A stretch of 43,761 nt of DNA from a virus. This document shows, one piece after another, positions 1 through 43,761 of the stretch. Location: positions 1-43,761 of IMG/VR virus record IMGVR_UViG_3300010885_003579; one strand, written 5' to 3'. The position numbers were made by a program, and so were the translations under genes. Below the pieces are notes generated by a model, which had not been told where the DNA came from, made no database searches, and worked only from the letters and a program-made list of their open reading frames with translations. How positions within the stretch are numbered: the stretch's first letter is position 1; the number at the start of each line of letters is the position of its first letter.

Positions 1-926
1 CATATACAGTCACAACGGTTACAACACCGAAGGTGATTCAGACATGGAGTAACAATACAACCACAACCGTTGCTGATCCAAACAATCCTGCGACTACAAC
101 TACACAGACAGGAACGGCTTATCAGTTTGGTAATTCTTCAGAATCAACAAAGTCGGTTTCTTCTATTAGTGTGAAAGAATCTATTAAGACAAAGAATATG
201 AATCTGTTCCTTGTCGATCCGTTGTCACAAAATGATGGTTCATGGGCAGCTCCGTATATGGGATACGTTTCTTCTGTAGGAAACTATCGTATGCAGGGAG
301 CCGCGTTCGGTTGGCAGAGAACTGTTGAGAACAATACGTTCGGTATGGCAGCTAACATGAATTCTGCTAGAAACGGAAACCAGCCTGGATCAGGAACAGA
401 GTCTGATTCTTACTCTGGAACTGCTTATCTGCTATCAAAGCAGTCAGGCGTTTGGTTGAAAGCTGCGGTTGGTTATGGTTCAACAGACCATAAGACAACC
501 ACAGCGATTCCTGCATTTGCTCTGACTAACTCTTCAAAGGTAAATCAGAACAACTTCTATGCTGATCTTGGTGGATATTCTCCAGGAACATTCTTTGGTT
601 TCCGTCTGCTCGGTGGTGCGATTGTAAACTACAGCGACTTGAAGGGAACTGAAACTGGTTCTCCGCTTCTGTCGACTCTACCAAAGAATGGCGGAACGAC
701 AAAGGTATCGCCATATGTTGGTGCTCGTTACGAAAACGGCAAAGCTGCTGTGGAAACAAGAATATATACTAATACAGAATATAAAACAGTCGTGAGCACG
801 AAGGCTTCTATCAATCAACCAATCGCAGATAAAGTCTATCTGAACGCAACGGTTGGTGTTGACAAGGCAATCGGCGCAAAGTATAATAACGTATATGGTC
901 TCATTGGATTGAAAATCATATTCTAA
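1..926 (+). CDS. outer-membrane-type beta-barrel protein, C-terminal part (5' end outside window)
   Basis: The reading frame is open from base 3 at the left edge, so only the C-terminal ~307 residues are visible. The first ~45 are a Thr/Asn/Ala linker. From about residue 70 onward the protein alternates short hydrophobic/aromatic strands with Gly/Ser/Asn turns and ends in Leu-Lys-Ile-Ile-Phe. A terminal Phe on an amphipathic strand is the usual signature that the BAM complex recognises in outer-membrane barrels and autotransporter translocators. There is no cysteine in the visible part. I infer an autotransporter-like or porin-like barrel that acts in the host outer membrane, or a virion adhesin that mimics one. 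The passenger part and any signal peptide lie outside the window. A tRNA follows 3 bp after the stop codon. Confidence 0.6.
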   Translation, partial: YTVTTVTTPKVIQTWSNNTTTTVADPNNPATTTTQTGTAYQFGNSSESTKSVSSISVKESIKTKNMNLFLVDPLSQNDGSWAAPYMGYVSSVGNYRMQGAAFGWQRTVENNTFGMAANMNSARNGNQPGSGTESDSYSGTAYLLSKQSGVWLKAAVGYGSTDHKTTTAIPAFALTNSSKVNQNNFYADLGGYSPGTFFGFRLLGGAIVNYSDLKGTETGSPLLSTLPKNGGTTKVSPYVGARYENGKAAVETRIYTNTEYKTVVSTKASINQPIADKVYLNATVGVDKAIGAKYNNVYGLIGLKIIF

Positions 927-929
927 AAT

Positions 930-1003
930 ATCAGTGAAGTGTTACGGTAGCACATCGGTCTCCAAAACCGAGAGCGAGGGTTCGACTCCTTCCACTGGTG
1001 CCA
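930..1003 (+). tRNA. tRNA-Trp (CCA anticodon)
   Basis: A full cloverleaf can be folded. The acceptor stem is ATCAGTG with CACTGGT (one T-G pair). The D-arm is GTG/CAC, and the anticodon stem is TCGGT/ACCGA around the loop CTCCAAA, which puts CCA at 962-964. The T-arm is GAGGG/CCTTC with loop TTCGACT. Discriminator G and an encoded CCA end follow. It sits 3 bp after the beta-barrel gene and 15 bp before the radical SAM gene, so it is probably co-transcribed and processed. It is the only canonical tRNA I found in the window. Confidence 0.93.
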
Positions 1004-1018
1004 TCATTAAGGAATGTT

Positions 1019-2350
1019 ATGTTTTCGAAAACAACGTTTTGTTCATTACCCTGGTCATCTATACAGATTAACCCATCGGGTAATTTTAAGATTTGTTGTT
1101 TTTCTGGAAACAGAAATAAGTTCAACCACGATAACCATGGAATAGGTAAGGGTGAGGATGGGAATGTGATGAACATTCTCACCCATTCTATTTCAGAAGC
1201 TCTCAATAGCGATCTCCACAAAGAACTACGTTTGGCTCAATCCAGAAACGAACGACATGATGTTTGTCGTGTTTGTTGGGATAAAGAAGACTCGCATATA
1301 GAGTATTCTAAGTCGGACGGTGACTATAAGGTTATGACATCTGGCGCATACTCATACAGAATCGGTCAGACATTTGTTCGTCTGAAAGATCATGCTGTAA
1401 GTATGGAAGAAGCTCCAAAGATTATGTCGAGAGATGGCAGCATCGATAACATTCCCATTAGTCTAGATATTCGTTTTAGCAATCTATGCAATGCGAAGTG
1501 CATTCAATGTTCTCCCACATATAGCTCTCTATGGTATAGCGATCACGTTGCGCTTACTGGTTCAAACGAATTCAATGTTGGTCCTAAGTCATATAAGATT
1601 AGGCAAGAAGGTAATAAGTTTCTAACTGATATGGTGCGTTGGCATGATAGCCCCATCTGGTGGGAACAGTTTGAACTAATCAAACACAGACTGAAAAGAA
1701 TCTACATCACTGGCGGTGAACCATTCCTACAACCATCACATGATGAAATGTTGGATAGATTTATTTCTGCGGACTTAGCTAAAGATGTTTCTCTCACATA
1801 CGATACTAATCTAACTGCTATCAACGACAAGATCCTAAATCGATTAAAACATTTCAAAGATGTGCGCTTGGGTGTATCGGTTGATGACACGCACGAAAGA
1901 TATGAGCTGATTCGCTATCCCTGCAGCTGGGAAAAGCTCCTTTCTAATATGGAACGGATCAGAGAATATAAGAATCTGAACGTAACAATCACGAGTTGTG
2001 TGGGCATATTTGATATCTACGCACCAATGCGATTGTATTCGACATTCGCTCCTTTGGGTTACGAGAAGTTCTCTTATAGGATTTTGCGTTTCCCAGAATG
2101 CTATGATATGGCTAATTTTCCAGAGTATGCACGAAAGCAGATCATTTCGAACTATGACAACAGCGATATTCCTATGGCACACAAAGCTATGGTAATAGGA
2201 TACATCAAAAACAGCAAGCGAACCGACAAAGAGTGTCAAAAAGAAATCAATAAATATGTCGCAAGAATGGATGCATTAGACAAACTTCGTGGAACTGACT
2301 GGAGAACTACTTTCCCAGAAACTGTTGAATTGCTTAGAGGATATATCTAA
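1019..2350 (+). CDS. twitch/SPASM-type radical SAM protein
   Basis: This 443-residue protein has the radical SAM cluster motif C157-x3-C161-x2-C164 (CNAKCIQC), followed by a glycine-rich ITGGEPFLQ segment typical of the SAM-binding barrel. The N-terminus has a cysteine-rich twitch-like element (FCSLPWSS, then CC near residue 27) and a later CRVC pair, which may hold an auxiliary Fe-S cluster. The start is the ATG at 1019 with AAGGA upstream; an earlier GTG lies inside the tRNA. The stop overlaps the next start (TAATG). Radical SAM enzymes of this type are known in T4-like phages, but the substrate is unknown. Because of its neighbours, two Fe(II) oxygenase-like proteins, I infer a modification of a peptide, protein or sugar. 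Confidence 0.85.
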   Translation: MFSKTTFCSLPWSSIQINPSGNFKICCFSGNRNKFNHDNHGIGKGEDGNVMNILTHSISEALNSDLHKELRLAQSRNERHDVCRVCWDKEDSHIEYSKSDGDYKVMTSGAYSYRIGQTFVRLKDHAVSMEEAPKIMSRDGSIDNIPISLDIRFSNLCNAKCIQCSPTYSSLWYSDHVALTGSNEFNVGPKSYKIRQEGNKFLTDMVRWHDSPIWWEQFELIKHRLKRIYITGGEPFLQPSHDEMLDRFISADLAKDVSLTYDTNLTAINDKILNRLKHFKDVRLGVSVDDTHERYELIRYPCSWEKLLSNMERIREYKNLNVTITSCVGIFDIYAPMRLYSTFAPLGYEKFSYRILRFPECYDMANFPEYARKQIISNYDNSDIPMAHKAMVIGYIKNSKRTDKECQKEINKYVARMDALDKLRGTDWRTTFPETVELLRGYI

Positions 2351-3084
2351 TGGTAAACATCAAAGACTATGAAAGCCGTTGGGATTATATGGCTGATAAG
2401 GTTGGTCATCCTAGACGCCCAATTTTAGATCAAGAACCAACGCCATTTCAGATAACGGGAAGATTTGTTGGTAATTGGGAAGCTGAACTTCAGTATCTCT
2501 TGGAAGCAACCAAGAGTGGAGAAGCATACAACTTTCTAGCTAAGAAAACAAAAGATGATTCTGCAGCTGGTTACAAGACAAAAGCTCTAAACGAATTTGA
2601 CATGGATAAGATGGATCTTACCAAAGAATATGAATTTGTGAAGAAGATTAGAACACCAGAACTCGAAGAACATCGCGAACATATTCCTACAATCTGGAAG
2701 ATGGTCGATTGGTTTGGTTTTACTGGTGAGATTGTTGCAAACATTCACGTTCAACAACCAGGTCATGTTTTCCCATTCCACTTCGATAATCTGATTACTG
2801 TTCGTGGAAAGAAAGCAATACTGGATGATGGTGAAGCAGAGCGATATGGTCGTGTCGAGGTTATGCTTCGTGATTGGGAGTATGGACATATCTGGGGTGT
2901 TGGTAACACATACTGGACCAACTGGCATAAGGGTGAAATCATGTATCATCCGTGGCACAATGTTCCACACGGAACAGCCAACGCTGGTAGATATCCAAGA
3001 ATCAATCTACAAGTTACTGGAACAATGACACCTGAACTAGAAGACAAACTAAATAAAAATAACGGTGATATCTTCTTAGATTAA
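2350..3084 (+). CDS. aspartyl/asparaginyl beta-hydroxylase-like protein
   Basis: This 244-residue protein has a cupin-like core with PGHVFPFHFDN near residues 137-147, giving an H-x-D type metal pair. A distal histidine lies in HNVPHGTAN, and a downstream Arg in the RINLQVTG strand could hold 2-oxoglutarate. This is the arrangement of the Asp/Asn hydroxylase (AspH) superfamily, which hydroxylates side chains using Fe(II), O2 and 2-oxoglutarate. It is translationally coupled to the radical SAM gene (TAATG overlap) and so likely acts on the same pathway. The target is not visible from sequence. Confidence 0.72.
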   Translation: MVNIKDYESRWDYMADKVGHPRRPILDQEPTPFQITGRFVGNWEAELQYLLEATKSGEAYNFLAKKTKDDSAAGYKTKALNEFDMDKMDLTKEYEFVKKIRTPELEEHREHIPTIWKMVDWFGFTGEIVANIHVQQPGHVFPFHFDNLITVRGKKAILDDGEAERYGRVEVMLRDWEYGHIWGVGNTYWTNWHKGEIMYHPWHNVPHGTANAGRYPRINLQVTGTMTPELEDKLNKNNGDIFLD

Positions 3085-3095
3085 GAAAAGAAATT

Positions 3096-3572
3096 ATGAT
3101 TAAGAATATGGATTTGGATGAAGTCCGCGAATTCATTCGTAATACATCAGACAACACTTGTATCTACATTGGAGCTGATAGCGAACGCTATTGCGGTAAA
3201 GATAATCTGTGGTATGCAGACTATACACTTGCAGTCGTAATCCACTACGATGGTTCCCGTGGCTGCAAAGTCTTCGGGCGCGCAGAAAAAGAGCGCGACT
3301 TTGACCAACGTATTGATCGCCCAGCGTATCGCTTGATGAATGAAGTATATAAAGCGTCACAGCTATACATGGATCTTGCAGAAGCGATTGGTGATAGACA
3401 CGCCGAAGTTCACTTAGATATCAATCCAGATATAATTCACGGTTCTAGTTGTGTTGTTCAACAAGCGATTGGTTATGTTAGAGGCGTATGTAATATAACT
3501 CCTCGCGTGAAACCAGACGCATTCGCTGCATCTTACGCAGCAGATAGATTGAAGGAGATTTTAGTCGCATGA
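3096..3572 (+). CDS. YkuK-type RNase H-like protein (DUF458)
   Basis: This 158-residue protein opens with IYIGADSE, a beta strand with an acidic residue as in RNase H folds. Next come a second strand around TLAVVIHYDGSRGCKVF, then EVHLDINPD, and a C-terminal VKPDAFAASYAADR. These blocks match the YkuK/DUF458 family, which is thought to have an RNase H-like fold but has no settled function. It starts 12 bp after the hydroxylase gene and its end overlaps the next gene by 4 bp. It is probably a nuclease-fold protein of the early or accessory set; the catalytic role is unproven. Confidence 0.7.
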   Translation: MIKNMDLDEVREFIRNTSDNTCIYIGADSERYCGKDNLWYADYTLAVVIHYDGSRGCKVFGRAEKERDFDQRIDRPAYRLMNEVYKASQLYMDLAEAIGDRHAEVHLDINPDIIHGSSCVVQQAIGYVRGVCNITPRVKPDAFAASYAADRLKEILVA

Positions 3573-4159
3573 TTAGCATTGAGAATTTCATTCTTCAACA
3601 CGATAATCTGTTCTCTGCTCAAGAGTGTCAGCAATTCATCGATTCATTCAATCGTATGGAAAAAGCTGGGTTTACTATTAGTCGACAGAAAGAAGGAACG
3701 AACTCCACTCTCAAGAAGGACGATCAGTTTTACTTTTCTGATTTCTTATCTGGAATGGAACTCGATATCTCTGACATTGCTCCGTTTCGTATGATGACTG
3801 AACGTTTCTGGAATACAGTATATCCAGCATACGCTGAGCAGTATGGCGCGTTGAATCAGATGGCAAACATGACTGTTCGTTTGGCTAAGATTCAGAAGAC
3901 CGAGATCGGTGGCGGATATCATGTTTGGCATAATGAAGATGATAGCCCACAGAATATGCGTCGTGTGGCTACGTTTATTCTATATCTCAATGATGTGGAT
4001 GAAGGCGGGGAAACTGAGTTCCTCTACTATCCAAAGCGAGTCAAAGCCAAGCAAGGCAGATTCATTCTATGGCCTGCTGGCTTCACGCATACGCATCGCG
4101 GGAACCCGCCAATCAGCAACACGAAATATATCGTCACTGGCTGGATAGAAATGACTTGA
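3569..4159 (+). CDS. 2-oxoglutarate-Fe(II) oxygenase, prolyl-4-hydroxylase type
   Basis: This 196-residue protein has the double-stranded beta-helix pattern of phage 2OG-Fe(II) dioxygenases. GGGYHVWHNEDD supplies the proximal His and acidic metal ligands, FILYLNDVDEGGETEF is the conserved core strand, and FILWPAGFTHTHRG carries the distal His and the Arg that usually holds 2-oxoglutarate. The ATG overlaps the end of the YkuK-like gene (ATGA). Its TGA stop lies inside the -35 box of the next promoter. This family is very common in marine T4-like phages; proposed targets are proteins or modified bases, and nothing here decides between them. Confidence 0.83.
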   Translation: MISIENFILQHDNLFSAQECQQFIDSFNRMEKAGFTISRQKEGTNSTLKKDDQFYFSDFLSGMELDISDIAPFRMMTERFWNTVYPAYAEQYGALNQMANMTVRLAKIQKTEIGGGYHVWHNEDDSPQNMRRVATFILYLNDVDEGGETEFLYYPKRVKAKQGRFILWPAGFTHTHRGNPPISNTKYIVTGWIEMT

Positions 4160-4184
4160 CAATTACCCCTATTGGCGTTATAAT
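4156..4184 (+). promoter_or_regulatory. consensus sigma-70 promoter with operator-like inverted repeats
   Basis: TTGACA (4156-4161), a 17-bp spacer and TATAAT (4179-4184) give a perfect consensus. The stop codon of the upstream gene is inside the -35. Two inverted repeats surround it: ACCCCTATTG (4165-4174) with CAATAGGGGT (4194-4203), and TTGACAAT (4156-4163) with ATTGTCAA (4189-4196). Start of transcription is expected near 4191, about 18 nt before the next ATG. Confidence 0.88.
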
Positions 4185-4208
4185 CTATATTGTCAATAGG
4201 GGTCAGAT

Positions 4209-4601
4209 ATGGCTATTCTTCCAATCTACTATACCACAACCAACATGCGTAAGCGTAAGTCTCGTAAGCCAACACAGGCTATGATTGAATCACAACGCCT
4301 TACACAAGAACTTCTCTCTAAGGTTGGATATACTAAGCCAACCAAATCCACTAAGAAGTTCTCATATTCTCTTTCTGTTGAGTCCAATGCTGCTCCGCTG
4401 TCTAATACCATTCCCGGTGGTATTGCAGCCAAGAAAGATATCCGCAACGATCACAAGTGGAAACGCGATCACGCAGAGAAGCCAGAGACAATCAAGGCTA
4501 TCGAAGAGAAAGCTATGCGTGTGGCTCCTGCCTATAACAAAGGCGCAACACAATACATTACCGATGGTACCGAAGCAAAGTATCTTGGAAGGAAAATCTA
4601 A
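4209..4601 (+). CDS. conserved basic protein of unknown function
   Basis: This 130-residue protein is basic and Lys/Arg-rich (for example RKRKSRKP after the start). It ends in a block (APAYNKGATQYITDG, then LGRK) of a kind I associate with small phage and rhizobial proteins. The start at 4209 has AGGGG upstream, while a second in-frame ATG at 4245 would remove 12 residues. It is the first gene after the consensus promoter at 4156, so it is probably expressed early. Function is unknown. Confidence 0.7.
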   Translation: MAILPIYYTTTNMRKRKSRKPTQAMIESQRLTQELLSKVGYTKPTKSTKKFSYSLSVESNAAPLSNTIPGGIAAKKDIRNDHKWKRDHAEKPETIKAIEEKAMRVAPAYNKGATQYITDGTEAKYLGRKI

Positions 4602-4846
4602 TGTGGACTAAGGAATCTATCTCAGAACAACTGCGCCAAGGTATCTTGGATATTCAGTTTGTAAAGAAGGATGGGTCTCTTCGTGAGATGCGTTGCACTC
4701 TCAATGAAAAGTATCTGCCAGCATCAACAAACGAAAGCACAAAGAAAGATAATCCAGATGTGCTTGCTGTTTGGGATATAGATAGTAATGGATGGAGATC
4801 CTTTATCATTAAACAACTTGTATGGGTAGGTGAACCGAATGACTAA
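4601..4846 (+). CDS. SH3-fold phage protein (DUF2693-like)
   Basis: This 81-residue protein has the pattern of small phage SH3 beta-barrel proteins: FVKKDGSLREMRCTL in the N-terminal half and a C-terminal WDIDSNGWRSFI strand. Its start overlaps the previous stop by one base, and its end overlaps the glycosyltransferase start (ATGACTAA). It is therefore in the same operon. The molecular role of the family is not known. Confidence 0.65.
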   Translation: MWTKESISEQLRQGILDIQFVKKDGSLREMRCTLNEKYLPASTNESTKKDNPDVLAVWDIDSNGWRSFIIKQLVWVGEPND

Positions 4847-5843
4847 ACTGAATATCTCTGGGCTAAAAGAATCGTCTCTTCCTATGGAAGAACTTGGTCC
4901 TGCACAAAATGGTACATACGAACATCTTGGTTCGCAAGGTGGTACAGAGCAAATGGTTGCTGGCTTAAAGCAACGTCTGCCTGCTGGTCTGCTAGATCAA
5001 TTCAATATCATCTGCTCGCGCGTGCGCGAAGAGAATATCAGCAAGACAAAGAAGAACATTCTTTGGTTGCATGATACATTTGACGATCCAGAGTCACAAC
5101 ATCTAAAGGATACTAAAAGCCTAGATCGATTTGAGAAGCTTGTGTTTGTTTCTCACTATCAGCAATCAACTTACAATCTTGGGCTTGGTGTTCCTTACGA
5201 TAAGGGTATCGTTCTTCAGAACGCAATCGTTCCTTTTGAAACTCATGAAAAGCCTGAAGGTAAGATCAATCTGATCTATCATACGACTCCGCATCGTGGT
5301 CTGGAGCTTCTGGTTCCTGTGGTAGAGTTCCTCGCAAAGCAGGGTCTTGATTTCCATCTCGATGTTTACTCGTCGTTTGGTATCTACGGATGGCCTGCTC
5401 GCGACGAGCCATATCTTCCGTTGTTCGAGCGTATCAAGAACCATCCGAACATGACGTATCATGGTTGGCAACCTAACAGCGTGATTCGTGAAGCTCTGAA
5501 GAAAGCACACATCTACGCATATCCTAGCATATGGCCTGAAACTTCTGGTATCTCAGTCATCGAGGCTATGAGTGCTGGTTGTAATGTTATTTGCCCAACG
5601 CTGGCTGCGTTGCCTGAAACCTGCGCCAACTTTGCAGTTCAGTATGGCTGGACGGAAAACAATAACAAGCATGCCAATATGTTTGCAGGTATCTTGGGTA
5701 TGGTTATTCGTGATTATAAATCGCCATTCAATCAAGAAAGGCTCAAGTTCCAAAAAGCCTACTTCGACTCGTTCTATAATTGGGATACACGAGCCAATCA
5801 ATGGCAAGATTTCCTTCAATCCCTAGCAAATAGACCGGCTTGA
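4839..5843 (+). CDS. GT-B fold glycosyltransferase (GT4-like)
   Basis: This 334-residue protein shows the two-lobed GT-B layout. The C-terminal lobe carries AYPSIWPETSGISVIEAM near residue 227, the EX7E-type donor-binding motif of family 4 enzymes. The N-terminal lobe has an early GGTEQMV segment. The ATG at 4839 overlaps the end of the SH3-fold gene; a GTG nine bases upstream is less likely. Phage enzymes of this type glycosylate hypermodified bases, virion proteins or host surface sugars. The presence of kdsA elsewhere in the window makes envelope sugar a reasonable idea, but it is an inference. Confidence 0.85.
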   Translation: MTKLNISGLKESSLPMEELGPAQNGTYEHLGSQGGTEQMVAGLKQRLPAGLLDQFNIICSRVREENISKTKKNILWLHDTFDDPESQHLKDTKSLDRFEKLVFVSHYQQSTYNLGLGVPYDKGIVLQNAIVPFETHEKPEGKINLIYHTTPHRGLELLVPVVEFLAKQGLDFHLDVYSSFGIYGWPARDEPYLPLFERIKNHPNMTYHGWQPNSVIREALKKAHIYAYPSIWPETSGISVIEAMSAGCNVICPTLAALPETCANFAVQYGWTENNNKHANMFAGILGMVIRDYKSPFNQERLKFQKAYFDSFYNWDTRANQWQDFLQSLANRPA

Positions 5844-5868
5844 CATTTGCTAGCCAACAGACTATAAT
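5840..5868 (+). promoter_or_regulatory. consensus sigma-70 promoter
   Basis: TTGACA (5840-5845), a 17-bp spacer and TATAAT (5863-5868) are a perfect match. The TGA of the glycosyltransferase stop lies in the -35. A 9-bp inverted repeat, CTAGCAAAT (5823-5831) with ATTTGCTAG (5845-5853), straddles the -35. A GGAG ribosome site and the ATG at 5892 follow closely. Confidence 0.88.
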
Positions 5869-5891
5869 AGACATAATCAAAGGAGTGACTT

Positions 5892-7028
5892 ATGGCTAAA
5901 AGTCTGTTGTCCGTCAAGGTAAAGAAGCGCAAAACAATCCTTCCTCGTGGCGCAGACGCCAGACATCTTGGTGGCGAACCCACTTGGGAGGATTTGCAGT
6001 TTCTCAACGAGAGTGAACTGCTTGTCCGCGAGATGGCTGCGTTGAATTGGTATAACTATTTCTTCGACGCCAAAGATGCACGCAAGTTTATCGTGGAGTT
6101 TATGGAAACGGTAAATATGCCAAGGGTTACGGTCGTGATGTTCAATCGTTTGCCTGACTCCCAGATCAATAGCACGACAGCTGCTCTGGCTCGCATGTAT
6201 GTTATGGGTTGGGAAGACATCGAACGTCGAAAGAAGGTCGAGGCTCGCATCATGGAATTGTGTCGCAAAGGCGCAAACTTGGTTGCAGAAGATAAGAAAC
6301 AAGCAGCAGTAAAGGCAGTCGTGCCACAGAAACTTCCTGTCAACGAACTCATCAACGATATCGAACAGATGATCGACAATGAAGCTGAGTCATTGACTGG
6401 CTTCTATGAATGGCTGAAAAACAAAAGTGCGAAGCCGACTGATGTTCGTGGAGTCATGGAATACTATGCTGGCTGGTTTGCTGAACTGGCTGAAGCATCA
6501 GAGCGCAATGCTGATCCACAGCTCAAGGAAGCTTATGCGTATCTGACCAAGAAGCAGCTCAAGGAACGAGTCGATCTGTTCTCTGGTATTATTGCAGACT
6601 GCGAATCCTATCTGTCGAATAGCCGCAAGTCGGTTGTGCGTAAGCCGCGCAAGACCAAGCCTAAGACTGCCGACAAGCTTGTCGGTAAGCTGAAGTTCCA
6701 GAAAGAACATACAGAGCTGAAGATTGTATCGGTCGATCCGACCAAGATCATCGGTGCACGTGAGCTGTGGGTCTTCAACACTAAATATAACGTCTTGGCT
6801 CACTACGTATCGGATCAAGGTTTGTCCGTCAAGGGAACTACGCTTCAAGGTTTTAATGAAGAAGGTTCTCAGCAAAAGAAGCTGCGCAAGCCAGCAGACA
6901 CTCTCCCGCTAATCACTGGTTCAACAGCTAAAGCTGCAGAACGCGCATTTGAAAACCTCAAGACAAAAGAAGCATCAACCAATGGACGTATCAATGAGTT
7001 CACTGTCATCCTCAGGGCAATCAAATAA
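5892..7028 (+). CDS. conserved T4-like phage protein of unknown function
   Basis: This 378-residue protein starts right after a strong promoter, with AAAGGAG upstream. The N-terminal part is helical and acidic, the middle contains a Lys/Arg-rich stretch (RKSVVRKPRKTKPK near 240), and the C-terminal block has LWVFNTKYNVLAHY, GLSVKGTTLQGF and NGRINEFTVILR. I recall the same C-terminal blocks in cyanophage hypothetical proteins, so it is probably a core gene of this phage group. Function is unknown; the basic middle would suit nucleic acid binding. Confidence 0.72.
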   Translation: MAKSLLSVKVKKRKTILPRGADARHLGGEPTWEDLQFLNESELLVREMAALNWYNYFFDAKDARKFIVEFMETVNMPRVTVVMFNRLPDSQINSTTAALARMYVMGWEDIERRKKVEARIMELCRKGANLVAEDKKQAAVKAVVPQKLPVNELINDIEQMIDNEAESLTGFYEWLKNKSAKPTDVRGVMEYYAGWFAELAEASERNADPQLKEAYAYLTKKQLKERVDLFSGIIADCESYLSNSRKSVVRKPRKTKPKTADKLVGKLKFQKEHTELKIVSVDPTKIIGARELWVFNTKYNVLAHYVSDQGLSVKGTTLQGFNEEGSQQKKLRKPADTLPLITGSTAKAAERAFENLKTKEASTNGRINEFTVILRAIK

Positions 7029-7356
7029 CAACGTTGTAAGGTTCCCTAAGAAGAACACTCGCATTGTTCCGCCAGCAATCGATGAGGCCGCGCGCGAAGC
7101 TACACAACGTGAGTATATTGATGAAGTTACAGAAGCGTATGCCACGCATATTGCTAACAAGTTAGCTCAGCAAGGCTTTGATGTCTTCAACAACGAGTTC
7201 GACAAACACTTTGGTTTTGCCGTTGAAGCCTTGCGTTCTGCGCTTCTCAACACGATGGATTTACATCATCCGTTCCAAGAAGTCGTTGAGCATACAGTCA
7301 AAACTTTAGGTGAGTTGACGCCAGACAATGACGACGACGAGTTCGATCCGGCTTGA
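6994..7356 (+). CDS. small conserved phage protein, unknown function
   Basis: The frame gives about 120 residues from the ATG at 6994, with other possible starts at 6982 (ATG) and 6949 (TTG). It overlaps the end of the preceding gene by 35 bp. The protein has a polar Ser/Asn N-terminus, a long helical middle (EAARE to EVVEHTVKTLG) and an acidic tail DDDDEF. The start is uncertain because no clear Shine-Dalgarno site is present. Its TGA stop is inside the next -35 box. Confidence 0.6.
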   Translation: MSSLSSSGQSNNNVVRFPKKNTRIVPPAIDEAAREATQREYIDEVTEAYATHIANKLAQQGFDVFNNEFDKHFGFAVEALRSALLNTMDLHHPFQEVVEHTVKTLGELTPDNDDDEFDPA

Positions 7357-7381
7357 CAATCTCGCATCGATGGTATATGAT
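7353..7381 (+). promoter_or_regulatory. sigma-70 promoter
   Basis: TTGACA (7353-7358), a 17-bp spacer and TATGAT (7376-7381). The upstream stop codon lies in the -35. A 6-bp inverted repeat, ATGATA-C-TATCAT (7377-7389), covers the -10 and the expected start site. Confidence 0.82.
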
Positions 7382-7404
7382 ACTATCATGCAATGGAGTA
7401 AATT

Positions 7405-8265
7405 ATGATTCTCGTGGATTTCAGCCAAGTCATGATCTCAAATATCATGATGCAATTGGCTAACAATGACAGCAAGCTCGATGAGGATATGGTTCGCCAT
7501 ATGGTTCTGTCGAGCATTCGCTTATATAAGAAAAAGTTTGGCGCTGAGTATGGTGAGATCGTTATCTGTGCTGACGGTCCGTCATATTGGCGTCGAGAAA
7601 TCTATCCTCACTACAAGGCTGGTCGCAAGAAGGCGCGTGAGAAGTCTGCGCACGATTGGTCATTGATTTTCAATGCTCTCCATAAGATCCGTGACGAGCT
7701 AGAAGAGAATATGCCATATCCAGTTCTGCGCTTTGATCGTGCAGAAGCTGACGATATCATCGGCGCTCTCTGTCATGCTTATGGTCAGCATGGTATTGTG
7801 ACCGAGAAGATCCTAATTGTATCTGGCGACAAAGACTTTGCGCAGTTGCAGAAGTATGACAACGTTGCTCAGTTCTCTCCTATCGGCAAGAAGTTTATTA
7901 CGCCTGACGTAAACCCAGAGCGGTTCAAGCAGTATCATATTCTGCAAGGCGATAGCGGCGATGGTGTTCCTAACTTCTTGTCTGCCGACGATACGTTTGT
8001 TTCTGGTAGTCGACAGAAGCCTCTGCCCAAGAAGAAGCTAGAAGAGTGGACGTTGCTAGAACCTGAAGCATATTGTCAAGGTGAGATGCTGCGTAACTAT
8101 CATCGTAACAAGATGATGGTTGATCTTGATTGTATTCCTGAAGAACTTCAGAAACAGATCGTCGAAGCGTATGCTACATACAAGTATAATCCTCGCAATA
8201 AAATCTTCACTTATTTCATCGAACATCGTCTGCGTCAGCTGACGGAAGCCATCTCGGAGTTTTGA
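7405..8265 (+). CDS. rnh: T4-type RNase H (5'-3' flap/RNA primer exonuclease)
   Basis: This 286-residue protein matches the FEN-1/T4 RNase H family, which removes RNA primers from lagging-strand fragments. Acidic metal-site blocks are in the expected order: LVDFSQ at the start, CADGPSYWRREIYPHYKAGR near residue 52, RAEADDIIGAL near 112, VSGDKDFAQLQ near 139, and GDSGDGVPNF in the helix-hairpin-helix region near 177. T4 RNase H is about 305 residues, so the length fits. It is the first gene after the promoter at 7353 with GGAG upstream. Confidence 0.92.
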   Translation: MILVDFSQVMISNIMMQLANNDSKLDEDMVRHMVLSSIRLYKKKFGAEYGEIVICADGPSYWRREIYPHYKAGRKKAREKSAHDWSLIFNALHKIRDELEENMPYPVLRFDRAEADDIIGALCHAYGQHGIVTEKILIVSGDKDFAQLQKYDNVAQFSPIGKKFITPDVNPERFKQYHILQGDSGDGVPNFLSADDTFVSGSRQKPLPKKKLEEWTLLEPEAYCQGEMLRNYHRNKMMVDLDCIPEELQKQIVEAYATYKYNPRNKIFTYFIEHRLRQLTEAISEF

Positions 8266-8266
8266 T

Positions 8267-8458
8267 ATGACACCAATTCAATGTCTGCAACTTATCCTAA
8301 CCTTAGTCGTGACTGGTGCTTGCACTGCTGTCTTTGGTATTGTGTTTCGAAGTGAGATTGCTTCTAAGAAATGGCTTATGTGGACTGGTCGTTCGCTAAT
8401 GGTGTTTCATTTCCTCGCACTTCCCGTAGTTATGATCCTTTTGATCTGGAGTATCTAA
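8267..8458 (+). CDS. small membrane protein
   Basis: A 63-residue protein with two hydrophobic segments, about residues 8-26 and 44-62, joined by a basic loop (RSEIASKKW). It begins immediately after rnh and its stop overlaps the next start (TAATG), so translation is coupled. It is likely an inner-membrane protein of unknown role. Confidence 0.7.
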   Translation: MTPIQCLQLILTLVVTGACTAVFGIVFRSEIASKKWLMWTGRSLMVFHFLALPVVMILLIWSI

Positions 8459-8856
8459 TGATTGATCTTGAAAAGTATGCCGATTTCGTTAGCGCTGTTA
8501 CCAGCGAGCAGAGCAAGAATGTTGAGAAGTTTTATGATAGCTTGATGGATGTTCACATGCGTGCAAACGCTCCGCTTCTTCTGACTGCTATGATCGGTCT
8601 GACAAGCGAAGCTGGCGAAGCACAAGAGATTGTCAAGAAATGTTTGTTTCAAGGCAAGCCGTTTACTCCTGATACTGCAGAGCATCTCAAGAAAGAACTT
8701 GGCGATGTTATGTGGTACTGGATCAATGCTTGTAATGCACTTGATTTGGATCCAAATGAAGTAATTGCTGAAAATGTTCGCAAATTGGAAGCTAGATATC
8801 CTGGTGGAACATTTGATCCGTTTTACTCAAACAATCGCAAAGAAGGTGATATCTAA
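8458..8856 (+). CDS. MazG-like nucleotide pyrophosphohydrolase
   Basis: This 132-residue protein has the all-alpha NTP-PPase pattern. GLTSEAGEAQEIVKK provides the ExxE part and KKELGDVMWY the ExxD part that bind Mg2+ in MazG/dUTPase-2 enzymes. MazG-like enzymes hydrolyse nucleoside triphosphates, and in phages they are thought to adjust (p)ppGpp or (d)NTP pools. The ATG at 8458 overlaps the preceding stop; a longer frame upstream has no start signal. Confidence 0.83.
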   Translation: MIDLEKYADFVSAVTSEQSKNVEKFYDSLMDVHMRANAPLLLTAMIGLTSEAGEAQEIVKKCLFQGKPFTPDTAEHLKKELGDVMWYWINACNALDLDPNEVIAENVRKLEARYPGGTFDPFYSNNRKEGDI

Positions 8857-9428
8857 TGGCACTTGATACAAGTAAATGTATGGCTAACTTGGTCGCAAAG
8901 ATCGAGGCACAGACAACTAAGGAACGTCAGGTCGACTTTCTAAATCTGTATAGCTCTTATGCTCTCAAGGCAGTTCTTGGTTACGGTATGGATCCAGGCG
9001 TCAAGTGGTTGCTTCCTGATGGTGATCCGCCGTATCGTGCTCTCGAAGTCAGCACAGATCAAGAAGGTCGTTTCTACACAGAATGTAAGAAGCTGATCTA
9101 TTTCGTTGATAGCCCAGAGGGGCGAGAAGTCAAGCAGCTGAAGCGCGAGCAGCTTTTCATTCAGATCCTCGAATCAGTTGATCCTCGTGACGCGAAGTTG
9201 CTGCTTCGCATGAAGAATCGTCAGATCAAGATTATGCCTGAAGCGATTGCTGAAGCATTCCCTAATCTCTGGGAAGCTTGGGGTCGTAATGTTGCGAAGC
9301 CTGTCGTGATCGAGGAGGTCCCTGTTGTGCAGGTTCCTACGTTTCAAACAGAAGACGGTGAAGCTCCTGTCAAGCGTGGTCGCGGTCGCCCAAAAGGTTC
9401 TACCAAGAAGAAAGAAGTAGCTGCATGA
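8856..9428 (+). CDS. DUF6433-like phage protein with C-terminal AT-hook
   Basis: This 190-residue protein contains blocks I recognise from a family common in T4-like cyanophages: LKAVLGYGMDPGVKWLLPDG near residues 33-52, KREQLFIQILESVDP near 97-111, and AIAEAFPNLW. The tail RGRGRPKGSTKKK is a classic AT-hook (GRP core), suggesting minor-groove DNA binding. It overlaps its neighbours by one and four bases. The family has no established function. Confidence 0.72.
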   Translation: MALDTSKCMANLVAKIEAQTTKERQVDFLNLYSSYALKAVLGYGMDPGVKWLLPDGDPPYRALEVSTDQEGRFYTECKKLIYFVDSPEGREVKQLKREQLFIQILESVDPRDAKLLLRMKNRQIKIMPEAIAEAFPNLWEAWGRNVAKPVVIEEVPVVQVPTFQTEDGEAPVKRGRGRPKGSTKKKEVAA

Positions 9429-10003
9429 ACACTGCTTTCATCATCGGTAATGGTACAAGCCGCAAAGGCTTTGACCTTACTCGTCTGAAATCCTACGGAA
9501 CAATCTTTGGTTGCAATGCGCTTTATCGTGATTACCCTGACCACTCTATTCCTGATTTCCTCGTTAGCATTGATGATGGTATCATTGCCGAGATAGAAGG
9601 ATCCGACTTTCCATCGAAGCGTTTTATCGTACCACCGATTGATGAACGTTGGGAACCAGCTGAATGTAATATCGGTCGCCCACGCAGCAACGCTGGTGTC
9701 AATGCCATGCGTGAAGCAATCAAGATGAATCACAATCAGTTGATCTGCTTGGGCTTCGATTTTCTGATTGCTGACCGTGATCAGTCTGTGTCAAATGTCT
9801 ATGATGGTACAGACAACTATGGAATGGAAGTTCGTGCTAACGCCAACGACAATCCTGGGCGCATCAACTATGTGGCTTGGCTAACCCGCACGAATCCTGA
9901 TGTGGATTTTATCTTTATCTTTCCAGAAGGTTCTTCGGTAAATAGAATTGCTGGTAAGAATGTCTTTATCAACACCTACGAGAATTTGGTAAAGAACACT
10001 TGA
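9425..10003 (+). CDS. conserved phage protein with Rossmann-like N-terminus (DUF115/glycosyltransferase-like)
   Basis: This 192-residue protein begins AFIIGNGTSRKGFDL and continues GTIFGCNALYRDY and FLVSIDDG, a pattern seen in phage proteins distantly like DUF115 or GT29/GT42-type sugar enzymes. The region INYVAWLTRTNPDVDFIF is the C-terminal strand. It overlaps the previous gene by 4 bp (ATGA), and its TGA stop falls inside the next promoter. Function is uncertain; sugar-nucleotide binding is a guess from the N-terminal glycine motif. Confidence 0.6.
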   Translation: MNTAFIIGNGTSRKGFDLTRLKSYGTIFGCNALYRDYPDHSIPDFLVSIDDGIIAEIEGSDFPSKRFIVPPIDERWEPAECNIGRPRSNAGVNAMREAIKMNHNQLICLGFDFLIADRDQSVSNVYDGTDNYGMEVRANANDNPGRINYVAWLTRTNPDVDFIFIFPEGSSVNRIAGKNVFINTYENLVKNT

Positions 10004-10028
10004 CAGTGGCGTTCAAACTGTCTAAGAT
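10000..10028 (+). promoter_or_regulatory. sigma-70 promoter
   Basis: TTGACA (10000-10005), a 17-bp spacer and TAAGAT (10023-10028). The stop of the upstream gene is in the -35. GACAGT (10002-10007) and ACTGTC (10017-10022) form an inverted repeat across the spacer. Confidence 0.75.
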
Positions 10029-10063
10029 AACCATACACAAAATCTAAAGCAAAGGATTATTTT

Positions 10064-10417
10064 ATGACCGAAACATTCCTCATCTCTTTGGTAACTTCAA
10101 TACTCGGTTGGATTGTTGGCGTTATGATTGCTCGTTGGATTGTTCGTAAGTTTGTGCACTCGCCTGATGACGTAGAAACTCTTGGCGCAGTTTCTGGTGA
10201 TGACGTCCTAGACTTTGACAAGGCGGACATGCCTTACATTCCTGTTTCGATTGTTCGTGAGAATGGATTGTATTATGCCTGGTTCAAAGGCAATAACAAG
10301 TTCATTGGTCAGGCTAAAAAGATCGGCGATATCCACAAGATGGCGCACGAGCATGTAATGAAGCAAATGGGTCTTCGTTTTGAATTCGTGCGAGAAAAAG
10401 ACAAAGTTATTGCTTGA
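10064..10417 (+). CDS. membrane-anchored protein of unknown function
   Basis: A 117-residue protein with one N-terminal hydrophobic segment (about residues 5-28) followed by basic residues (RWIVRKF) and a soluble domain. The order suggests an inner-membrane anchor with a cytoplasmic C-terminus. AAAGGA precedes the start. The only gene of its transcript, it is followed by about 210 bp without a gene that carries repeats and a terminator. Confidence 0.72.
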   Translation: MTETFLISLVTSILGWIVGVMIARWIVRKFVHSPDDVETLGAVSGDDVLDFDKADMPYIPVSIVRENGLYYAWFKGNNKFIGQAKKIGDIHKMAHEHVMKQMGLRFEFVREKDKVIA

Positions 10418-10443
10418 GTTACAAATGTAACAAGATTGTTACA
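10418..10443 (+). repeat. three GTTACA elements, two forming an inverted repeat
   Basis: GTTACA (10418-10423) and TGTAAC (10426-10431) form a palindrome with a 2-base centre. A third GTTACA is at 10438-10443. It may be a protein-binding site or chance; it lies just after the stop codon. Confidence 0.5.
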
Positions 10444-10492
10444 AAAGTATCTGCTTTTTTACCAAAAAACCTATAAAAACCCAATTTTTTAC

Positions 10493-10561
10493 CCCTAGTG
10501 ATATCAATGACTTAGCTAGTCTCTCCGCTAAGCCCTTGATATTGCTAGGGTTTTCTTTTTT
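10493..10561 (+). terminator. long rho-independent terminator
   Basis: CCCTAGTGATATCAA (10493-10507) pairs over 15 bp with TTGATATTGCTAGGG (10536-10550) with two G-U wobbles. Inside the loop, CTTAGC (10511-10516) pairs with GCTAAG (10527-10532). The stem is followed by TTTTCTTTTTT (10551-10561). It separates the gene ending at 10417 from the promoter at 10571. Confidence 0.88.
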
Positions 10562-10570
10562 AACCCACCA

Positions 10571-10599
10571 TTGACAATGGGCGGGGTATTGGATATGAT
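10571..10599 (+). promoter_or_regulatory. sigma-70 promoter
   Basis: TTGACA (10571-10576), a 17-bp spacer and TATGAT (10594-10599). The -35 sits in the palindrome CCATTG-A-CAATGG (10568-10580). It lies directly after the terminator T-run. Confidence 0.82.
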
Positions 10600-10628
10600 G
10601 GGAATATAAGTTGATGAAAGGAACAAAC

Positions 10629-10829
10629 ATGACATACCGCGATATAGCCATTCTTGCCGAAGAGATCCGCAACATTGATTCATTGCATGAACGGGTATCT
10701 GCGGCAAATGCAGTTAGTGCTGCTTGCGCTCGCAGTAATTGGCGGTTTCATCCAAATAAGTTTTATAAGGCTTGTGGGTTTACCAAAAAATTTCGCGAAA
10801 CTTACAATATCACTTTCGTCGCTCGCTAA
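10629..10829 (+). CDS. small hypothetical protein
   Basis: A 66-residue basic protein beginning MTYRDIAILAEE. The ATG at 10629 has AAAGGA six bases upstream; in-frame TTG (10611) and ATG (10614) codons upstream are less likely. It is the first gene of the 10.6-11.6 kb operon. The sequence looks helical with a basic C-terminus (FTKKFRETYN). No family recognised. Confidence 0.65.
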   Translation: MTYRDIAILAEEIRNIDSLHERVSAANAVSAACARSNWRFHPNKFYKACGFTKKFRETYNITFVAR

Positions 10830-10841
10830 GGAAAACATAAC

Positions 10842-11252
10842 ATGGCCTATATGAACCAAGACAAAAAAGCCCGCATCGCCCCCGCGGTCAAGTCCATTCT
10901 AAAGCGTTACGGCGTCAAGGGTTCGCTCGCTGTTCGCAACCATTCGACACTTGTCCTCAACATCAAGTCCGGCACTCTGGACTTCATTGCCGACTATAAC
11001 AAAACCACAGAAGATCGTCCTGGCGGTTTCCGCAACGGTAGCCCTGCCAAAGACCACATCGACGTGAATCCGTATTGGTACAGCGAGCACTTCGGTAACA
11101 AGGTTATCCGCAAGTTTTTTGACGAAATCTTCCGCGCCATGAATGATGGCAACCACGACCGCAGCGATAGCCAATCCGATTACTTTGATGTGGGTTGGTA
11201 TGTTGACGTCAATGTTGGTCAGTGGAACAAGCCATACACCATCGAACAGTAA
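10842..11252 (+). CDS. LPD29-like domain protein
   Basis: A 136-residue protein whose blocks GVKGSLAVRNHSTLVLNIKS, AKDHIDVNPYWY, AMNDGNHDRSDSQ and YFDVGWYVDVNVG resemble LPD29, a domain of large polyvalent proteins found on phages and plasmids, here as a stand-alone protein. Function is unknown. The codons are more GC-rich than those of the genes before it, as are the next two genes. Confidence 0.7.
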   Translation: MAYMNQDKKARIAPAVKSILKRYGVKGSLAVRNHSTLVLNIKSGTLDFIADYNKTTEDRPGGFRNGSPAKDHIDVNPYWYSEHFGNKVIRKFFDEIFRAMNDGNHDRSDSQSDYFDVGWYVDVNVGQWNKPYTIEQ

Positions 11253-11265
11253 GAAAGGCACACAT

Positions 11266-11499
11266 ATGGAAAATCATCCTCTCCACGATCAGTTCATTGC
11301 CCACGCCAATGAACGTTCGCTGCTTCGCGAACTGATTGCCCAGTATAATGTCCTCATGGACAACTACGAGCTGCAGCCCGACAACCATTCCAAGAAGGCG
11401 CTGAAAGATTTTCTGCAGCGTTTTCCTGGCATCCCAAACTACGACGAGAAGGGCAACTGGATCGGTTCGGTTCGTAACGAAAATGGATGGACGCCATGA
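11266..11499 (+). CDS. small hypothetical protein
   Basis: A 77-residue soluble protein starting MENHPLHDQFIAHANE, with AAGAAAGG upstream of the ATG at 11266. Longer upstream frames overlap the previous gene and lack a ribosome site. The predicted helical N-terminal half is followed by a Trp/Gly/Asn-rich end (GNWIGSVRNENGW). Its stop overlaps the next tiny gene. No family recognised. Confidence 0.65.
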   Translation: MENHPLHDQFIAHANERSLLRELIAQYNVLMDNYELQPDNHSKKALKDFLQRFPGIPNYDEKGNWIGSVRNENGWTP

Positions 11500-11591
11500 T
11501 GAAAGACACTAAAATTGAATTTGCACTTTTTGCCGTCAACTGGCTTGCTGGCTTCGGCATGGGCTTGACCATTGCCAAACTGCTCCAGTAG
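11499..11591 (+). CDS. 30-residue single-span membrane peptide
   Basis: A very short frame starting at the ATG at 11499 (or 11496, one residue longer) that overlaps the previous stop, so it would be translated by coupling. It encodes a charged start (MKDTKIE) and then one hydrophobic span of about 20 residues rich in Gly/Ala, ending AKLLQ. This looks like a small inner-membrane peptide. It ends 2 bp before the next promoter. Confidence 0.55.
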   Translation: MKDTKIEFALFAVNWLAGFGMGLTIAKLLQ

Positions 11592-11593
11592 GA

Positions 11594-11622
11594 TTGACAA
11601 TCCACCTTGCCTGTGTTATAAT
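11594..11622 (+). promoter_or_regulatory. consensus sigma-70 promoter
   Basis: TTGACA (11594-11599), a 17-bp spacer and TATAAT (11617-11622), a perfect match. The -35 is embedded in the palindrome GGATTG-A-CAATCC (11591-11603 region), the same design as at 10571. Confidence 0.88.
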
Positions 11623-11648
11623 GAAATATACGATGAAAGGTTTGACCA

Positions 11649-11849
11649 ATGTCTCTCACCGATTTTGACACTGTTGCACTGCGTATCGCACAATTGGTTA
11701 TCGATGCCGACCGAATGAATAAACCGCGTGAAACCATTCTCGCGGAAATTATGGACTTTGGTAACGAATTGCTGGATCAACGTGACGACATTCTCGCACG
11801 CATGGAAAAGGAATTTGAATATGACCGACTTCACCTTTCTTCCCTCTGA
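11649..11849 (+). CDS. small helical hypothetical protein
   Basis: A 66-residue acidic protein, probably all helix (ALRIAQLVIDADRM, EIMDFGNELLDQRDDIL). AAAGG lies upstream of the ATG. It is the first gene of the 11.6-13.6 kb operon and overlaps the next gene by 29 bp. No known family. Confidence 0.62.
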   Translation: MSLTDFDTVALRIAQLVIDADRMNKPRETILAEIMDFGNELLDQRDDILARMEKEFEYDRLHLSSL

Positions 11850-12027
11850 ACCTGCAGAGGCAAAGCACGATATCGTTCAGGCGTTGTATCAGCGTCTGAA
11901 GGATGTACGTCGCGCAATGAATGTGCGACCGCCGTTAGACGACGAGTTTGAAATGGGTATCGACTGCCGTTTGGCTAATGAGTCCGAATGGCTTGAAAAT
12001 CTGCTGGAAGTTATTGAGAGGAGCTGA
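11821..12027 (+). CDS. small hypothetical protein
   Basis: A 68-residue acidic protein starting MTDFTFLPSEPAEAKHD and ending in a helix (WLENLLEVIERS). The ATG at 11821 is preceded by AAAGGAAT, which fits a ribosome site; a longer frame from 11728 overlaps the previous gene almost entirely. The C-terminal region DDEFEMGIDCRLANESEW is typical of small phage proteins of unknown role. Confidence 0.65.
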   Translation: MTDFTFLPSEPAEAKHDIVQALYQRLKDVRRAMNVRPPLDDEFEMGIDCRLANESEWLENLLEVIERS

Positions 12028-12029
12028 AT

Positions 12030-12524
12030 ATGCCTAACTGGTGCTGGAATTCGTTTTCTGTCTCGCACGAAGACCCCGCGATGATTACCAAGTTTGCTGA
12101 AGCATTCAAGACTGGTGATCTTTTCCAAACATTCATTCCGCTATCTTCTGGCGAGTGGGACTATGCTACTGCCTGCCTAGAGTGGGGCACCAAGTGGGAT
12201 GTTTCCAGTGATGGTGATATTACTATCGATGCTGATGGTAAGAGCGCGTCTGGTTTCTTTGATACTGCATGGGGTCCTGCTACCGAAGCATACTCCAAGC
12301 TTTGTGATCTTGGTTTTGACCTCGATGTTCTGTATCACGAACCCGGCTGCTGCTTCGCTGGTCACTTTACTGGTGGCGAGGACTATTGCGTCGAATACGA
12401 TTTTAGTGACGAGAACTGGCGCGACCATGTTGCTGATGAGGATCTTCTTGACCTTCTTGAATCCGAATACGAGAACTGGCTCGAATGGAATTCAGAAAAC
12501 GAAGAAGAAGACGGGAGCGAGTGA
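12030..12524 (+). CDS. Api92-like ferredoxin-fold protein
   Basis: A 164-residue acidic protein starting MPNWCWNSFSVS, the hallmark of Api92-like/YubB-type proteins (DUF1281 group) found on phages and plasmids. Other family features are FIPLSSGEWDY, a WGTKWD block near residue 52, and FDTAWGPATEAY near 76. The C-terminus is very acidic. GAGAGGAGC precedes the start. The family is often found among mobile-element accessory genes; its role is not settled. Confidence 0.78.
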   Translation: MPNWCWNSFSVSHEDPAMITKFAEAFKTGDLFQTFIPLSSGEWDYATACLEWGTKWDVSSDGDITIDADGKSASGFFDTAWGPATEAYSKLCDLGFDLDVLYHEPGCCFAGHFTGGEDYCVEYDFSDENWRDHVADEDLLDLLESEYENWLEWNSENEEEDGSE

Positions 12525-12796
12525 TGGGTTACAGAACAGTTACTGTCGACGTAGATGTCGATGTTGATGTTATCTTTGAGGACTTGTCAGATAAAGATAT
12601 CATCGAAGAGCTGAAGTGTCGCGGATACAGCGTCAATAAAGAAAGTTCAACACATTCATGGCTCAAGCCGTCTCTCGTTGAAGAAGAACTGGATGGTGTT
12701 CTGTGGAAGTTGCGCGAATCATACCTGATCGACAACGCTGATCAATTTCATAAATCTTTCAAGAATATTCTAGCAGAATATGGATTACATGTATGA
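12524..12796 (+). CDS. hypothetical protein with alternating Val-Asp N-terminus
   Basis: A 90-residue protein starting at the ATG that overlaps the previous stop (TGATG), with GGGAG upstream. Residues 7-16 are VTVDVDVDVD, encoded by varied GTx-GAy codons, followed by EDLSDKDIIEELKCRGY. This combination resembles small cyanophage and bacterial proteins with the pattern DVDVDVDL...DFSDDDLI. Function unknown. Confidence 0.65.
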   Translation: MGYRTVTVDVDVDVDVIFEDLSDKDIIEELKCRGYSVNKESSTHSWLKPSLVEEELDGVLWKLRESYLIDNADQFHKSFKNILAEYGLHV

Positions 12797-13026
12797 CGGA
12801 TCACCAAATCGTTAAAGAACGGTTTCTTAAGTTTCTATTCGAACAGATTGACGAAATGAAAGAACAAGGTATGTCCGAACGACAAGCCGCAGAACTTGTG
12901 ATGGACACTGTGTTCCTGACAATACATAACACGTGGGTTGATGCGTTTGGTGCGCGTCAGATGGCTGAAGAGTTTTATCAAGTCGCAGATGGTTTGGTTG
13001 CTCGCTCAATGGAGGATTCTAAGTGA
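12793..13026 (+). CDS. small hypothetical protein
   Basis: A 77-residue helical protein (MTDHQIVKERFLKFLFEQID...). It overlaps its neighbours by 4 bp on each side (ATGA, GTGA), so it is in a coupled operon with the 12524 gene and the gene 1 kinase. No family recognised. Confidence 0.65.
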   Translation: MTDHQIVKERFLKFLFEQIDEMKEQGMSERQAAELVMDTVFLTIHNTWVDAFGARQMAEEFYQVADGLVARSMEDSK

Positions 13027-13637
13027 TTATTGGTCTTTGCGGTTTGATTGGTTCTGGCAAAGGAACTATGGCTGAGCATCTTATGCGTCAGCATGATTTC
13101 ATTGGAGTTTCATTTGCCGAAACGCTGAAGGACGCAGCTGCTTGCATCTTCGGTTGGGATCGAGATATGCTTGAAGGAGATACAACCGAGTCGCGATACG
13201 AGCGTGAGCAGATCGATGAATGGTGGAGCGAGCGTCTTGGTTTTGAAACGTCTCCGCGATCCATGCTTCAGTTCATGGGAACCGAAGTCATGCGGAACAA
13301 TCTGCACCCTGAGATTTGGGTTTTGGCTACTGAGATGCGCATCCTCGGTATAGAGGAATTGTTCGTCAGGACTGCTGGGCGCAGCAAACCCAACTTCGTT
13401 ATCAGTGACGTGCGCTTTCCTAACGAGATTGCTATGATCCGACGCAACGGTGGTAAGATTTGGCATGTTCGTCGTGGTCCGCTTCCTGATTGGTTTGGCA
13501 AAGATGATCAGTCGATTCATGAGTCCGAGCGTGCTTGGAACAACGAACCAATGGATGCTGCAATTCACAACGATGGCACAATTGAACAGATGTGTGGCAC
13601 GGCAGACGTAATTCTTGACAGTTACTTCAAATCATGA
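13023..13637 (+). CDS. 1: deoxynucleoside monophosphate kinase (T4 gene 1 type)
   Basis: This 204-residue protein starts with a GTG that overlaps the previous stop. The N-terminus is a P-loop, GLCGLIGSGKGT. The LQFMGTEVMRNNLHPEIWV block and VISDVRFPNEIAMIR fit the phage dNMP kinase family (T4 gp1 is about 240 residues). These enzymes phosphorylate dNMPs, including modified ones, to dNDPs. The protein acts in the cytoplasm with ThyX and the other nucleotide genes nearby. Confidence 0.9.
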   Translation: MIIGLCGLIGSGKGTMAEHLMRQHDFIGVSFAETLKDAAACIFGWDRDMLEGDTTESRYEREQIDEWWSERLGFETSPRSMLQFMGTEVMRNNLHPEIWVLATEMRILGIEELFVRTAGRSKPNFVISDVRFPNEIAMIRRNGGKIWHVRRGPLPDWFGKDDQSIHESERAWNNEPMDAAIHNDGTIEQMCGTADVILDSYFKS

Positions 13638-13643
13638 TATAAT
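13615..13643 (+). promoter_or_regulatory. consensus sigma-70 promoter inside the 3' end of gene 1
   Basis: TTGACA (13615-13620), a 17-bp spacer and TATAAT (13638-13643). The -35 lies within the last codons of gene 1. An AATGGAG-type ribosome site and the ATG at 13667 follow. Confidence 0.87.
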
Positions 13644-13666
13644 AGTCTATACAATGGAGTTTGGCT

Positions 13667-14038
13667 ATGAACGTTGGTGATTCTGTTACGATCCGTGTGC
13701 GCAGTGCAATTAGACCTGCGATACATCCTCCTGGCGTAGTCCGTGAGTTCAATGAATACACAGGCAAGATTCTGCCTAATCCTAAGTGGGTTAGTTCAGA
13801 CTCCATCTGTATCTCCACAGGCGATACTGACTTTCCTTTCCGTATCATCGACCGCGAGCGTATCGTTGGTCTTGGTGAAGCTGCTCCCGTCGCTGTTTCT
13901 CGCAGTGAGACGTTTATCGTTCAGGGTTCTAAGCCTGGATCAACTTATACAGTCACACGCGATGGTTCGCACTGGAGCTGCACTTGTGTTGGCTTTGGTT
14001 TCCGTAAAGACTGCAAGCATGTTCGGGAGTGCAAGTGA
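13667..14038 (+). CDS. SWIM-type zinc finger-like protein
   Basis: A 123-residue protein. The C-terminal 25 residues contain C-T-C, then KDCKH after nine residues, which fits the CxCxnCxH SWIM zinc motif, with another Cys near the end. The N-terminal part (VGDSVTIRVRSAI..., PGVVREFNEYTGKI) looks like a small beta barrel. SWIM motifs bind DNA or proteins. The start at 13667 is preceded by GGAG. Confidence 0.68.
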   Translation: MNVGDSVTIRVRSAIRPAIHPPGVVREFNEYTGKILPNPKWVSSDSICISTGDTDFPFRIIDRERIVGLGEAAPVAVSRSETFIVQGSKPGSTYTVTRDGSHWSCTCVGFGFRKDCKHVRECK

Positions 14039-14250
14039 TGGATACTGTTCGCATTGAGTATATGCTTGTCAACGAGCAAGGCTCTGTAATCTCTAACTGG
14101 ACTACGATGGAAGGTTCTATTCAGAACAATGCTCAGGTCTATGTCGAGAGAGCAAATCAGGTTCTTAGACGTGTTGGACAAGGTAGTTGGAAGCCGCGCG
14201 TGCGCGTGGTCAGCGAACAGACTAATCGAATTGTGGATATTATTCAGTAA
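14038..14250 (+). CDS. small hypothetical protein
   Basis: A 70-residue protein, MDTVRIEYMLVNEQGS, whose ATG overlaps the previous stop (TGATG). It is predicted as alternating strands then a helix; it ends NRIVDIIQ. The position in a coupled operon is the main support. No known family. Confidence 0.62.
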   Translation: MDTVRIEYMLVNEQGSVISNWTTMEGSIQNNAQVYVERANQVLRRVGQGSWKPRVRVVSEQTNRIVDIIQ

Positions 14251-14264
14251 CTAAGGAGAGTGAA

Positions 14265-14468
14265 ATGGCGAAGAGAACAACTAACGAAAACTTCAACGTG
14301 AGCTATTACTGCCGCGATAAGAATACAGGCGAAGATATCAAGAACATGACTATGAATTGGGAAAATCGTTCGATTGACGAAATTATCGACAACCTCAACA
14401 CATGGTTGACTGCTGCTGGATATTCTGAACTTGTTGTTGTGCATACGGTAACCAAAGATGCAAAGTGA
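14265..14468 (+). CDS. small hypothetical protein
   Basis: A 67-residue protein with AAGGAG seven to nine bases upstream of its ATG. It has a strand-helix pattern with an acidic middle (RSIDEIIDNLNTWLTAAGY) and a hydrophobic strand (ELVVVHTV). No known family. Confidence 0.68.
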   Translation: MAKRTTNENFNVSYYCRDKNTGEDIKNMTMNWENRSIDEIIDNLNTWLTAAGYSELVVVHTVTKDAK

Positions 14469-14565
14469 TCTTGAGTATCAAGTAGAATATGATATGTATT
14501 GTAACGGTTTTGATCCAGCAAAATGGCAAGATGTTCTAGACTATTGGAACGAACGTCTTGGCTAA
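14458..14565 (+). CDS. 35-residue hypothetical peptide
   Basis: A short frame starting at 14458, overlapping the previous gene by 11 bp and the next by 8 bp. It reads MQSDLEYQVEYDMY and ends DYWNERLG. It has no strong ribosome site, so translation would depend on coupling. The compact overlaps on both sides support it weakly. Confidence 0.5.
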   Translation: MQSDLEYQVEYDMYCNGFDPAKWQDVLDYWNERLG

Positions 14566-14716
14566 GTTTTGGCGTCTATGGGCTAAGGCTCTAGGTGAGA
14601 AAGCTGGTAAGTCTGACAAAGAGGCGGATCGGGTTGCTCTGATCCGCACTCTTATTGTGTTGTGTTATATCATCACAAACATATTCATCGTGGCGGGGGT
14701 TATTCGACATTGGTAA
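14558..14716 (+). CDS. small single-span membrane protein of a conserved phage family
   Basis: A 52-residue protein from a TTG start at 14558, MAKFWRLWAKALGEKAG, then KEADRVALIRT and a hydrophobic span of about 20 residues ending VAGVIRHW. I recall closely similar small proteins (FWRLW...LGEKA...KEADIVAGIRT) in T4-like phages. It overlaps both neighbours. A role in the inner membrane is inferred. Confidence 0.68.
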   Translation: MAKFWRLWAKALGEKAGKSDKEADRVALIRTLIVLCYIITNIFIVAGVIRHW

Positions 14717-14949
14717 TAAGCAAGAGAGCAGAGTGGTGGTTTGAATGGGGCTCGACAGCGATCCTCATTGTTGGTGTAGCTTTGACTGCATGGAACATCT
14801 ATCCACTAAACGTATGGTTCTCACTCGCTGGTAACTTTGGCTGGTTTGTGGTTGGTTGGCTTTGGCGCAAGTGGTCGCTCTTGACAATTCAGATCATAGT
14901 GAGTATAATTTACTTTGCTGGTTTAGCTCAGCATTATGGAGTCATCTAA
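14710..14949 (+). CDS. small polytopic membrane protein
   Basis: A protein of about 79 residues from a TTG at 14710 overlapping the previous stop. It has three hydrophobic segments (around residues 15-30, 36-52 and 55-75) with KR and RKW charged turns. The block NVWFSLAGNFGWFVVGWLWR is recurrent in T4-like phage small membrane proteins. A longer frame from a GTG at 14662 is possible but overlaps more. Its 3' end contains a promoter for the next gene. Confidence 0.65.
   Translation: MVISKRAEWWFEWGSTAILIVGVALTAWNIYPLNVWFSLAGNFGWFVVGWLWRKWSLLTIQIIVSIIYFAGLAQHYGVI
14881..14909 (+). promoter_or_regulatory. consensus sigma-70 promoter inside a coding region
   Basis: TTGACA (14881-14886), a 17-bp spacer and TATAAT (14904-14909), a perfect match within the 3' end of the membrane-protein gene, 40 bp before the ATG at 14949. 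Confidence 0.78.
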
Positions 14950-15158
14950 TGGCTAAGGTGAAAGTGACGTATATCGATCCGCCTTCTGGTTGGAAGTATG
15001 GTTTTCCTATGGCAATTCCTAATCCAGCTCCAGAGAATATGTTGGAGTGGCTTGTGTCGAAAGGTTATCCTCAGTGGGAAATCGACAAGATGAAAAACAG
15101 TTTCTATTGCAATCACTGGCAGCAAGAGATTGACGAGGAAGATTGTGAGTTACATTAA
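14949..15158 (+). CDS. small hypothetical protein
   Basis: A 69-residue protein starting MAKVKVTYIDPPSGWKYGFP, from the ATG at 14949 overlapping the previous stop (TAATG). It is likely the first gene served by the internal promoter at 14881. It has two Cys, a Trp-rich C-terminal part (CNHWQQEID) and no recognised family. Confidence 0.65.
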   Translation: MAKVKVTYIDPPSGWKYGFPMAIPNPAPENMLEWLVSKGYPQWEIDKMKNSFYCNHWQQEIDEEDCELH

Positions 15159-15642
15159 GAAGAAGAATTACTTTTTTGTAACCCCCGATGGTATCAAAGA
15201 TGCCAAATATTTTGCAGACCTATATCAAGCTAAAAGCGTTCTGGATTATGGTTGTGGTGAAACTCGTCTGGATATACATGCATTAACACGATACGACCCA
15301 TTCTTCAATGGTTGTAATAAATTTCCAACTCAGAAGTCTGATCTAGTTTTTTGCCACAATGTATTGAATAACATAAACTCTACAGAACTTCAACCTATCA
15401 TAGGTCATATCTTCAGCTTAACAAAACGTGCAGCCGTAATCAATATTCAGTTCCCAGGCGTATATAAGATACGCAATTCAGAATATCGTCAATATATGAT
15501 TCAAGCAGGGTTTACTGTAAAACACAATACAAAAATCGAGCTTAAAGAGTTTGAAAAAACTGTCGGAATTCCAGTGTCAGATACTAACCCAGAATGGGAT
15601 CTAAAGAATATGGTATATCATTTCCTCTTGGAGAAAAACTAG
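15145..15642 (+). CDS. class I SAM-dependent methyltransferase-like protein
   Basis: A 165-residue protein with the methyltransferase motif I, VLDYGCGETRLD, near residue 37, followed by LVFCHNVLNNI near 71 (motif IV region) and AAVINIQFPG. The GTG at 15145 has GAGGAAG upstream and is preferred over the TTG at 15130. It is short for a DNA methyltransferase and lacks a visible DPPY-type motif, so a small-molecule, RNA or protein substrate is possible. It overlaps the previous gene by 14 bp. Confidence 0.65.
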   Translation: MSYIKKKNYFFVTPDGIKDAKYFADLYQAKSVLDYGCGETRLDIHALTRYDPFFNGCNKFPTQKSDLVFCHNVLNNINSTELQPIIGHIFSLTKRAAVINIQFPGVYKIRNSEYRQYMIQAGFTVKHNTKIELKEFEKTVGIPVSDTNPEWDLKNMVYHFLLEKN

Positions 15643-15643
15643 T

Positions 15644-16186
15644 ATGAATAGATTCATTCTCGATGAAGATCCGTATGTGGCTGCGATGTATCATTGTGAC
15701 AAGCATGTTGTCAAGATGATCCTCGAAGAAGCACAGATGCTTTCTACTGCGCATCGTGTTCTCGACGGTATGGAAGTTGTCGGTCAGTCGAAGTCTGGTC
15801 GCAAAGCTAAACGCTGGAAGCTAGAAGATACTCGCGACGATAAGGTATACCAAGCGACACATATCAATCATCCATGCACTCAATGGTCGATGTTGACTTC
15901 AGAAAACTATGTTTGGTCTGTGAAGTTGCTGCGTTGTTTGCTCGACGAATATACACATCGCTACGGTAAGAAGCACAAGACTGAAGAGCTGTTTCCTATT
16001 CTTCGTATTCCCCCAAAGAATATCGCACTCGGTAATCTAACTCCGTTTCCGCAAGCTATGCCTGACGACTGTAAGAATAGCGATCCAGTAGAGGCTTATA
16101 GGAAATACTATATAGATCACAAGGTGCGGTTTGCGAAATGGACAAGCCGACCAACTCCAGAGTGGTTTGTATGTTCATCAAGCTAA
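15644..16186 (+). CDS. conserved phage protein of unknown function
   Basis: A 180-residue protein opening MNRFILDEDPYVAAMYHCDK and HVVKMILEEAQMLSTAHR. This N-terminal pattern recurs in T4-like phages of marine and soil bacteria. Other conserved-looking parts are HINHPCTQWSM and NIALGNLTPFPQAMPDD. His, Asp and Cys residues are clustered, suggesting a metal site, but I do not know a function. It ends over the next gene. Confidence 0.72.
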   Translation: MNRFILDEDPYVAAMYHCDKHVVKMILEEAQMLSTAHRVLDGMEVVGQSKSGRKAKRWKLEDTRDDKVYQATHINHPCTQWSMLTSENYVWSVKLLRCLLDEYTHRYGKKHKTEELFPILRIPPKNIALGNLTPFPQAMPDDCKNSDPVEAYRKYYIDHKVRFAKWTSRPTPEWFVCSSS

Positions 16187-16407
16187 AGAATACATCAGGC
16201 GAACACGCTGACGAGTTTATCTGGATCAATGTCGATCATATCACCGCAGTTTACGAACACGCAAAAGTAAGAGACGGTGGTCTAACTACATTCGTTCATG
16301 GTAGAGTTGGTGCTCCCATTACATGGGAAGTTGAAGAATCTGCTGCAGAAGTTATGAAACTAATTGAGGAATCAAATGCAAAGCGTCAAGGTTGTAGCTG
16401 TAAGTAA
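16171..16407 (+). CDS. small hypothetical protein
   Basis: A protein of about 78 residues from the ATG at 16171 (MFIKLKNTSGEHADEFIWIN), with a possible alternative start at 16138. The strand-rich sequence (DHITAVYEH, TTFVHGR, PITWEVEE) and a C-terminal helix resemble small flagellar-FlbD-like or YlzI-like folds, only as a guess. The C-terminus ends CSCK. It overlaps both neighbours. Confidence 0.6.
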   Translation: MFIKLKNTSGEHADEFIWINVDHITAVYEHAKVRDGGLTTFVHGRVGAPITWEVEESAAEVMKLIEESNAKRQGCSCK

Positions 16408-17056
16408 ACCAACAATTAGCGATCCTATCACAGGATATATCGTTGGTGTCGATGAGTTCATTGCTTATGTTGCTCGTGTAAGTAATCCCAGCAATCAGAT
16501 GAATACTCAGACAGCGCCCAAGCTGTTGAAGTATCTTGCCAAGCATAAGCACTGGTCTCCGTTCGAAATGGTTTCTATCTGCATGGAAATCGAGACAACC
16601 CGCGACATTGCTCGTCAGATTTTGCGCCATCGCTCGTTCTCTTTCCAGGAGTTCTCACAGCGCTATGCTGATCCCACGAAAGATCTTGGCTTTGTTACAC
16701 GCGAAGCTCGTTTGCAGGACATGAAGAATCGTCAGAACAGTATTGAGACTGATGATGAGAAACTAGCCAGAGATTGGAATCAGATTCAAAGTAATATGCA
16801 AGATATGGCTAAAGGCGCATATAAGTGGGCAATTGAAAACGGTGTGGCTAAAGAACAGGCTCGCGCGGTATTACCAGAGGGTCTTATTCAGTCCCGTATG
16901 TATATGAACGGAACGCTGCGTAGCTGGATCCACTATTGCGAGCTACGTATGGGCGTCGAGACACAGAAAGAACATCGTGAGATTGCCGCCATGGCGTGGG
17001 ATGAAATCACGAAGGTTTTCCCGTCTTTGACCGATGTTCTCTCAGATACTAAATAA
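16376..17056 (+). CDS. thyX: flavin-dependent thymidylate synthase
   Basis: This 226-residue protein makes dTMP from dUMP using methylene-tetrahydrofolate, FAD and NADPH. The ThyX signature is present as RHRSFSFQEFSQRY near residues 84-97, with the upstream HWSPFEMVSI and the downstream ARAVLPEGLIQSRMY and LRSWIHYCELR blocks. Length is typical of ThyX (about 220-250). The ATG at 16376 has GAGGAA upstream and overlaps the previous gene by 32 bp. It pairs functionally with gene 1 kinase and the MazG-like protein to supply DNA precursors. Confidence 0.95.
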   Translation: MQSVKVVAVSKPTISDPITGYIVGVDEFIAYVARVSNPSNQMNTQTAPKLLKYLAKHKHWSPFEMVSICMEIETTRDIARQILRHRSFSFQEFSQRYADPTKDLGFVTREARLQDMKNRQNSIETDDEKLARDWNQIQSNMQDMAKGAYKWAIENGVAKEQARAVLPEGLIQSRMYMNGTLRSWIHYCELRMGVETQKEHREIAAMAWDEITKVFPSLTDVLSDTK

Positions 17057-17065
17057 AGGTGTAAG

Positions 17066-17299
17066 ATGCCAAAATACACTTTTGAGAACAAAGACACTGG
17101 CGAGATTTACGAGGATTTCATGACGATTTCCTCAATGGAAGAACTGCTCGAAAAAAATCCCCACATTCGACAAGTCCCAGCCGCACCACAAATCGTGAGC
17201 GGGGTTTCCGCTGGTCGCAACAAGCCAGACTCTGGTTTCCGCGACATCTTGAAGACAATCAAGAAGAAGCATCCCAAATCAACCGTCAACACATTCTAA
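17066..17299 (+). CDS. small conserved T4-like phage protein
   Basis: A 77-residue protein starting MPKYTFENKDTGEIYEDFM, then EELLEKNPHIRQVPAAP and SGFRDILKTIKKKHPKSTVN. This resembles the phage relatives of FmdB-like small proteins, but without the zinc cysteines. AAGGTG lies upstream of the start. It is common in this phage group; its function is not known. Confidence 0.72.
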   Translation: MPKYTFENKDTGEIYEDFMTISSMEELLEKNPHIRQVPAAPQIVSGVSAGRNKPDSGFRDILKTIKKKHPKSTVNTF

Positions 17300-17367
17300 G
17301 GAGGTAACACGACACAGACTCGTTCTCGTTCGTTATGATTCCCTATAACAATAACAGCGGAGCAGCC

Positions 17368-18138
17368 ATGCAGACTGCAATCATAGACGAAGCATTTCTT
17401 GAAGCCGAAGCATCGAAGTATTTGACGAGAAAAGAACGAAAACAAAAGAAGAGAGCGAAGGGAACAGGTTTCCGACAACCTGTGGTTCCTAGCTTGTGTC
17501 GTGTGTCCCCTAGAACAGCAGCTCAACGATTGGTTGTTGACGCATTCAATTCAGACAAGAATCTAATCCTTCATGGTTGCGCTGGAACTGGTAAGACGTT
17601 CCTCGCTCTGTGGCTTTCAATGAACGCTATACTTACTGGTGATTCACCTAAGCCAATCGTGATTCTACGCAGCGTTGTTCCTACTCGCGATATCGGGTTC
17701 CTTCCTGGCAATGCGAAAGACAAAGCTGCGGTCTATGAAGCACCTTATCAGGGAATCATCTCTGAGATCAGTGATAAGTCATATGACTGGATGAAGATGA
17801 ATGGTTACATCCAATTTGATGTCACATCATTCCTTCGTGGTATGACTTTCCGCGATAACATTATCATCATCGACGAGTGTCAGAATCTGTCGGATCATGA
17901 AATCCATACGGTCATGACTCGCGTTGGTGAAGGTTGTCGCGTTATCTTCTGTGGTGACTTTACTCAGAAGGACTATACTCGTGAAGGGTCTGGTATGAAC
18001 AATCTGCTCAGGATTGCAGGTGAGATGCGTTCTTTCGAAATCGTCAAGTTTCATAAGGAAGATGTCGTTCGTTCGGGCTTTGTGAAAGAATATATAATTA
18101 CACGCACAGAGCTTGAAGAACGAGGTATGATTAGTTGA
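17368..18138 (+). CDS. phoH: PhoH-like ATPase
   Basis: A 256-residue protein with Walker A LHGCAGTGKTFLA near residue 66 and Walker B NIIIIDECQNLS near 164, plus VILRSVVPTRDIGFLPG and VIFCGDFTQKD. These are the blocks of the PhoH family of P-loop ATPases, frequent in marine and other T4-like phages and possibly linked to RNA metabolism. The ATG at 17368 has GGAG upstream; an ATG at 17335 is less likely. The spacer holds an isolated strong ribosome site at 17297-17305. Confidence 0.9.
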   Translation: MQTAIIDEAFLEAEASKYLTRKERKQKKRAKGTGFRQPVVPSLCRVSPRTAAQRLVVDAFNSDKNLILHGCAGTGKTFLALWLSMNAILTGDSPKPIVILRSVVPTRDIGFLPGNAKDKAAVYEAPYQGIISEISDKSYDWMKMNGYIQFDVTSFLRGMTFRDNIIIIDECQNLSDHEIHTVMTRVGEGCRVIFCGDFTQKDYTREGSGMNNLLRIAGEMRSFEIVKFHKEDVVRSGFVKEYIITRTELEERGMIS

Positions 18139-18830
18139 AATTTGACCATTCGCCATATATTGATTTACCTAGAGCAAAACAAATCAATACACCAAACGGT
18201 AGACGTTATCAAACTCCAGATGGTAACGTCTACCCATCTATCACGACACTACTCGGCGATCAGCCTGAAAAGAAAAAGTCTCTCGCTGAGTGGCGCGCTC
18301 GTGTCGGTGAAGAAGAAGCTAACAAGATTAGCAGACAAGCAGCAAGCCGTGGAACTGATCTTCACAATCTAATGGAATCATACATTCTAGGAGATGAGAT
18401 TGACGCAAAGAAAATCATGCCCTCGACGCTCGCACGTTTTCGTATTGTTCAGAAATGTATTGATAAAAACCTACAACTTGTTTATGCGTCTGAAACACCG
18501 ATGTTCTCAGACATCCTCCGAATCGCAGGGACAGCAGACCTGATCTGCGAGTGGGACGGTAAAGTAACGGTGATCGACTTCAAGACTTCTCGTAAGAGAA
18601 AAACTCGTGAAATGATCACCGATTACTTCCTTCAGGTTACAGCATACTCTATCATGTTCGAAGAGCACACTGGCATCGAATGCCATGACTTTGCCATTCT
18701 CATCGTATCGGATGACGGCGAGTTCGATTGCTTCGAAGGCAAGCGCAACGATTATGTCCGCCAGCTGATTCGTGTAAGAGATCAGTATGAGTGGAGAAAA
18801 AGTCTTGACATTCAGCGTCAAACAGCTTAG
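18135..18830 (+). CDS. PD-(D/E)XK superfamily exonuclease
   Basis: A 231-residue protein from a TTG start overlapping the PhoH stop. The nuclease core is visible: RGTDLHNLMESYI (helix with the Glu), AGTADLICEWDGKVTVIDFK near residues 131-150 (the D...D-x-K catalytic strand), and YFLQVTAYSIMF (the QxxxY element). This fits the Cas4/RecB-like exonucleases of T4-like cyanophages. It probably processes DNA ends in replication or recombination. A composite promoter lies at its 3' end. Confidence 0.82.
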   Translation: MKFDHSPYIDLPRAKQINTPNGRRYQTPDGNVYPSITTLLGDQPEKKKSLAEWRARVGEEEANKISRQAASRGTDLHNLMESYILGDEIDAKKIMPSTLARFRIVQKCIDKNLQLVYASETPMFSDILRIAGTADLICEWDGKVTVIDFKTSRKRKTREMITDYFLQVTAYSIMFEEHTGIECHDFAILIVSDDGEFDCFEGKRNDYVRQLIRVRDQYEWRKSLDIQRQTA

Positions 18831-18838
18831 TATAAATA
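18805..18838 (+). promoter_or_regulatory. overlapping sigma-70-like and T4-type late promoter upstream of tmRNA
   Basis: TTGACA (18805-18810), a 17-bp spacer and TAGTAT (18828-18833, 4 of 6 bases) overlap TATAAATA (18831-18838), the T4 late promoter core. The tmRNA begins right after it. Confidence 0.7.
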
Positions 18839-18843
18839 ACATG

Positions 18844-19141
18844 CTAAGGTCGTTGAGGCGTATGGAATAGACGATTCGGACGCGGGGGCAGTTCCCGCCA
18901 CCTCCACCATAAGCAGAGGAACAGGACGCTGGCTCTTTGAAGTGGGATAACGGGTTGATCGCCGTGAATACATGGAGAGTCCTCTGTTTATGATGGGGGT
19001 GATTTAGGTTCGACGGGTTGTAGTAAAGACACGAAGAGACCAAAAGCAACGTTTAGATGCAAACGATAACGCACTCATCGAGACTCGCCTAGCGGCGTAA
19101 TCTCTTGGGTATGAGCTCCACCTAGAAACAGAACGGGCTCA
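18844..19141 (+). ncRNA. ssrA: circularly permuted two-piece tmRNA
   Basis: tmRNA rescues stalled ribosomes and tags the peptide for proteolysis. The upstream acceptor piece ends GGACGCGGG, then TTCCCGCCACCTCCACCA (CCA at 18907-18909). The downstream coding piece starts GGGGGTGATTTAGGTTCGAC (from 18995). GGGGGTG pairs with CACCTCC as the acceptor stem, including one G-U. The tag frame at 19059-19100 encodes ANDNALIETRLAA and a TAA stop. The 85-nt intervening segment folds by 18908-18920 with 18980-18992 (13 bp) into a helix that extends the acceptor stem, as expected for a processed permuted tmRNA. The T-loop reads GGCAGTT rather than TTCRANY. Outer ends are approximate. Confidence 0.9.
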
Positions 19142-19165
19142 CTTTCCTACATTGAGGTATTTACT

Positions 19166-19390
19166 ATGTCCGAAGAAAAGCAAATCCGTCTTTCCGTTCT
19201 TCAAATGGCACAGTCGATGTGCGATGCGGAATATCTCATCGCCGCTGAACGTGGTGGTGAACAGAAACCATTCCCAACTACAGCTGAAGTTATCAAGAAA
19301 GCCGACGAGCTTATGGCGTTTGTCGATGACATTCGCGACCCTACAGTTAAGAACGTGACACAACTCCTTAGCGAACACGCTGGAAAGTAA
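19166..19390 (+). CDS. small hypothetical protein
   Basis: A 74-residue helical acidic protein (MSEEKQIRLSVLQMAQSMCD), with TTGAGG before the ATG. It lies 25 bp after the approximate end of the tmRNA and may share its transcript. It has two helices, one near residues 5-30 and one near 40-70. No known family. Confidence 0.65.
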   Translation: MSEEKQIRLSVLQMAQSMCDAEYLIAAERGGEQKPFPTTAEVIKKADELMAFVDDIRDPTVKNVTQLLSEHAGK

Positions 19391-19395
19391 TTGTT

Positions 19396-19992
19396 ATGAA
19401 AGTCAATATCGGTTCTTATCACGACTACTTTGGTCCCTATCAAATCGCAGAAAAGGTTTTCTTCTGGATCAATCACAGAGAAGTTCTTTTGGGTTTGGAT
19501 GAAACCCTAGAGCATCGCTGGGATGTGAGAGCGTGTGAGAAGTTTGGTGATTGGATGAGCGATAGAGCTTGGTTCGTCAAGTTCTTAAACTGGATTGACT
19601 CCAAGAAGCAGCGCAAGATCCAAGTTCGCATCGATCCGTGGGATACTTGGTCGATGGATCATACCCTCGCACTTATCATTCATCCTATGCTTGTTCAGCT
19701 GAAAGCAGCTAATCATGGATACTTCAGCTCTGACCCTGATGATGCACCACAAATTGGTAAAGGCAAGGAAACAGATTATGGCGGTAATGATACTCTTGCT
19801 CTTGATCGTTATAACTGGATCATGGACGAAATGATCTGGACGTTTGACGAGCTGAAGAGCGACAGAGATCATGAACTCTTCTATAACGAAGAAACTGGTC
19901 AGTATAACTTCGAAGGTCAAAAAGAACACGACGAGCGTATGCAAAATGGTCTTCGTTTGTTCGGTAAGTATTTTCGCGCACTTTGGGATTGA
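19396..19992 (+). CDS. conserved phage protein of unknown function
   Basis: A 198-residue protein with many Trp, Asp and His residues. Blocks VNIGSYHDYFGPYQIAEKVF, VRIDPWDTWSMDHTLALIIH and LDRYNWIMDEMIWTFDEL recur in T4-like phage proteins. It ends with a helix rich in Glu and Arg. The starting codon follows the previous gene by 5 bp. The role is unknown. Confidence 0.75.
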   Translation: MKVNIGSYHDYFGPYQIAEKVFFWINHREVLLGLDETLEHRWDVRACEKFGDWMSDRAWFVKFLNWIDSKKQRKIQVRIDPWDTWSMDHTLALIIHPMLVQLKAANHGYFSSDPDDAPQIGKGKETDYGGNDTLALDRYNWIMDEMIWTFDELKSDRDHELFYNEETGQYNFEGQKEHDERMQNGLRLFGKYFRALWD

Positions 19993-19994
19993 GC

Positions 19995-20813
19995 ATGAGA
20001 TTCTATGAATTTTGTGGGAATGATAAACCCCTAAGCATTATCGCTGGTCCTTGCGCGTTTGAATCCAAAGAACACGCAATTATGATGGCTGAATCTCTCA
20101 AAGAGATTTGCGATAAACTAAAAGTCAACTTCATTTATAAGACCTCTTTCGATAAAGCAAATCGAAGTTCCGCAGATAGTAATAGGGGTGGCGGCTTCGA
20201 CGAGGCGTTTTACGGAATGGAGGCCGTCCGTGCTCGAGGAATCGAGGTTCTAACGGACGTTCACGAACCTTGGCATTGTGAACAAGTGCAGGCTGATATC
20301 ATTCAGATTCCTGCGTTCCTTTGCCGACAGACTGATCTTATTCGTGCTGCAGCAGAGAGCGGTAAGCCTGTCAACGTGAAGAAGGGTCAGTTCCTATCAC
20401 CGTGGGAAATGAGGAACGTAGCCGAGAAGCTGCGTAAGTTTGGCTGCGATAAGTATCTGTTTACTGAACGCGGAACGACATTTGGTTACAACAATCTTGT
20501 GGTTGACTTTCGTTCGCTCGAAGTGATGAAGCAATATACAGATCGCGTTGTTATGGATTGCACTCACGCAGTTCAGCTTCCTGGCGGTAATGGAACAAGC
20601 TCTGGTGGTCAGCGCCAGTATGTTTCTACTATGGCTCGCGCTGCTGTTGCGATTGGCGTCTCTGCTCTGTTCATCGAAACTCATCAAGATCCAGACAATG
20701 CACCATCTGATGGTCCAAACATGATTCGTCTTGACAACTTCGAGAATTTAGTATATGATTTACTCATACTTGATTATGACTCTAAGCAAAGGACGAAGCG
20801 AAAATATGGGTAA
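19995..20813 (+). CDS. kdsA: 3-deoxy-8-phosphooctulonate (KDO-8-P) synthase
   Basis: KdsA joins phosphoenolpyruvate and arabinose-5-phosphate to make KDO-8-P, the precursor of KDO in lipopolysaccharide core. The 272-residue protein (E. coli KdsA is 284) shows LSIIAGPCAFES near residues 13-24, YKTSFDKANRSS, VLTDVHEPWHCEQ, IQIPAFLCRQTDLIRAA, NVKKGQFLSPWEM, ERGTTFGYNNLVVD, THAVQLPGGNG and ETHQDPDNAPSDGPNM. Cys20 in GPC is the residue that separates metal-dependent from metal-independent enzymes, so this one is probably metal-dependent. Start 19995 lies 2 bp after the previous gene. Such a gene is unusual in a phage. Confidence 0.92.
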   Translation: MRFYEFCGNDKPLSIIAGPCAFESKEHAIMMAESLKEICDKLKVNFIYKTSFDKANRSSADSNRGGGFDEAFYGMEAVRARGIEVLTDVHEPWHCEQVQADIIQIPAFLCRQTDLIRAAAESGKPVNVKKGQFLSPWEMRNVAEKLRKFGCDKYLFTERGTTFGYNNLVVDFRSLEVMKQYTDRVVMDCTHAVQLPGGNGTSSGGQRQYVSTMARAAVAIGVSALFIETHQDPDNAPSDGPNMIRLDNFENLVYDLLILDYDSKQRTKRKYG

Positions 20814-21309
20814 CATTACTGGCAAGGTTTGGGGTGATACGAGCGTTCTCATTCAGAATTCTAATGTCGAACTTCACAAGATCAACGTAAAGGCGGGATT
20901 ACGCTGTTCGGAGCATAAGCATGAACACAAATGGAACGGATTCTATGTCATCTCAGGAGTGTTGGAAATCCATGTCGCAAAGAATAACTATGATCTCACC
21001 GATGTCACCACTCTTCGAGCAGGTGATTTTACTTCTGTCCGTCCTGGCGAGTTCCATTGGTTCAACTGCATTGAAGACTGTGTTGCACTAGAAGTCTATT
21101 ATCCAGAAGCACTCAGCGAAGATATCGTTCGCCGCAGCGTCGGTGGTAAGAACAATCCGTTCGTTGTGCCAGAACCACAGAAAACTCCTTGCGTCAACAT
21201 CTGTCAGCTCGATGAGTCTGGTGAAAAGTGCATCGGTTGTGACCGCACTCTTGCTGAGATCGCAGATGCTGGTCGTCGTGATGTTCCCTATGAAGGATAT
21301 GACAAATGA
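20806..21309 (+). CDS. cupin fused to a DUF1289 zinc-like domain
   Basis: A 167-residue protein. The first ~105 residues form a cupin barrel: motif 1 GLRCSEHKHEHKWNGFYVISG-like (split across about residues 26-46, His-x-His) and motif 2 PGEFHWFNC. The last ~40 residues carry C-V-N-I-C and C-I-G-C pairs followed by RTLAEIADAGR, which is DUF1289, a small domain usually found alone. The ATG at 20806 overlaps kdsA by 8 bp, so it is co-translated. A sugar-phosphate isomerase or a redox/metal role are possible. Confidence 0.78.
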   Translation: MGNITGKVWGDTSVLIQNSNVELHKINVKAGLRCSEHKHEHKWNGFYVISGVLEIHVAKNNYDLTDVTTLRAGDFTSVRPGEFHWFNCIEDCVALEVYYPEALSEDIVRRSVGGKNNPFVVPEPQKTPCVNICQLDESGEKCIGCDRTLAEIADAGRRDVPYEGYDK

Positions 21310-21545
21310 GTGATGCAGCCGTAGCAAGCATTATGAGTTCCAACACATTTATCTCGATGGTGGAACTCCGTATCAGCGACAAAGGTATGAGCTATCTCGA
21401 AGCGATTACCGATGTCTGTGAAAAGACTGGGCTTGAGTTTGAAAACGTATCCAAGCTCATGACTCCTACTATGCGTAAGCTGCTTCAGTCGGAAGCTGCT
21501 TCACTCAATCTCATCAAGCGCACTGGATCAAGGTTGCCAATCTAA
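21306..21545 (+). CDS. 33: gp33-like late transcription coactivator
   Basis: A 79-residue protein with the pattern SYLEAITDVCEKTGLEFENV, then MTPTMRKLLQSEAASLNLI and RLPI at the C-terminus. This resembles the phage late-transcription coactivator family represented by T4 gp33, which links RNA polymerase to the sliding clamp together with gp55. The presence of TATAAATA late motifs in the window supports such a system. It overlaps its neighbours by 4 and 1 bases. Confidence 0.6.
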   Translation: MSDAAVASIMSSNTFISMVELRISDKGMSYLEAITDVCEKTGLEFENVSKLMTPTMRKLLQSEAASLNLIKRTGSRLPI

Positions 21546-22534
21546 TGTTCGGTCAACAAGAGTTCTCAGATCACCAACAGTTCTTGAATTGGATTACCAG
21601 TATCAAGCTAGACGGTTTCGCCATCGATATAGACTATCCAACAGATTCATTGATCATTCGTAACAAAAGCACTAATATGGTTACGAGGATGAGTAGAATG
21701 GCTATTGAAGCTATGGAACCTGCGTTTCGTCGACAGCATATAATTGAAACGATTACTCAGATGTCAGGTGCGACTGGAGGAACTTATATCATGCCTTCTA
21801 ATGGTGGCGGTAGTCTTGGATTGGGAACATATTCTATTTCTTCTGGTGGCACAGGTGGTTCAGGTGACACAGGTGGTTCAATTCGGCACGACCCATGGAA
21901 TGTGCCGCCGCCCATATATGTCGATGACTACTACAGACAACAAAAAGAACAAGCTGAACTTGCTAAGAAACTGTTCAGTCCCAAAGAGCAGCTTATGCTT
22001 ACTGCGATCAAAAACGATCTCCACAAACTGTATCATGAAAAAAGAACGATCATGGAACAACAGACGTGGAACCGAGATCGTATGGTTATCGCTGGTAATT
22101 GCTTTGCTTCTATGCTAAAAGGCGATACGATAAACGACTACGATTTGTTCTTGCTTGATGACGACCACAATACCAAAATCATGGAATATATGGAAACTAA
22201 GTATCGTGATCGTGATGATATTCGTATCGGTAGTAGCGGATACATGAACAACGACCGCATCAAAAAAACAATGTTCTTCAAGGAAAGCAAGTTCCAGTAT
22301 ATTCTGACCGACTTCAAAACCCGTGAAGAATTGATTAGTCATTTTGATTTCAAGCATTGTCGTGTGTCGTATGATCTGATGACAGAAAAGCTGTTCATCA
22401 CACGCGAGACGATGGATGCTATCATCAACAAGACTCTTATTCCAAATACGAACAAGACTCCTGCTTCATGGCGTTATGCGAAGTTTGAAGATCGTGGTTG
22501 GAAATCTGAATTTTCTGAATTTGCGCCCATCTAA
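21545..22534 (+). CDS. nucleotidyltransferase-fold phage protein
   Basis: A 329-residue protein. An N-terminal ~90 residues are followed by a Gly/Ser-rich linker (GGGSLGLGTYSISSGGTGGS and nearby, residues 85-112). The C-terminal part carries IAGNCFASMLKGDTINDYDL near residues 182-201, where the Asp-x-Asp resembles the nucleotidyltransferase catalytic motif, and then HFDFKHCRVSYDL with ITRETMDAI, a pattern found in phage NTase proteins. Activity is not proven. The first base is shared with the previous stop. Confidence 0.65.
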   Translation: MFGQQEFSDHQQFLNWITSIKLDGFAIDIDYPTDSLIIRNKSTNMVTRMSRMAIEAMEPAFRRQHIIETITQMSGATGGTYIMPSNGGGSLGLGTYSISSGGTGGSGDTGGSIRHDPWNVPPPIYVDDYYRQQKEQAELAKKLFSPKEQLMLTAIKNDLHKLYHEKRTIMEQQTWNRDRMVIAGNCFASMLKGDTINDYDLFLLDDDHNTKIMEYMETKYRDRDDIRIGSSGYMNNDRIKKTMFFKESKFQYILTDFKTREELISHFDFKHCRVSYDLMTEKLFITRETMDAIINKTLIPNTNKTPASWRYAKFEDRGWKSEFSEFAPI

Positions 22535-23130
22535 TGGAAGGCATGAAAGCATACAACCGCTATCAAGCACTAAAGCTGCACTTCACTTCTGATTACGACT
22601 TTATTAAGTATAGCGGCAAGGTTCGCAAGATCAGCGAAGAATCGTTCCTCAAGCGAAAGGATCAGTATCTGTTTCGCAAGCTGGAACGTAAATACAGCGA
22701 CGAAGACCTAACCAACTTCTTCGTTGCTAACTTTGTCTCTAACGCTGGCGTTCGCTGGGTTGGAGAAATGAATGGACCAGAGTCTGAAAAGGTCTATCTG
22801 AATTGGCAGAAGCGTATCGAAGACTTTTCATATTACCTAAAGCAGGATTTGGAAACCATTCTTGATGAATGCAATAACAGCGTAAGCCGTATCCTTCTGG
22901 TTGAAAAGACGCATCCAGTTTTATTGAAAATGTATATGGCGGGTAAGGTTACAGCTGAAACTGTTATTGCTTTTGATGTAGCTTTTGACATTCTGGACAA
23001 ATGGAACGAAGAGATCGATGATCCAATCGTATGGCCTGAGTTCCATCGCCAGTTGTCAAAGTATCGACCTTTTGTAAAGGCTGACAAGGCTGATATAAAA
23101 AAGATTATGCGTGAAGTGTTTTCGTCTTGA
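22534..23130 (+). CDS. 59: gp59-like helicase loader
   Basis: A 198-residue protein with YNRYQALKLHFTSDYDFIKY near the start, then FLKRKDQYLFRKLERKYSD and FFVANFVSNAGVRWVGEM, which match T4 gp59 (217 residues). Gp59 binds forked DNA and gp32 and loads the gp41 helicase. It sits directly upstream of gp32, as the partnership predicts. The ATG at 22534 is shared with the previous stop, and its TGA lies inside the gp32 promoter -35. Confidence 0.85.
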   Translation: MEGMKAYNRYQALKLHFTSDYDFIKYSGKVRKISEESFLKRKDQYLFRKLERKYSDEDLTNFFVANFVSNAGVRWVGEMNGPESEKVYLNWQKRIEDFSYYLKQDLETILDECNNSVSRILLVEKTHPVLLKMYMAGKVTAETVIAFDVAFDILDKWNEEIDDPIVWPEFHRQLSKYRPFVKADKADIKKIMREVFSS

Positions 23131-23156
23131 CTTCATGCTATATAATAGTATATTAT
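23127..23156 (+). promoter_or_regulatory. sigma-70-like promoter of gp32
   Basis: TTGACT (23127-23132) with TATATT (23149-23154, 16-bp spacer) or TATTAT (23151-23156, 18-bp). The gp59 stop is in the -35. A leader of about 50 nt, rich in A and C, leads to the ATG at 23214 with GGAG before it. Confidence 0.65.
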
Positions 23157-23213
23157 GATCACTGTGGATAAGACGAACATCTACCATACAACACATACAA
23201 CGGAGACATACAC

Positions 23214-24134
23214 ATGAACGAATCTTTCTCTGCCCTCAAGCGTCAGCGCACTTCTTCGCTGGAACGCCTTACCAAAGAAATCAACAAGCTTGCTAACAAA
23301 GAACAGGGATCGTCATCCGATGATCGCTACTGGCAGCCTGAAGTTGATAAGGCTGGTAACGGTTACGCTATCATTCGTTTTCTCCCCGCTCCTGTCAACG
23401 AAGAACTTCCTTGGGTCCGTATCTGGAACCACGGCTTCCAAGGTCCAGGCGGTTGGTATATCGAAAACTCTCTGACCACTCTCAATCAGCCCGATCCTGT
23501 TGCTGAAATGAATTCCAAGCTCTGGAACTCTGGTAACGACAAGGATAAGGAAATCGCTCGCGCACGCAAGCGTCGTCTAAACTACATTGCTAACATCTAC
23601 GTTCTCAAAGATCCTGCGCATCCTGAGAACGAAGGTAAGGTATTCCTCTTCAAGTTTGGTAAGAAGATTTTCGACAAGATCAACGAGAAGATGAATCCTG
23701 AGTTTGAAGATGAGAAGCCAACCAATCCATTTGATCTGTGGGCTGGTGCTAACTTCAAGCTAAAGATCCGTAAGGTCGAAGGCTATCGTAACTACGACAA
23801 GTCAGAGTTTGAAGAAGCAGCTCCATTGCTTGACGACGATGATGATATGGAAGCAATCTGGAAGGGTGAACACTCTCTCGCAGAACTCGTCGCTGCCGAT
23901 AAGTTCAAGAGCTATGACGAACTGAAGAAGCGTCTCGACAAGGTTCTCTCTGAACCAAACGCAGATGCTCGTAAGTTCAAGTCTAACGATGAAGACGATC
24001 TTCCGTTTGAGCGTACAGCTTCTCGTCCTGCTGCAGCACCTGCTGTTGGTAAGATGGCAAAGGCTACACCGATGAAGGCTGTCGAAGAAGACGATCTGGA
24101 ATTCTTCAACAAGCTTGCTGAGGATGACGAATAA
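23214..24134 (+). CDS. 32: gp32-like single-stranded DNA-binding protein
   Basis: A 306-residue protein that coats ssDNA in replication, recombination and repair. The N-terminal basic LAST-like segment LKRQRTSSLERL mediates cooperativity in T4. The OB core has YAIIRFLPAP near residue 51, HGFQGPGGWYIENSLTTL near 73, LWNSG and VFLFKFGKKIFDKINEKM, then NPFDLWAGANFKLKIRKVEG. The C-terminal ~60 residues are acidic, as needed for protein contacts. The protein has no cysteine, so the zinc site of T4 gp32 is absent. The leader is A/C-rich and could be an autogenous operator. A double hairpin and terminator follow. Confidence 0.92.
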   Translation: MNESFSALKRQRTSSLERLTKEINKLANKEQGSSSDDRYWQPEVDKAGNGYAIIRFLPAPVNEELPWVRIWNHGFQGPGGWYIENSLTTLNQPDPVAEMNSKLWNSGNDKDKEIARARKRRLNYIANIYVLKDPAHPENEGKVFLFKFGKKIFDKINEKMNPEFEDEKPTNPFDLWAGANFKLKIRKVEGYRNYDKSEFEEAAPLLDDDDDMEAIWKGEHSLAELVAADKFKSYDELKKRLDKVLSEPNADARKFKSNDEDDLPFERTASRPAAAPAVGKMAKATPMKAVEEDDLEFFNKLAEDDE

Positions 24135-24196
24135 TCATAGGGCTTATTCCTTTCACCTATGATTAGACTTAGGGGAGCTACGGCTCCCCCTTTTTT
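24132..24196 (+). terminator. gp32 terminator with upstream inverted repeat
   Basis: A 10-bp inverted repeat, TAATCATAGG (24132-24141) with CCTATGATTA (24156-24165), is followed by GGGGAGC-TACG-GCTCCCC (24172-24189), a UNCG tetraloop hairpin, and TTTTTT (24191-24196). It lies between convergent genes. Confidence 0.93.
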
Positions 24197-25727
24197 ATTG
24201 ATGGTCTCTCATTACCTGTCGCTCGAAAGCAGCTTGCAGTTTTGGATTGCGTGAATACATTGGAAGGTTCTGTCCAGTCATACCACCAGTCTCCGCGCCA
24301 GCAACTGTTCCAACGTTCTGTACACTACTGTTCTGAACAACAGCAACTCCACCACCAGAGCCTGCACCTTCTCCACCAGATGGACCAGATGGTGGTGGAC
24401 CCATACTCGTTGTTTTTGCAGTTCCAGCTGGAGCACCAGTAGGAGGCGGTGCAATAGCATTGGACTCTTGCTTTACTTCACCTGCTGGAGCGCCCATATT
24501 GCTACCTGTCGGTGAAGCTGGAGTAGCAGGAGCTGGAGAACCAACAGGAGCAGAATTGCCTCCACCAGTTCCCATGCCGGTAGATGGTGCTGCTGGAGTA
24601 CCCGATCCGGAAGATGATGTAGCTGCAGGAGCACCCGATCCGGAAGATGATGTAGCTGCAGGAGCACCAGCAGGAGCACCAGCGGGAGCAGCTGGAGTGG
24701 ATTGAGTAGGTCGACCTTTATTGATAATTGGATTTGTTTCAGCTGGTTGTAGGTCTGTAGTTTTTGCTTTAGTATCAAACCAACGCCCATCTTTTACAGT
24801 AACAATATCACCTGTGCTATTTTTCGTATCCACATCTTCTTTTGTCAGACCGTTTGCTTTTAGAAATTGTGCTGGTTGTATTCTACCAGACTCTTGCACA
24901 GGACCAAGCTTATCTGTTTCTGCTTGTGGACCTGTAATCACTGACGATCTGGCGCCTGCGCCGCGTAGCTTTAGTTGGAAATCAAGCCAACCTTCAGGAT
25001 CCATTTCTCTTTGTTTTCCTGCCCAATAAGCAAGAGCAACAAAACCAGCACCAGCCAATGTCAATGGATTGAAGATAGCAGCTCTCAATCCATTTGCTAT
25101 TACTTGTGCTGTTGGACCTGTAAGAGCGCCTTCCAATAAAGCTAATAGTCTAGGTAGTGTTTCAGCAGCAAACTGAATAAGTTTATTCATTGCGCCTTTT
25201 GCAAACTCTATAAGATTTTTTAGCAAACCAAGAGCACCATCACCCAACTTCTTGATTAGCCACAGCTCTAGGATCTTCTCCATAAAGCTAGTAGCGCCAT
25301 CTTCACCGCCACCGTCTTTCTTGATCTCTTCCTGCTTTATGTTTACAGGCACGCCGTCAATTCTTACAGGCGCTTCTGATTTAGGAATAGCAAGAACTGT
25401 ACGAATGAAATCAATTCGACTTGCATTGAGTTCATTGTTTAGAACGCGAAAGCGTGTTGTTACATCTTTATTGAGGTTCTTCAGAGACTTGATAATAGTA
25501 CCAAAAGAAGCAATCACGCTTTTAGCAATATCAGTAATCTTGGCAATCTCTTCAACTAAACTATGCAGCGTTGTAACAACAGAATCCACAAAGCTATTCG
25601 AGAACATGCCGCTCGACACACGCTCTACGTTGTCGTTAGCCACAGCAAGGTTCTTACCAAAGAACTGCTTTAGATTTGGTCTATTATCGTTTGCGCCTCC
25701 TGCAGGAAGCAGATTAGAAATAGCCAT
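24195..25727 (-). CDS. Ala/Pro/Gly-rich tail-associated protein
   Basis: A 510-residue protein. Residues 30-250 are helical with ordered coiled-coil-like parts and a Gly-rich hydrophobic segment near 200-245. Residues 330-480 are a low-complexity Ala/Pro/Gly/Ser linker with two near-identical 11-residue copies. The C-terminus MYSRNPKLQAAFERQVMRDH is ordered. It overlaps the stop of the next gene upstream (TAATG). The position in a minus-strand tail cluster suggests a tail or baseplate role, possibly a tape measure-like partner. Confidence 0.72.
   Translation of the reverse strand: MAISNLLPAGGANDNRPNLKQFFGKNLAVANDNVERVSSGMFSNSFVDSVVTTLHSLVEEIAKITDIAKSVIASFGTIIKSLKNLNKDVTTRFRVLNNELNASRIDFIRTVLAIPKSEAPVRIDGVPVNIKQEEIKKDGGGEDGATSFMEKILELWLIKKLGDGALGLLKNLIEFAKGAMNKLIQFAAETLPRLLALLEGALTGPTAQVIANGLRAAIFNPLTLAGAGFVALAYWAGKQREMDPEGWLDFQLKLRGAGARSSVITGPQAETDKLGPVQESGRIQPAQFLKANGLTKEDVDTKNSTGDIVTVKDGRWFDTKAKTTDLQPAETNPIINKGRPTQSTPAAPAGAPAGAPAATSSSGSGAPAATSSSGSGTPAAPSTGMGTGGGNSAPVGSPAPATPASPTGSNMGAPAGEVKQESNAIAPPPTGAPAGTAKTTSMGPPPSGPSGGEGAGSGGGVAVVQNSSVQNVGTVAGAETGGMTGQNLPMYSRNPKLQAAFERQVMRDHQ
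24595..24660 (-). repeat. 33-bp tandem duplication in the linker of the tail protein
   Basis: Two copies, 24595-24627 and 24628-24660, differ at one position and encode the 11-residue APAATSSSGSG-type unit. It is recent or under concerted change. Confidence 0.9.
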
Positions 25728-27823
25728 TAGAATAATCCTCTTCCTGCAACAACACTAGCAGCTATATTATATGGATTGTATGCCTGTTCCATCTTTCTCG
25801 GTGAGTAAGAAGCTGTCTGGTATATTGTTCTTGTATTATTGATTACGTTATCGTTCTGCATAATAACAATTCCACCACGTGCTTGATTCTCGGCGATCAT
25901 GGTATCCACAGCGTTCTGCCGTGATGCAACAGCAAGAGCGTTTGCTGGTTCTCGTTGTGGTGCTGCTTCTGGTCGACCGTTCGATGCAACAGCGGCTCCA
26001 GCTCCCTTATACTCCCAGTGCCATGGTTCGCGAGGGATCGTGCTGAATCCAAAGCGACCAGCATTAGCCATAAGCCAATCATTCTGCTTTGTTCCGCGAG
26101 AGTTAGCGCCGCCACCAAGATCAAGCGCTGTACCCCAACCATGATTAGATTTGCCTGGAGTTGCAGCAAGACCACCTTGAGAATATAGACCCTTCTCTTG
26201 TGCTACTTTGACCTGAGCTGCGTATGGGCGATATGAATCTGTAATAGACCATGTAACACCATCTGCTTTAGCAGCTTGAACCATTGCTTCGTATGCAGCT
26301 GCGGCGTTTGGTTGTAGTCTATGATTACCTTGACCAACAGTCACAAGTTGTGAATCTGGTAGATTGCCGTTCTCGCCGATCTTAGATGGAGCGCCGAAAT
26401 CTTGAACTGGACCACCAGCTCCTGCGCCGCCTTGCGTTGGGTTGAATGTTGTAAGTCCAGGTACACCGCCAGTCATTGCTGCTGGTGTTCCGCCAGCAAC
26501 AGCAGGAGTAGCTAGACCTTCTCCCTTTGCGTATCTCTGAGCAATCATGATACGCTTTTGTCTATGTTCACCAGATGAACGCTCATAGTATTGATCCACA
26601 AGCGCAGCAGCTTGACCAGCATCTTGTGCTTGACGAATAAATCCTGCAGCTCTCTTTTCGTTGTTATTCAATTCCCAGTTGATGAACTCAAGCTGCTCTT
26701 GGAAGTTAGCTTCACGAATAGGCTTACCATATGTGCGCTGGAAGATAGCTTGGCGATCTGGATGCCATTGTGCTAGACCATATGCTTTACCGCCGTCACC
26801 AACAGCATTTGTTTTGAAGTTGGATTCTGCTTCGATATTAGCAGCAAGACCGATAGCTTGTGCGCGGCTCCATCCTTTACTTTCAAAGAAATCGATTGCT
26901 TCTTTTGCGCTACCAGTAGCAGCTACGCCTGGTCCACCGTATTCTGGAGCACCAGCAGGAGCAGCTCTGCCGCCACCACCGCCTCTAGCAGCTTGGCTAT
27001 CTTTTGCCATAAAGGTTTGAATTACACCAGCTGCAGCACCAGCTAATAGACCAAAGCCCATTTGCTTTGCAGTCTTTTTCATACTGCTGACAATGGTCGT
27101 CGGTTCTTTTGTTTTATCTTTTTGTTCTTTTGCTTTAGCTTCTTTTGCAGCTTTCTTTGCTGCAGCAGTCTTTACTTCACCAGCTTTGGCAGCACGTGAA
27201 CCACCAACACCCTTCGATAGCTTTGTTCTTGCGCCGCCAGCTTTAGTTGCTGTCTTTGTGCCTGTTAGTGCTTCGATGACTTTATCACGGAGATCGTCGT
27301 TCTGTTTGATTAGATCAGAGACAACCTTTTCGTGTTGCTCAGTCATATTAGTAATAATCTTCTCAACTTCACCAAAAGCATTCGGCATAGTTGTGAGGAT
27401 CTTTTCGTGGCTTCTAGCTAGATTTGATGTAGCCTTTACAACACTACCTAGCTCACGACCGATCTTACGCTCGGCGTTCTTCTGATCTTGCGAAATAGTT
27501 GGTGTAGGAGCTACAGCTTGCTTTACAGCAGCTTTCTTTGTCGCAGTTTCTTTTGTTAGAATATCAGCGAGACGACCAGTTAGTATCTGACCGTTCTGAT
27601 CGACAACATTTCCCTTTTTATCTTTATAGAACTTGGACTTGCCGATCTTGCCAATGACTTGACCAAGACCCTTGACCTTTTTCTTTTGCTTGGCTTGTTT
27701 GACTGGAGCAGGCTCGTCAGGAAGCGAAGGCTGCGCAGACAGTGCATCTGCTGCAGCTTTCTTAGCTTTATCACCACCCTTTTCGAGGATGGCTCTAAGA
27801 ATCTCTTCGTCTTCCTTTGACAT
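25727..27823 (-). CDS. tail protein with lysozyme-like and M15 peptidase domains
   Basis: A 698-residue protein. The first 240 residues are Lys/Ala-rich and helical. Near 305-430 is a phage tail lysozyme-type domain (AIDFFESKGWSRAQ, AANIEAESNF, YGLAQWHPDR). Near 490-610 is an M15/VanY D-Ala-D-Ala carboxypeptidase domain, with SYRPYAAQ, then SNHGWGTALDL and WHWEY supplying the zinc ligands. The C-terminus AYNPYNIAASVVAGRGLF is hydrophobic. It could cut both glycan and peptide of the host wall at infection. It overlaps the following gene by one base. Confidence 0.87.
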   Translation of the reverse strand: MSKEDEEILRAILEKGGDKAKKAAADALSAQPSLPDEPAPVKQAKQKKKVKGLGQVIGKIGKSKFYKDKKGNVVDQNGQILTGRLADILTKETATKKAAVKQAVAPTPTISQDQKNAERKIGRELGSVVKATSNLARSHEKILTTMPNAFGEVEKIITNMTEQHEKVVSDLIKQNDDLRDKVIEALTGTKTATKAGGARTKLSKGVGGSRAAKAGEVKTAAAKKAAKEAKAKEQKDKTKEPTTIVSSMKKTAKQMGFGLLAGAAAGVIQTFMAKDSQAARGGGGGRAAPAGAPEYGGPGVAATGSAKEAIDFFESKGWSRAQAIGLAANIEAESNFKTNAVGDGGKAYGLAQWHPDRQAIFQRTYGKPIREANFQEQLEFINWELNNNEKRAAGFIRQAQDAGQAAALVDQYYERSSGEHRQKRIMIAQRYAKGEGLATPAVAGGTPAAMTGGVPGLTTFNPTQGGAGAGGPVQDFGAPSKIGENGNLPDSQLVTVGQGNHRLQPNAAAAYEAMVQAAKADGVTWSITDSYRPYAAQVKVAQEKGLYSQGGLAATPGKSNHGWGTALDLGGGANSRGTKQNDWLMANAGRFGFSTIPREPWHWEYKGAGAAVASNGRPEAAPQREPANALAVASRQNAVDTMIAENQARGGIVIMQNDNVINNTRTIYQTASYSPRKMEQAYNPYNIAASVVAGRGLF

Positions 27824-28012
27824 TTATCGCCTTGTTGCTTTTTCTTGTTCTTCTTTTAGTTTCTCTAGATGCTCAATAAGCATCTTGACGTAAATATCTC
27901 TCTCCCACGGTATCATTCCATCTATATCACTCAGCGAGTATTTGTGGTGCTGCATCAACGAAAAATTAGTCTGATAATAATTTGCTAGTGTATTATGAGA
28001 GAGGATCATCAA
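27824..28012 (-). CDS. gp26 downstream frame, probable -1 frameshift extension
   Basis: A 62-residue frame overlapping the 3' end of gp26 in the -1 frame. It begins with TTG at 28012 or ATG at 28009. It includes the block KYSLSDIDGMIPWERDIYV and a C-terminal Lys/Glu coiled coil. It resembles the second part of tail assembly chaperone pairs. It could be made by TGATG coupling or as a C-terminal extension of gp26 of about 298 residues in total. The nearest Shine-Dalgarno-like GGAGG is about 18 nt from the ATG, too far for good initiation. Confidence 0.7.
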   Translation of the reverse strand: MMILSHNTLANYYQTNFSLMQHHKYSLSDIDGMIPWERDIYVKMLIEHLEKLKEEQEKATRR

Positions 28013-28719
28013 AAAAAATCAGACAGTCCCTCCAGCGTGACTGTATCTTCTTGCCCACAGCCCTTGCACTTATAGCTAAACGTATGCTTTAGCTTTGGCA
28101 TCGTAGCAATAAACTCCATGATCTTAGCGAACTGCTGTGTATTCAACGAGTCAATAAAGTCCATCGCATCTTGTAGATTATCCGGCTCATAGACATTCTC
28201 TTCGTCATAGACCGAGACAATACACTTGGCAATCATCTTTAGTTCGTCGGTACCATCGTTGACCAGCTTGATATCGCTGATCGTTGGGTAACGCATAACA
28301 ACACCAAGGTTATCAGTGATCTGAATCTTATTAGTATGCTTCTCGTTCTTCTCGACCTTGACTCGTTCCAGATTGATCTCGACTGGCGTGACCGCTTCGC
28401 ACTCAATACCGGAATAATTGATGCCACCAGTATGCTTATATTCCAGCTTGATGACTTCACCGACCGACTTAGCTCTTAGATTGAGGAACAGATATTCCAG
28501 ATCAAAGAACGGTAGATTGGATACATTTACATCGCTATCTAATACACATGCAGACAATACGTCTTTCACTGCATCGATCATCGAGTTCTGATCGTTGGAA
28601 GTTGCTGCCATAAGCAACGCCTTTTCTTCCTTGACTAGAAATGGTCTAAAAGAAACGCGCTGTCCAGTTGACGGTAGTTCAATCGAAAAACGCGGTGATG
28701 CTAATTTAGGTAATGCCAT
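28009..28719 (-). CDS. 26: gp26-like baseplate hub protein (T4_baseplate family)
   Basis: A 236-residue protein (T4 gp26 is 208). It starts MALPKLASPRFSIELPSTGQ and continues RPFLVKEEKALLMAATS and FFDLEYLFLNLRAKSVGE, recognisable blocks of the T4 baseplate hub family. A CxxC pair near the C-terminus (CKGC) resembles a half zinc ribbon. It probably acts in hub assembly or as a chaperone. It may be expressed in two forms through the T8 run. Confidence 0.85.
   Translation of the reverse strand: MALPKLASPRFSIELPSTGQRVSFRPFLVKEEKALLMAATSNDQNSMIDAVKDVLSACVLDSDVNVSNLPFFDLEYLFLNLRAKSVGEVIKLEYKHTGGINYSGIECEAVTPVEINLERVKVEKNEKHTNKIQITDNLGVVMRYPTISDIKLVNDGTDELKMIAKCIVSVYDEENVYEPDNLQDAMDFIDSLNTQQFAKIMEFIATMPKLKHTFSYKCKGCGQEDTVTLEGLSDFF
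28011..28018 (-). other. slippery T8 run, candidate -1 frameshift site
   Basis: On the minus strand gp26 ends GAT TTT TTT TGA. The heptamer T-TTT-TTT (28018-28012) would let the ribosome slip -1 and continue TTG ATG ATC into the 27824 frame. Confidence 0.6.
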
Positions 28720-28736
28720 AATAATTCACTCCAAGG

Positions 28737-29504
28737 TTACTTCGCTCTGCTATTTTTTTCCATTGTGAACAAATCGCTGCTACCGAAGTTCTGGTTGTGT
28801 TCGATAGCATAACGATAATTGATTTCGATCTGCATTTTACCATATCCCTCGTCACCCCATGACATCTGAATATCGTTGACGGAAACGGGATATGCTTCTT
28901 CTAGTGTAATTGTATTCTGAATCTCGAACGACGGCTGGTCGAAAATGCGTAGGATATTAGCCGCAATCTGTGCACCAGCTGAGATATTGCGCCCAGCATT
29001 GGTATTTGGATTGACGAACTTAGTAATAACCTGCGATCCGATACGCGCAAGTGTGGTTGCATCAGTACCAATTGGCTGCGAGAACTGTAGAATAGCAATA
29101 GTGCCGATGCCGTCTTTATAATACTTTGTGTCGAACATGCCGGGCATAACACTACGATTAGGATTGTCTCTATAGTGACCGGTAAAGAAATCTTGCCAGC
29201 GCATGAATACTTCACGCTCGCGCATGTCCTTTGATAGAATAACGCTCATCGTGACGGGCTGCTGCGAGAAACGAAATGGAATACGGCGGACTGGACCATG
29301 ATAGTTCTGGTCAAGCGTCTGAAGATTACGTCCAGGCAGATTGATTGACTCGATGCGGAAGCGCATACCACCGTCTAGACCATATCTGTTTAGAATACTA
29401 GGAGACACACCGGGACCACCGATGATCCACGCTTCAAAGTGAGACGTGGAAGCAATACCGCTCTGCGAGATATTAGCGTTGAATTCTTCGATATTGAAAG
29501 GCAT
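28737..29504 (-). CDS. 54: baseplate tail-tube initiator (gp54-like)
   Basis: A 255-residue protein opening MPFNIEEFNANISQSGIAST and SHFEAWI, then LPGRNLQTLDQNYHGPVRRI, FRFSQQPVTMSVIL and EEAYPVSVNDIQMSWG near the end. This is the tail-tube fold shared by gp19, gp48 and gp54. Because gp48 is recognised at 30611, I assign this as gp54-like. TTGGAGTG precedes gp26, and its own end lies 17 bp before gp26. Confidence 0.62.
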   Translation of the reverse strand: MPFNIEEFNANISQSGIASTSHFEAWIIGGPGVSPSILNRYGLDGGMRFRIESINLPGRNLQTLDQNYHGPVRRIPFRFSQQPVTMSVILSKDMREREVFMRWQDFFTGHYRDNPNRSVMPGMFDTKYYKDGIGTIAILQFSQPIGTDATTLARIGSQVITKFVNPNTNAGRNISAGAQIAANILRIFDQPSFEIQNTITLEEAYPVSVNDIQMSWGDEGYGKMQIEINYRYAIEHNQNFGSSDLFTMEKNSRAK

Positions 29505-29506
29505 TG

Positions 29507-30118
29507 TTAGATCCTGTCGCGACTGTCGCGGTAAATGCGAGTTTTATTTGAGCCAACAAATCTATCAAAAGGTAAAAACAAAGCCATTTCCCATTCAGAG
29601 GGCTCGATGTAAAAGAATTTAGTGCGCACGTGCGAGATCAAATAACGCTTGATACACGGCTTGAAGAAACGATACTTGGCTGCTTGCGCTAAAATCTGAT
29701 AAGAGATTTTCAAACGAGTATTTTCGTCTAGCTGTTGATTATTCGCTGTTGCATACAGCGCATCCATTAGTTTGGCTCTAAGAGGGAGTGGTAGATAATG
29801 GAGATTGAGTCCCAAGAACGAGCCTCCACTTCCGGCAAATCCTGAAGTCCTACCAGTGCCGATAGGAAAGACAAGAGGGTATCTGTCATAATATGGTAAC
29901 TTCCCTTTTCCCTTTGGATCATAATTGAACAAATACATGCTACCAATCATTGGGCGCGCTGTAAGTCTTGCACGATTACTACCCATCATGCGCGATGGAG
30001 AAGCAGACGTAGCTTGTGCTTGCTGGCGGAACCAGTTGCGAGCGTCACGCTTTACAGACGGCGTGAAGCCAGCCTTTGCGCCGCGCTTTAGAATACTATC
30101 AAAGATGTAAGCTACCAT
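29507..30118 (-). CDS. 2: gp2-like DNA end protector
   Basis: A 203-residue basic protein. Blocks GSMYLFNYDPKGKGKLPYYD, FLGLNLHYLPLPLRAKLMDA and YRFFKPCIKRYLISHVRTKF resemble the proteins annotated as gp2 in T4-like phages. T4 gp2 protects DNA ends from RecBCD and sits next to gene 4, as here (TAATG overlap with gp4). Identification relies on block memory and gene order. Confidence 0.58.
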   Translation of the reverse strand: MVAYIFDSILKRGAKAGFTPSVKRDARNWFRQQAQATSASPSRMMGSNRARLTARPMIGSMYLFNYDPKGKGKLPYYDRYPLVFPIGTGRTSGFAGSGGSFLGLNLHYLPLPLRAKLMDALYATANNQQLDENTRLKISYQILAQAAKYRFFKPCIKRYLISHVRTKFFYIEPSEWEMALFLPFDRFVGSNKTRIYRDSRDRI

Positions 30119-30564
30119 TAAATCCCGAGTTCCTTCTCCGTCAGCACGACGAATTCCCAGTTACGGTCAGCGCAGAATTCTTTTGCTGCTTCCCACTTCG
30201 ATATATTTATACCGTACGTGGCTACTTCTCGCAGATACTTTTTAGTTGGCTTTGATCCATTTGTTTTGACTGTCGGTGGTATAGACTGTGAGCGTGGTTT
30301 GATCTCAATCATCTTTGTCGACACTTTCCCTTCGCGATCTCTCATGCGAATAACAAAGTCAGGAAAATATCTGTGCCATTTACCATCAAGTGGTGACTTA
30401 TAAGGAACAATAACTTCCTCAGATGCCCACTGAATAATATTGGAGTTCTCATCGAGATATTTCATAAAGCGTAATTCCCATGACGAGCGATACTGAATCT
30501 TCGTTGGATCGCCTTTATATTTCTGTGGATTCTTGGGCTGAAAGCGCCCTCTGTAAGTAGCCAT
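30118..30564 (-). CDS. 4: gp4/gp50-like head completion protein
   Basis: A 148-residue protein with RGRFQPKNPQKYKGDPTKIQ, SSWELRFMKYLDENSNIIQW, ASEEVIVPYKSP and HRYFPDFVIRM, then MIEIKPRSQ. This is the head-completion protein (T4 gp4/50), with a TnsA-like nuclease fold in which PDF...EIKP forms the metal site. It lies at a divergent junction with gp48; the 46 bp between the two starts hold a late promoter. Confidence 0.85.
   Translation of the reverse strand: MATYRGRFQPKNPQKYKGDPTKIQYRSSWELRFMKYLDENSNIIQWASEEVIVPYKSPLDGKWHRYFPDFVIRMRDREGKVSTKMIEIKPRSQSIPPTVKTNGSKPTKKYLREVATYGINISKWEAAKEFCADRNWEFVVLTEKELGI
30204..30211 (-). promoter_or_regulatory. late promoter motif on the minus strand
   Basis: TATAAATA reads on the minus strand from 30211 to 30204, inside gp4 and about 85 bp before the gp2-like start at 30118. 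It could drive late transcription of the minus-strand tail cluster. Confidence 0.55.
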
Positions 30565-30580
30565 ACCTTTATATATCCAG

Positions 30581-30588
30581 TATAAATA
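30581..30588 (+). promoter_or_regulatory. T4-type late promoter upstream of gp48
   Basis: TATAAATA, 22 bp before the ATG at 30611, in the intergenic gap between divergent genes. A GGGAG ribosome site follows. This fits transcription by an RNA polymerase with a gp55-type sigma. Confidence 0.75.
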
Positions 30589-30610
30589 TGATATCGAATG
30601 GGAGTCCTAA

Positions 30611-31705
30611 ATGTCTGCTAAACAACTAAGATCAGAGAGACTAGCAACAGGTGTGGCTGGTGTCGCAGCTGCATTTAGCGCACTCAGCCAAACAGCATCG
30701 CCTCGAGTATCACTCGTTGGACAGATTAGCAGACCAGATCCATTTCAAGACGCTAATATGTGGTTCCCAGACGATCTAAAGACAATCGATCACTGGATTG
30801 AATTTACTGCAAAAGAAACAAAGGGTACAGCTGGACCCGCAGTAGGAAATGCTCTAAATGCTCTTGGACTAAATCAGGTTGGAAATTTGCTTCAAGGTCA
30901 AGTTGGTAAAGAAGTTCCGGGCGCAACCATTCGTCTTCCTATGCCATCGAATGTCTCGACGGATTATAATCCACAATATTCTACACCTGATCTCGGTGCT
31001 GCAGCTGGTAGTATTATCAAACCATTCGATCAAAAGATTTATAATAATTCATCGCTGCCTGGTCTATTACAAGGAACTGGTGCTGAAGGCGCTCTCGGCG
31101 GTGGATTACTTGGTGCAGCAGTCGAAGGTGGCGTAAAAGGTGCTGCTGGTGTCGCTGTACAAGCAGTTGGTAAAAGTGATCTTCTGTCTGCTGTTGCTAA
31201 AGTTGGCTTCGGTGTTGCTGCTAACCCACATAAGATCGTTCTATTTACTGGTGTAGACTTCCGCGAGCATCGTTTCTCTTGGCGTCTGTCTCCGCGTAGC
31301 CGTGAAGAGTCAAATAGAATCCGCGATATTATTAGAGCGTTTACATATTATTCGCATCCAGAATATGTTGCTGGCGGATTGTTTTTCAAATATCCTGAAT
31401 TCTTTGATATAAGATTCCGTCATCCAGAATACCTTTTTGAACTACAGCCTTCTGTATGTACGGATATCCAGGTCAATTATCACGGACAGGGTTTCCCAGC
31501 GTATATTCGCAACTCTGATGGTAGCGGTGCTCCTGCTCCAGCTGAAGTTGAGCTAACGCTATCGTTCAAGGAAACAGAAATCATTACCAAGAATACATTT
31601 GATAAGACTTTGGCTAGAGCTGACGAAAGACGTCAAGCAGCAGCAGCTGAAACTCCACCAGAAGTTCCACAGACTCCGGGTAATCGAGCAGGAGGTCCTA
31701 GATAA
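30611..31705 (+). CDS. 48: gp48-like baseplate tail-tube cap
   Basis: A 364-residue protein (T4 gp48 is 364). The C-terminal half carries the diagnostic blocks NPHKIVLFTGVDFREHRF, RIRDIIRAFTYYSHPE, FFKYPEFFDIRFRHPEYLF and VELTLSFKETEIITKN. The N-terminal half is Ala/Gly-rich and variable. It caps the tail tube at the baseplate. It starts a long plus-strand late operon. Confidence 0.85.
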   Translation: MSAKQLRSERLATGVAGVAAAFSALSQTASPRVSLVGQISRPDPFQDANMWFPDDLKTIDHWIEFTAKETKGTAGPAVGNALNALGLNQVGNLLQGQVGKEVPGATIRLPMPSNVSTDYNPQYSTPDLGAAAGSIIKPFDQKIYNNSSLPGLLQGTGAEGALGGGLLGAAVEGGVKGAAGVAVQAVGKSDLLSAVAKVGFGVAANPHKIVLFTGVDFREHRFSWRLSPRSREESNRIRDIIRAFTYYSHPEYVAGGLFFKYPEFFDIRFRHPEYLFELQPSVCTDIQVNYHGQGFPAYIRNSDGSGAPAPAEVELTLSFKETEIITKNTFDKTLARADERRQAAAAETPPEVPQTPGNRAGGPR

Positions 31706-32325
31706 TGTTTTTCTTTAGACCTCATCCAATTATTCCTTATCGTATTCCTGGACAAACTAAAAGTATTCCTGCAATTGATATTACTCGTCGTTTCTCCGTA
31801 TCTAATTTTATCAATAATGGTAATGTCACGTTCGATACGTATCAGATTCAAGACGGCGAGCGTCCAGATATCGTAGCCTACGACTATTACGATGACTATA
31901 CTCTCGACTGGCTCGTTCTATTGACCAACGAGATTCAAGACCCATACTTTGAATGGCCTCTTAGCTACGAGCAATTCAATAGCATGGTTCTGCAGAAGTA
32001 TCGCGGGCGTGGAACTAGCAATAGCGATTTGGCTACGTTGTCGTATGTCAATCAGACTGTCCATCACTACGAGAAGATTCTGCAAAAGAATTATGTTGCA
32101 TCAGATGGTGTTCAGCAGCGCATTTATCCGGAGAAGACTGTTATCGTTGACTATACAACGTATGCAGCGCTGCCAGCTACGGATAGAAAGTCTGTAACAA
32201 TATATGAATATGAGCAAGACTTGAACGAGCAACGCCGTCAAATCTATCTGCTCGACTTGCACTTTGTTCATATTATCAAAGATCAGCATCCATATATCTT
32301 TGAAGAAGGTCCGTTTATCAGATGA
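31705..32325 (+). CDS. 53: gp53-like baseplate wedge protein
   Basis: A 206-residue protein (T4 gp53 is 196). MFFFRPHPIIPYRIPGQTKS, ITRRFSVSNFINNGNV, YQIQDGERPDIVAYDYYDD and LDWLVLLTNEIQDPYFEWPL match the gp53 family, and the DGERPDIVAYDYYD repeat-like region is the LysM-like part. Gp53 joins wedges to the hub. It overlaps gp48 and the next gene. Confidence 0.9.
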   Translation: MFFFRPHPIIPYRIPGQTKSIPAIDITRRFSVSNFINNGNVTFDTYQIQDGERPDIVAYDYYDDYTLDWLVLLTNEIQDPYFEWPLSYEQFNSMVLQKYRGRGTSNSDLATLSYVNQTVHHYEKILQKNYVASDGVQQRIYPEKTVIVDYTTYAALPATDRKSVTIYEYEQDLNEQRRQIYLLDLHFVHIIKDQHPYIFEEGPFIR

Positions 32326-33548
32326 ACCCAAGCATTGCAGCTGGCATTATTTCACAGTGCGCTGTGAATGGTGTAGACATTCGTAGTCTCGTCAGTAAAC
32401 TCGATTATTTCGAGAGCATTTACGAGACGGCTGCGTCATCTAATATCTCGCTCAATGACGCTTCAGGCTTCCATCAATCTGCCAAACTAAAGGGTGGAGA
32501 AGATGTTGAGGTTGGCTTTGGTAATCGTGAAGGCAATACTGTTCGCATGAAATTCAAGACTGGTATTATCGGAGACAGAACTCGCGTCAAAGATAATCAG
32601 GACTATTATGAACTGACATGCGTACCACAAGAATTCCTTGATAATAATGCAAAGGAAATTGCTAAGGCTTATGCGGGAGAGAAGCTCTCGGAGATGGTCA
32701 AGAAGTGGCATGAAGAATATACCAAAGACTCCACGACGATCAAAAAAGATTTGACGACAAACGAAGAGTCAGAGGGTAACGCATCGTATTATGGAACTGG
32801 TCGCTCGCCTGTCACAGCTATTCGCTGGGCAGCTAAAGAAGCAAAGTCATCTAAGGCTAAAGCGTCCAATTATGTTTACTACCAAGACCGCGATGGGTAT
32901 CATTTCAAGACCATCGACTCAATGCTGGCTGAAGGTGATAAGTATACTCTGAGCTATAATTATCAGAATATTGGCGCGGCTGGATCTGATCCACAGCTAA
33001 ACATTATTGCGTTCGAACAGCAAAAAGATTTCAATACAGTCGAGTCTCGCTTCAATGGTGCGGACTCAGATCACTGGTATTACTTTGATCCAACCACTGG
33101 CAAGACAGGCGGTGGTTCAAAGCGTGACGGCTCTGGTAACACTACACATACTGGTAAAAAGCAAATTACACAGGACCAAAAGACTGCTCGCGGAGAACGA
33201 TTCAATTTCGTTATTGCGCCAGGAGCTTCTGGTAGTAAATTCCGTGATGCCAGAGATAAATCAATCTCTGAAAATAAAAGAACAGTACACGAGCATGGAG
33301 CTAATTCATCAGCTGCAGCACAACTAGATAATCTAATAATGCACGTGCGTGTTCCTGGTAATACGGAATATAAGCCGGGAATCAAAGTAAAGCTGAATAT
33401 TCCAGCTAACCAAGAGCAAGGTGAACTGGATAATCGTTCAGGTTCGTTTCTAGTTACTTCTGTTCGTCACGTTCTTTATAGAGATGGTAAAGATATGAAG
33501 TATGAGTGCATTCTTGAGTGTAAGTCTGATTCGCAGAGCAAGGGATAA
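32322..33548 (+). CDS. baseplate hub protein (gp27-like position)
   Basis: A 408-residue protein between gp53 and the gp5 OB protein. The N-terminus (GVDIRSLVSKLDYFESIYET, DASGFHQSAKLKGGEDVEVG) and C-terminus (MHVRVPGNTEYKPGIKVKLN, GSFLVTSVRHVLYRDG) fit tail-hub folds (gp27/GpD). It lies next to gp5, which in T4 binds gp27. I did not recognise gp27 itself with certainty. Confidence 0.7.
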   Translation: MNPSIAAGIISQCAVNGVDIRSLVSKLDYFESIYETAASSNISLNDASGFHQSAKLKGGEDVEVGFGNREGNTVRMKFKTGIIGDRTRVKDNQDYYELTCVPQEFLDNNAKEIAKAYAGEKLSEMVKKWHEEYTKDSTTIKKDLTTNEESEGNASYYGTGRSPVTAIRWAAKEAKSSKAKASNYVYYQDRDGYHFKTIDSMLAEGDKYTLSYNYQNIGAAGSDPQLNIIAFEQQKDFNTVESRFNGADSDHWYYFDPTTGKTGGGSKRDGSGNTTHTGKKQITQDQKTARGERFNFVIAPGASGSKFRDARDKSISENKRTVHEHGANSSAAAQLDNLIMHVRVPGNTEYKPGIKVKLNIPANQEQGELDNRSGSFLVTSVRHVLYRDGKDMKYECILECKSDSQSKG

Positions 33549-33550
33549 TT

Positions 33551-33940
33551 ATGGCTGAGCTAGGTACAGTTCTTGGGCAAGACGGATTGAAGTGGTGGAT
33601 CGGGGTCGTCGAAGACCGCGGCACTGGTCAATTCTCGGGTCAGAAAGATAATCTGAAGCTTGGTCGTATCAAAGTCCGTATCAAGGGTCATCACACAGAT
33701 AATAAGGGCGACTTACCAACGAGTCAGTTGCCGTGGTGTTATGTAATGCAACCAACAACATCTGCTGGTATTAGCGGTATCGGTCATTCACCGACTGGGC
33801 TTGTAGAAAATAGTAAAGTCATCGGATTCTTTATGGACGGTGATGGTGGTCAGGTTCCTATTGTAATTGGTGTGCTACCACATATTCAACAGAAAGAAGA
33901 TACTGAGCAGAACTCAGTTGGTTCTGGAGGTAAGATGTAA
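33551..33940 (+). CDS. gp5 OB-fold domain protein (baseplate spike base)
   Basis: A 129-residue protein matching the N-terminal OB-fold of T4 gp5 and VgrG: KWWIGVVEDRGTG, LKLGRIKVRIKGHHTDNKGD, LPWCYVMQPTTSAG and GQVPIVIGVLPH. T4 gp5 has OB, lysozyme and needle in one chain. Here the OB is alone, with no lysozyme domain. The needle is at 34786. It overlaps the next gene by one base. Confidence 0.8.
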   Translation: MAELGTVLGQDGLKWWIGVVEDRGTGQFSGQKDNLKLGRIKVRIKGHHTDNKGDLPTSQLPWCYVMQPTTSAGISGIGHSPTGLVENSKVIGFFMDGDGGQVPIVIGVLPHIQQKEDTEQNSVGSGGKM

Positions 33941-34776
33941 TGGCTTCTATTAGCATCACACCACTCTCCACGTCTAATACAGCACCCACGCTCACTGGAT
34001 ATGTTGATTTTCAGAGATTCAGTTCTCTTGGTGGAAAACCAAAAGAAACTATTTCCGTCTATGTCAATTATACAAAATATACGCTATTCGATGGTAATTT
34101 AGGTCTGGATGAAACTGTTACTCCAAATAAATGGAAACTGCATTTCTCGACTAAGTTATATCCAGGAACATATCAGGTAGAAGCATATGTTTCTGATGTT
34201 GTGTCTAATACTATTATCGCAAGCGATGTTAAAGAAACTGGAATTACTATTACACAACCAACTCCAGTTCAAATAAAGCAACAGAATCCAACTCTACTCG
34301 AAAAGGTTGCGACTGTTGCTTTACTGATGGCAAGCTTGGATAAGCTGTTTGGTGGCAAGAACGGTATTAGTCCAGTCCCCTCAGTTCATCCTACTTTGAA
34401 CGATGATGCATCTACGTCTCTAGTTGGTCGTGGTAATGAAGAAGCTGCTGAAGATACAAGCCGCAAGAGCAAAGACAAGACTATACGCAAAGGCAATGTG
34501 AATCCAAATCCAGTAGAAAATAAAGCAGTCGATCCTACTGCGGGTATTCCTGGAGGGCTGTCCGCAGCAAGCCTAGATAAGATTGCTGGAGAGATGCTTG
34601 GAAACGGAACTTCAGCCGGTACTGGATTTGACGCGGAAACAATCAAAGATACGTTGAGTTCTGCGGCACTACCGTCGGATATGATTTCTGCTCTTGACGA
34701 GACAAAGAGACTGACGGAGCTTCAGGATAAAATTCAAGGAACAGGTGAGCTTGTTACTGGAACGTTTAGCGGATAA
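33940..34776 (+). CDS. baseplate protein with Ig-like domain
   Basis: A 278-residue protein. The first 105 residues form an Ig-like beta sandwich pattern (APTLTGYVDF, ISVYVNYTKYTLFDGN, LYPGTYQVEAYVSDV). The rest is helical, with a charged linker near 170-190. It lies between two pieces of gp5, so it is probably part of the spike complex or a virion-surface domain. Confidence 0.7.
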   Translation: MASISITPLSTSNTAPTLTGYVDFQRFSSLGGKPKETISVYVNYTKYTLFDGNLGLDETVTPNKWKLHFSTKLYPGTYQVEAYVSDVVSNTIIASDVKETGITITQPTPVQIKQQNPTLLEKVATVALLMASLDKLFGGKNGISPVPSVHPTLNDDASTSLVGRGNEEAAEDTSRKSKDKTIRKGNVNPNPVENKAVDPTAGIPGGLSAASLDKIAGEMLGNGTSAGTGFDAETIKDTLSSAALPSDMISALDETKRLTELQDKIQGTGELVTGTFSG

Positions 34777-34785
34777 GGAATAACA

Positions 34786-35676
34786 ATGTCAAGTTGGGAT
34801 CAACAAGAACAGGGCGGTAAGAAGTCTCAGTATCTAGGTAATCATACCTACACGACTGAGGCTGGTCATGTTGTCGAATTCGATAATACACCAGGTGATA
34901 GACGCATCCACGTTTATCATGCTTCTGGTACATTCATCGAGATCAAAGACGATGGAGCGATGATCTCGACAGTGAAGGGTGAGCGGCAGGACTTCAATGA
35001 CAAAGGAAAGCATGAAGTCGTTACTGGTGAGTTTGGTCTTACAGTAAATGGTCCAATCAATATTTACTGCACGGGCAATGTTATTCAGCATGTCGATGGT
35101 AATTACGAACTAAATGTTGGCGGCGATCTAAAAGTAAAGGTTGGCGGCAACGAGCTCCGCGAAGTTATCGGCGATCAGCGCACGCAGGTCAATGGTAAGA
35201 CTGCACACAGAACGTCGAAAGAACGTGACGAAGTAACAGGTGCCAGTAAGACAGAGACAATCAATCGTGACTATTTCCAATCAGTGGGAACAGACTCGAC
35301 ATTGATTGCTGGCGGAGATTATGTTGTGCTTGCTGGTGACGACTTCCAAGCTATCGCAACTGATCAGATTGGTCTTGGCGGCGGTGGTATTGTTGCGATT
35401 GCTTCTGCAGATCAAATACAGATAAAATCTTCAGAAGGAATGTTCCTTAATTCTGCTGTTGCAGTTCAAATTACTTCCACAGGTTCATACTATCCGTCAT
35501 ATATTCACAGTAATGGTAATACCAAAGCTGGTGTATTTTCTGACGAAAATGATATTGTTCTTGGTGCTGGTGGTAAAGTGCGAAGCGCAACTGATGGTGG
35601 TACAAAGCTAGACTCAGCTGGTCTTATTGCGCCTACAAGTAAAATTGTTCCAGGTATGGGATTACTAGGACCATGA
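34786..35676 (+). CDS. gp5 C-terminal needle-like protein
   Basis: A 296-residue protein rich in Gly, Asp, Thr, Asn and Val repeats, typical of the triple-stranded beta-helix needle of T4 gp5. The hallmark repeats IDGNYELNVGGDLKVKVGG-like, IGDQRTQVNGKTA and HRTSKERDEVTG appear around residues 105-150. The start has AAGGA upstream. It may serve as the membrane-piercing tip. Confidence 0.78.
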   Translation: MSSWDQQEQGGKKSQYLGNHTYTTEAGHVVEFDNTPGDRRIHVYHASGTFIEIKDDGAMISTVKGERQDFNDKGKHEVVTGEFGLTVNGPINIYCTGNVIQHVDGNYELNVGGDLKVKVGGNELREVIGDQRTQVNGKTAHRTSKERDEVTGASKTETINRDYFQSVGTDSTLIAGGDYVVLAGDDFQAIATDQIGLGGGGIVAIASADQIQIKSSEGMFLNSAVAVQITSTGSYYPSYIHSNGNTKAGVFSDENDIVLGAGGKVRSATDGGTKLDSAGLIAPTSKIVPGMGLLGP

Positions 35677-36995
35677 CCGACGTAAAAGAAACACCAGATA
35701 TCGTTTCAAAGCGCGAAACGCTTGCACAGCTTAAACAAGAAGCAGCTGGGAAAATCCCTCTTGCTAAAGGCGACAAGTATACACTAAACGACAAAGAATA
35801 CATTTACACGGGAACAAATGAACTGTGTGAATTGCTTGAGCGTATGAATCGTGATAATCCGGATCTGGTCAATCATACTGAAGCTGTTAGAATGATCAAC
35901 GATCCTCTTGGCTACAGTGCTCCACCATTTCAAATGGATCCTGCAATTACACTTGGTCTTGCTGCGCTTAAGCAGACTGGTGCGCTTGATGCAATGACTG
36001 GTCTAGCAAAAGATTTTCTTGGTGCTGGTCTTGATGGTCCTATTTCTGCTGTTACCGGTGCAATTAAAAATCTTACCGGTGCGTTACCATTCAGTCTAAA
36101 TGGTGCAGCTGATATTGTTAATTCTATTGGTCAAGTAAAAGTTCTAATGCAGTTGGGTCTATCAGGACCAACATCACTTATCTTTGCAGCAATCAATGGC
36201 AATCTACTAAGTGGTATTCCTGGGCTTGCTGATCTAGCAAAGCAAATCCCACTATCAAATGAAATTGCATCGTTGACTAAACTTGCTGCTAACCCGATCG
36301 GGTTTGCTGCTAAAGCTGCTGGTATTCAAGCAAACTTCCCGATGCTCAATATGAACGCGATGGCTGGCGTTCTTCTCGGAGCAGCTGCTTCAGGTAAGAA
36401 ACCAAACTTTGCAACGCTTGTTCCTAATCTTGTGCTCGCGAGCGGTATTCTCAAGATGCTTCCGAAGGTTACTATTGCACCGACTAAAGATGCAGAAGGA
36501 CCAAAGAAGCTAAAGCCACCAACAAAGCCAATCGATCCTATTGTTCCTAAGAATCTATTTGCTGAATCAGCAGCTGGATCATCGCTTGCTACACTGAAGC
36601 AACCGCTATCTCAGTTTATGGGGATTATGTCCACTATTGCGCCAAGAACAAATCTTATCAAGGATAGCCCATCAAAGACATCTTATGGCACACAAAAGCT
36701 GGTTGGTAATGCTAATACTGTCAACTGGGGTTCGGGTGGCTATGGGCGCGACAATTCAAAGGCACAGCTGGAAGCAAAGCGTATGGAAATCTCATCTAAG
36801 ATTGAGAAGCATACATCTGAGCTGCTTGAACAAGTGGACTATACAAAGCTGACTAAGTATAGTTATCCGGATCTGATCAAAAAGTATCCTGCTATTAAGC
36901 CAACATCAACTGTTGCTGAAGCGTTGCATATCATTGATGTGGCAGATAAGGCTGAAGCGGCTAAGAAAGCTAATACGAGTATTATGACCACCTGA
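35673..36995 (+). CDS. baseplate-region structural protein of unknown function
   Basis: A 440-residue protein. The N-terminal 90 residues are charged; residues 90-260 are a very Ala/Gly/Leu-rich helical region, and the C-terminal 130 residues are again ordered and Lys-rich. It overlaps the needle gene by 4 bp and lies before the gp25 operon. The composition suggests a virion component. No family recognised. Confidence 0.68.
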   Translation: MTDVKETPDIVSKRETLAQLKQEAAGKIPLAKGDKYTLNDKEYIYTGTNELCELLERMNRDNPDLVNHTEAVRMINDPLGYSAPPFQMDPAITLGLAALKQTGALDAMTGLAKDFLGAGLDGPISAVTGAIKNLTGALPFSLNGAADIVNSIGQVKVLMQLGLSGPTSLIFAAINGNLLSGIPGLADLAKQIPLSNEIASLTKLAANPIGFAAKAAGIQANFPMLNMNAMAGVLLGAAASGKKPNFATLVPNLVLASGILKMLPKVTIAPTKDAEGPKKLKPPTKPIDPIVPKNLFAESAAGSSLATLKQPLSQFMGIMSTIAPRTNLIKDSPSKTSYGTQKLVGNANTVNWGSGGYGRDNSKAQLEAKRMEISSKIEKHTSELLEQVDYTKLTKYSYPDLIKKYPAIKPTSTVAEALHIIDVADKAEAAKKANTSIMTT

Positions 36996-37006
36996 ATACA
37001 ATTCCT

Positions 37007-37035
37007 ATTATAATGGCGTTTGATTGATTTGTCAA
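37007..37035 (-). promoter_or_regulatory. consensus sigma-70 promoter pointing into the baseplate operon
   Basis: On the minus strand, TTGACA (37035-37030), a 17-bp spacer and TATAAT (37012-37007) form a perfect consensus. It would drive leftward RNA antisense to 35673-36995 and further. Confidence 0.8.
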
Positions 37036-37048
37036 GTCTTTTTTTCTG

Positions 37049-37056
37049 AATAAATA
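37049..37056 (+). promoter_or_regulatory. late-promoter-like motif before gp25
   Basis: AATAAATA, 7 of 8 bases of the T4 late core, 16 bp before the gp25 start at 37073. It is weaker than the three exact TATAAATA copies. Confidence 0.4.
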
Positions 37057-37072
37057 AGCAAAAGGAAAACAG

Positions 37073-37495
37073 ATGAAAAAAAGACCACTACCAGCATCAC
37101 TCAAGAAAGTCACAAACAAAGACTTTGATCTTTCGTTTCGTGCTCACCCATCGACAGGCAAGCTGTTGATGAAGAAGGACGATGATGCTGTCAAGCAGGG
37201 TCTAAAGAACCTTTTGCTGACTAATCGCTACGAACGTCCATTCCGCCCAGAATATGGTGGTGATGTTCGCAAGCGTCTATTCGACAACTTTGATACTATT
37301 TTTGCCAGTGACTACGAAAATCAAATCAAGACTGCCATTAAGAACTACGAACCAAGAGCAGTTATCGATGATAATAATTCTGTTATCATAACAGAAAACG
37401 CAGATGGCAATCAGCTGTATATTAAAGTCTATTTCAAAAACGCTGTCACACTAAGTGACGTTAGCATCGACATCAATCTTAATAAGGTCCGATAA
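37073..37495 (+). CDS. 25: gp25-like baseplate wedge/sheath initiator
   Basis: A 140-residue protein (T4 gp25 is 132) with SLKKVTNKDFDLSFR, GLKNLLLTNRYERPFRPEYG and GDVRKRLFDNFDTIFASDY, the signature of the gp25/lysozyme-like wedge family, which initiates sheath assembly. AAAAGGAAAA precedes the ATG. It overlaps gp6 by one base. Confidence 0.9.
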   Translation: MKKRPLPASLKKVTNKDFDLSFRAHPSTGKLLMKKDDDAVKQGLKNLLLTNRYERPFRPEYGGDVRKRLFDNFDTIFASDYENQIKTAIKNYEPRAVIDDNNSVIITENADGNQLYIKVYFKNAVTLSDVSIDINLNKVR

Positions 37496-39387
37496 TGGCA
37501 GTCAATACAGATCTCATTGTAACAGGATTGGACTTTGATACGATCCGTGCTAACCTACGCAACTATATGGCTTCGAAAGCTGAGTTTGCGGATTACGACT
37601 TTACAGACTCTGCTCTGGGTACGTTGCTTGATCTTCTTGCATACAATACATATTACAATGCGTTCTATGCAAACATGGCATCAAACGAAGGCTTTCTAGA
37701 TACAGCACAGCTTTATGACTCGGTTGTTTCTCATGCTAAAGCACTAGGTTATATGCCAAAGTCTGCACGCGGTGCTTCAGCTAATGTTCAGCTCATCTTT
37801 ACCAACTCTACAGCGAATTCAACTTTCCGTTCGATTGTTGTTCCAAAGAACACAACTTTTACAACAGCTGTCAACGGTACATCATACAAGTTTGTGACTC
37901 CACAGACATATACAATTTCAGCAAACGGTTCTGGTGGCTTCGCTGATTATGTCCGTATTACCGAAGGTGAGCCACTAACCCATCGCTATGTTTTCAATCG
38001 TACATCAAATACATCCTTTGTTCTTCCAAACGATAACGTAGATACAACGAGTATCGCTGTTCAAGTTACATCAGCTGGCAATACTCAAAACTACGTTCTT
38101 GCTGACGATGTGATGACTTCTAACTCAAGCTCGCAAATCTTCTTTGTCGAAGCTGATATCGGTAAGAAGTATAAAGTGTCGTTTGGCGATGGTGTTCTTG
38201 GTAAGCTTCCAGCCACAGGTGCTATTGTATCCGTGGCTTATCGTGTATGTAACGGAGCAATTCCAAATGGCGCTAATACCTTTACCCTTGTAAATACAAC
38301 AATTGCTGGGCAAACTGGTGTTGCGATTGTTCCGATTGGTCGTGCTTCTGGTGGAGCTATCATCGAAGATATCGAATCAGTTCGCTTCAATGCACCAAGA
38401 CTTTATGAAACACAGAATCGTTCTGTTACAGCGGAAGACTACGAGCGTATCCTTATTCGCGACAATCCAGACATCCAAGCTGTTTCAGTTTGGGGTGGCG
38501 AAGAGAACGATCCGCCAATCTATGGTAAAGTGTTTGTTGCAGCTAAGCCAAAAAATACGACTGTATTCTCAACTGGTCGCAAGGCTGAGATCGTTAACGA
38601 CATCCGCAAGTATAACGTACAGTCGATTGATGTTGAAGTAACAGATCCGACTTATCTGTATATCATTCCATCGATTACTGTTCGTTATGATCCGCGTCTT
38701 ACTACATTAACTCCAGGTGAGTTAGCCAGCGCAGTTTCTCAACGTGTTGTTTCGTTCGAAGTAAGCTACCTATCATCATTCGGTAAGTCGTTCCGCTATT
38801 CAAGATTCCTTGACTATCTTGACAGCACGGATGATTCTATTCTTGGTACAACGTCGATCATTCGTCTGCGCAAGACATTTGTTCCATCGTTATTGACGCC
38901 TAGCTCTTATACATTGAATTTCAACAATGTACTAGAAAAGCTAGGACCAACAGAACTTGTAAGTGGTATCGCAAACCATCCAGGCTATGGTGGTATTACA
39001 TCATCTACCTTTACATACAGTGGCTTTGAATCGTTCTTCGACGATAACGGTTTCGGTACACTGCGTATATACTACCGTTCCGGCGCTGGTCGCTTGGGTC
39101 GTGTATATACTAATGCATCTTCAGGAACCATTGACTACGCAAATGGTATTGTTTATGTCAATAGCTTCTTACCAACTGATTATACTGGTGATAGTGTTTC
39201 TATTGTTGCTTCTCCCGTGTCACCTGACGTTTCACCGATCAGAAATCAAATCCTTCTGATTTCGCAATGTGAAGTAACTATCATTGATGACAATACAAAC
39301 AAGACAGTAGCAACAGCGTCTAACATCGAGACAATCGGTCAGACGGCTACTATTCAGCAACCATCAGTAAAGCTGTATAACTTCTAA
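37495..39387 (+). CDS. 6: gp6-like baseplate wedge protein
   Basis: A 630-residue protein (T4 gp6 is 660). The N-terminal LDFDTIRANLRNYM, ADYDFTDSALGTLLDLLAYN and YYNAFYANMASNEGFLDTAQ are the standard gp6 opening, shared with the P2 J family. The middle has GDGVLGKLP and GGAIIEDIESVRFNAPR. It forms the wedge backbone. It overlaps the next gene by one base. Confidence 0.92.
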   Translation: MAVNTDLIVTGLDFDTIRANLRNYMASKAEFADYDFTDSALGTLLDLLAYNTYYNAFYANMASNEGFLDTAQLYDSVVSHAKALGYMPKSARGASANVQLIFTNSTANSTFRSIVVPKNTTFTTAVNGTSYKFVTPQTYTISANGSGGFADYVRITEGEPLTHRYVFNRTSNTSFVLPNDNVDTTSIAVQVTSAGNTQNYVLADDVMTSNSSSQIFFVEADIGKKYKVSFGDGVLGKLPATGAIVSVAYRVCNGAIPNGANTFTLVNTTIAGQTGVAIVPIGRASGGAIIEDIESVRFNAPRLYETQNRSVTAEDYERILIRDNPDIQAVSVWGGEENDPPIYGKVFVAAKPKNTTVFSTGRKAEIVNDIRKYNVQSIDVEVTDPTYLYIIPSITVRYDPRLTTLTPGELASAVSQRVVSFEVSYLSSFGKSFRYSRFLDYLDSTDDSILGTTSIIRLRKTFVPSLLTPSSYTLNFNNVLEKLGPTELVSGIANHPGYGGITSSTFTYSGFESFFDDNGFGTLRIYYRSGAGRLGRVYTNASSGTIDYANGIVYVNSFLPTDYTGDSVSIVASPVSPDVSPIRNQILLISQCEVTIIDDNTNKTVATASNIETIGQTATIQQPSVKLYNF

Positions 39388-42074
39388 TGGCAACAATTGT
39401 AGGCTCAGACGAAATTCTCAAAAAGATTTCATCGCAGATTGAAAGTCAGTTCCCTGGCTTTATCCGCGAGGAAGGACCGCAATTTGTTGCCTTTCTCAAA
39501 GCATACTTTGAGTATATGGAACAGTCGGGTAACTCAGTCAACGCAATTAGAACATTGCGTGAAAACAAAGATATTGATCGCACTCTGGATTCTTTTCTGG
39601 ACTATTTCCGTAAAGAGTTCATGCTCAATATCCCAAAAGATATTTTGGCTGATAAGCGTTTGCTTGTCAAGCATATTCGTGACTTCTATCGTACACGCGG
39701 TTCGCAAGAGTCGTATCGCTTTCTTTTCCGGGCGCTTTTTGGGCAAGAGATTGAATTCTATTATCCAGGAGACGATATCCTTCGTGCGTCTGATGGTCGT
39801 TGGATACGTGAAGTTCGTCTTCGTGTGTCTGCGCCATTCTCGAAGAATCCACGTAATCTTGAGGGTAAATCCGTTAGAGGTGTAACTTCTGGTGCAACAG
39901 CATATATCCAAGATATCATTGGTACAACAGCTCTTGGTATCGAAGTATATGACATGACTGCTGAAAACATTGTTGGTACATTCCTAGACGGCGAACGCGT
40001 TTTTAATGTTGACGATCCTACAAACTATGCAACAATCAATTCACAAGTTGGTTCTATTATCAATGTCAATATCAAGAACGGCGGATCATTTCATAATCTA
40101 GGCGATTCAATAAGAATTAGTGGTGCAGGTTCTACTGAAGACGCAACTGGAACTGTTACAGAAATTACTAACTTAGGTGGTGGTGTAACCGTAAAACTAG
40201 CTAAAACTGGCGGTGGATATACCAAAGAAAATACCAAAGTTATCGTAACAGGTGGTAACGGTAAAGACTTTCAAGTTGGTATTGCTTCTTTTAAGAAACA
40301 AACTATTGGCGGACTGTCAATCAATACAGACATTATTGGTTCTGTTAAGAATGTAAAGCTAAATGAAGGTCCGTTCTTTGTTCGTTATGGCGCCAACTCT
40401 TCAACAGTTACGACCAAACTAACAGGAACTCTTACAGTATCATCTGTATCAAATACTGTTACTGGTGTTGGCACTAAGTTCCAAACACAACTTAGTGTTG
40501 GTAACTTAGTTCGTGTTAAAGGTGTAGCCAATACGCTTCGCGTTCACTCCATTTCTACTAATACATCATTTATTGCTGCATTTACTCCGCTTCAAAACGT
40601 AAGTGGTGCTAATGGTTATATTGGTCTTGCTGCTGCAAATGTTTCGACACGTTTGATTTCTGCATTGACATTTAGCACTAATGAGTTGTATGCTATCAAT
40701 GCTCTTGCGCTTATCAATCCTGGATATGGGTATACAACACTACCAACTATTCGTATCGTTGATACGTTTATCTCCGGTCTTAATCTATCGGATGGATATG
40801 GAAATAGGTATGGTAACAATGCGGTTGTTGTAGCCAACACTGCGCCAGGAACAATTAAGAAGTTGAGAATCAACTCACCTGGTTCAAACTTTGGTCGATA
40901 TGACGAAGCATCGATAGTCAATGTTACACAAGGCAATAACATTGTTTATATAACTGAAGCTGGTGCTAATACTTCCGGCTCTGCTGTATCAACATATGTA
41001 AAACGTCAAAGAACATTTGATGGTTCAGGGTATCCAATTCCATCTGGTATTATTCAGTTCTCAGGTCGTTATATTGATACTAAAGGTTTCTTAAGTTGGA
41101 ATAATCGACTACAGGATAACGAGTATTACCAAGAGTTCTCTTACGTCATTCGCGTAGCAGAATTGATGAACAAGTATAAGAATGTTGTCAAGACACTTCT
41201 GCATCCAGCAGGAACAAAGATGTTTGGCGACTATATGATCAATGCTGTAGTTGCTGCTGGTGCTCAGGTTGTTGATGAAGCAGATCAAGTTGTTCGTCGT
41301 TCTGTTCGCGAACGCATTACGTCAATTGATACAGTTAACTCTGCTGTCAATTATGCCAACTCACCGTTCTCGGAATCAATTACAGTCACAGCAACTCAGA
41401 ACGGTTCGTTTGTAGCCAATACATCTCGTACCGAATCTATAACATCTGTAGAAACGCAAAACGCAACATATACGGCTAATACATTTGCAACTGAGTCTAT
41501 TACATCAGTAGACACTTCTGCAGCAACATATACGGCTAATACGCGTATTACTGAGTCTATCACATCAGTAGATACTCTTGCAGCGACATTCATTGCCAAT
41601 ACACGTATCACTGAAACTGTATCATCTACGGCTACTCACGCGGCTACATATACAGCCAATACATTTAGAACTGAATCTATTACTGCCACAGATGTTCAAT
41701 CGAGTCAGAAGTTCCAGCTTATTCCAAATGTATATGTTAAGGTTCTCAACGCAAACAGCACGATTTCTTCAATCAGCGGTTCTTCGATTGGAACGTACTC
41801 ACCAGTTACCGTTGCAACATTCGACGGTTCGCCAAGACTCTTGCGCACAGCACAAGGAACTTCGAGGTTCGCAAACGGTCTGTTTACAGCCAATACAGGT
41901 AGCATTTCGGTTGGTGGAACTGGTTCGAACCTCTATATCATTACTGTTCCAAATTCACCAACGCCTTCGGACTCAACATATCAGGTCAACGCGATCTTCT
42001 CGAATACGGTTCTCACATTGCGCACCAATTATATCCCAACAACTGCAAACGCTCGTATCTGGTTTGGCGCCTAA
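39387..42074 (+). CDS. 7: gp7-like baseplate wedge protein with tandem repeats
   Basis: An 895-residue protein. The first ~140 residues (FPGFIREEGPQFVAFLKAYF, ILADKRLLVKHIRDFYRTRG and YRFLFRALFGQEIEFYYPGD) are conserved in large wedge proteins following gp6 in T4-like phages. The middle is beta-rich with glycine, including TGTLTVSSVSNTVTGVGTKF near residue 345. Residues 642-760 hold six units of about 20 residues, of the type TESITSVDT and TYTANT. T4 gp7 is 1032 residues; the middle and end differ, so the name is by position and N-terminus. Confidence 0.7.
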   Translation: MATIVGSDEILKKISSQIESQFPGFIREEGPQFVAFLKAYFEYMEQSGNSVNAIRTLRENKDIDRTLDSFLDYFRKEFMLNIPKDILADKRLLVKHIRDFYRTRGSQESYRFLFRALFGQEIEFYYPGDDILRASDGRWIREVRLRVSAPFSKNPRNLEGKSVRGVTSGATAYIQDIIGTTALGIEVYDMTAENIVGTFLDGERVFNVDDPTNYATINSQVGSIINVNIKNGGSFHNLGDSIRISGAGSTEDATGTVTEITNLGGGVTVKLAKTGGGYTKENTKVIVTGGNGKDFQVGIASFKKQTIGGLSINTDIIGSVKNVKLNEGPFFVRYGANSSTVTTKLTGTLTVSSVSNTVTGVGTKFQTQLSVGNLVRVKGVANTLRVHSISTNTSFIAAFTPLQNVSGANGYIGLAAANVSTRLISALTFSTNELYAINALALINPGYGYTTLPTIRIVDTFISGLNLSDGYGNRYGNNAVVVANTAPGTIKKLRINSPGSNFGRYDEASIVNVTQGNNIVYITEAGANTSGSAVSTYVKRQRTFDGSGYPIPSGIIQFSGRYIDTKGFLSWNNRLQDNEYYQEFSYVIRVAELMNKYKNVVKTLLHPAGTKMFGDYMINAVVAAGAQVVDEADQVVRRSVRERITSIDTVNSAVNYANSPFSESITVTATQNGSFVANTSRTESITSVETQNATYTANTFATESITSVDTSAATYTANTRITESITSVDTLAATFIANTRITETVSSTATHAATYTANTFRTESITATDVQSSQKFQLIPNVYVKVLNANSTISSISGSSIGTYSPVTVATFDGSPRLLRTAQGTSRFANGLFTANTGSISVGGTGSNLYIITVPNSPTPSDSTYQVNAIFSNTVLTLRTNYIPTTANARIWFGA
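41310..41700 (+). repeat. 60-bp tandem repeats in the wedge gene
   Basis: A degenerate 63-bp unit (41310-41372), then five 60-bp units at 41373, 41433, 41493, 41553 and 41613, and a partial unit from 41673. Units encode 20 residues with ESIT and the ATYTANT motif. Confidence 0.85.
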
Positions 42075-42081
42075 AACTAAG

Positions 42082-42089
42082 TATAAATA
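42082..42089 (+). promoter_or_regulatory. T4-type late promoter
   Basis: TATAAATA, 15 bp before the ATG at 42105, directly after the gp7-like gene. GGATAGGAAA provides a ribosome site. Confidence 0.65.
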
Positions 42090-42104
42090 CGGATAGGAAA
42101 CACT

Positions 42105-42677
42105 ATGACAGAAGCAATCAATTCATCGACTTTCGCCGATGCCACAGTTACTAGAGGAGCAAAAGAAGTGGAAGAAGTTAAACTCACAGGTAAATACGTC
42201 GCGCAATGCTTCGACGTTAACGGATCCCTAAAGTGGGAAGAGAAGTTCGACAACCTTGTTACCACGCAAGGTAAGAACCACATCCTCGATACATATCTGG
42301 CTGGTTCTGGATATACAGGTAAGGTATTCCTTGGTCTGATTAGCGCGACTGGTTATTCAGCGGTTGCTGCTGGTGATACAGCCAATTCGCATACTGGTTG
42401 GGTTGAGTTCTCTGGTTATTCTCAGACAACTCGTCGCCCACCAACATTCGGTGCTGCATCGAGCGGCTCAAAGGCTACTTCTTCGGCTGCTGTATTCTCG
42501 ATTACTTCAGCCAATACCATCAAGGGAACATTCCTTGTAGCCAATACAGGCACAGGTAGCGCAGCATCTAAGAGTGGATTTTCTGGTTCGCTTTACTCAG
42601 CTGGTCTATTCACTGGTGGCGATAAGACAATCGCTTCGGGTGACGTTGTTAACATCACATATACTGCTTCTGCATAA
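42105..42677 (+). CDS. virion-associated beta-rich protein, unknown function
   Basis: A 190-residue protein. Blocks VNGSLKWEEKFDNLVTTQGK, NHILDTYLAGSGYTGKVFLG, LIS and WVEFSGYSQTTRRP resemble a phage structural family (found near baseplate and tail-fibre genes) with Ser/Thr/Gly-rich strands. It has its own late promoter and its stop overlaps the gp8 start (TAATG). Likely a decoration or tail protein. Confidence 0.68.
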   Translation: MTEAINSSTFADATVTRGAKEVEEVKLTGKYVAQCFDVNGSLKWEEKFDNLVTTQGKNHILDTYLAGSGYTGKVFLGLISATGYSAVAAGDTANSHTGWVEFSGYSQTTRRPPTFGAASSGSKATSSAAVFSITSANTIKGTFLVANTGTGSAASKSGFSGSLYSAGLFTGGDKTIASGDVVNITYTASA

Positions 42678-43761
42678 TGACCGTTTTCGTACCTCGTCAC
42701 TTTAAGGTTGAACAAGCGATTCAATTTGTTGAATCGGTAAGCGAAGCTGTTCCTACACGATATTATTTCTATATCGGTAAGAGCTTTGCATTTGCCAATG
42801 CGGTGCCAATTACTGGCACAGTAAAAGTGACGAGCGCGAGCAACACGATTGTTGGTCAAGGAACTTTATTCAACGCAGAACTTGCTGTCGGTGATCGTAT
42901 CACAGTTACAGGTCAATACAATGTTAGTATCGGTAATACGCAACCTCATGTTGTAAGAGTTCATCAGATCCTTACTGGTCAGACGATGATCGTGACGCCG
43001 CGCCCAGTAACAACTATCACATCTGGCGCTAACGCATACATTCGTAAGTTGTGGTCTGAAATCGATCCTCCTGTTCCTGATAACAACTATCAAAACATTT
43101 ACTATGATATATGGCGCAATATGATGTCTTTGAAGAAAGTTCAAACATCTGATGTTTCTCATGTTATAACACGTTATAATTGGACAAACAATCAATATTA
43201 TACTAAATATGATGACCTAGATACAGAATTGTATGGTAAACGTTTTTACACATATACATCAGATCATAACGTATACAAGTGTATCGATAATAATCGTGGC
43301 GCTAACTCAACTGTTATGCCAACGGGAACTGGTACATCGCTAATTAGTACAGCTGATGGTTATCGTTGGAAATACATGTATACGGTTTCTGCTGGTGAAA
43401 TCCTCAAGTTCCGTACACCAGATTATATTCCAGTCAAGACGCTAACAGCTAACGACGGTTCATCGCAATGGACCGTACAGCAGAATGCTAGAACATCTGG
43501 TAATGGCGCTATTTTTCAAATTCATATTTTGGCTAATGGTTCTGGATATCTTCATACGACAAACACATTCCAAACCGTTACAAATACATCTTGGGTAAAG
43601 TTAAAGCCAACTGCTTCTGCTATCGACGGAACGTATGTTGGTTCTGGTTTGTTTATTAGTGAAGGTGCTGCTTCTGGTCAACTGCGTAAGATTGTAAAGT
43701 ATTGGGGGGCCAATAATACACTTATTGTTAACTCAGCATTTACTGTTACGCCAAATACTTC
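42677..43761 (+). CDS. 8: gp8-like baseplate wedge protein (3' end outside window)
   Basis: An open frame from the ATG at 42677 to the right edge, 361 residues visible. Recognisable gp8 blocks are AVPTRYYFYIGKS, ISTADGYRWKYMYTVSAG and KCIDNNRGANSTVMPTGTG. T4 gp8 is about 334 residues. The extra length is partly a beta domain near residues 49-75 (TGTVKVTSASNTIVGQGTLF) that resembles one in the gp7-like gene. It overlaps the previous stop by one base. Confidence 0.85.
   Translation, partial: MTVFVPRHFKVEQAIQFVESVSEAVPTRYYFYIGKSFAFANAVPITGTVKVTSASNTIVGQGTLFNAELAVGDRITVTGQYNVSIGNTQPHVVRVHQILTGQTMIVTPRPVTTITSGANAYIRKLWSEIDPPVPDNNYQNIYYDIWRNMMSLKKVQTSDVSHVITRYNWTNNQYYTKYDDLDTELYGKRFYTYTSDHNVYKCIDNNRGANSTVMPTGTGTSLISTADGYRWKYMYTVSAGEILKFRTPDYIPVKTLTANDGSSQWTVQQNARTSGNGAIFQIHILANGSGYLHTTNTFQTVTNTSWVKLKPTASAIDGTYVGSGLFISEGAASGQLRKIVKYWGANNTLIVNSAFTVTPNT

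What the first reader, a model, noticed from the sequence alone, without database searches (positions are those of the whole stretch)
18844..19141. Phage-borne circularly permuted two-piece tmRNA
An acceptor piece ending in CCA at 18909, an 85-nt intervening segment that folds on the acceptor stem, and a coding piece with an ANDNALIETRLAA tag all lie between phage genes. Bacterial permuted ssrA is known in alphaproteobacteria. A complete copy carried by a T4-like phage, flanked by phage genes and not as an integrated fragment, is unusual. It could keep trans-translation going or retag proteins during infection, or replace host tmRNA. The T-loop GGCAGTT also departs from TTCRANY.
Basis: partly seen in the sequence, partly recalled or inferred. 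Interest (0 to 1): 0.92.

Follow-up and report, generated by a model that had tools for sequence, protein, structure and literature searches.

The report
Phage tmRNA with swappable inner segment
A virus of bacteria carries its own intact copy of a ribosome-rescue RNA, as some phages were already known to do, and the piece cut out of the middle of this RNA turns out to be swapped wholesale between related phages, which as far as I could find has not been described.

Summary
Confirmed: window 18848-19143(+) is a complete alphaproteobacterial-type circularly permuted (two-piece) tmRNA (RF04321 95.4 bits, RF01849 91 bits, ARAGORN). It lies in a T4-like phage contig between a PD-(D/E)XK exonuclease and gp33, behind its own sigma-70-like promoter. 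As a phage-borne permuted tmRNA it is a known kind: phage Melnitz has one at the same PhoH-exonuclease-ssrA-gp33 locus, and 53 two-piece phage tmRNAs were already counted (PMC9004378). The 'odd' T-loop is the usual type in this group.

The new part is the 85-nt intervening segment (IVS). Across 108 unique viral tmRNAs it falls into 67 sequence families and is replaced wholesale while mature pieces and flanks stay identical. In two cultured Ruegeria phages the divergent tract starts at the first base after CCA and ends at base 5 of the coding piece, with 609 and 156 identical nt on either side. The same IVS also recurs on strongly diverged tmRNAs, and one family shows clear covariation. Nearly all IVSs are closed by a helix of at least 8 bp. 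Whether the cassette is a functional RNA or a hypervariable spacer is open.

The parts
18805..18833 (+). Sigma-70-like promoter TTGACA-17-TAGTAT overlapping the end of the exonuclease gene
   Evidence: same kind of site directly upstream in 51 of 91 distinct viral tmRNAs against 2 of 585 control windows
18848..18909 (+). tmRNA acceptor piece: T-arm GCGGG-GGCAGTT-CCCGC, acceptor 3' strand CACCTCC, A73 and encoded CCA
   Evidence: left end from RF04321
18910..18994 (+). Intervening segment (IVS), 85 nt, family F1; closing helix 18910-18919 with 18981-18990
   Evidence: exchangeable cassette
18995..19143 (+). tmRNA coding piece: GGGGGTG acceptor 5' strand (G3.U70), paired arm, tag frame, 3' tail
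   Evidence: right end from RF01849
19059..19100 (+). Tag reading frame GCA...TAA, ANDNALIETRLAA*
18135..18830 (+). PD-(D/E)XK exonuclease directly upstream
   Evidence: phrog_298 3e-66, PF12705
17335..18138 (+). PhoH-like protein
   Evidence: phrog_170 1.3e-74, PF02562
19166..19390 (+). 74-aa ORF, first gene after the tmRNA
   Evidence: no Pfam or PHROG match; related ORF directly after the tmRNA in 44 of 120 viral loci
21306..21545 (+). gp33 late-transcription coactivator
   Evidence: phrog_254, PF16805

Best explanation
A functional phage-encoded alphaproteobacterial-type permuted tmRNA. It is transcribed by host sigma-70 RNA polymerase from its own promoter. tRNA-processing enzymes (inferred: RNase P before G18995, 3' processing at the encoded CCA) cut out the IVS and leave two pieces held together by base pairing. 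The tRNA-like end is charged with alanine through G3.U70 and works with host SmpB (no phage SmpB found), adding ANDNALIETRLAA to stalled chains. Most likely this keeps ribosome rescue and recycling going during infection (inferred). The IVS is an exchangeable cassette: its ends form a long helix on top of the acceptor stem, and everything between CCA and the coding piece can be replaced in one step by recombination between co-infecting phages, since the mature pieces on both sides are highly conserved. Shown here: identity, permutation, conserved pairing, promoter, synteny, cassette replacement and sharing. Inferred: processing, charging, tagging, the route of exchange, and the benefit to the phage.
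For: Two covariance models and ARAGORN. Present downstream of the exonuclease in 32 of 32 related loci. 103 tRNA-like domains: 99.2% paired, 124 compensatory cells versus shuffle mean 24.9 (0/500), G3.U70 and ACCA invariant. Promoter 51/91 versus 2/585. IVS replaced with near base precision between cultured isolates DSS3P8 and vB_RpoS-V10 and between metagenomic relatives with identical flanks. Window IVS shared at 94% with L218, whose acceptor piece and arm are 79% and 68% identical.
Against: No RNA or protein data. Host unknown and host ssrA not compared. The window is a 43.8-kb fragment, so a phage smpB elsewhere cannot be excluded for this phage (none in 13 other records). 3' end of the coding piece is a model boundary. 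Most viral loci were found with patterns that fix CCTCCACCA, so conservation of that part is partly imposed; loci found through the exonuclease are free of this.
Confidence: 0.85

Rival explanations
1. The IVS interior is neutral filler. Only the closing helix is selected, because it brings the two halves together and presents the acceptor stem for processing; the interior drifts and is swapped passively by recombination in the conserved flanks.
For: 95% of viral IVSs have a closing helix of at least 8 bp, shuffles 1.7%, while interiors are only slightly more structured than shuffles (mean z -0.61). 67 families in 108 tmRNAs suggests few constraints. An HNH gene is tolerated inside. Bacterial IVSs also turn over fast.
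Against: F2 has compensatory changes in interior helices and an invariant core; F1 and F2 are more conserved than the tmRNA around them; viral IVSs are about four times longer than bacterial ones (median 82 versus 21 nt).
Confidence: 0.48
2. The IVS is a functional small RNA released from the precursor, and phages exchange a pool of such RNAs through the tmRNA gene, perhaps in counter-defence.
For: Interior covariation in F2, 4 interior double-changed pairs, 0/500 shuffles for pairing and covariation score. Same cassette on very different tmRNAs. Two cassettes in tandem separated by an acceptor-like minihelix in L226/L231. F1 and F2 hits only in the IVS position.
Against: No expression data, no Rfam match, no universal fold, weak interior structure on average, F1 has little variation to test. 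The pattern used to find F2 fixed much of its core.
Confidence: 0.28
3. IVS turnover is driven by homing endonucleases or other cutting within the tmRNA gene, with repair from a co-infecting phage replacing the segment.
For: L090 carries an HNH homing endonuclease exactly in the IVS. Replaced tracts end at or within a few bases of the conserved pieces. Displaced copies of the tmRNA 3' tail in L016, L030 and L039.
Against: One endonuclease in more than 100 IVSs. The high recombination of T4-like phages could do the same without a cut.
Confidence: 0.2
4. The IVS differences are metagenome assembly artefacts at conserved tmRNA pieces.
For: Most loci are short-read metagenome contigs and the mature pieces are shared between co-occurring phages.
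Against: The same replacement is seen between two cultured isolates. The window combination recurs in an independent sample with 99.8% identical downstream 3 kb, and many other combinations recur. Covariation inside F2 does not depend on assembly. L227 shares almost no sequence with other F2 carriers at the left junction.
Confidence: 0.04
5. A tmRNA relic captured from a host during integration, not functional.
For: tmRNA genes are integration sites for mobile elements (PMC11915505, PMC9004378).
Against: It is complete, has its own promoter, shows compensatory evolution over 103 domains, and is found in 32 of 32 loci with a related exonuclease.
Confidence: 0.03

Closest known systems
Two-piece tmRNA (ssrA) of Methylophilales phage Melnitz (PMC9004378; MZ577097)
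   Same: Permuted alphaproteobacterial type, in a T4-like phage, same PhoH - PDDEXK nuclease - ssrA - gp33 - gp59 - gp32 order
   Different: Window tmRNA follows the exonuclease directly and lies five genes before gp33; different tag (ANDNYVPVDYALAA in Melnitz), different IVS (about 140 nt), and no glutamine riboswitch match in the window
Alphaproteobacterial permuted tmRNA, RF01849 / RF04321 (Caulobacter type)
   Same: Gene order, encoded CCA, G3.U70, tag frame, T-loop type
   Different: Viral IVS longer (median 82 versus 21 nt), closed by a long helix (95% versus 24%), replaced as a cassette; tag not found in 385 genomes of the class
One-piece phage tmRNAs (mycobacteriophage Bxz1 group, Bacillus phage G; tRNA-like domain only in DS6A; PMC4131195)
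   Same: Phage-borne ssrA
   Different: From general knowledge these are the standard form, without a permuted IVS; DS6A has only the tRNA-like domain

Membership tests
Alphaproteobacterial permuted (two-piece) tmRNA | Covariance model score above the curated cut-off | tested here: met
   RF01849 91 versus 50 bits, RF04321 95.4 versus 47 bits
Alphaproteobacterial permuted (two-piece) tmRNA | Permuted order: acceptor 3' strand with CCA upstream of acceptor 5' strand, with an intervening segment | tested here: met
Alphaproteobacterial permuted (two-piece) tmRNA | Alanine identity: G3.U70, A73, CCA | tested here: met
   G18997 pairs with U18903; invariant in 103 viral domains
Alphaproteobacterial permuted (two-piece) tmRNA | Tag frame starting with Ala and ending in a hydrophobic degron | tested here: met
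   ANDNALIETRLAA*
Alphaproteobacterial permuted (two-piece) tmRNA | Processing into two pieces, charging, tagging in the cell | not testable with these tools
   needs RNA-seq, charging assay and proteomics
Alphaproteobacterial permuted (two-piece) tmRNA | SmpB partner | tested here: inconclusive
   none in the window or 13 other phage records; host SmpB presumed, host unknown
Melnitz-type phage ssrA locus | PhoH - nuclease - ssrA - gp33 synteny | tested here: met
Melnitz-type phage ssrA locus | Glutamine riboswitch in the ssrA gene | tested here: not met
   no riboswitch match in the window at gathering or around the tmRNA up to E 1; the source paper calls the riboswitch common but not defining
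Known Rfam RNA family for the IVS | IVS matches a curated RNA family other than tmRNA | tested here: not met
   No match for the window IVS up to E 1, nor for other IVSs at gathering

The most novel reading that the evidence does not exclude
The intervening segment of phage permuted tmRNAs is a cassette site. Phages exchange a large pool of small structured RNAs through it; these are expressed as part of the tmRNA precursor and released by tRNA-processing enzymes (even in tandem, separated by an acceptor minihelix, as in L226/L231), and act as separate phage small RNAs, possibly in counter-defence.
Probability: 0.28. Interest if true: 0.88.

Novelty: new variant of a known kind. Interest (0 to 1): 0.62.

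Why it matters
The tmRNA itself adds an orthologue to a known set of phage ribosome-rescue RNAs and shows that it is a conserved, syntenic feature of a T4-like lineage rather than a stray capture. The IVS result is what changes the picture. A segment regarded as disposable is replaced with near base precision between otherwise identical phages, and individual cassettes spread between diverged tmRNAs while keeping their structure. If the cassettes do something, phage tmRNA genes are a platform for exchanging small RNAs. If they do nothing, they are a clean natural record of recombination in phage RNA genes. Both readings can be tested at once in the cultured Ruegeria phages DSS3P8 and vB_RpoS-V10.

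Tried and rejected
T-loop as an anomaly: rejected, it is the usual type in this group. A common kissing-loop fold for all IVSs: rejected, mean z -0.39 against shuffles, although F2 and a few others could form one. IVSs as tRNA relics: ARAGORN calls on IVS letters were scattered and inconsistent. IVS as a known Rfam RNA: no match. F1/F2 cassettes in bacteria: none in 385 alphaproteobacterial genomes each, with positive controls on phage records, but stricter filters were in force, so a weak negative. Window IVS family in cultured phages: model R2 gives weak hits exactly on the IVSs of Mesorhizobium phage Cp1R7A-A1 (E 0.002) and DSS3_MAL1 (E 0.028), suggestive only; a DNA scan for the shared motif found nothing. 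Same tag in hosts: no match for ALIETRLAA in 385 genomes. Phage SmpB: none. The small downstream protein as a tmRNA cofactor: directly after the tmRNA in 44 of 120 loci but no family match, left open.

Full report
Observation. ARAGORN finds one permuted tmRNA in the window, tag ANDNALIETRLAA. cmscan gives RF04321 (18848-19100, 95.4 bits) and RF01849 (18801-19143, 91 bits), both far above cut-off. The sequence shows the acceptor piece ending in ACCA at 18909, an 85-nt IVS at 18910-18994, the coding piece from 18995 and the tag frame 19059-19100. The region folds with z -4.3.

Context. The window is a 43,761-base IMG/VR virus record, 44% G+C. PHROG and Pfam hits give a T4-like order: ThyX, a transcriptional regulator, PhoH, PD-(D/E)XK exonuclease, tmRNA, a 74-aa ORF, a PHROG of unknown function, a DAHP/KDO8P-type synthase, a cupin/DUF1289 protein, gp33, a possible nucleotidyltransferase, gp59, gp32, then structural genes. 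The nearest cultured relatives by baseplate protein are Pelagibacter phage HTVC008M and Melnitz at about 37% identity. Melnitz has ssrA at the same locus.

Is it functional? All 32 viral loci with a related exonuclease (50-96% protein identity) have a permuted tmRNA downstream, in about half of them at exactly the same spacing (CCTCCACCA starting 73-74 nt after the exonuclease end). A sigma-70-like promoter lies directly upstream in 51 of 91 distinct viral tmRNAs against 2 of 585 control windows; the window's is TTGACA-17-TAGTAT. In 103 distinct tRNA-like domains the acceptor and T-stems are 99.2% paired with 124 compensatory cells (shuffle mean 24.9, 0/500), and G3.U70 and ACCA are invariant. 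The shuffle ignores relatedness of the sequences, so its p-value is not literal. Examples found without the acceptor pattern are L091 (GGGCUGG with CCAGUCC) and L225 (GGGCCGG with CCGGUCC), which keep G3.U70. These facts argue strongly for a charged, used tRNA-like domain. No SmpB is encoded in 14 phage records, so host SmpB is presumably used.

What is ordinary. Phage-borne two-piece tmRNAs are known: PMC9004378 reports Melnitz and counts 53 among phages, 50 from marine or aquatic samples; PMC11915505 lists 79 phage tmRNA sequences. Here Rfam (and mostly ARAGORN too) confirms one in 16 cultured alphaproteobacterial phages (six Caulobacter Bertelyvirus, four roseophages, and Rhodobacter, Erythrobacter, Mesorhizobium and Sinorhizobium phages); it is annotated in one of the 16 stretches fetched. 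The T-loop GGCAGTT is of the common type in the group.

What is new: the IVS. Comparing the window with its nearest relatives showed that the IVS does not follow the backbone. L085-L087 (exonuclease DNA 90-91% identical) have unrelated IVSs, whereas L067, L094 and L100 (72-81%) share the window's IVS at 88-91%. Over 108 unique viral tmRNAs the IVSs form 67 families. Of 71 viral pairs with at least 95% identical mature pieces, 69% have IVS identity below 65%; shuffled IVSs give 52+-6%. Several pairs have near-identical flanks on both sides and unrelated IVSs, for example L014/L079 and L004/L081. Bacterial IVSs also change fast but are much shorter, so the comparison with them is only rough.

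Assembly artefact was the main worry. Two cultured Ruegeria pomeroyi phages from Inner Harbor water, DSS3P8 and vB_RpoS-V10, answer it. Across 16 kb the difference cluster at 8158-8268 (L251 coordinates) begins at the first base after the CCA (8157) and ends at base 5 of the coding piece, with no differences for 609 nt before and 156 nt after. The two IVSs are 66% identical, possibly diverged relatives, but clearly not the same allele. The window's own combination recurs in an independent metagenome, L061, with 99.8% identical downstream 3 kb.

Cassettes also travel. A motif scan of 2.9 million viral contigs for the window family F1 found nine contigs, all in the IVS position; L218 keeps the IVS at 94% while acceptor piece and arm are 79% and 68% identical to the window. 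Family F2 gave 23 contigs, all in the IVS position, on about ten backbones; L227 shares about 97% of the IVS with carriers whose acceptor pieces are 61-65% identical. F2 shows strong covariation: 99.7% of cells paired, 9 double-changed pairs, 4 of them in interior helices, 0/500 shuffles for percentage paired and covariation score. Its GUUGC/GCAAC pseudoknot is invariant, partly because the search pattern fixed it. F1 has one double change, in its closing helix. L226 and L231 hold two cassettes in tandem, separated by GGGGGCGCACUAAGGUGUGUUCCA, which can form an acceptor-like minihelix ending in CCA. L090 has an HNH homing endonuclease in its IVS.

Nature of the cassettes. 95% of 93 viral IVSs have a terminal helix of at least 8 bp (shuffles 1.7%; bacterial IVSs of 25 nt or more 24%), and GAUACA..UGUAUC-UUUGAU ends are common; interiors are only slightly more structured than shuffles (mean z -0.61). 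So a closing helix is a general requirement, and interior structure is demonstrated only for F2. The F1 and F2 models found nothing in 385 alphaproteobacterial genomes each (positive controls 95, 96). A model search gives weak hits exactly on the IVSs of Mesorhizobium phage Cp1R7A-A1 and DSS3_MAL1. No Rfam family matches.

Judgement. The tmRNA is a new member of a known kind. The exchangeable IVS makes it a new variant; I found no description of it in the papers searched, a library that lacks most subscription journals. Best reading: a working phage tmRNA with a recombining IVS. Open question: filler with a required closing helix, or a released functional RNA.

Noticed in passing
window 19166-19390; L030, L084, L100 and others just after the tmRNA: A small protein family (about 70-80 aa) is the first gene after the tmRNA in 44 of 120 viral loci and otherwise often one gene further on, one copy per locus; no Pfam or PHROG match and no hit in cultured phages.
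   Followed up: partly
L016, L030, L039 (about 400-500 nt downstream of the tmRNA): Displaced second copies of the tmRNA 3' tail follow the small gene, as if a tag-plus-tail-plus-gene module had been inserted and left the old tail behind.
   Followed up: partly
L002:2415-3017 (Sinorhizobium phage Phosso, PV764938): Unannotated permuted tmRNA in a 469-kb cultured phage with a 410-nt IVS and tag ANDNVSTKVALAA.
   Followed up: partly
L226 and L231, between acceptor and coding piece: Two IVS cassettes in tandem separated by a 24-nt acceptor-like minihelix ending in CCA.
   Followed up: partly
L090:6828-7262: HNH homing endonuclease gene sits exactly in the IVS of a phage tmRNA.
   Followed up: partly
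viral tmRNA tags, L003-L150: Tags vary widely (about 46 kinds in 103 domains) even between phages with nearly identical neighbours, with ANDN and LAA/VAA ends kept.
   Followed up: partly
L236-L239 (roseophages DSS3P8, V10, MD18, DSS3_MAL1): A GOLLD RNA (RF02032) lies a few hundred bases upstream of the tmRNA in all four.
   Followed up: no
window 19983-20813 and 20755-21309: Phage-borne DAHP/KDO8P-type synthase (PF00793) followed by a cupin protein with a C-terminal DUF1289.
   Followed up: no

Follow-up and report, generated by a model that had tools for sequence, protein, structure and literature searches.

A KdsA-cupin gene pair as a probable two-gene KDO-8-phosphate module in an uncultured T4-like phage lineage

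Gene organization of the kdsA locus

The window, as we call the whole stretch of DNA that was analysed, is an entire IMG/VR virus record, linear and 43,761 bases long. It contains T4-type genes for gp33, gp59, gp32, gp6 and other baseplate parts, PhoH and ThyX. The nearest isolates by gp32 are cyanophages (58%), and gp6 is nearest to that of Pelagibacter phage HTVC008M (37.5%). The genes described next all lie on the + strand. The kdsA open reading frame (19995..20813), encoding a KDO-8-phosphate synthase that appears metal-dependent by its residues, begins with an ATG at 19995, 2 nt past the stop codon of an upstream gene of unknown function (19396..19992; phrog_11543, 2.2e-37), and ends with a stop codon at 20813. 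Many relatives also have the phrog_11543 gene before kdsA; in others an endolysin-like gene takes its place (phrog_938, 5e-20; for example L073:5400-5987). Elsewhere in the window, on the - strand, one protein (25727-27823) combines a phage tail lysozyme (PF18013) with a VanY peptidase domain (PF02557).

Downstream of kdsA is a gene for a cupin with a C-terminal DUF1289 (20806..21309; PF07883, 1.2e-8, with PF01050 and PF06945). The cupin start is most likely the ATG at 20806 rather than 20755, because relatives conserve a start there. With this start the gene overlaps kdsA by 8 nt, its cupin domain occupies about 20806-21165, and its DUF1289 part 21184..21306. The sequence-only reading had described KdsA as overlapped by a cupin with a C-terminal C-x3-C...C-x2-C domain, and this description is accurate, the cysteines being CVNIC...CIGC. 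The cupin stop codon in turn overlaps the start of a gp33-like late-transcription coactivator gene (21306..21545; PF16805, 8.5e-16; phrog_254, 3.2e-16) within the ATGA at 21306-21309. These two overlaps suggest that KdsA, the cupin and gp33 are translationally coupled. A nucleotidyltransferase-like gene (21545..22534; phrog_1614, 6.2e-7; phrog_4400, 3.8e-15), found in the same interval of many relatives, separates gp33 from the core genes for the gp59 helicase loader (22534..23130; phrog_269, 5.3e-57) and the gp32 single-strand DNA binding protein (23214..24134; phrog_224, 1e-119). Thus the locus has the T4-like core order gp33-gp59-gp32.

KdsA has the hallmarks of a metal-dependent KDO-8-phosphate synthase

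It had been claimed from the letters alone that this phage KdsA keeps the GPC cysteine of the metal-dependent kind. Our analysis bore this out: the protein scored 359.5 bits against the TIGR01362 KDO-8-phosphate synthase equivalog, above the cut-off of 314, and the GPC cysteine is residue 20. It also matched PF00793 (3.5e-64), and its best PDB match was 3fs2, a 2-dehydro-3-deoxyphosphooctonate aldolase (5e-86). Alignments to 3fs2 and 1fwn, which we take to be the Brucella and Aquifex enzymes, respectively, indicated that the substrate motifs are kept. In the portion of PMC3052366 available to us, the ligands of metal-dependent KDO-8-phosphate synthases are given as Cys, His, Glu and Asp, and by alignment and spacing C20, H191, E228 and D239 of the phage protein correspond to that ligand set. 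All four residues are invariant in 68/68 distinct phage sequences; loss of key residues on alignment, which had been named as one sign against the identification, was not seen. These features make a strong case for assigning the window protein as a metal-dependent KDO-8-phosphate synthase, and on the same grounds the phage enzyme very probably makes KDO-8-phosphate.

The phage protein thus resembles the bacterial metal-dependent enzymes represented by 3fs2 and 1fwn in fold family, equivalog score, metal ligands and substrate motifs. It differs from bacterial KdsA in being at most 58% identical among the 80 bacterial loci kept, in forming a separate clade, and in its fixed place beside gp33 with a cupin. 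Viral kdsA has been reported before as an auxiliary metabolic gene in viral genomes or contigs (PMC5332604, PMC10653327, PMC11018836), but the accessible parts of these papers mention neither a cupin partner nor a fixed core position.

The KdsA-cupin pair recurs beside the gp33-gp59-gp32 block

With the window KdsA as query, a scan found 125 relatives among viral contigs, and 80 of them were kept. In all 80 of these loci a same-strand cupin gene lay directly downstream of kdsA, one being cut by the contig end; because the arrangement recurs in 80/80 loci, chance is excluded. A second scan with a distant member as query gave 30 loci, and the cupin was downstream in all 20 that were newly numbered. 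We then pooled the KdsA-scan loci with those from cupin queries and removed duplicates. In this set a cupin lay no more than 700 nt downstream in 83/83 distinct phage KdsA loci whose contig extends 1.2 kb or more downstream, and gp33 came next after all 75 distinct KdsA-adjacent cupins with enough upstream flank. The pair was at the gp33-gp59-gp32 block in 39 representative loci, wherever the contig shows the block.

The cupin also occurs without its partner: when we considered the 109 distinct cupin loci that have 1.4 kb or more of upstream sequence, KdsA was lacking within 700 nt in 34, and obligate coupling of the cupin to KdsA was accordingly rejected. Nine of these 34 cupins still precede gp33, and in contig G421 some 4.8 kb separate the cupin from a KdsA gene upstream. 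The KdsA-less cupins share 51-66% identity with the window protein in the scan listing and retain its invariant residues. Their existence implies either that what the cupin makes has a use where the phage lacks KdsA, for instance for a host KdsA, or that the substrate range is broader. Genes resembling GDP-mannose dehydratase, FkbM methyltransferase and glycosyltransferases lie near KdsA-less cupins, as do gene clusters c1, c8 and phrog_11279, for which no Pfam match was found. Close to one such cupin, a canonical cupin of the phosphomannose isomerase (PMI) type (PF01050, 6.6e-26) and an RfaE-II-like nucleotidyltransferase domain (PF01467) are joined in a single protein (L379:3913-4677, + strand; also in L264). 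At four loci (L265, L267, L269 and L270) KdsA-less cupins sit among genes that by eye resemble FolE, QueE and a queuosine-precursor transporter.

KdsA is inherited like a core gene

The sequence-only reading had proposed a KdsA tree with alphaproteobacterial enzymes. We built one from 26 phage and 80 bacterial rows (quick search, LG+G4), the latter being 80 of at least 591 and mostly alphaproteobacterial. The phage proteins did not fall inside the alphaproteobacteria. Instead, they formed one side of a branch with SH-aLRT support of 100 and a stem of 0.35, with no bacterial row inside. As the bacterial rows are mostly alphaproteobacterial, a proteobacterial host appears likely.

Pairwise KdsA identities were correlated with those of gp59, gp32 and PhoH (r = 0.87 each), of a PD-(D/E)XK protein (r = 0.83) and of the cupin (r = 0.82), and none of 500 label permutations gave values as high. 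KdsA therefore has the inheritance pattern of a core gene, co-diverging with gp59 and gp32. Recent capture of a host kdsA was set aside in view of the tree and of this co-divergence with core genes. We conclude that KdsA and the cupin beside gp33 are a unit kept by evolution, and the view of this locus as a two-gene KDO-8-phosphate module of an uncultured T4-like lineage is well supported.

Kinship of the cupin with type-II phosphomannose isomerase

The Pfam Cupin_2 family matched 22/22 cupin-only sequences, and PF01050 (phosphomannose isomerase) matched 20/22 at E values up to 1, the best being 6.6e-8. The window cupin scored 24.6 bits (long frame) or 25.8 bits (cupin alone) against the PF01050 gathering score of 23.6, the matches covering profile positions 14-74 and 15-74 of 116, or half of the profile. 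The WbuC and GMP_PMI models of NCBIfam matched the cupins weakly, with the window protein below cut-off. Against the GMP-PMI equivalog TIGR01479, a model of a 467-position two-domain protein, it reached 15.9 bits compared with the required 372.95.

We also searched 385 alphaproteobacterial genomes with a cupin profile. Matches were found in 16 genomes, and 12 loci were kept. Ten of the 12 are C-terminal PMI domains of long frames with an RPWG...EDDIxR layout, as judged by eye and by alignment, and another is a small PF01050 protein (8e-34). In the last (L203:1369-3036, - strand), a NeuB protein is extended at its C-terminus by a cupin that matches D-lyxose isomerase (2.8e-7), another pairing of a PEP-aldolase with an isomerase-like cupin. 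When the phage cupin was compared with the alphaproteobacterial PMI domains by hhalign, it aligned over nearly its full length (positions 7-111) with a probability of 97 and an E value of 3e-11, and a set of mostly KdsA-less cupins aligned to the PMI alignment at 1.1e-11; as the comparison was with PMI only, these values speak for kinship and not for exclusivity. By these profile comparisons the phage cupin is a relative of type-II PMI.

The phage cupin shares with the type-II PMI domain (PF01050, the C-terminal part of GMP-PMI) an N-terminal WG, the cupin motif in ungapped register, and the C-terminal E-x-(Y/Q) and D-I-x-R. It differs in being free-standing, in falling far under the GMP_PMI equivalog cut-off, and in its metal site, which reads H-x-H-x-H-K-W-N rather than the Q-x-H-x-H-R-x-E of PMI. 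Thus His occupies the position of the PMI Gln, and an invariant Asn that of the metal-ligand Glu, a change that could mean a different chemistry. The phage cupins have three His, along with other polar residues, that never vary. AlphaFold predicted a confident barrel, with pLDDT of 92-97 through most of the cupin. Structure searches (Foldseek, VIA-align) returned the archaeal phosphomannose isomerases 7zvm and 7zvy and the D-lyxose isomerase 7nzp, together with many unrelated cupins that scored similarly, including KdgF and dioxygenases, and these searches picked out no single function. The kinship with PMI suggests an isomerase role, which goes beyond what had been read from the letters alone.

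The DUF1289 tail is optional

DUF1289 in the window protein scored 34.4 bits against the PF06945 cut-off of 27. The fusion of cupin and DUF1289, earlier held to be unusual, is real, and yet the tail is dispensable: among 82 distinct KdsA-adjacent cupins it was fused in 35 and encoded by a separate next gene in 3, while 43 had no tail and 1 could not be read. In a duplicate removed from this count (L045) it is separate as well. DUF1289 as an essential part of the system was thus rejected, and the domain is optional in the KdsA-cupin phages. The four cysteines were present in 18/30 A2 members, namely those with the tail in frame; our guess is that they could hold a bound metal or an Fe-S centre. 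DUF1289 is widespread in alphaproteobacteria, being over cut-off in 148/289 genomes, and E. coli YdhL contains it according to the accessible text of PMC8228696. No phage-type cupin was found near the 80 bacterial kdsA genes.

Related cupins in cyanophage sugar clusters

Distant cupin matches were found in 29 phage records. At 8/8 cyanophage loci that were read, a cupin of the same PHROG accompanies small HAD-like genes and ADP-heptose-type genes. The neighbours include heptose-adenylyltransferase-like, PfkB/heptose-kinase-like or epimerase genes, not every gene being present in each phage. Neither SIS nor SIS_2 was found in these 8 genomes. Cyanophage genes near the cupin that are labelled phosphoheptose isomerase contain a DIDGT, DIDNT or DIDET motif and were read as HAD-like, and the one that was tested matched a capsule biosynthesis phosphatase model at 1e-8, below cut-off. 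The label looks wrong. The open reading frames concerned (L388:5577-5918 and its equivalents in L389-L395) encode about 100-115 amino acids and are HAD-like, not SIS.

T4-GC 304, 305, 307 and 308 co-occur in P-SSM2, S-SM2 and S-SSM7, and cupin-fold sugar isomerases are mentioned in such cyanophage clusters, according to the portions of PMC3037559 and PMC7824862, respectively, that were available. T4-GC 307 is the cupin. These lipopolysaccharide clusters (P-SSM2, S-SSM7, S-SM2) resemble our locus in belonging to T4-like phages and in having a same-PHROG cupin within a sugar-nucleotide cluster. They differ in that heptose-like enzymes, not KdsA, accompany the cupin, and in cupin sequence, the one cyanophage protein that we aligned being 24% identical to the window cupin.

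A model for the KdsA-cupin module

The identities of the genes, their key residues, synteny and co-inheritance, the homology of the cupin and the lack of SIS isomerases in the contigs tested are shown by our data; what the two proteins catalyse, on which substrate, to what end and when is what we infer in the model that follows. The cupin would convert D-ribulose-5-phosphate to D-arabinose-5-phosphate, which KdsA would condense with phosphoenolpyruvate to give KDO-8-phosphate. Host KdsC and KdsB would carry this product on to CMP-KDO for envelope polysaccharide. In this way the phage would maintain or alter the making of envelope sugars by its host at a late stage of infection; the late timing is proposed because the KdsA and cupin genes are coupled to gp33. 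Arabinose-5-phosphate is related to ribulose-5-phosphate at C2 as mannose-6-phosphate is to fructose-6-phosphate. We give this explanation of the whole module, with the cupin as an isomerase making arabinose-5-phosphate, a probability of about 0.4. That the cupin is a phosphosugar isomerase of some kind has somewhat less than an even chance, and arabinose-5-phosphate specifically as the product is doubtful.

In bacteria, arabinose-5-phosphate is made from ribulose-5-phosphate by the SIS-type enzymes KdsD, KpsF or GutQ, as stated in the accessible part of PMC10448790. The phage protein has a cupin fold, unrelated to SIS, and shares with these enzymes the proposed reaction alone. The arabinosyl-hmC phages related to RB69 are also T4-like with a proposed arabinose-5-phosphate isomerase, but theirs is of the SIS type and serves DNA modification, as far as the available text of PMC6024577 goes. 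Among 13 linear KdsA contigs, four of them of 139-158 kb, no SIS domain (PF01380) and no kdsB was found, nor was SIS_2 in 6 contigs or kdsC and KDO transferase in 14; absence from linear contigs is not proof. The cyanophage clusters offer a parallel, with a cupin of the same PHROG in genomes where no SIS isomerase was found. A full phage KDO pathway was set aside on these counts (no kdsB or SIS in 13/13, no kdsC or KDO transferase in 14/14). With no phage KDO glycan route found, KDO-8-phosphate would need to be passed on to the pathway of the host. A role in supplying KDO, as envisaged earlier, is reasonable; for a phage glycan no phage-encoded route was found in these 13-14 contigs. KdsD was over cut-off in 22/24 bacterial genomes tested, indicating that hosts can usually make arabinose-5-phosphate. 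This counts against the model, as do the cupins without an adjacent KdsA, the Asn in place of the canonical metal-ligand Glu, the half-profile match to PF01050, the many unrelated cupins in the structure searches and the low identity of the cyanophage cupin.

The position of the cupin, always downstream of KdsA in the coupled clade, would also fit a protein that acts after KdsA, binding KDO-8-phosphate or KDO or else epimerising, tautomerising or oxidising it, so that a variant ulosonic acid results. KdgF, a cupin acting on deoxy-uronates, is among its structural and sequence neighbours (7zyb, 2.9e-4; 5fq0), and the invariant His and polar residues suit such a role. We nevertheless think it rather unlikely, as the same invariant residues are found in cupins 51-66% identical that lack an adjacent KdsA, and the best bacterial profile relatives are PMI domains. 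Those KdsA-less cupins, lying near the GDP-mannose dehydratase-like, FkbM and glycosyltransferase-like genes, and the cyanophage relatives in heptose-like modules raise another reading: an ordinary envelope-sugar enzyme with a different substrate, such as a mannose-6-phosphate or heptose-7-phosphate isomerase, that merely shares the KdsA site. This too is unlikely, for a shared site alone leaves unexplained the coupling in 83/83 loci, whose KdsA proteins can be as little as about 56% identical.

The PHROG label, cysteine dioxygenase (phrog_7851, 8.8e-10), together with three His and no Glu ligand, would be in keeping with a 3-His thiol dioxygenase-like oxygenase. The same label is applied to cyanophage members that keep H-x-H-x4-E in sugar clusters, and no cysteine dioxygenase family appeared for the cupin in the Pfam or NCBIfam tables; an oxygenase is very improbable. 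We consider it just as improbable that the two proteins of the pair play no metabolic part during infection and are fixed by linkage to gp33 or are structural or regulatory. The tight overlap with gp33 and the presence of kdsA, and usually kdsD, in likely hosts could be cited in its favour, but linkage alone would not keep the KdsA metal ligands and motif residues invariant in 68/68 sequences.

Returning to the cupin as an arabinose-5-phosphate-making isomerase, a broader version takes the phage cupins for a new class of sugar-phosphate isomerases, non-SIS and derived from the PMI domain. They would supply D-manno/arabino aldose phosphates, arabinose-5-phosphate for KdsA and heptose-7-phosphate in cyanophage modules without GmhA, and the phages would have a self-sufficient core route from ribulose-5-phosphate and PEP to KDO-8-phosphate. 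We hold this version slightly more doubtful than the product assignment itself. If it were true, this route would be a core function of T4-like phages and not an accessory gene. Envelope-sugar genes in phages tend to be regarded as dispersed accessories. In the large uncultured lineage described here, a KDO enzyme and its cupin partner descend together with the core genes for replication and late transcription, and these phages therefore seem to depend on KDO supply. The cupin may make the starting sugar of KdsA by a route outside those of known bacteria. Were it an isomerase, it would be a second solution to a step otherwise assigned, in the accessible text of PMC10448790, to KdsD, KpsF or GutQ, and it might fill the isomerase gap in the cyanophage heptose clusters that have a cupin labelled cysteine dioxygenase. 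Among the open-access papers listed, subscription papers not being covered, we found no account of a phage KdsA-cupin pair, and no paper that brings a cupin together with arabinose 5-phosphate and an isomerase, or with sialic acid synthase and mannose 6-phosphate.

KdsA in other phage records

KdsA matches were found in 14 records of the 'phages' collection. Those in Listeria, Staphylococcus, Enterococcus and 'Bacteriophage sp.' records were at 27-29%. One record filed as an Acinetobacter phage (CAKLQF020000008.1, L205) has the gene order pyrG-kdsA-eno-ftsB-ispD, presumably that of a bacterial chromosome, and is probably not phage DNA. In cyanophage S-SCSM2R, the one such genome read, kdsB lies beside KdsA and no cupin is adjacent, indicating that KdsA does not need such a cupin in every phage. 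In contig G425 (L396:5-1281) a KdsA fragment overlaps a KdsB-like gene (NF003952, 221.7 bits against a cut-off of 193) far from the cupin, forming a separate KDO pair.
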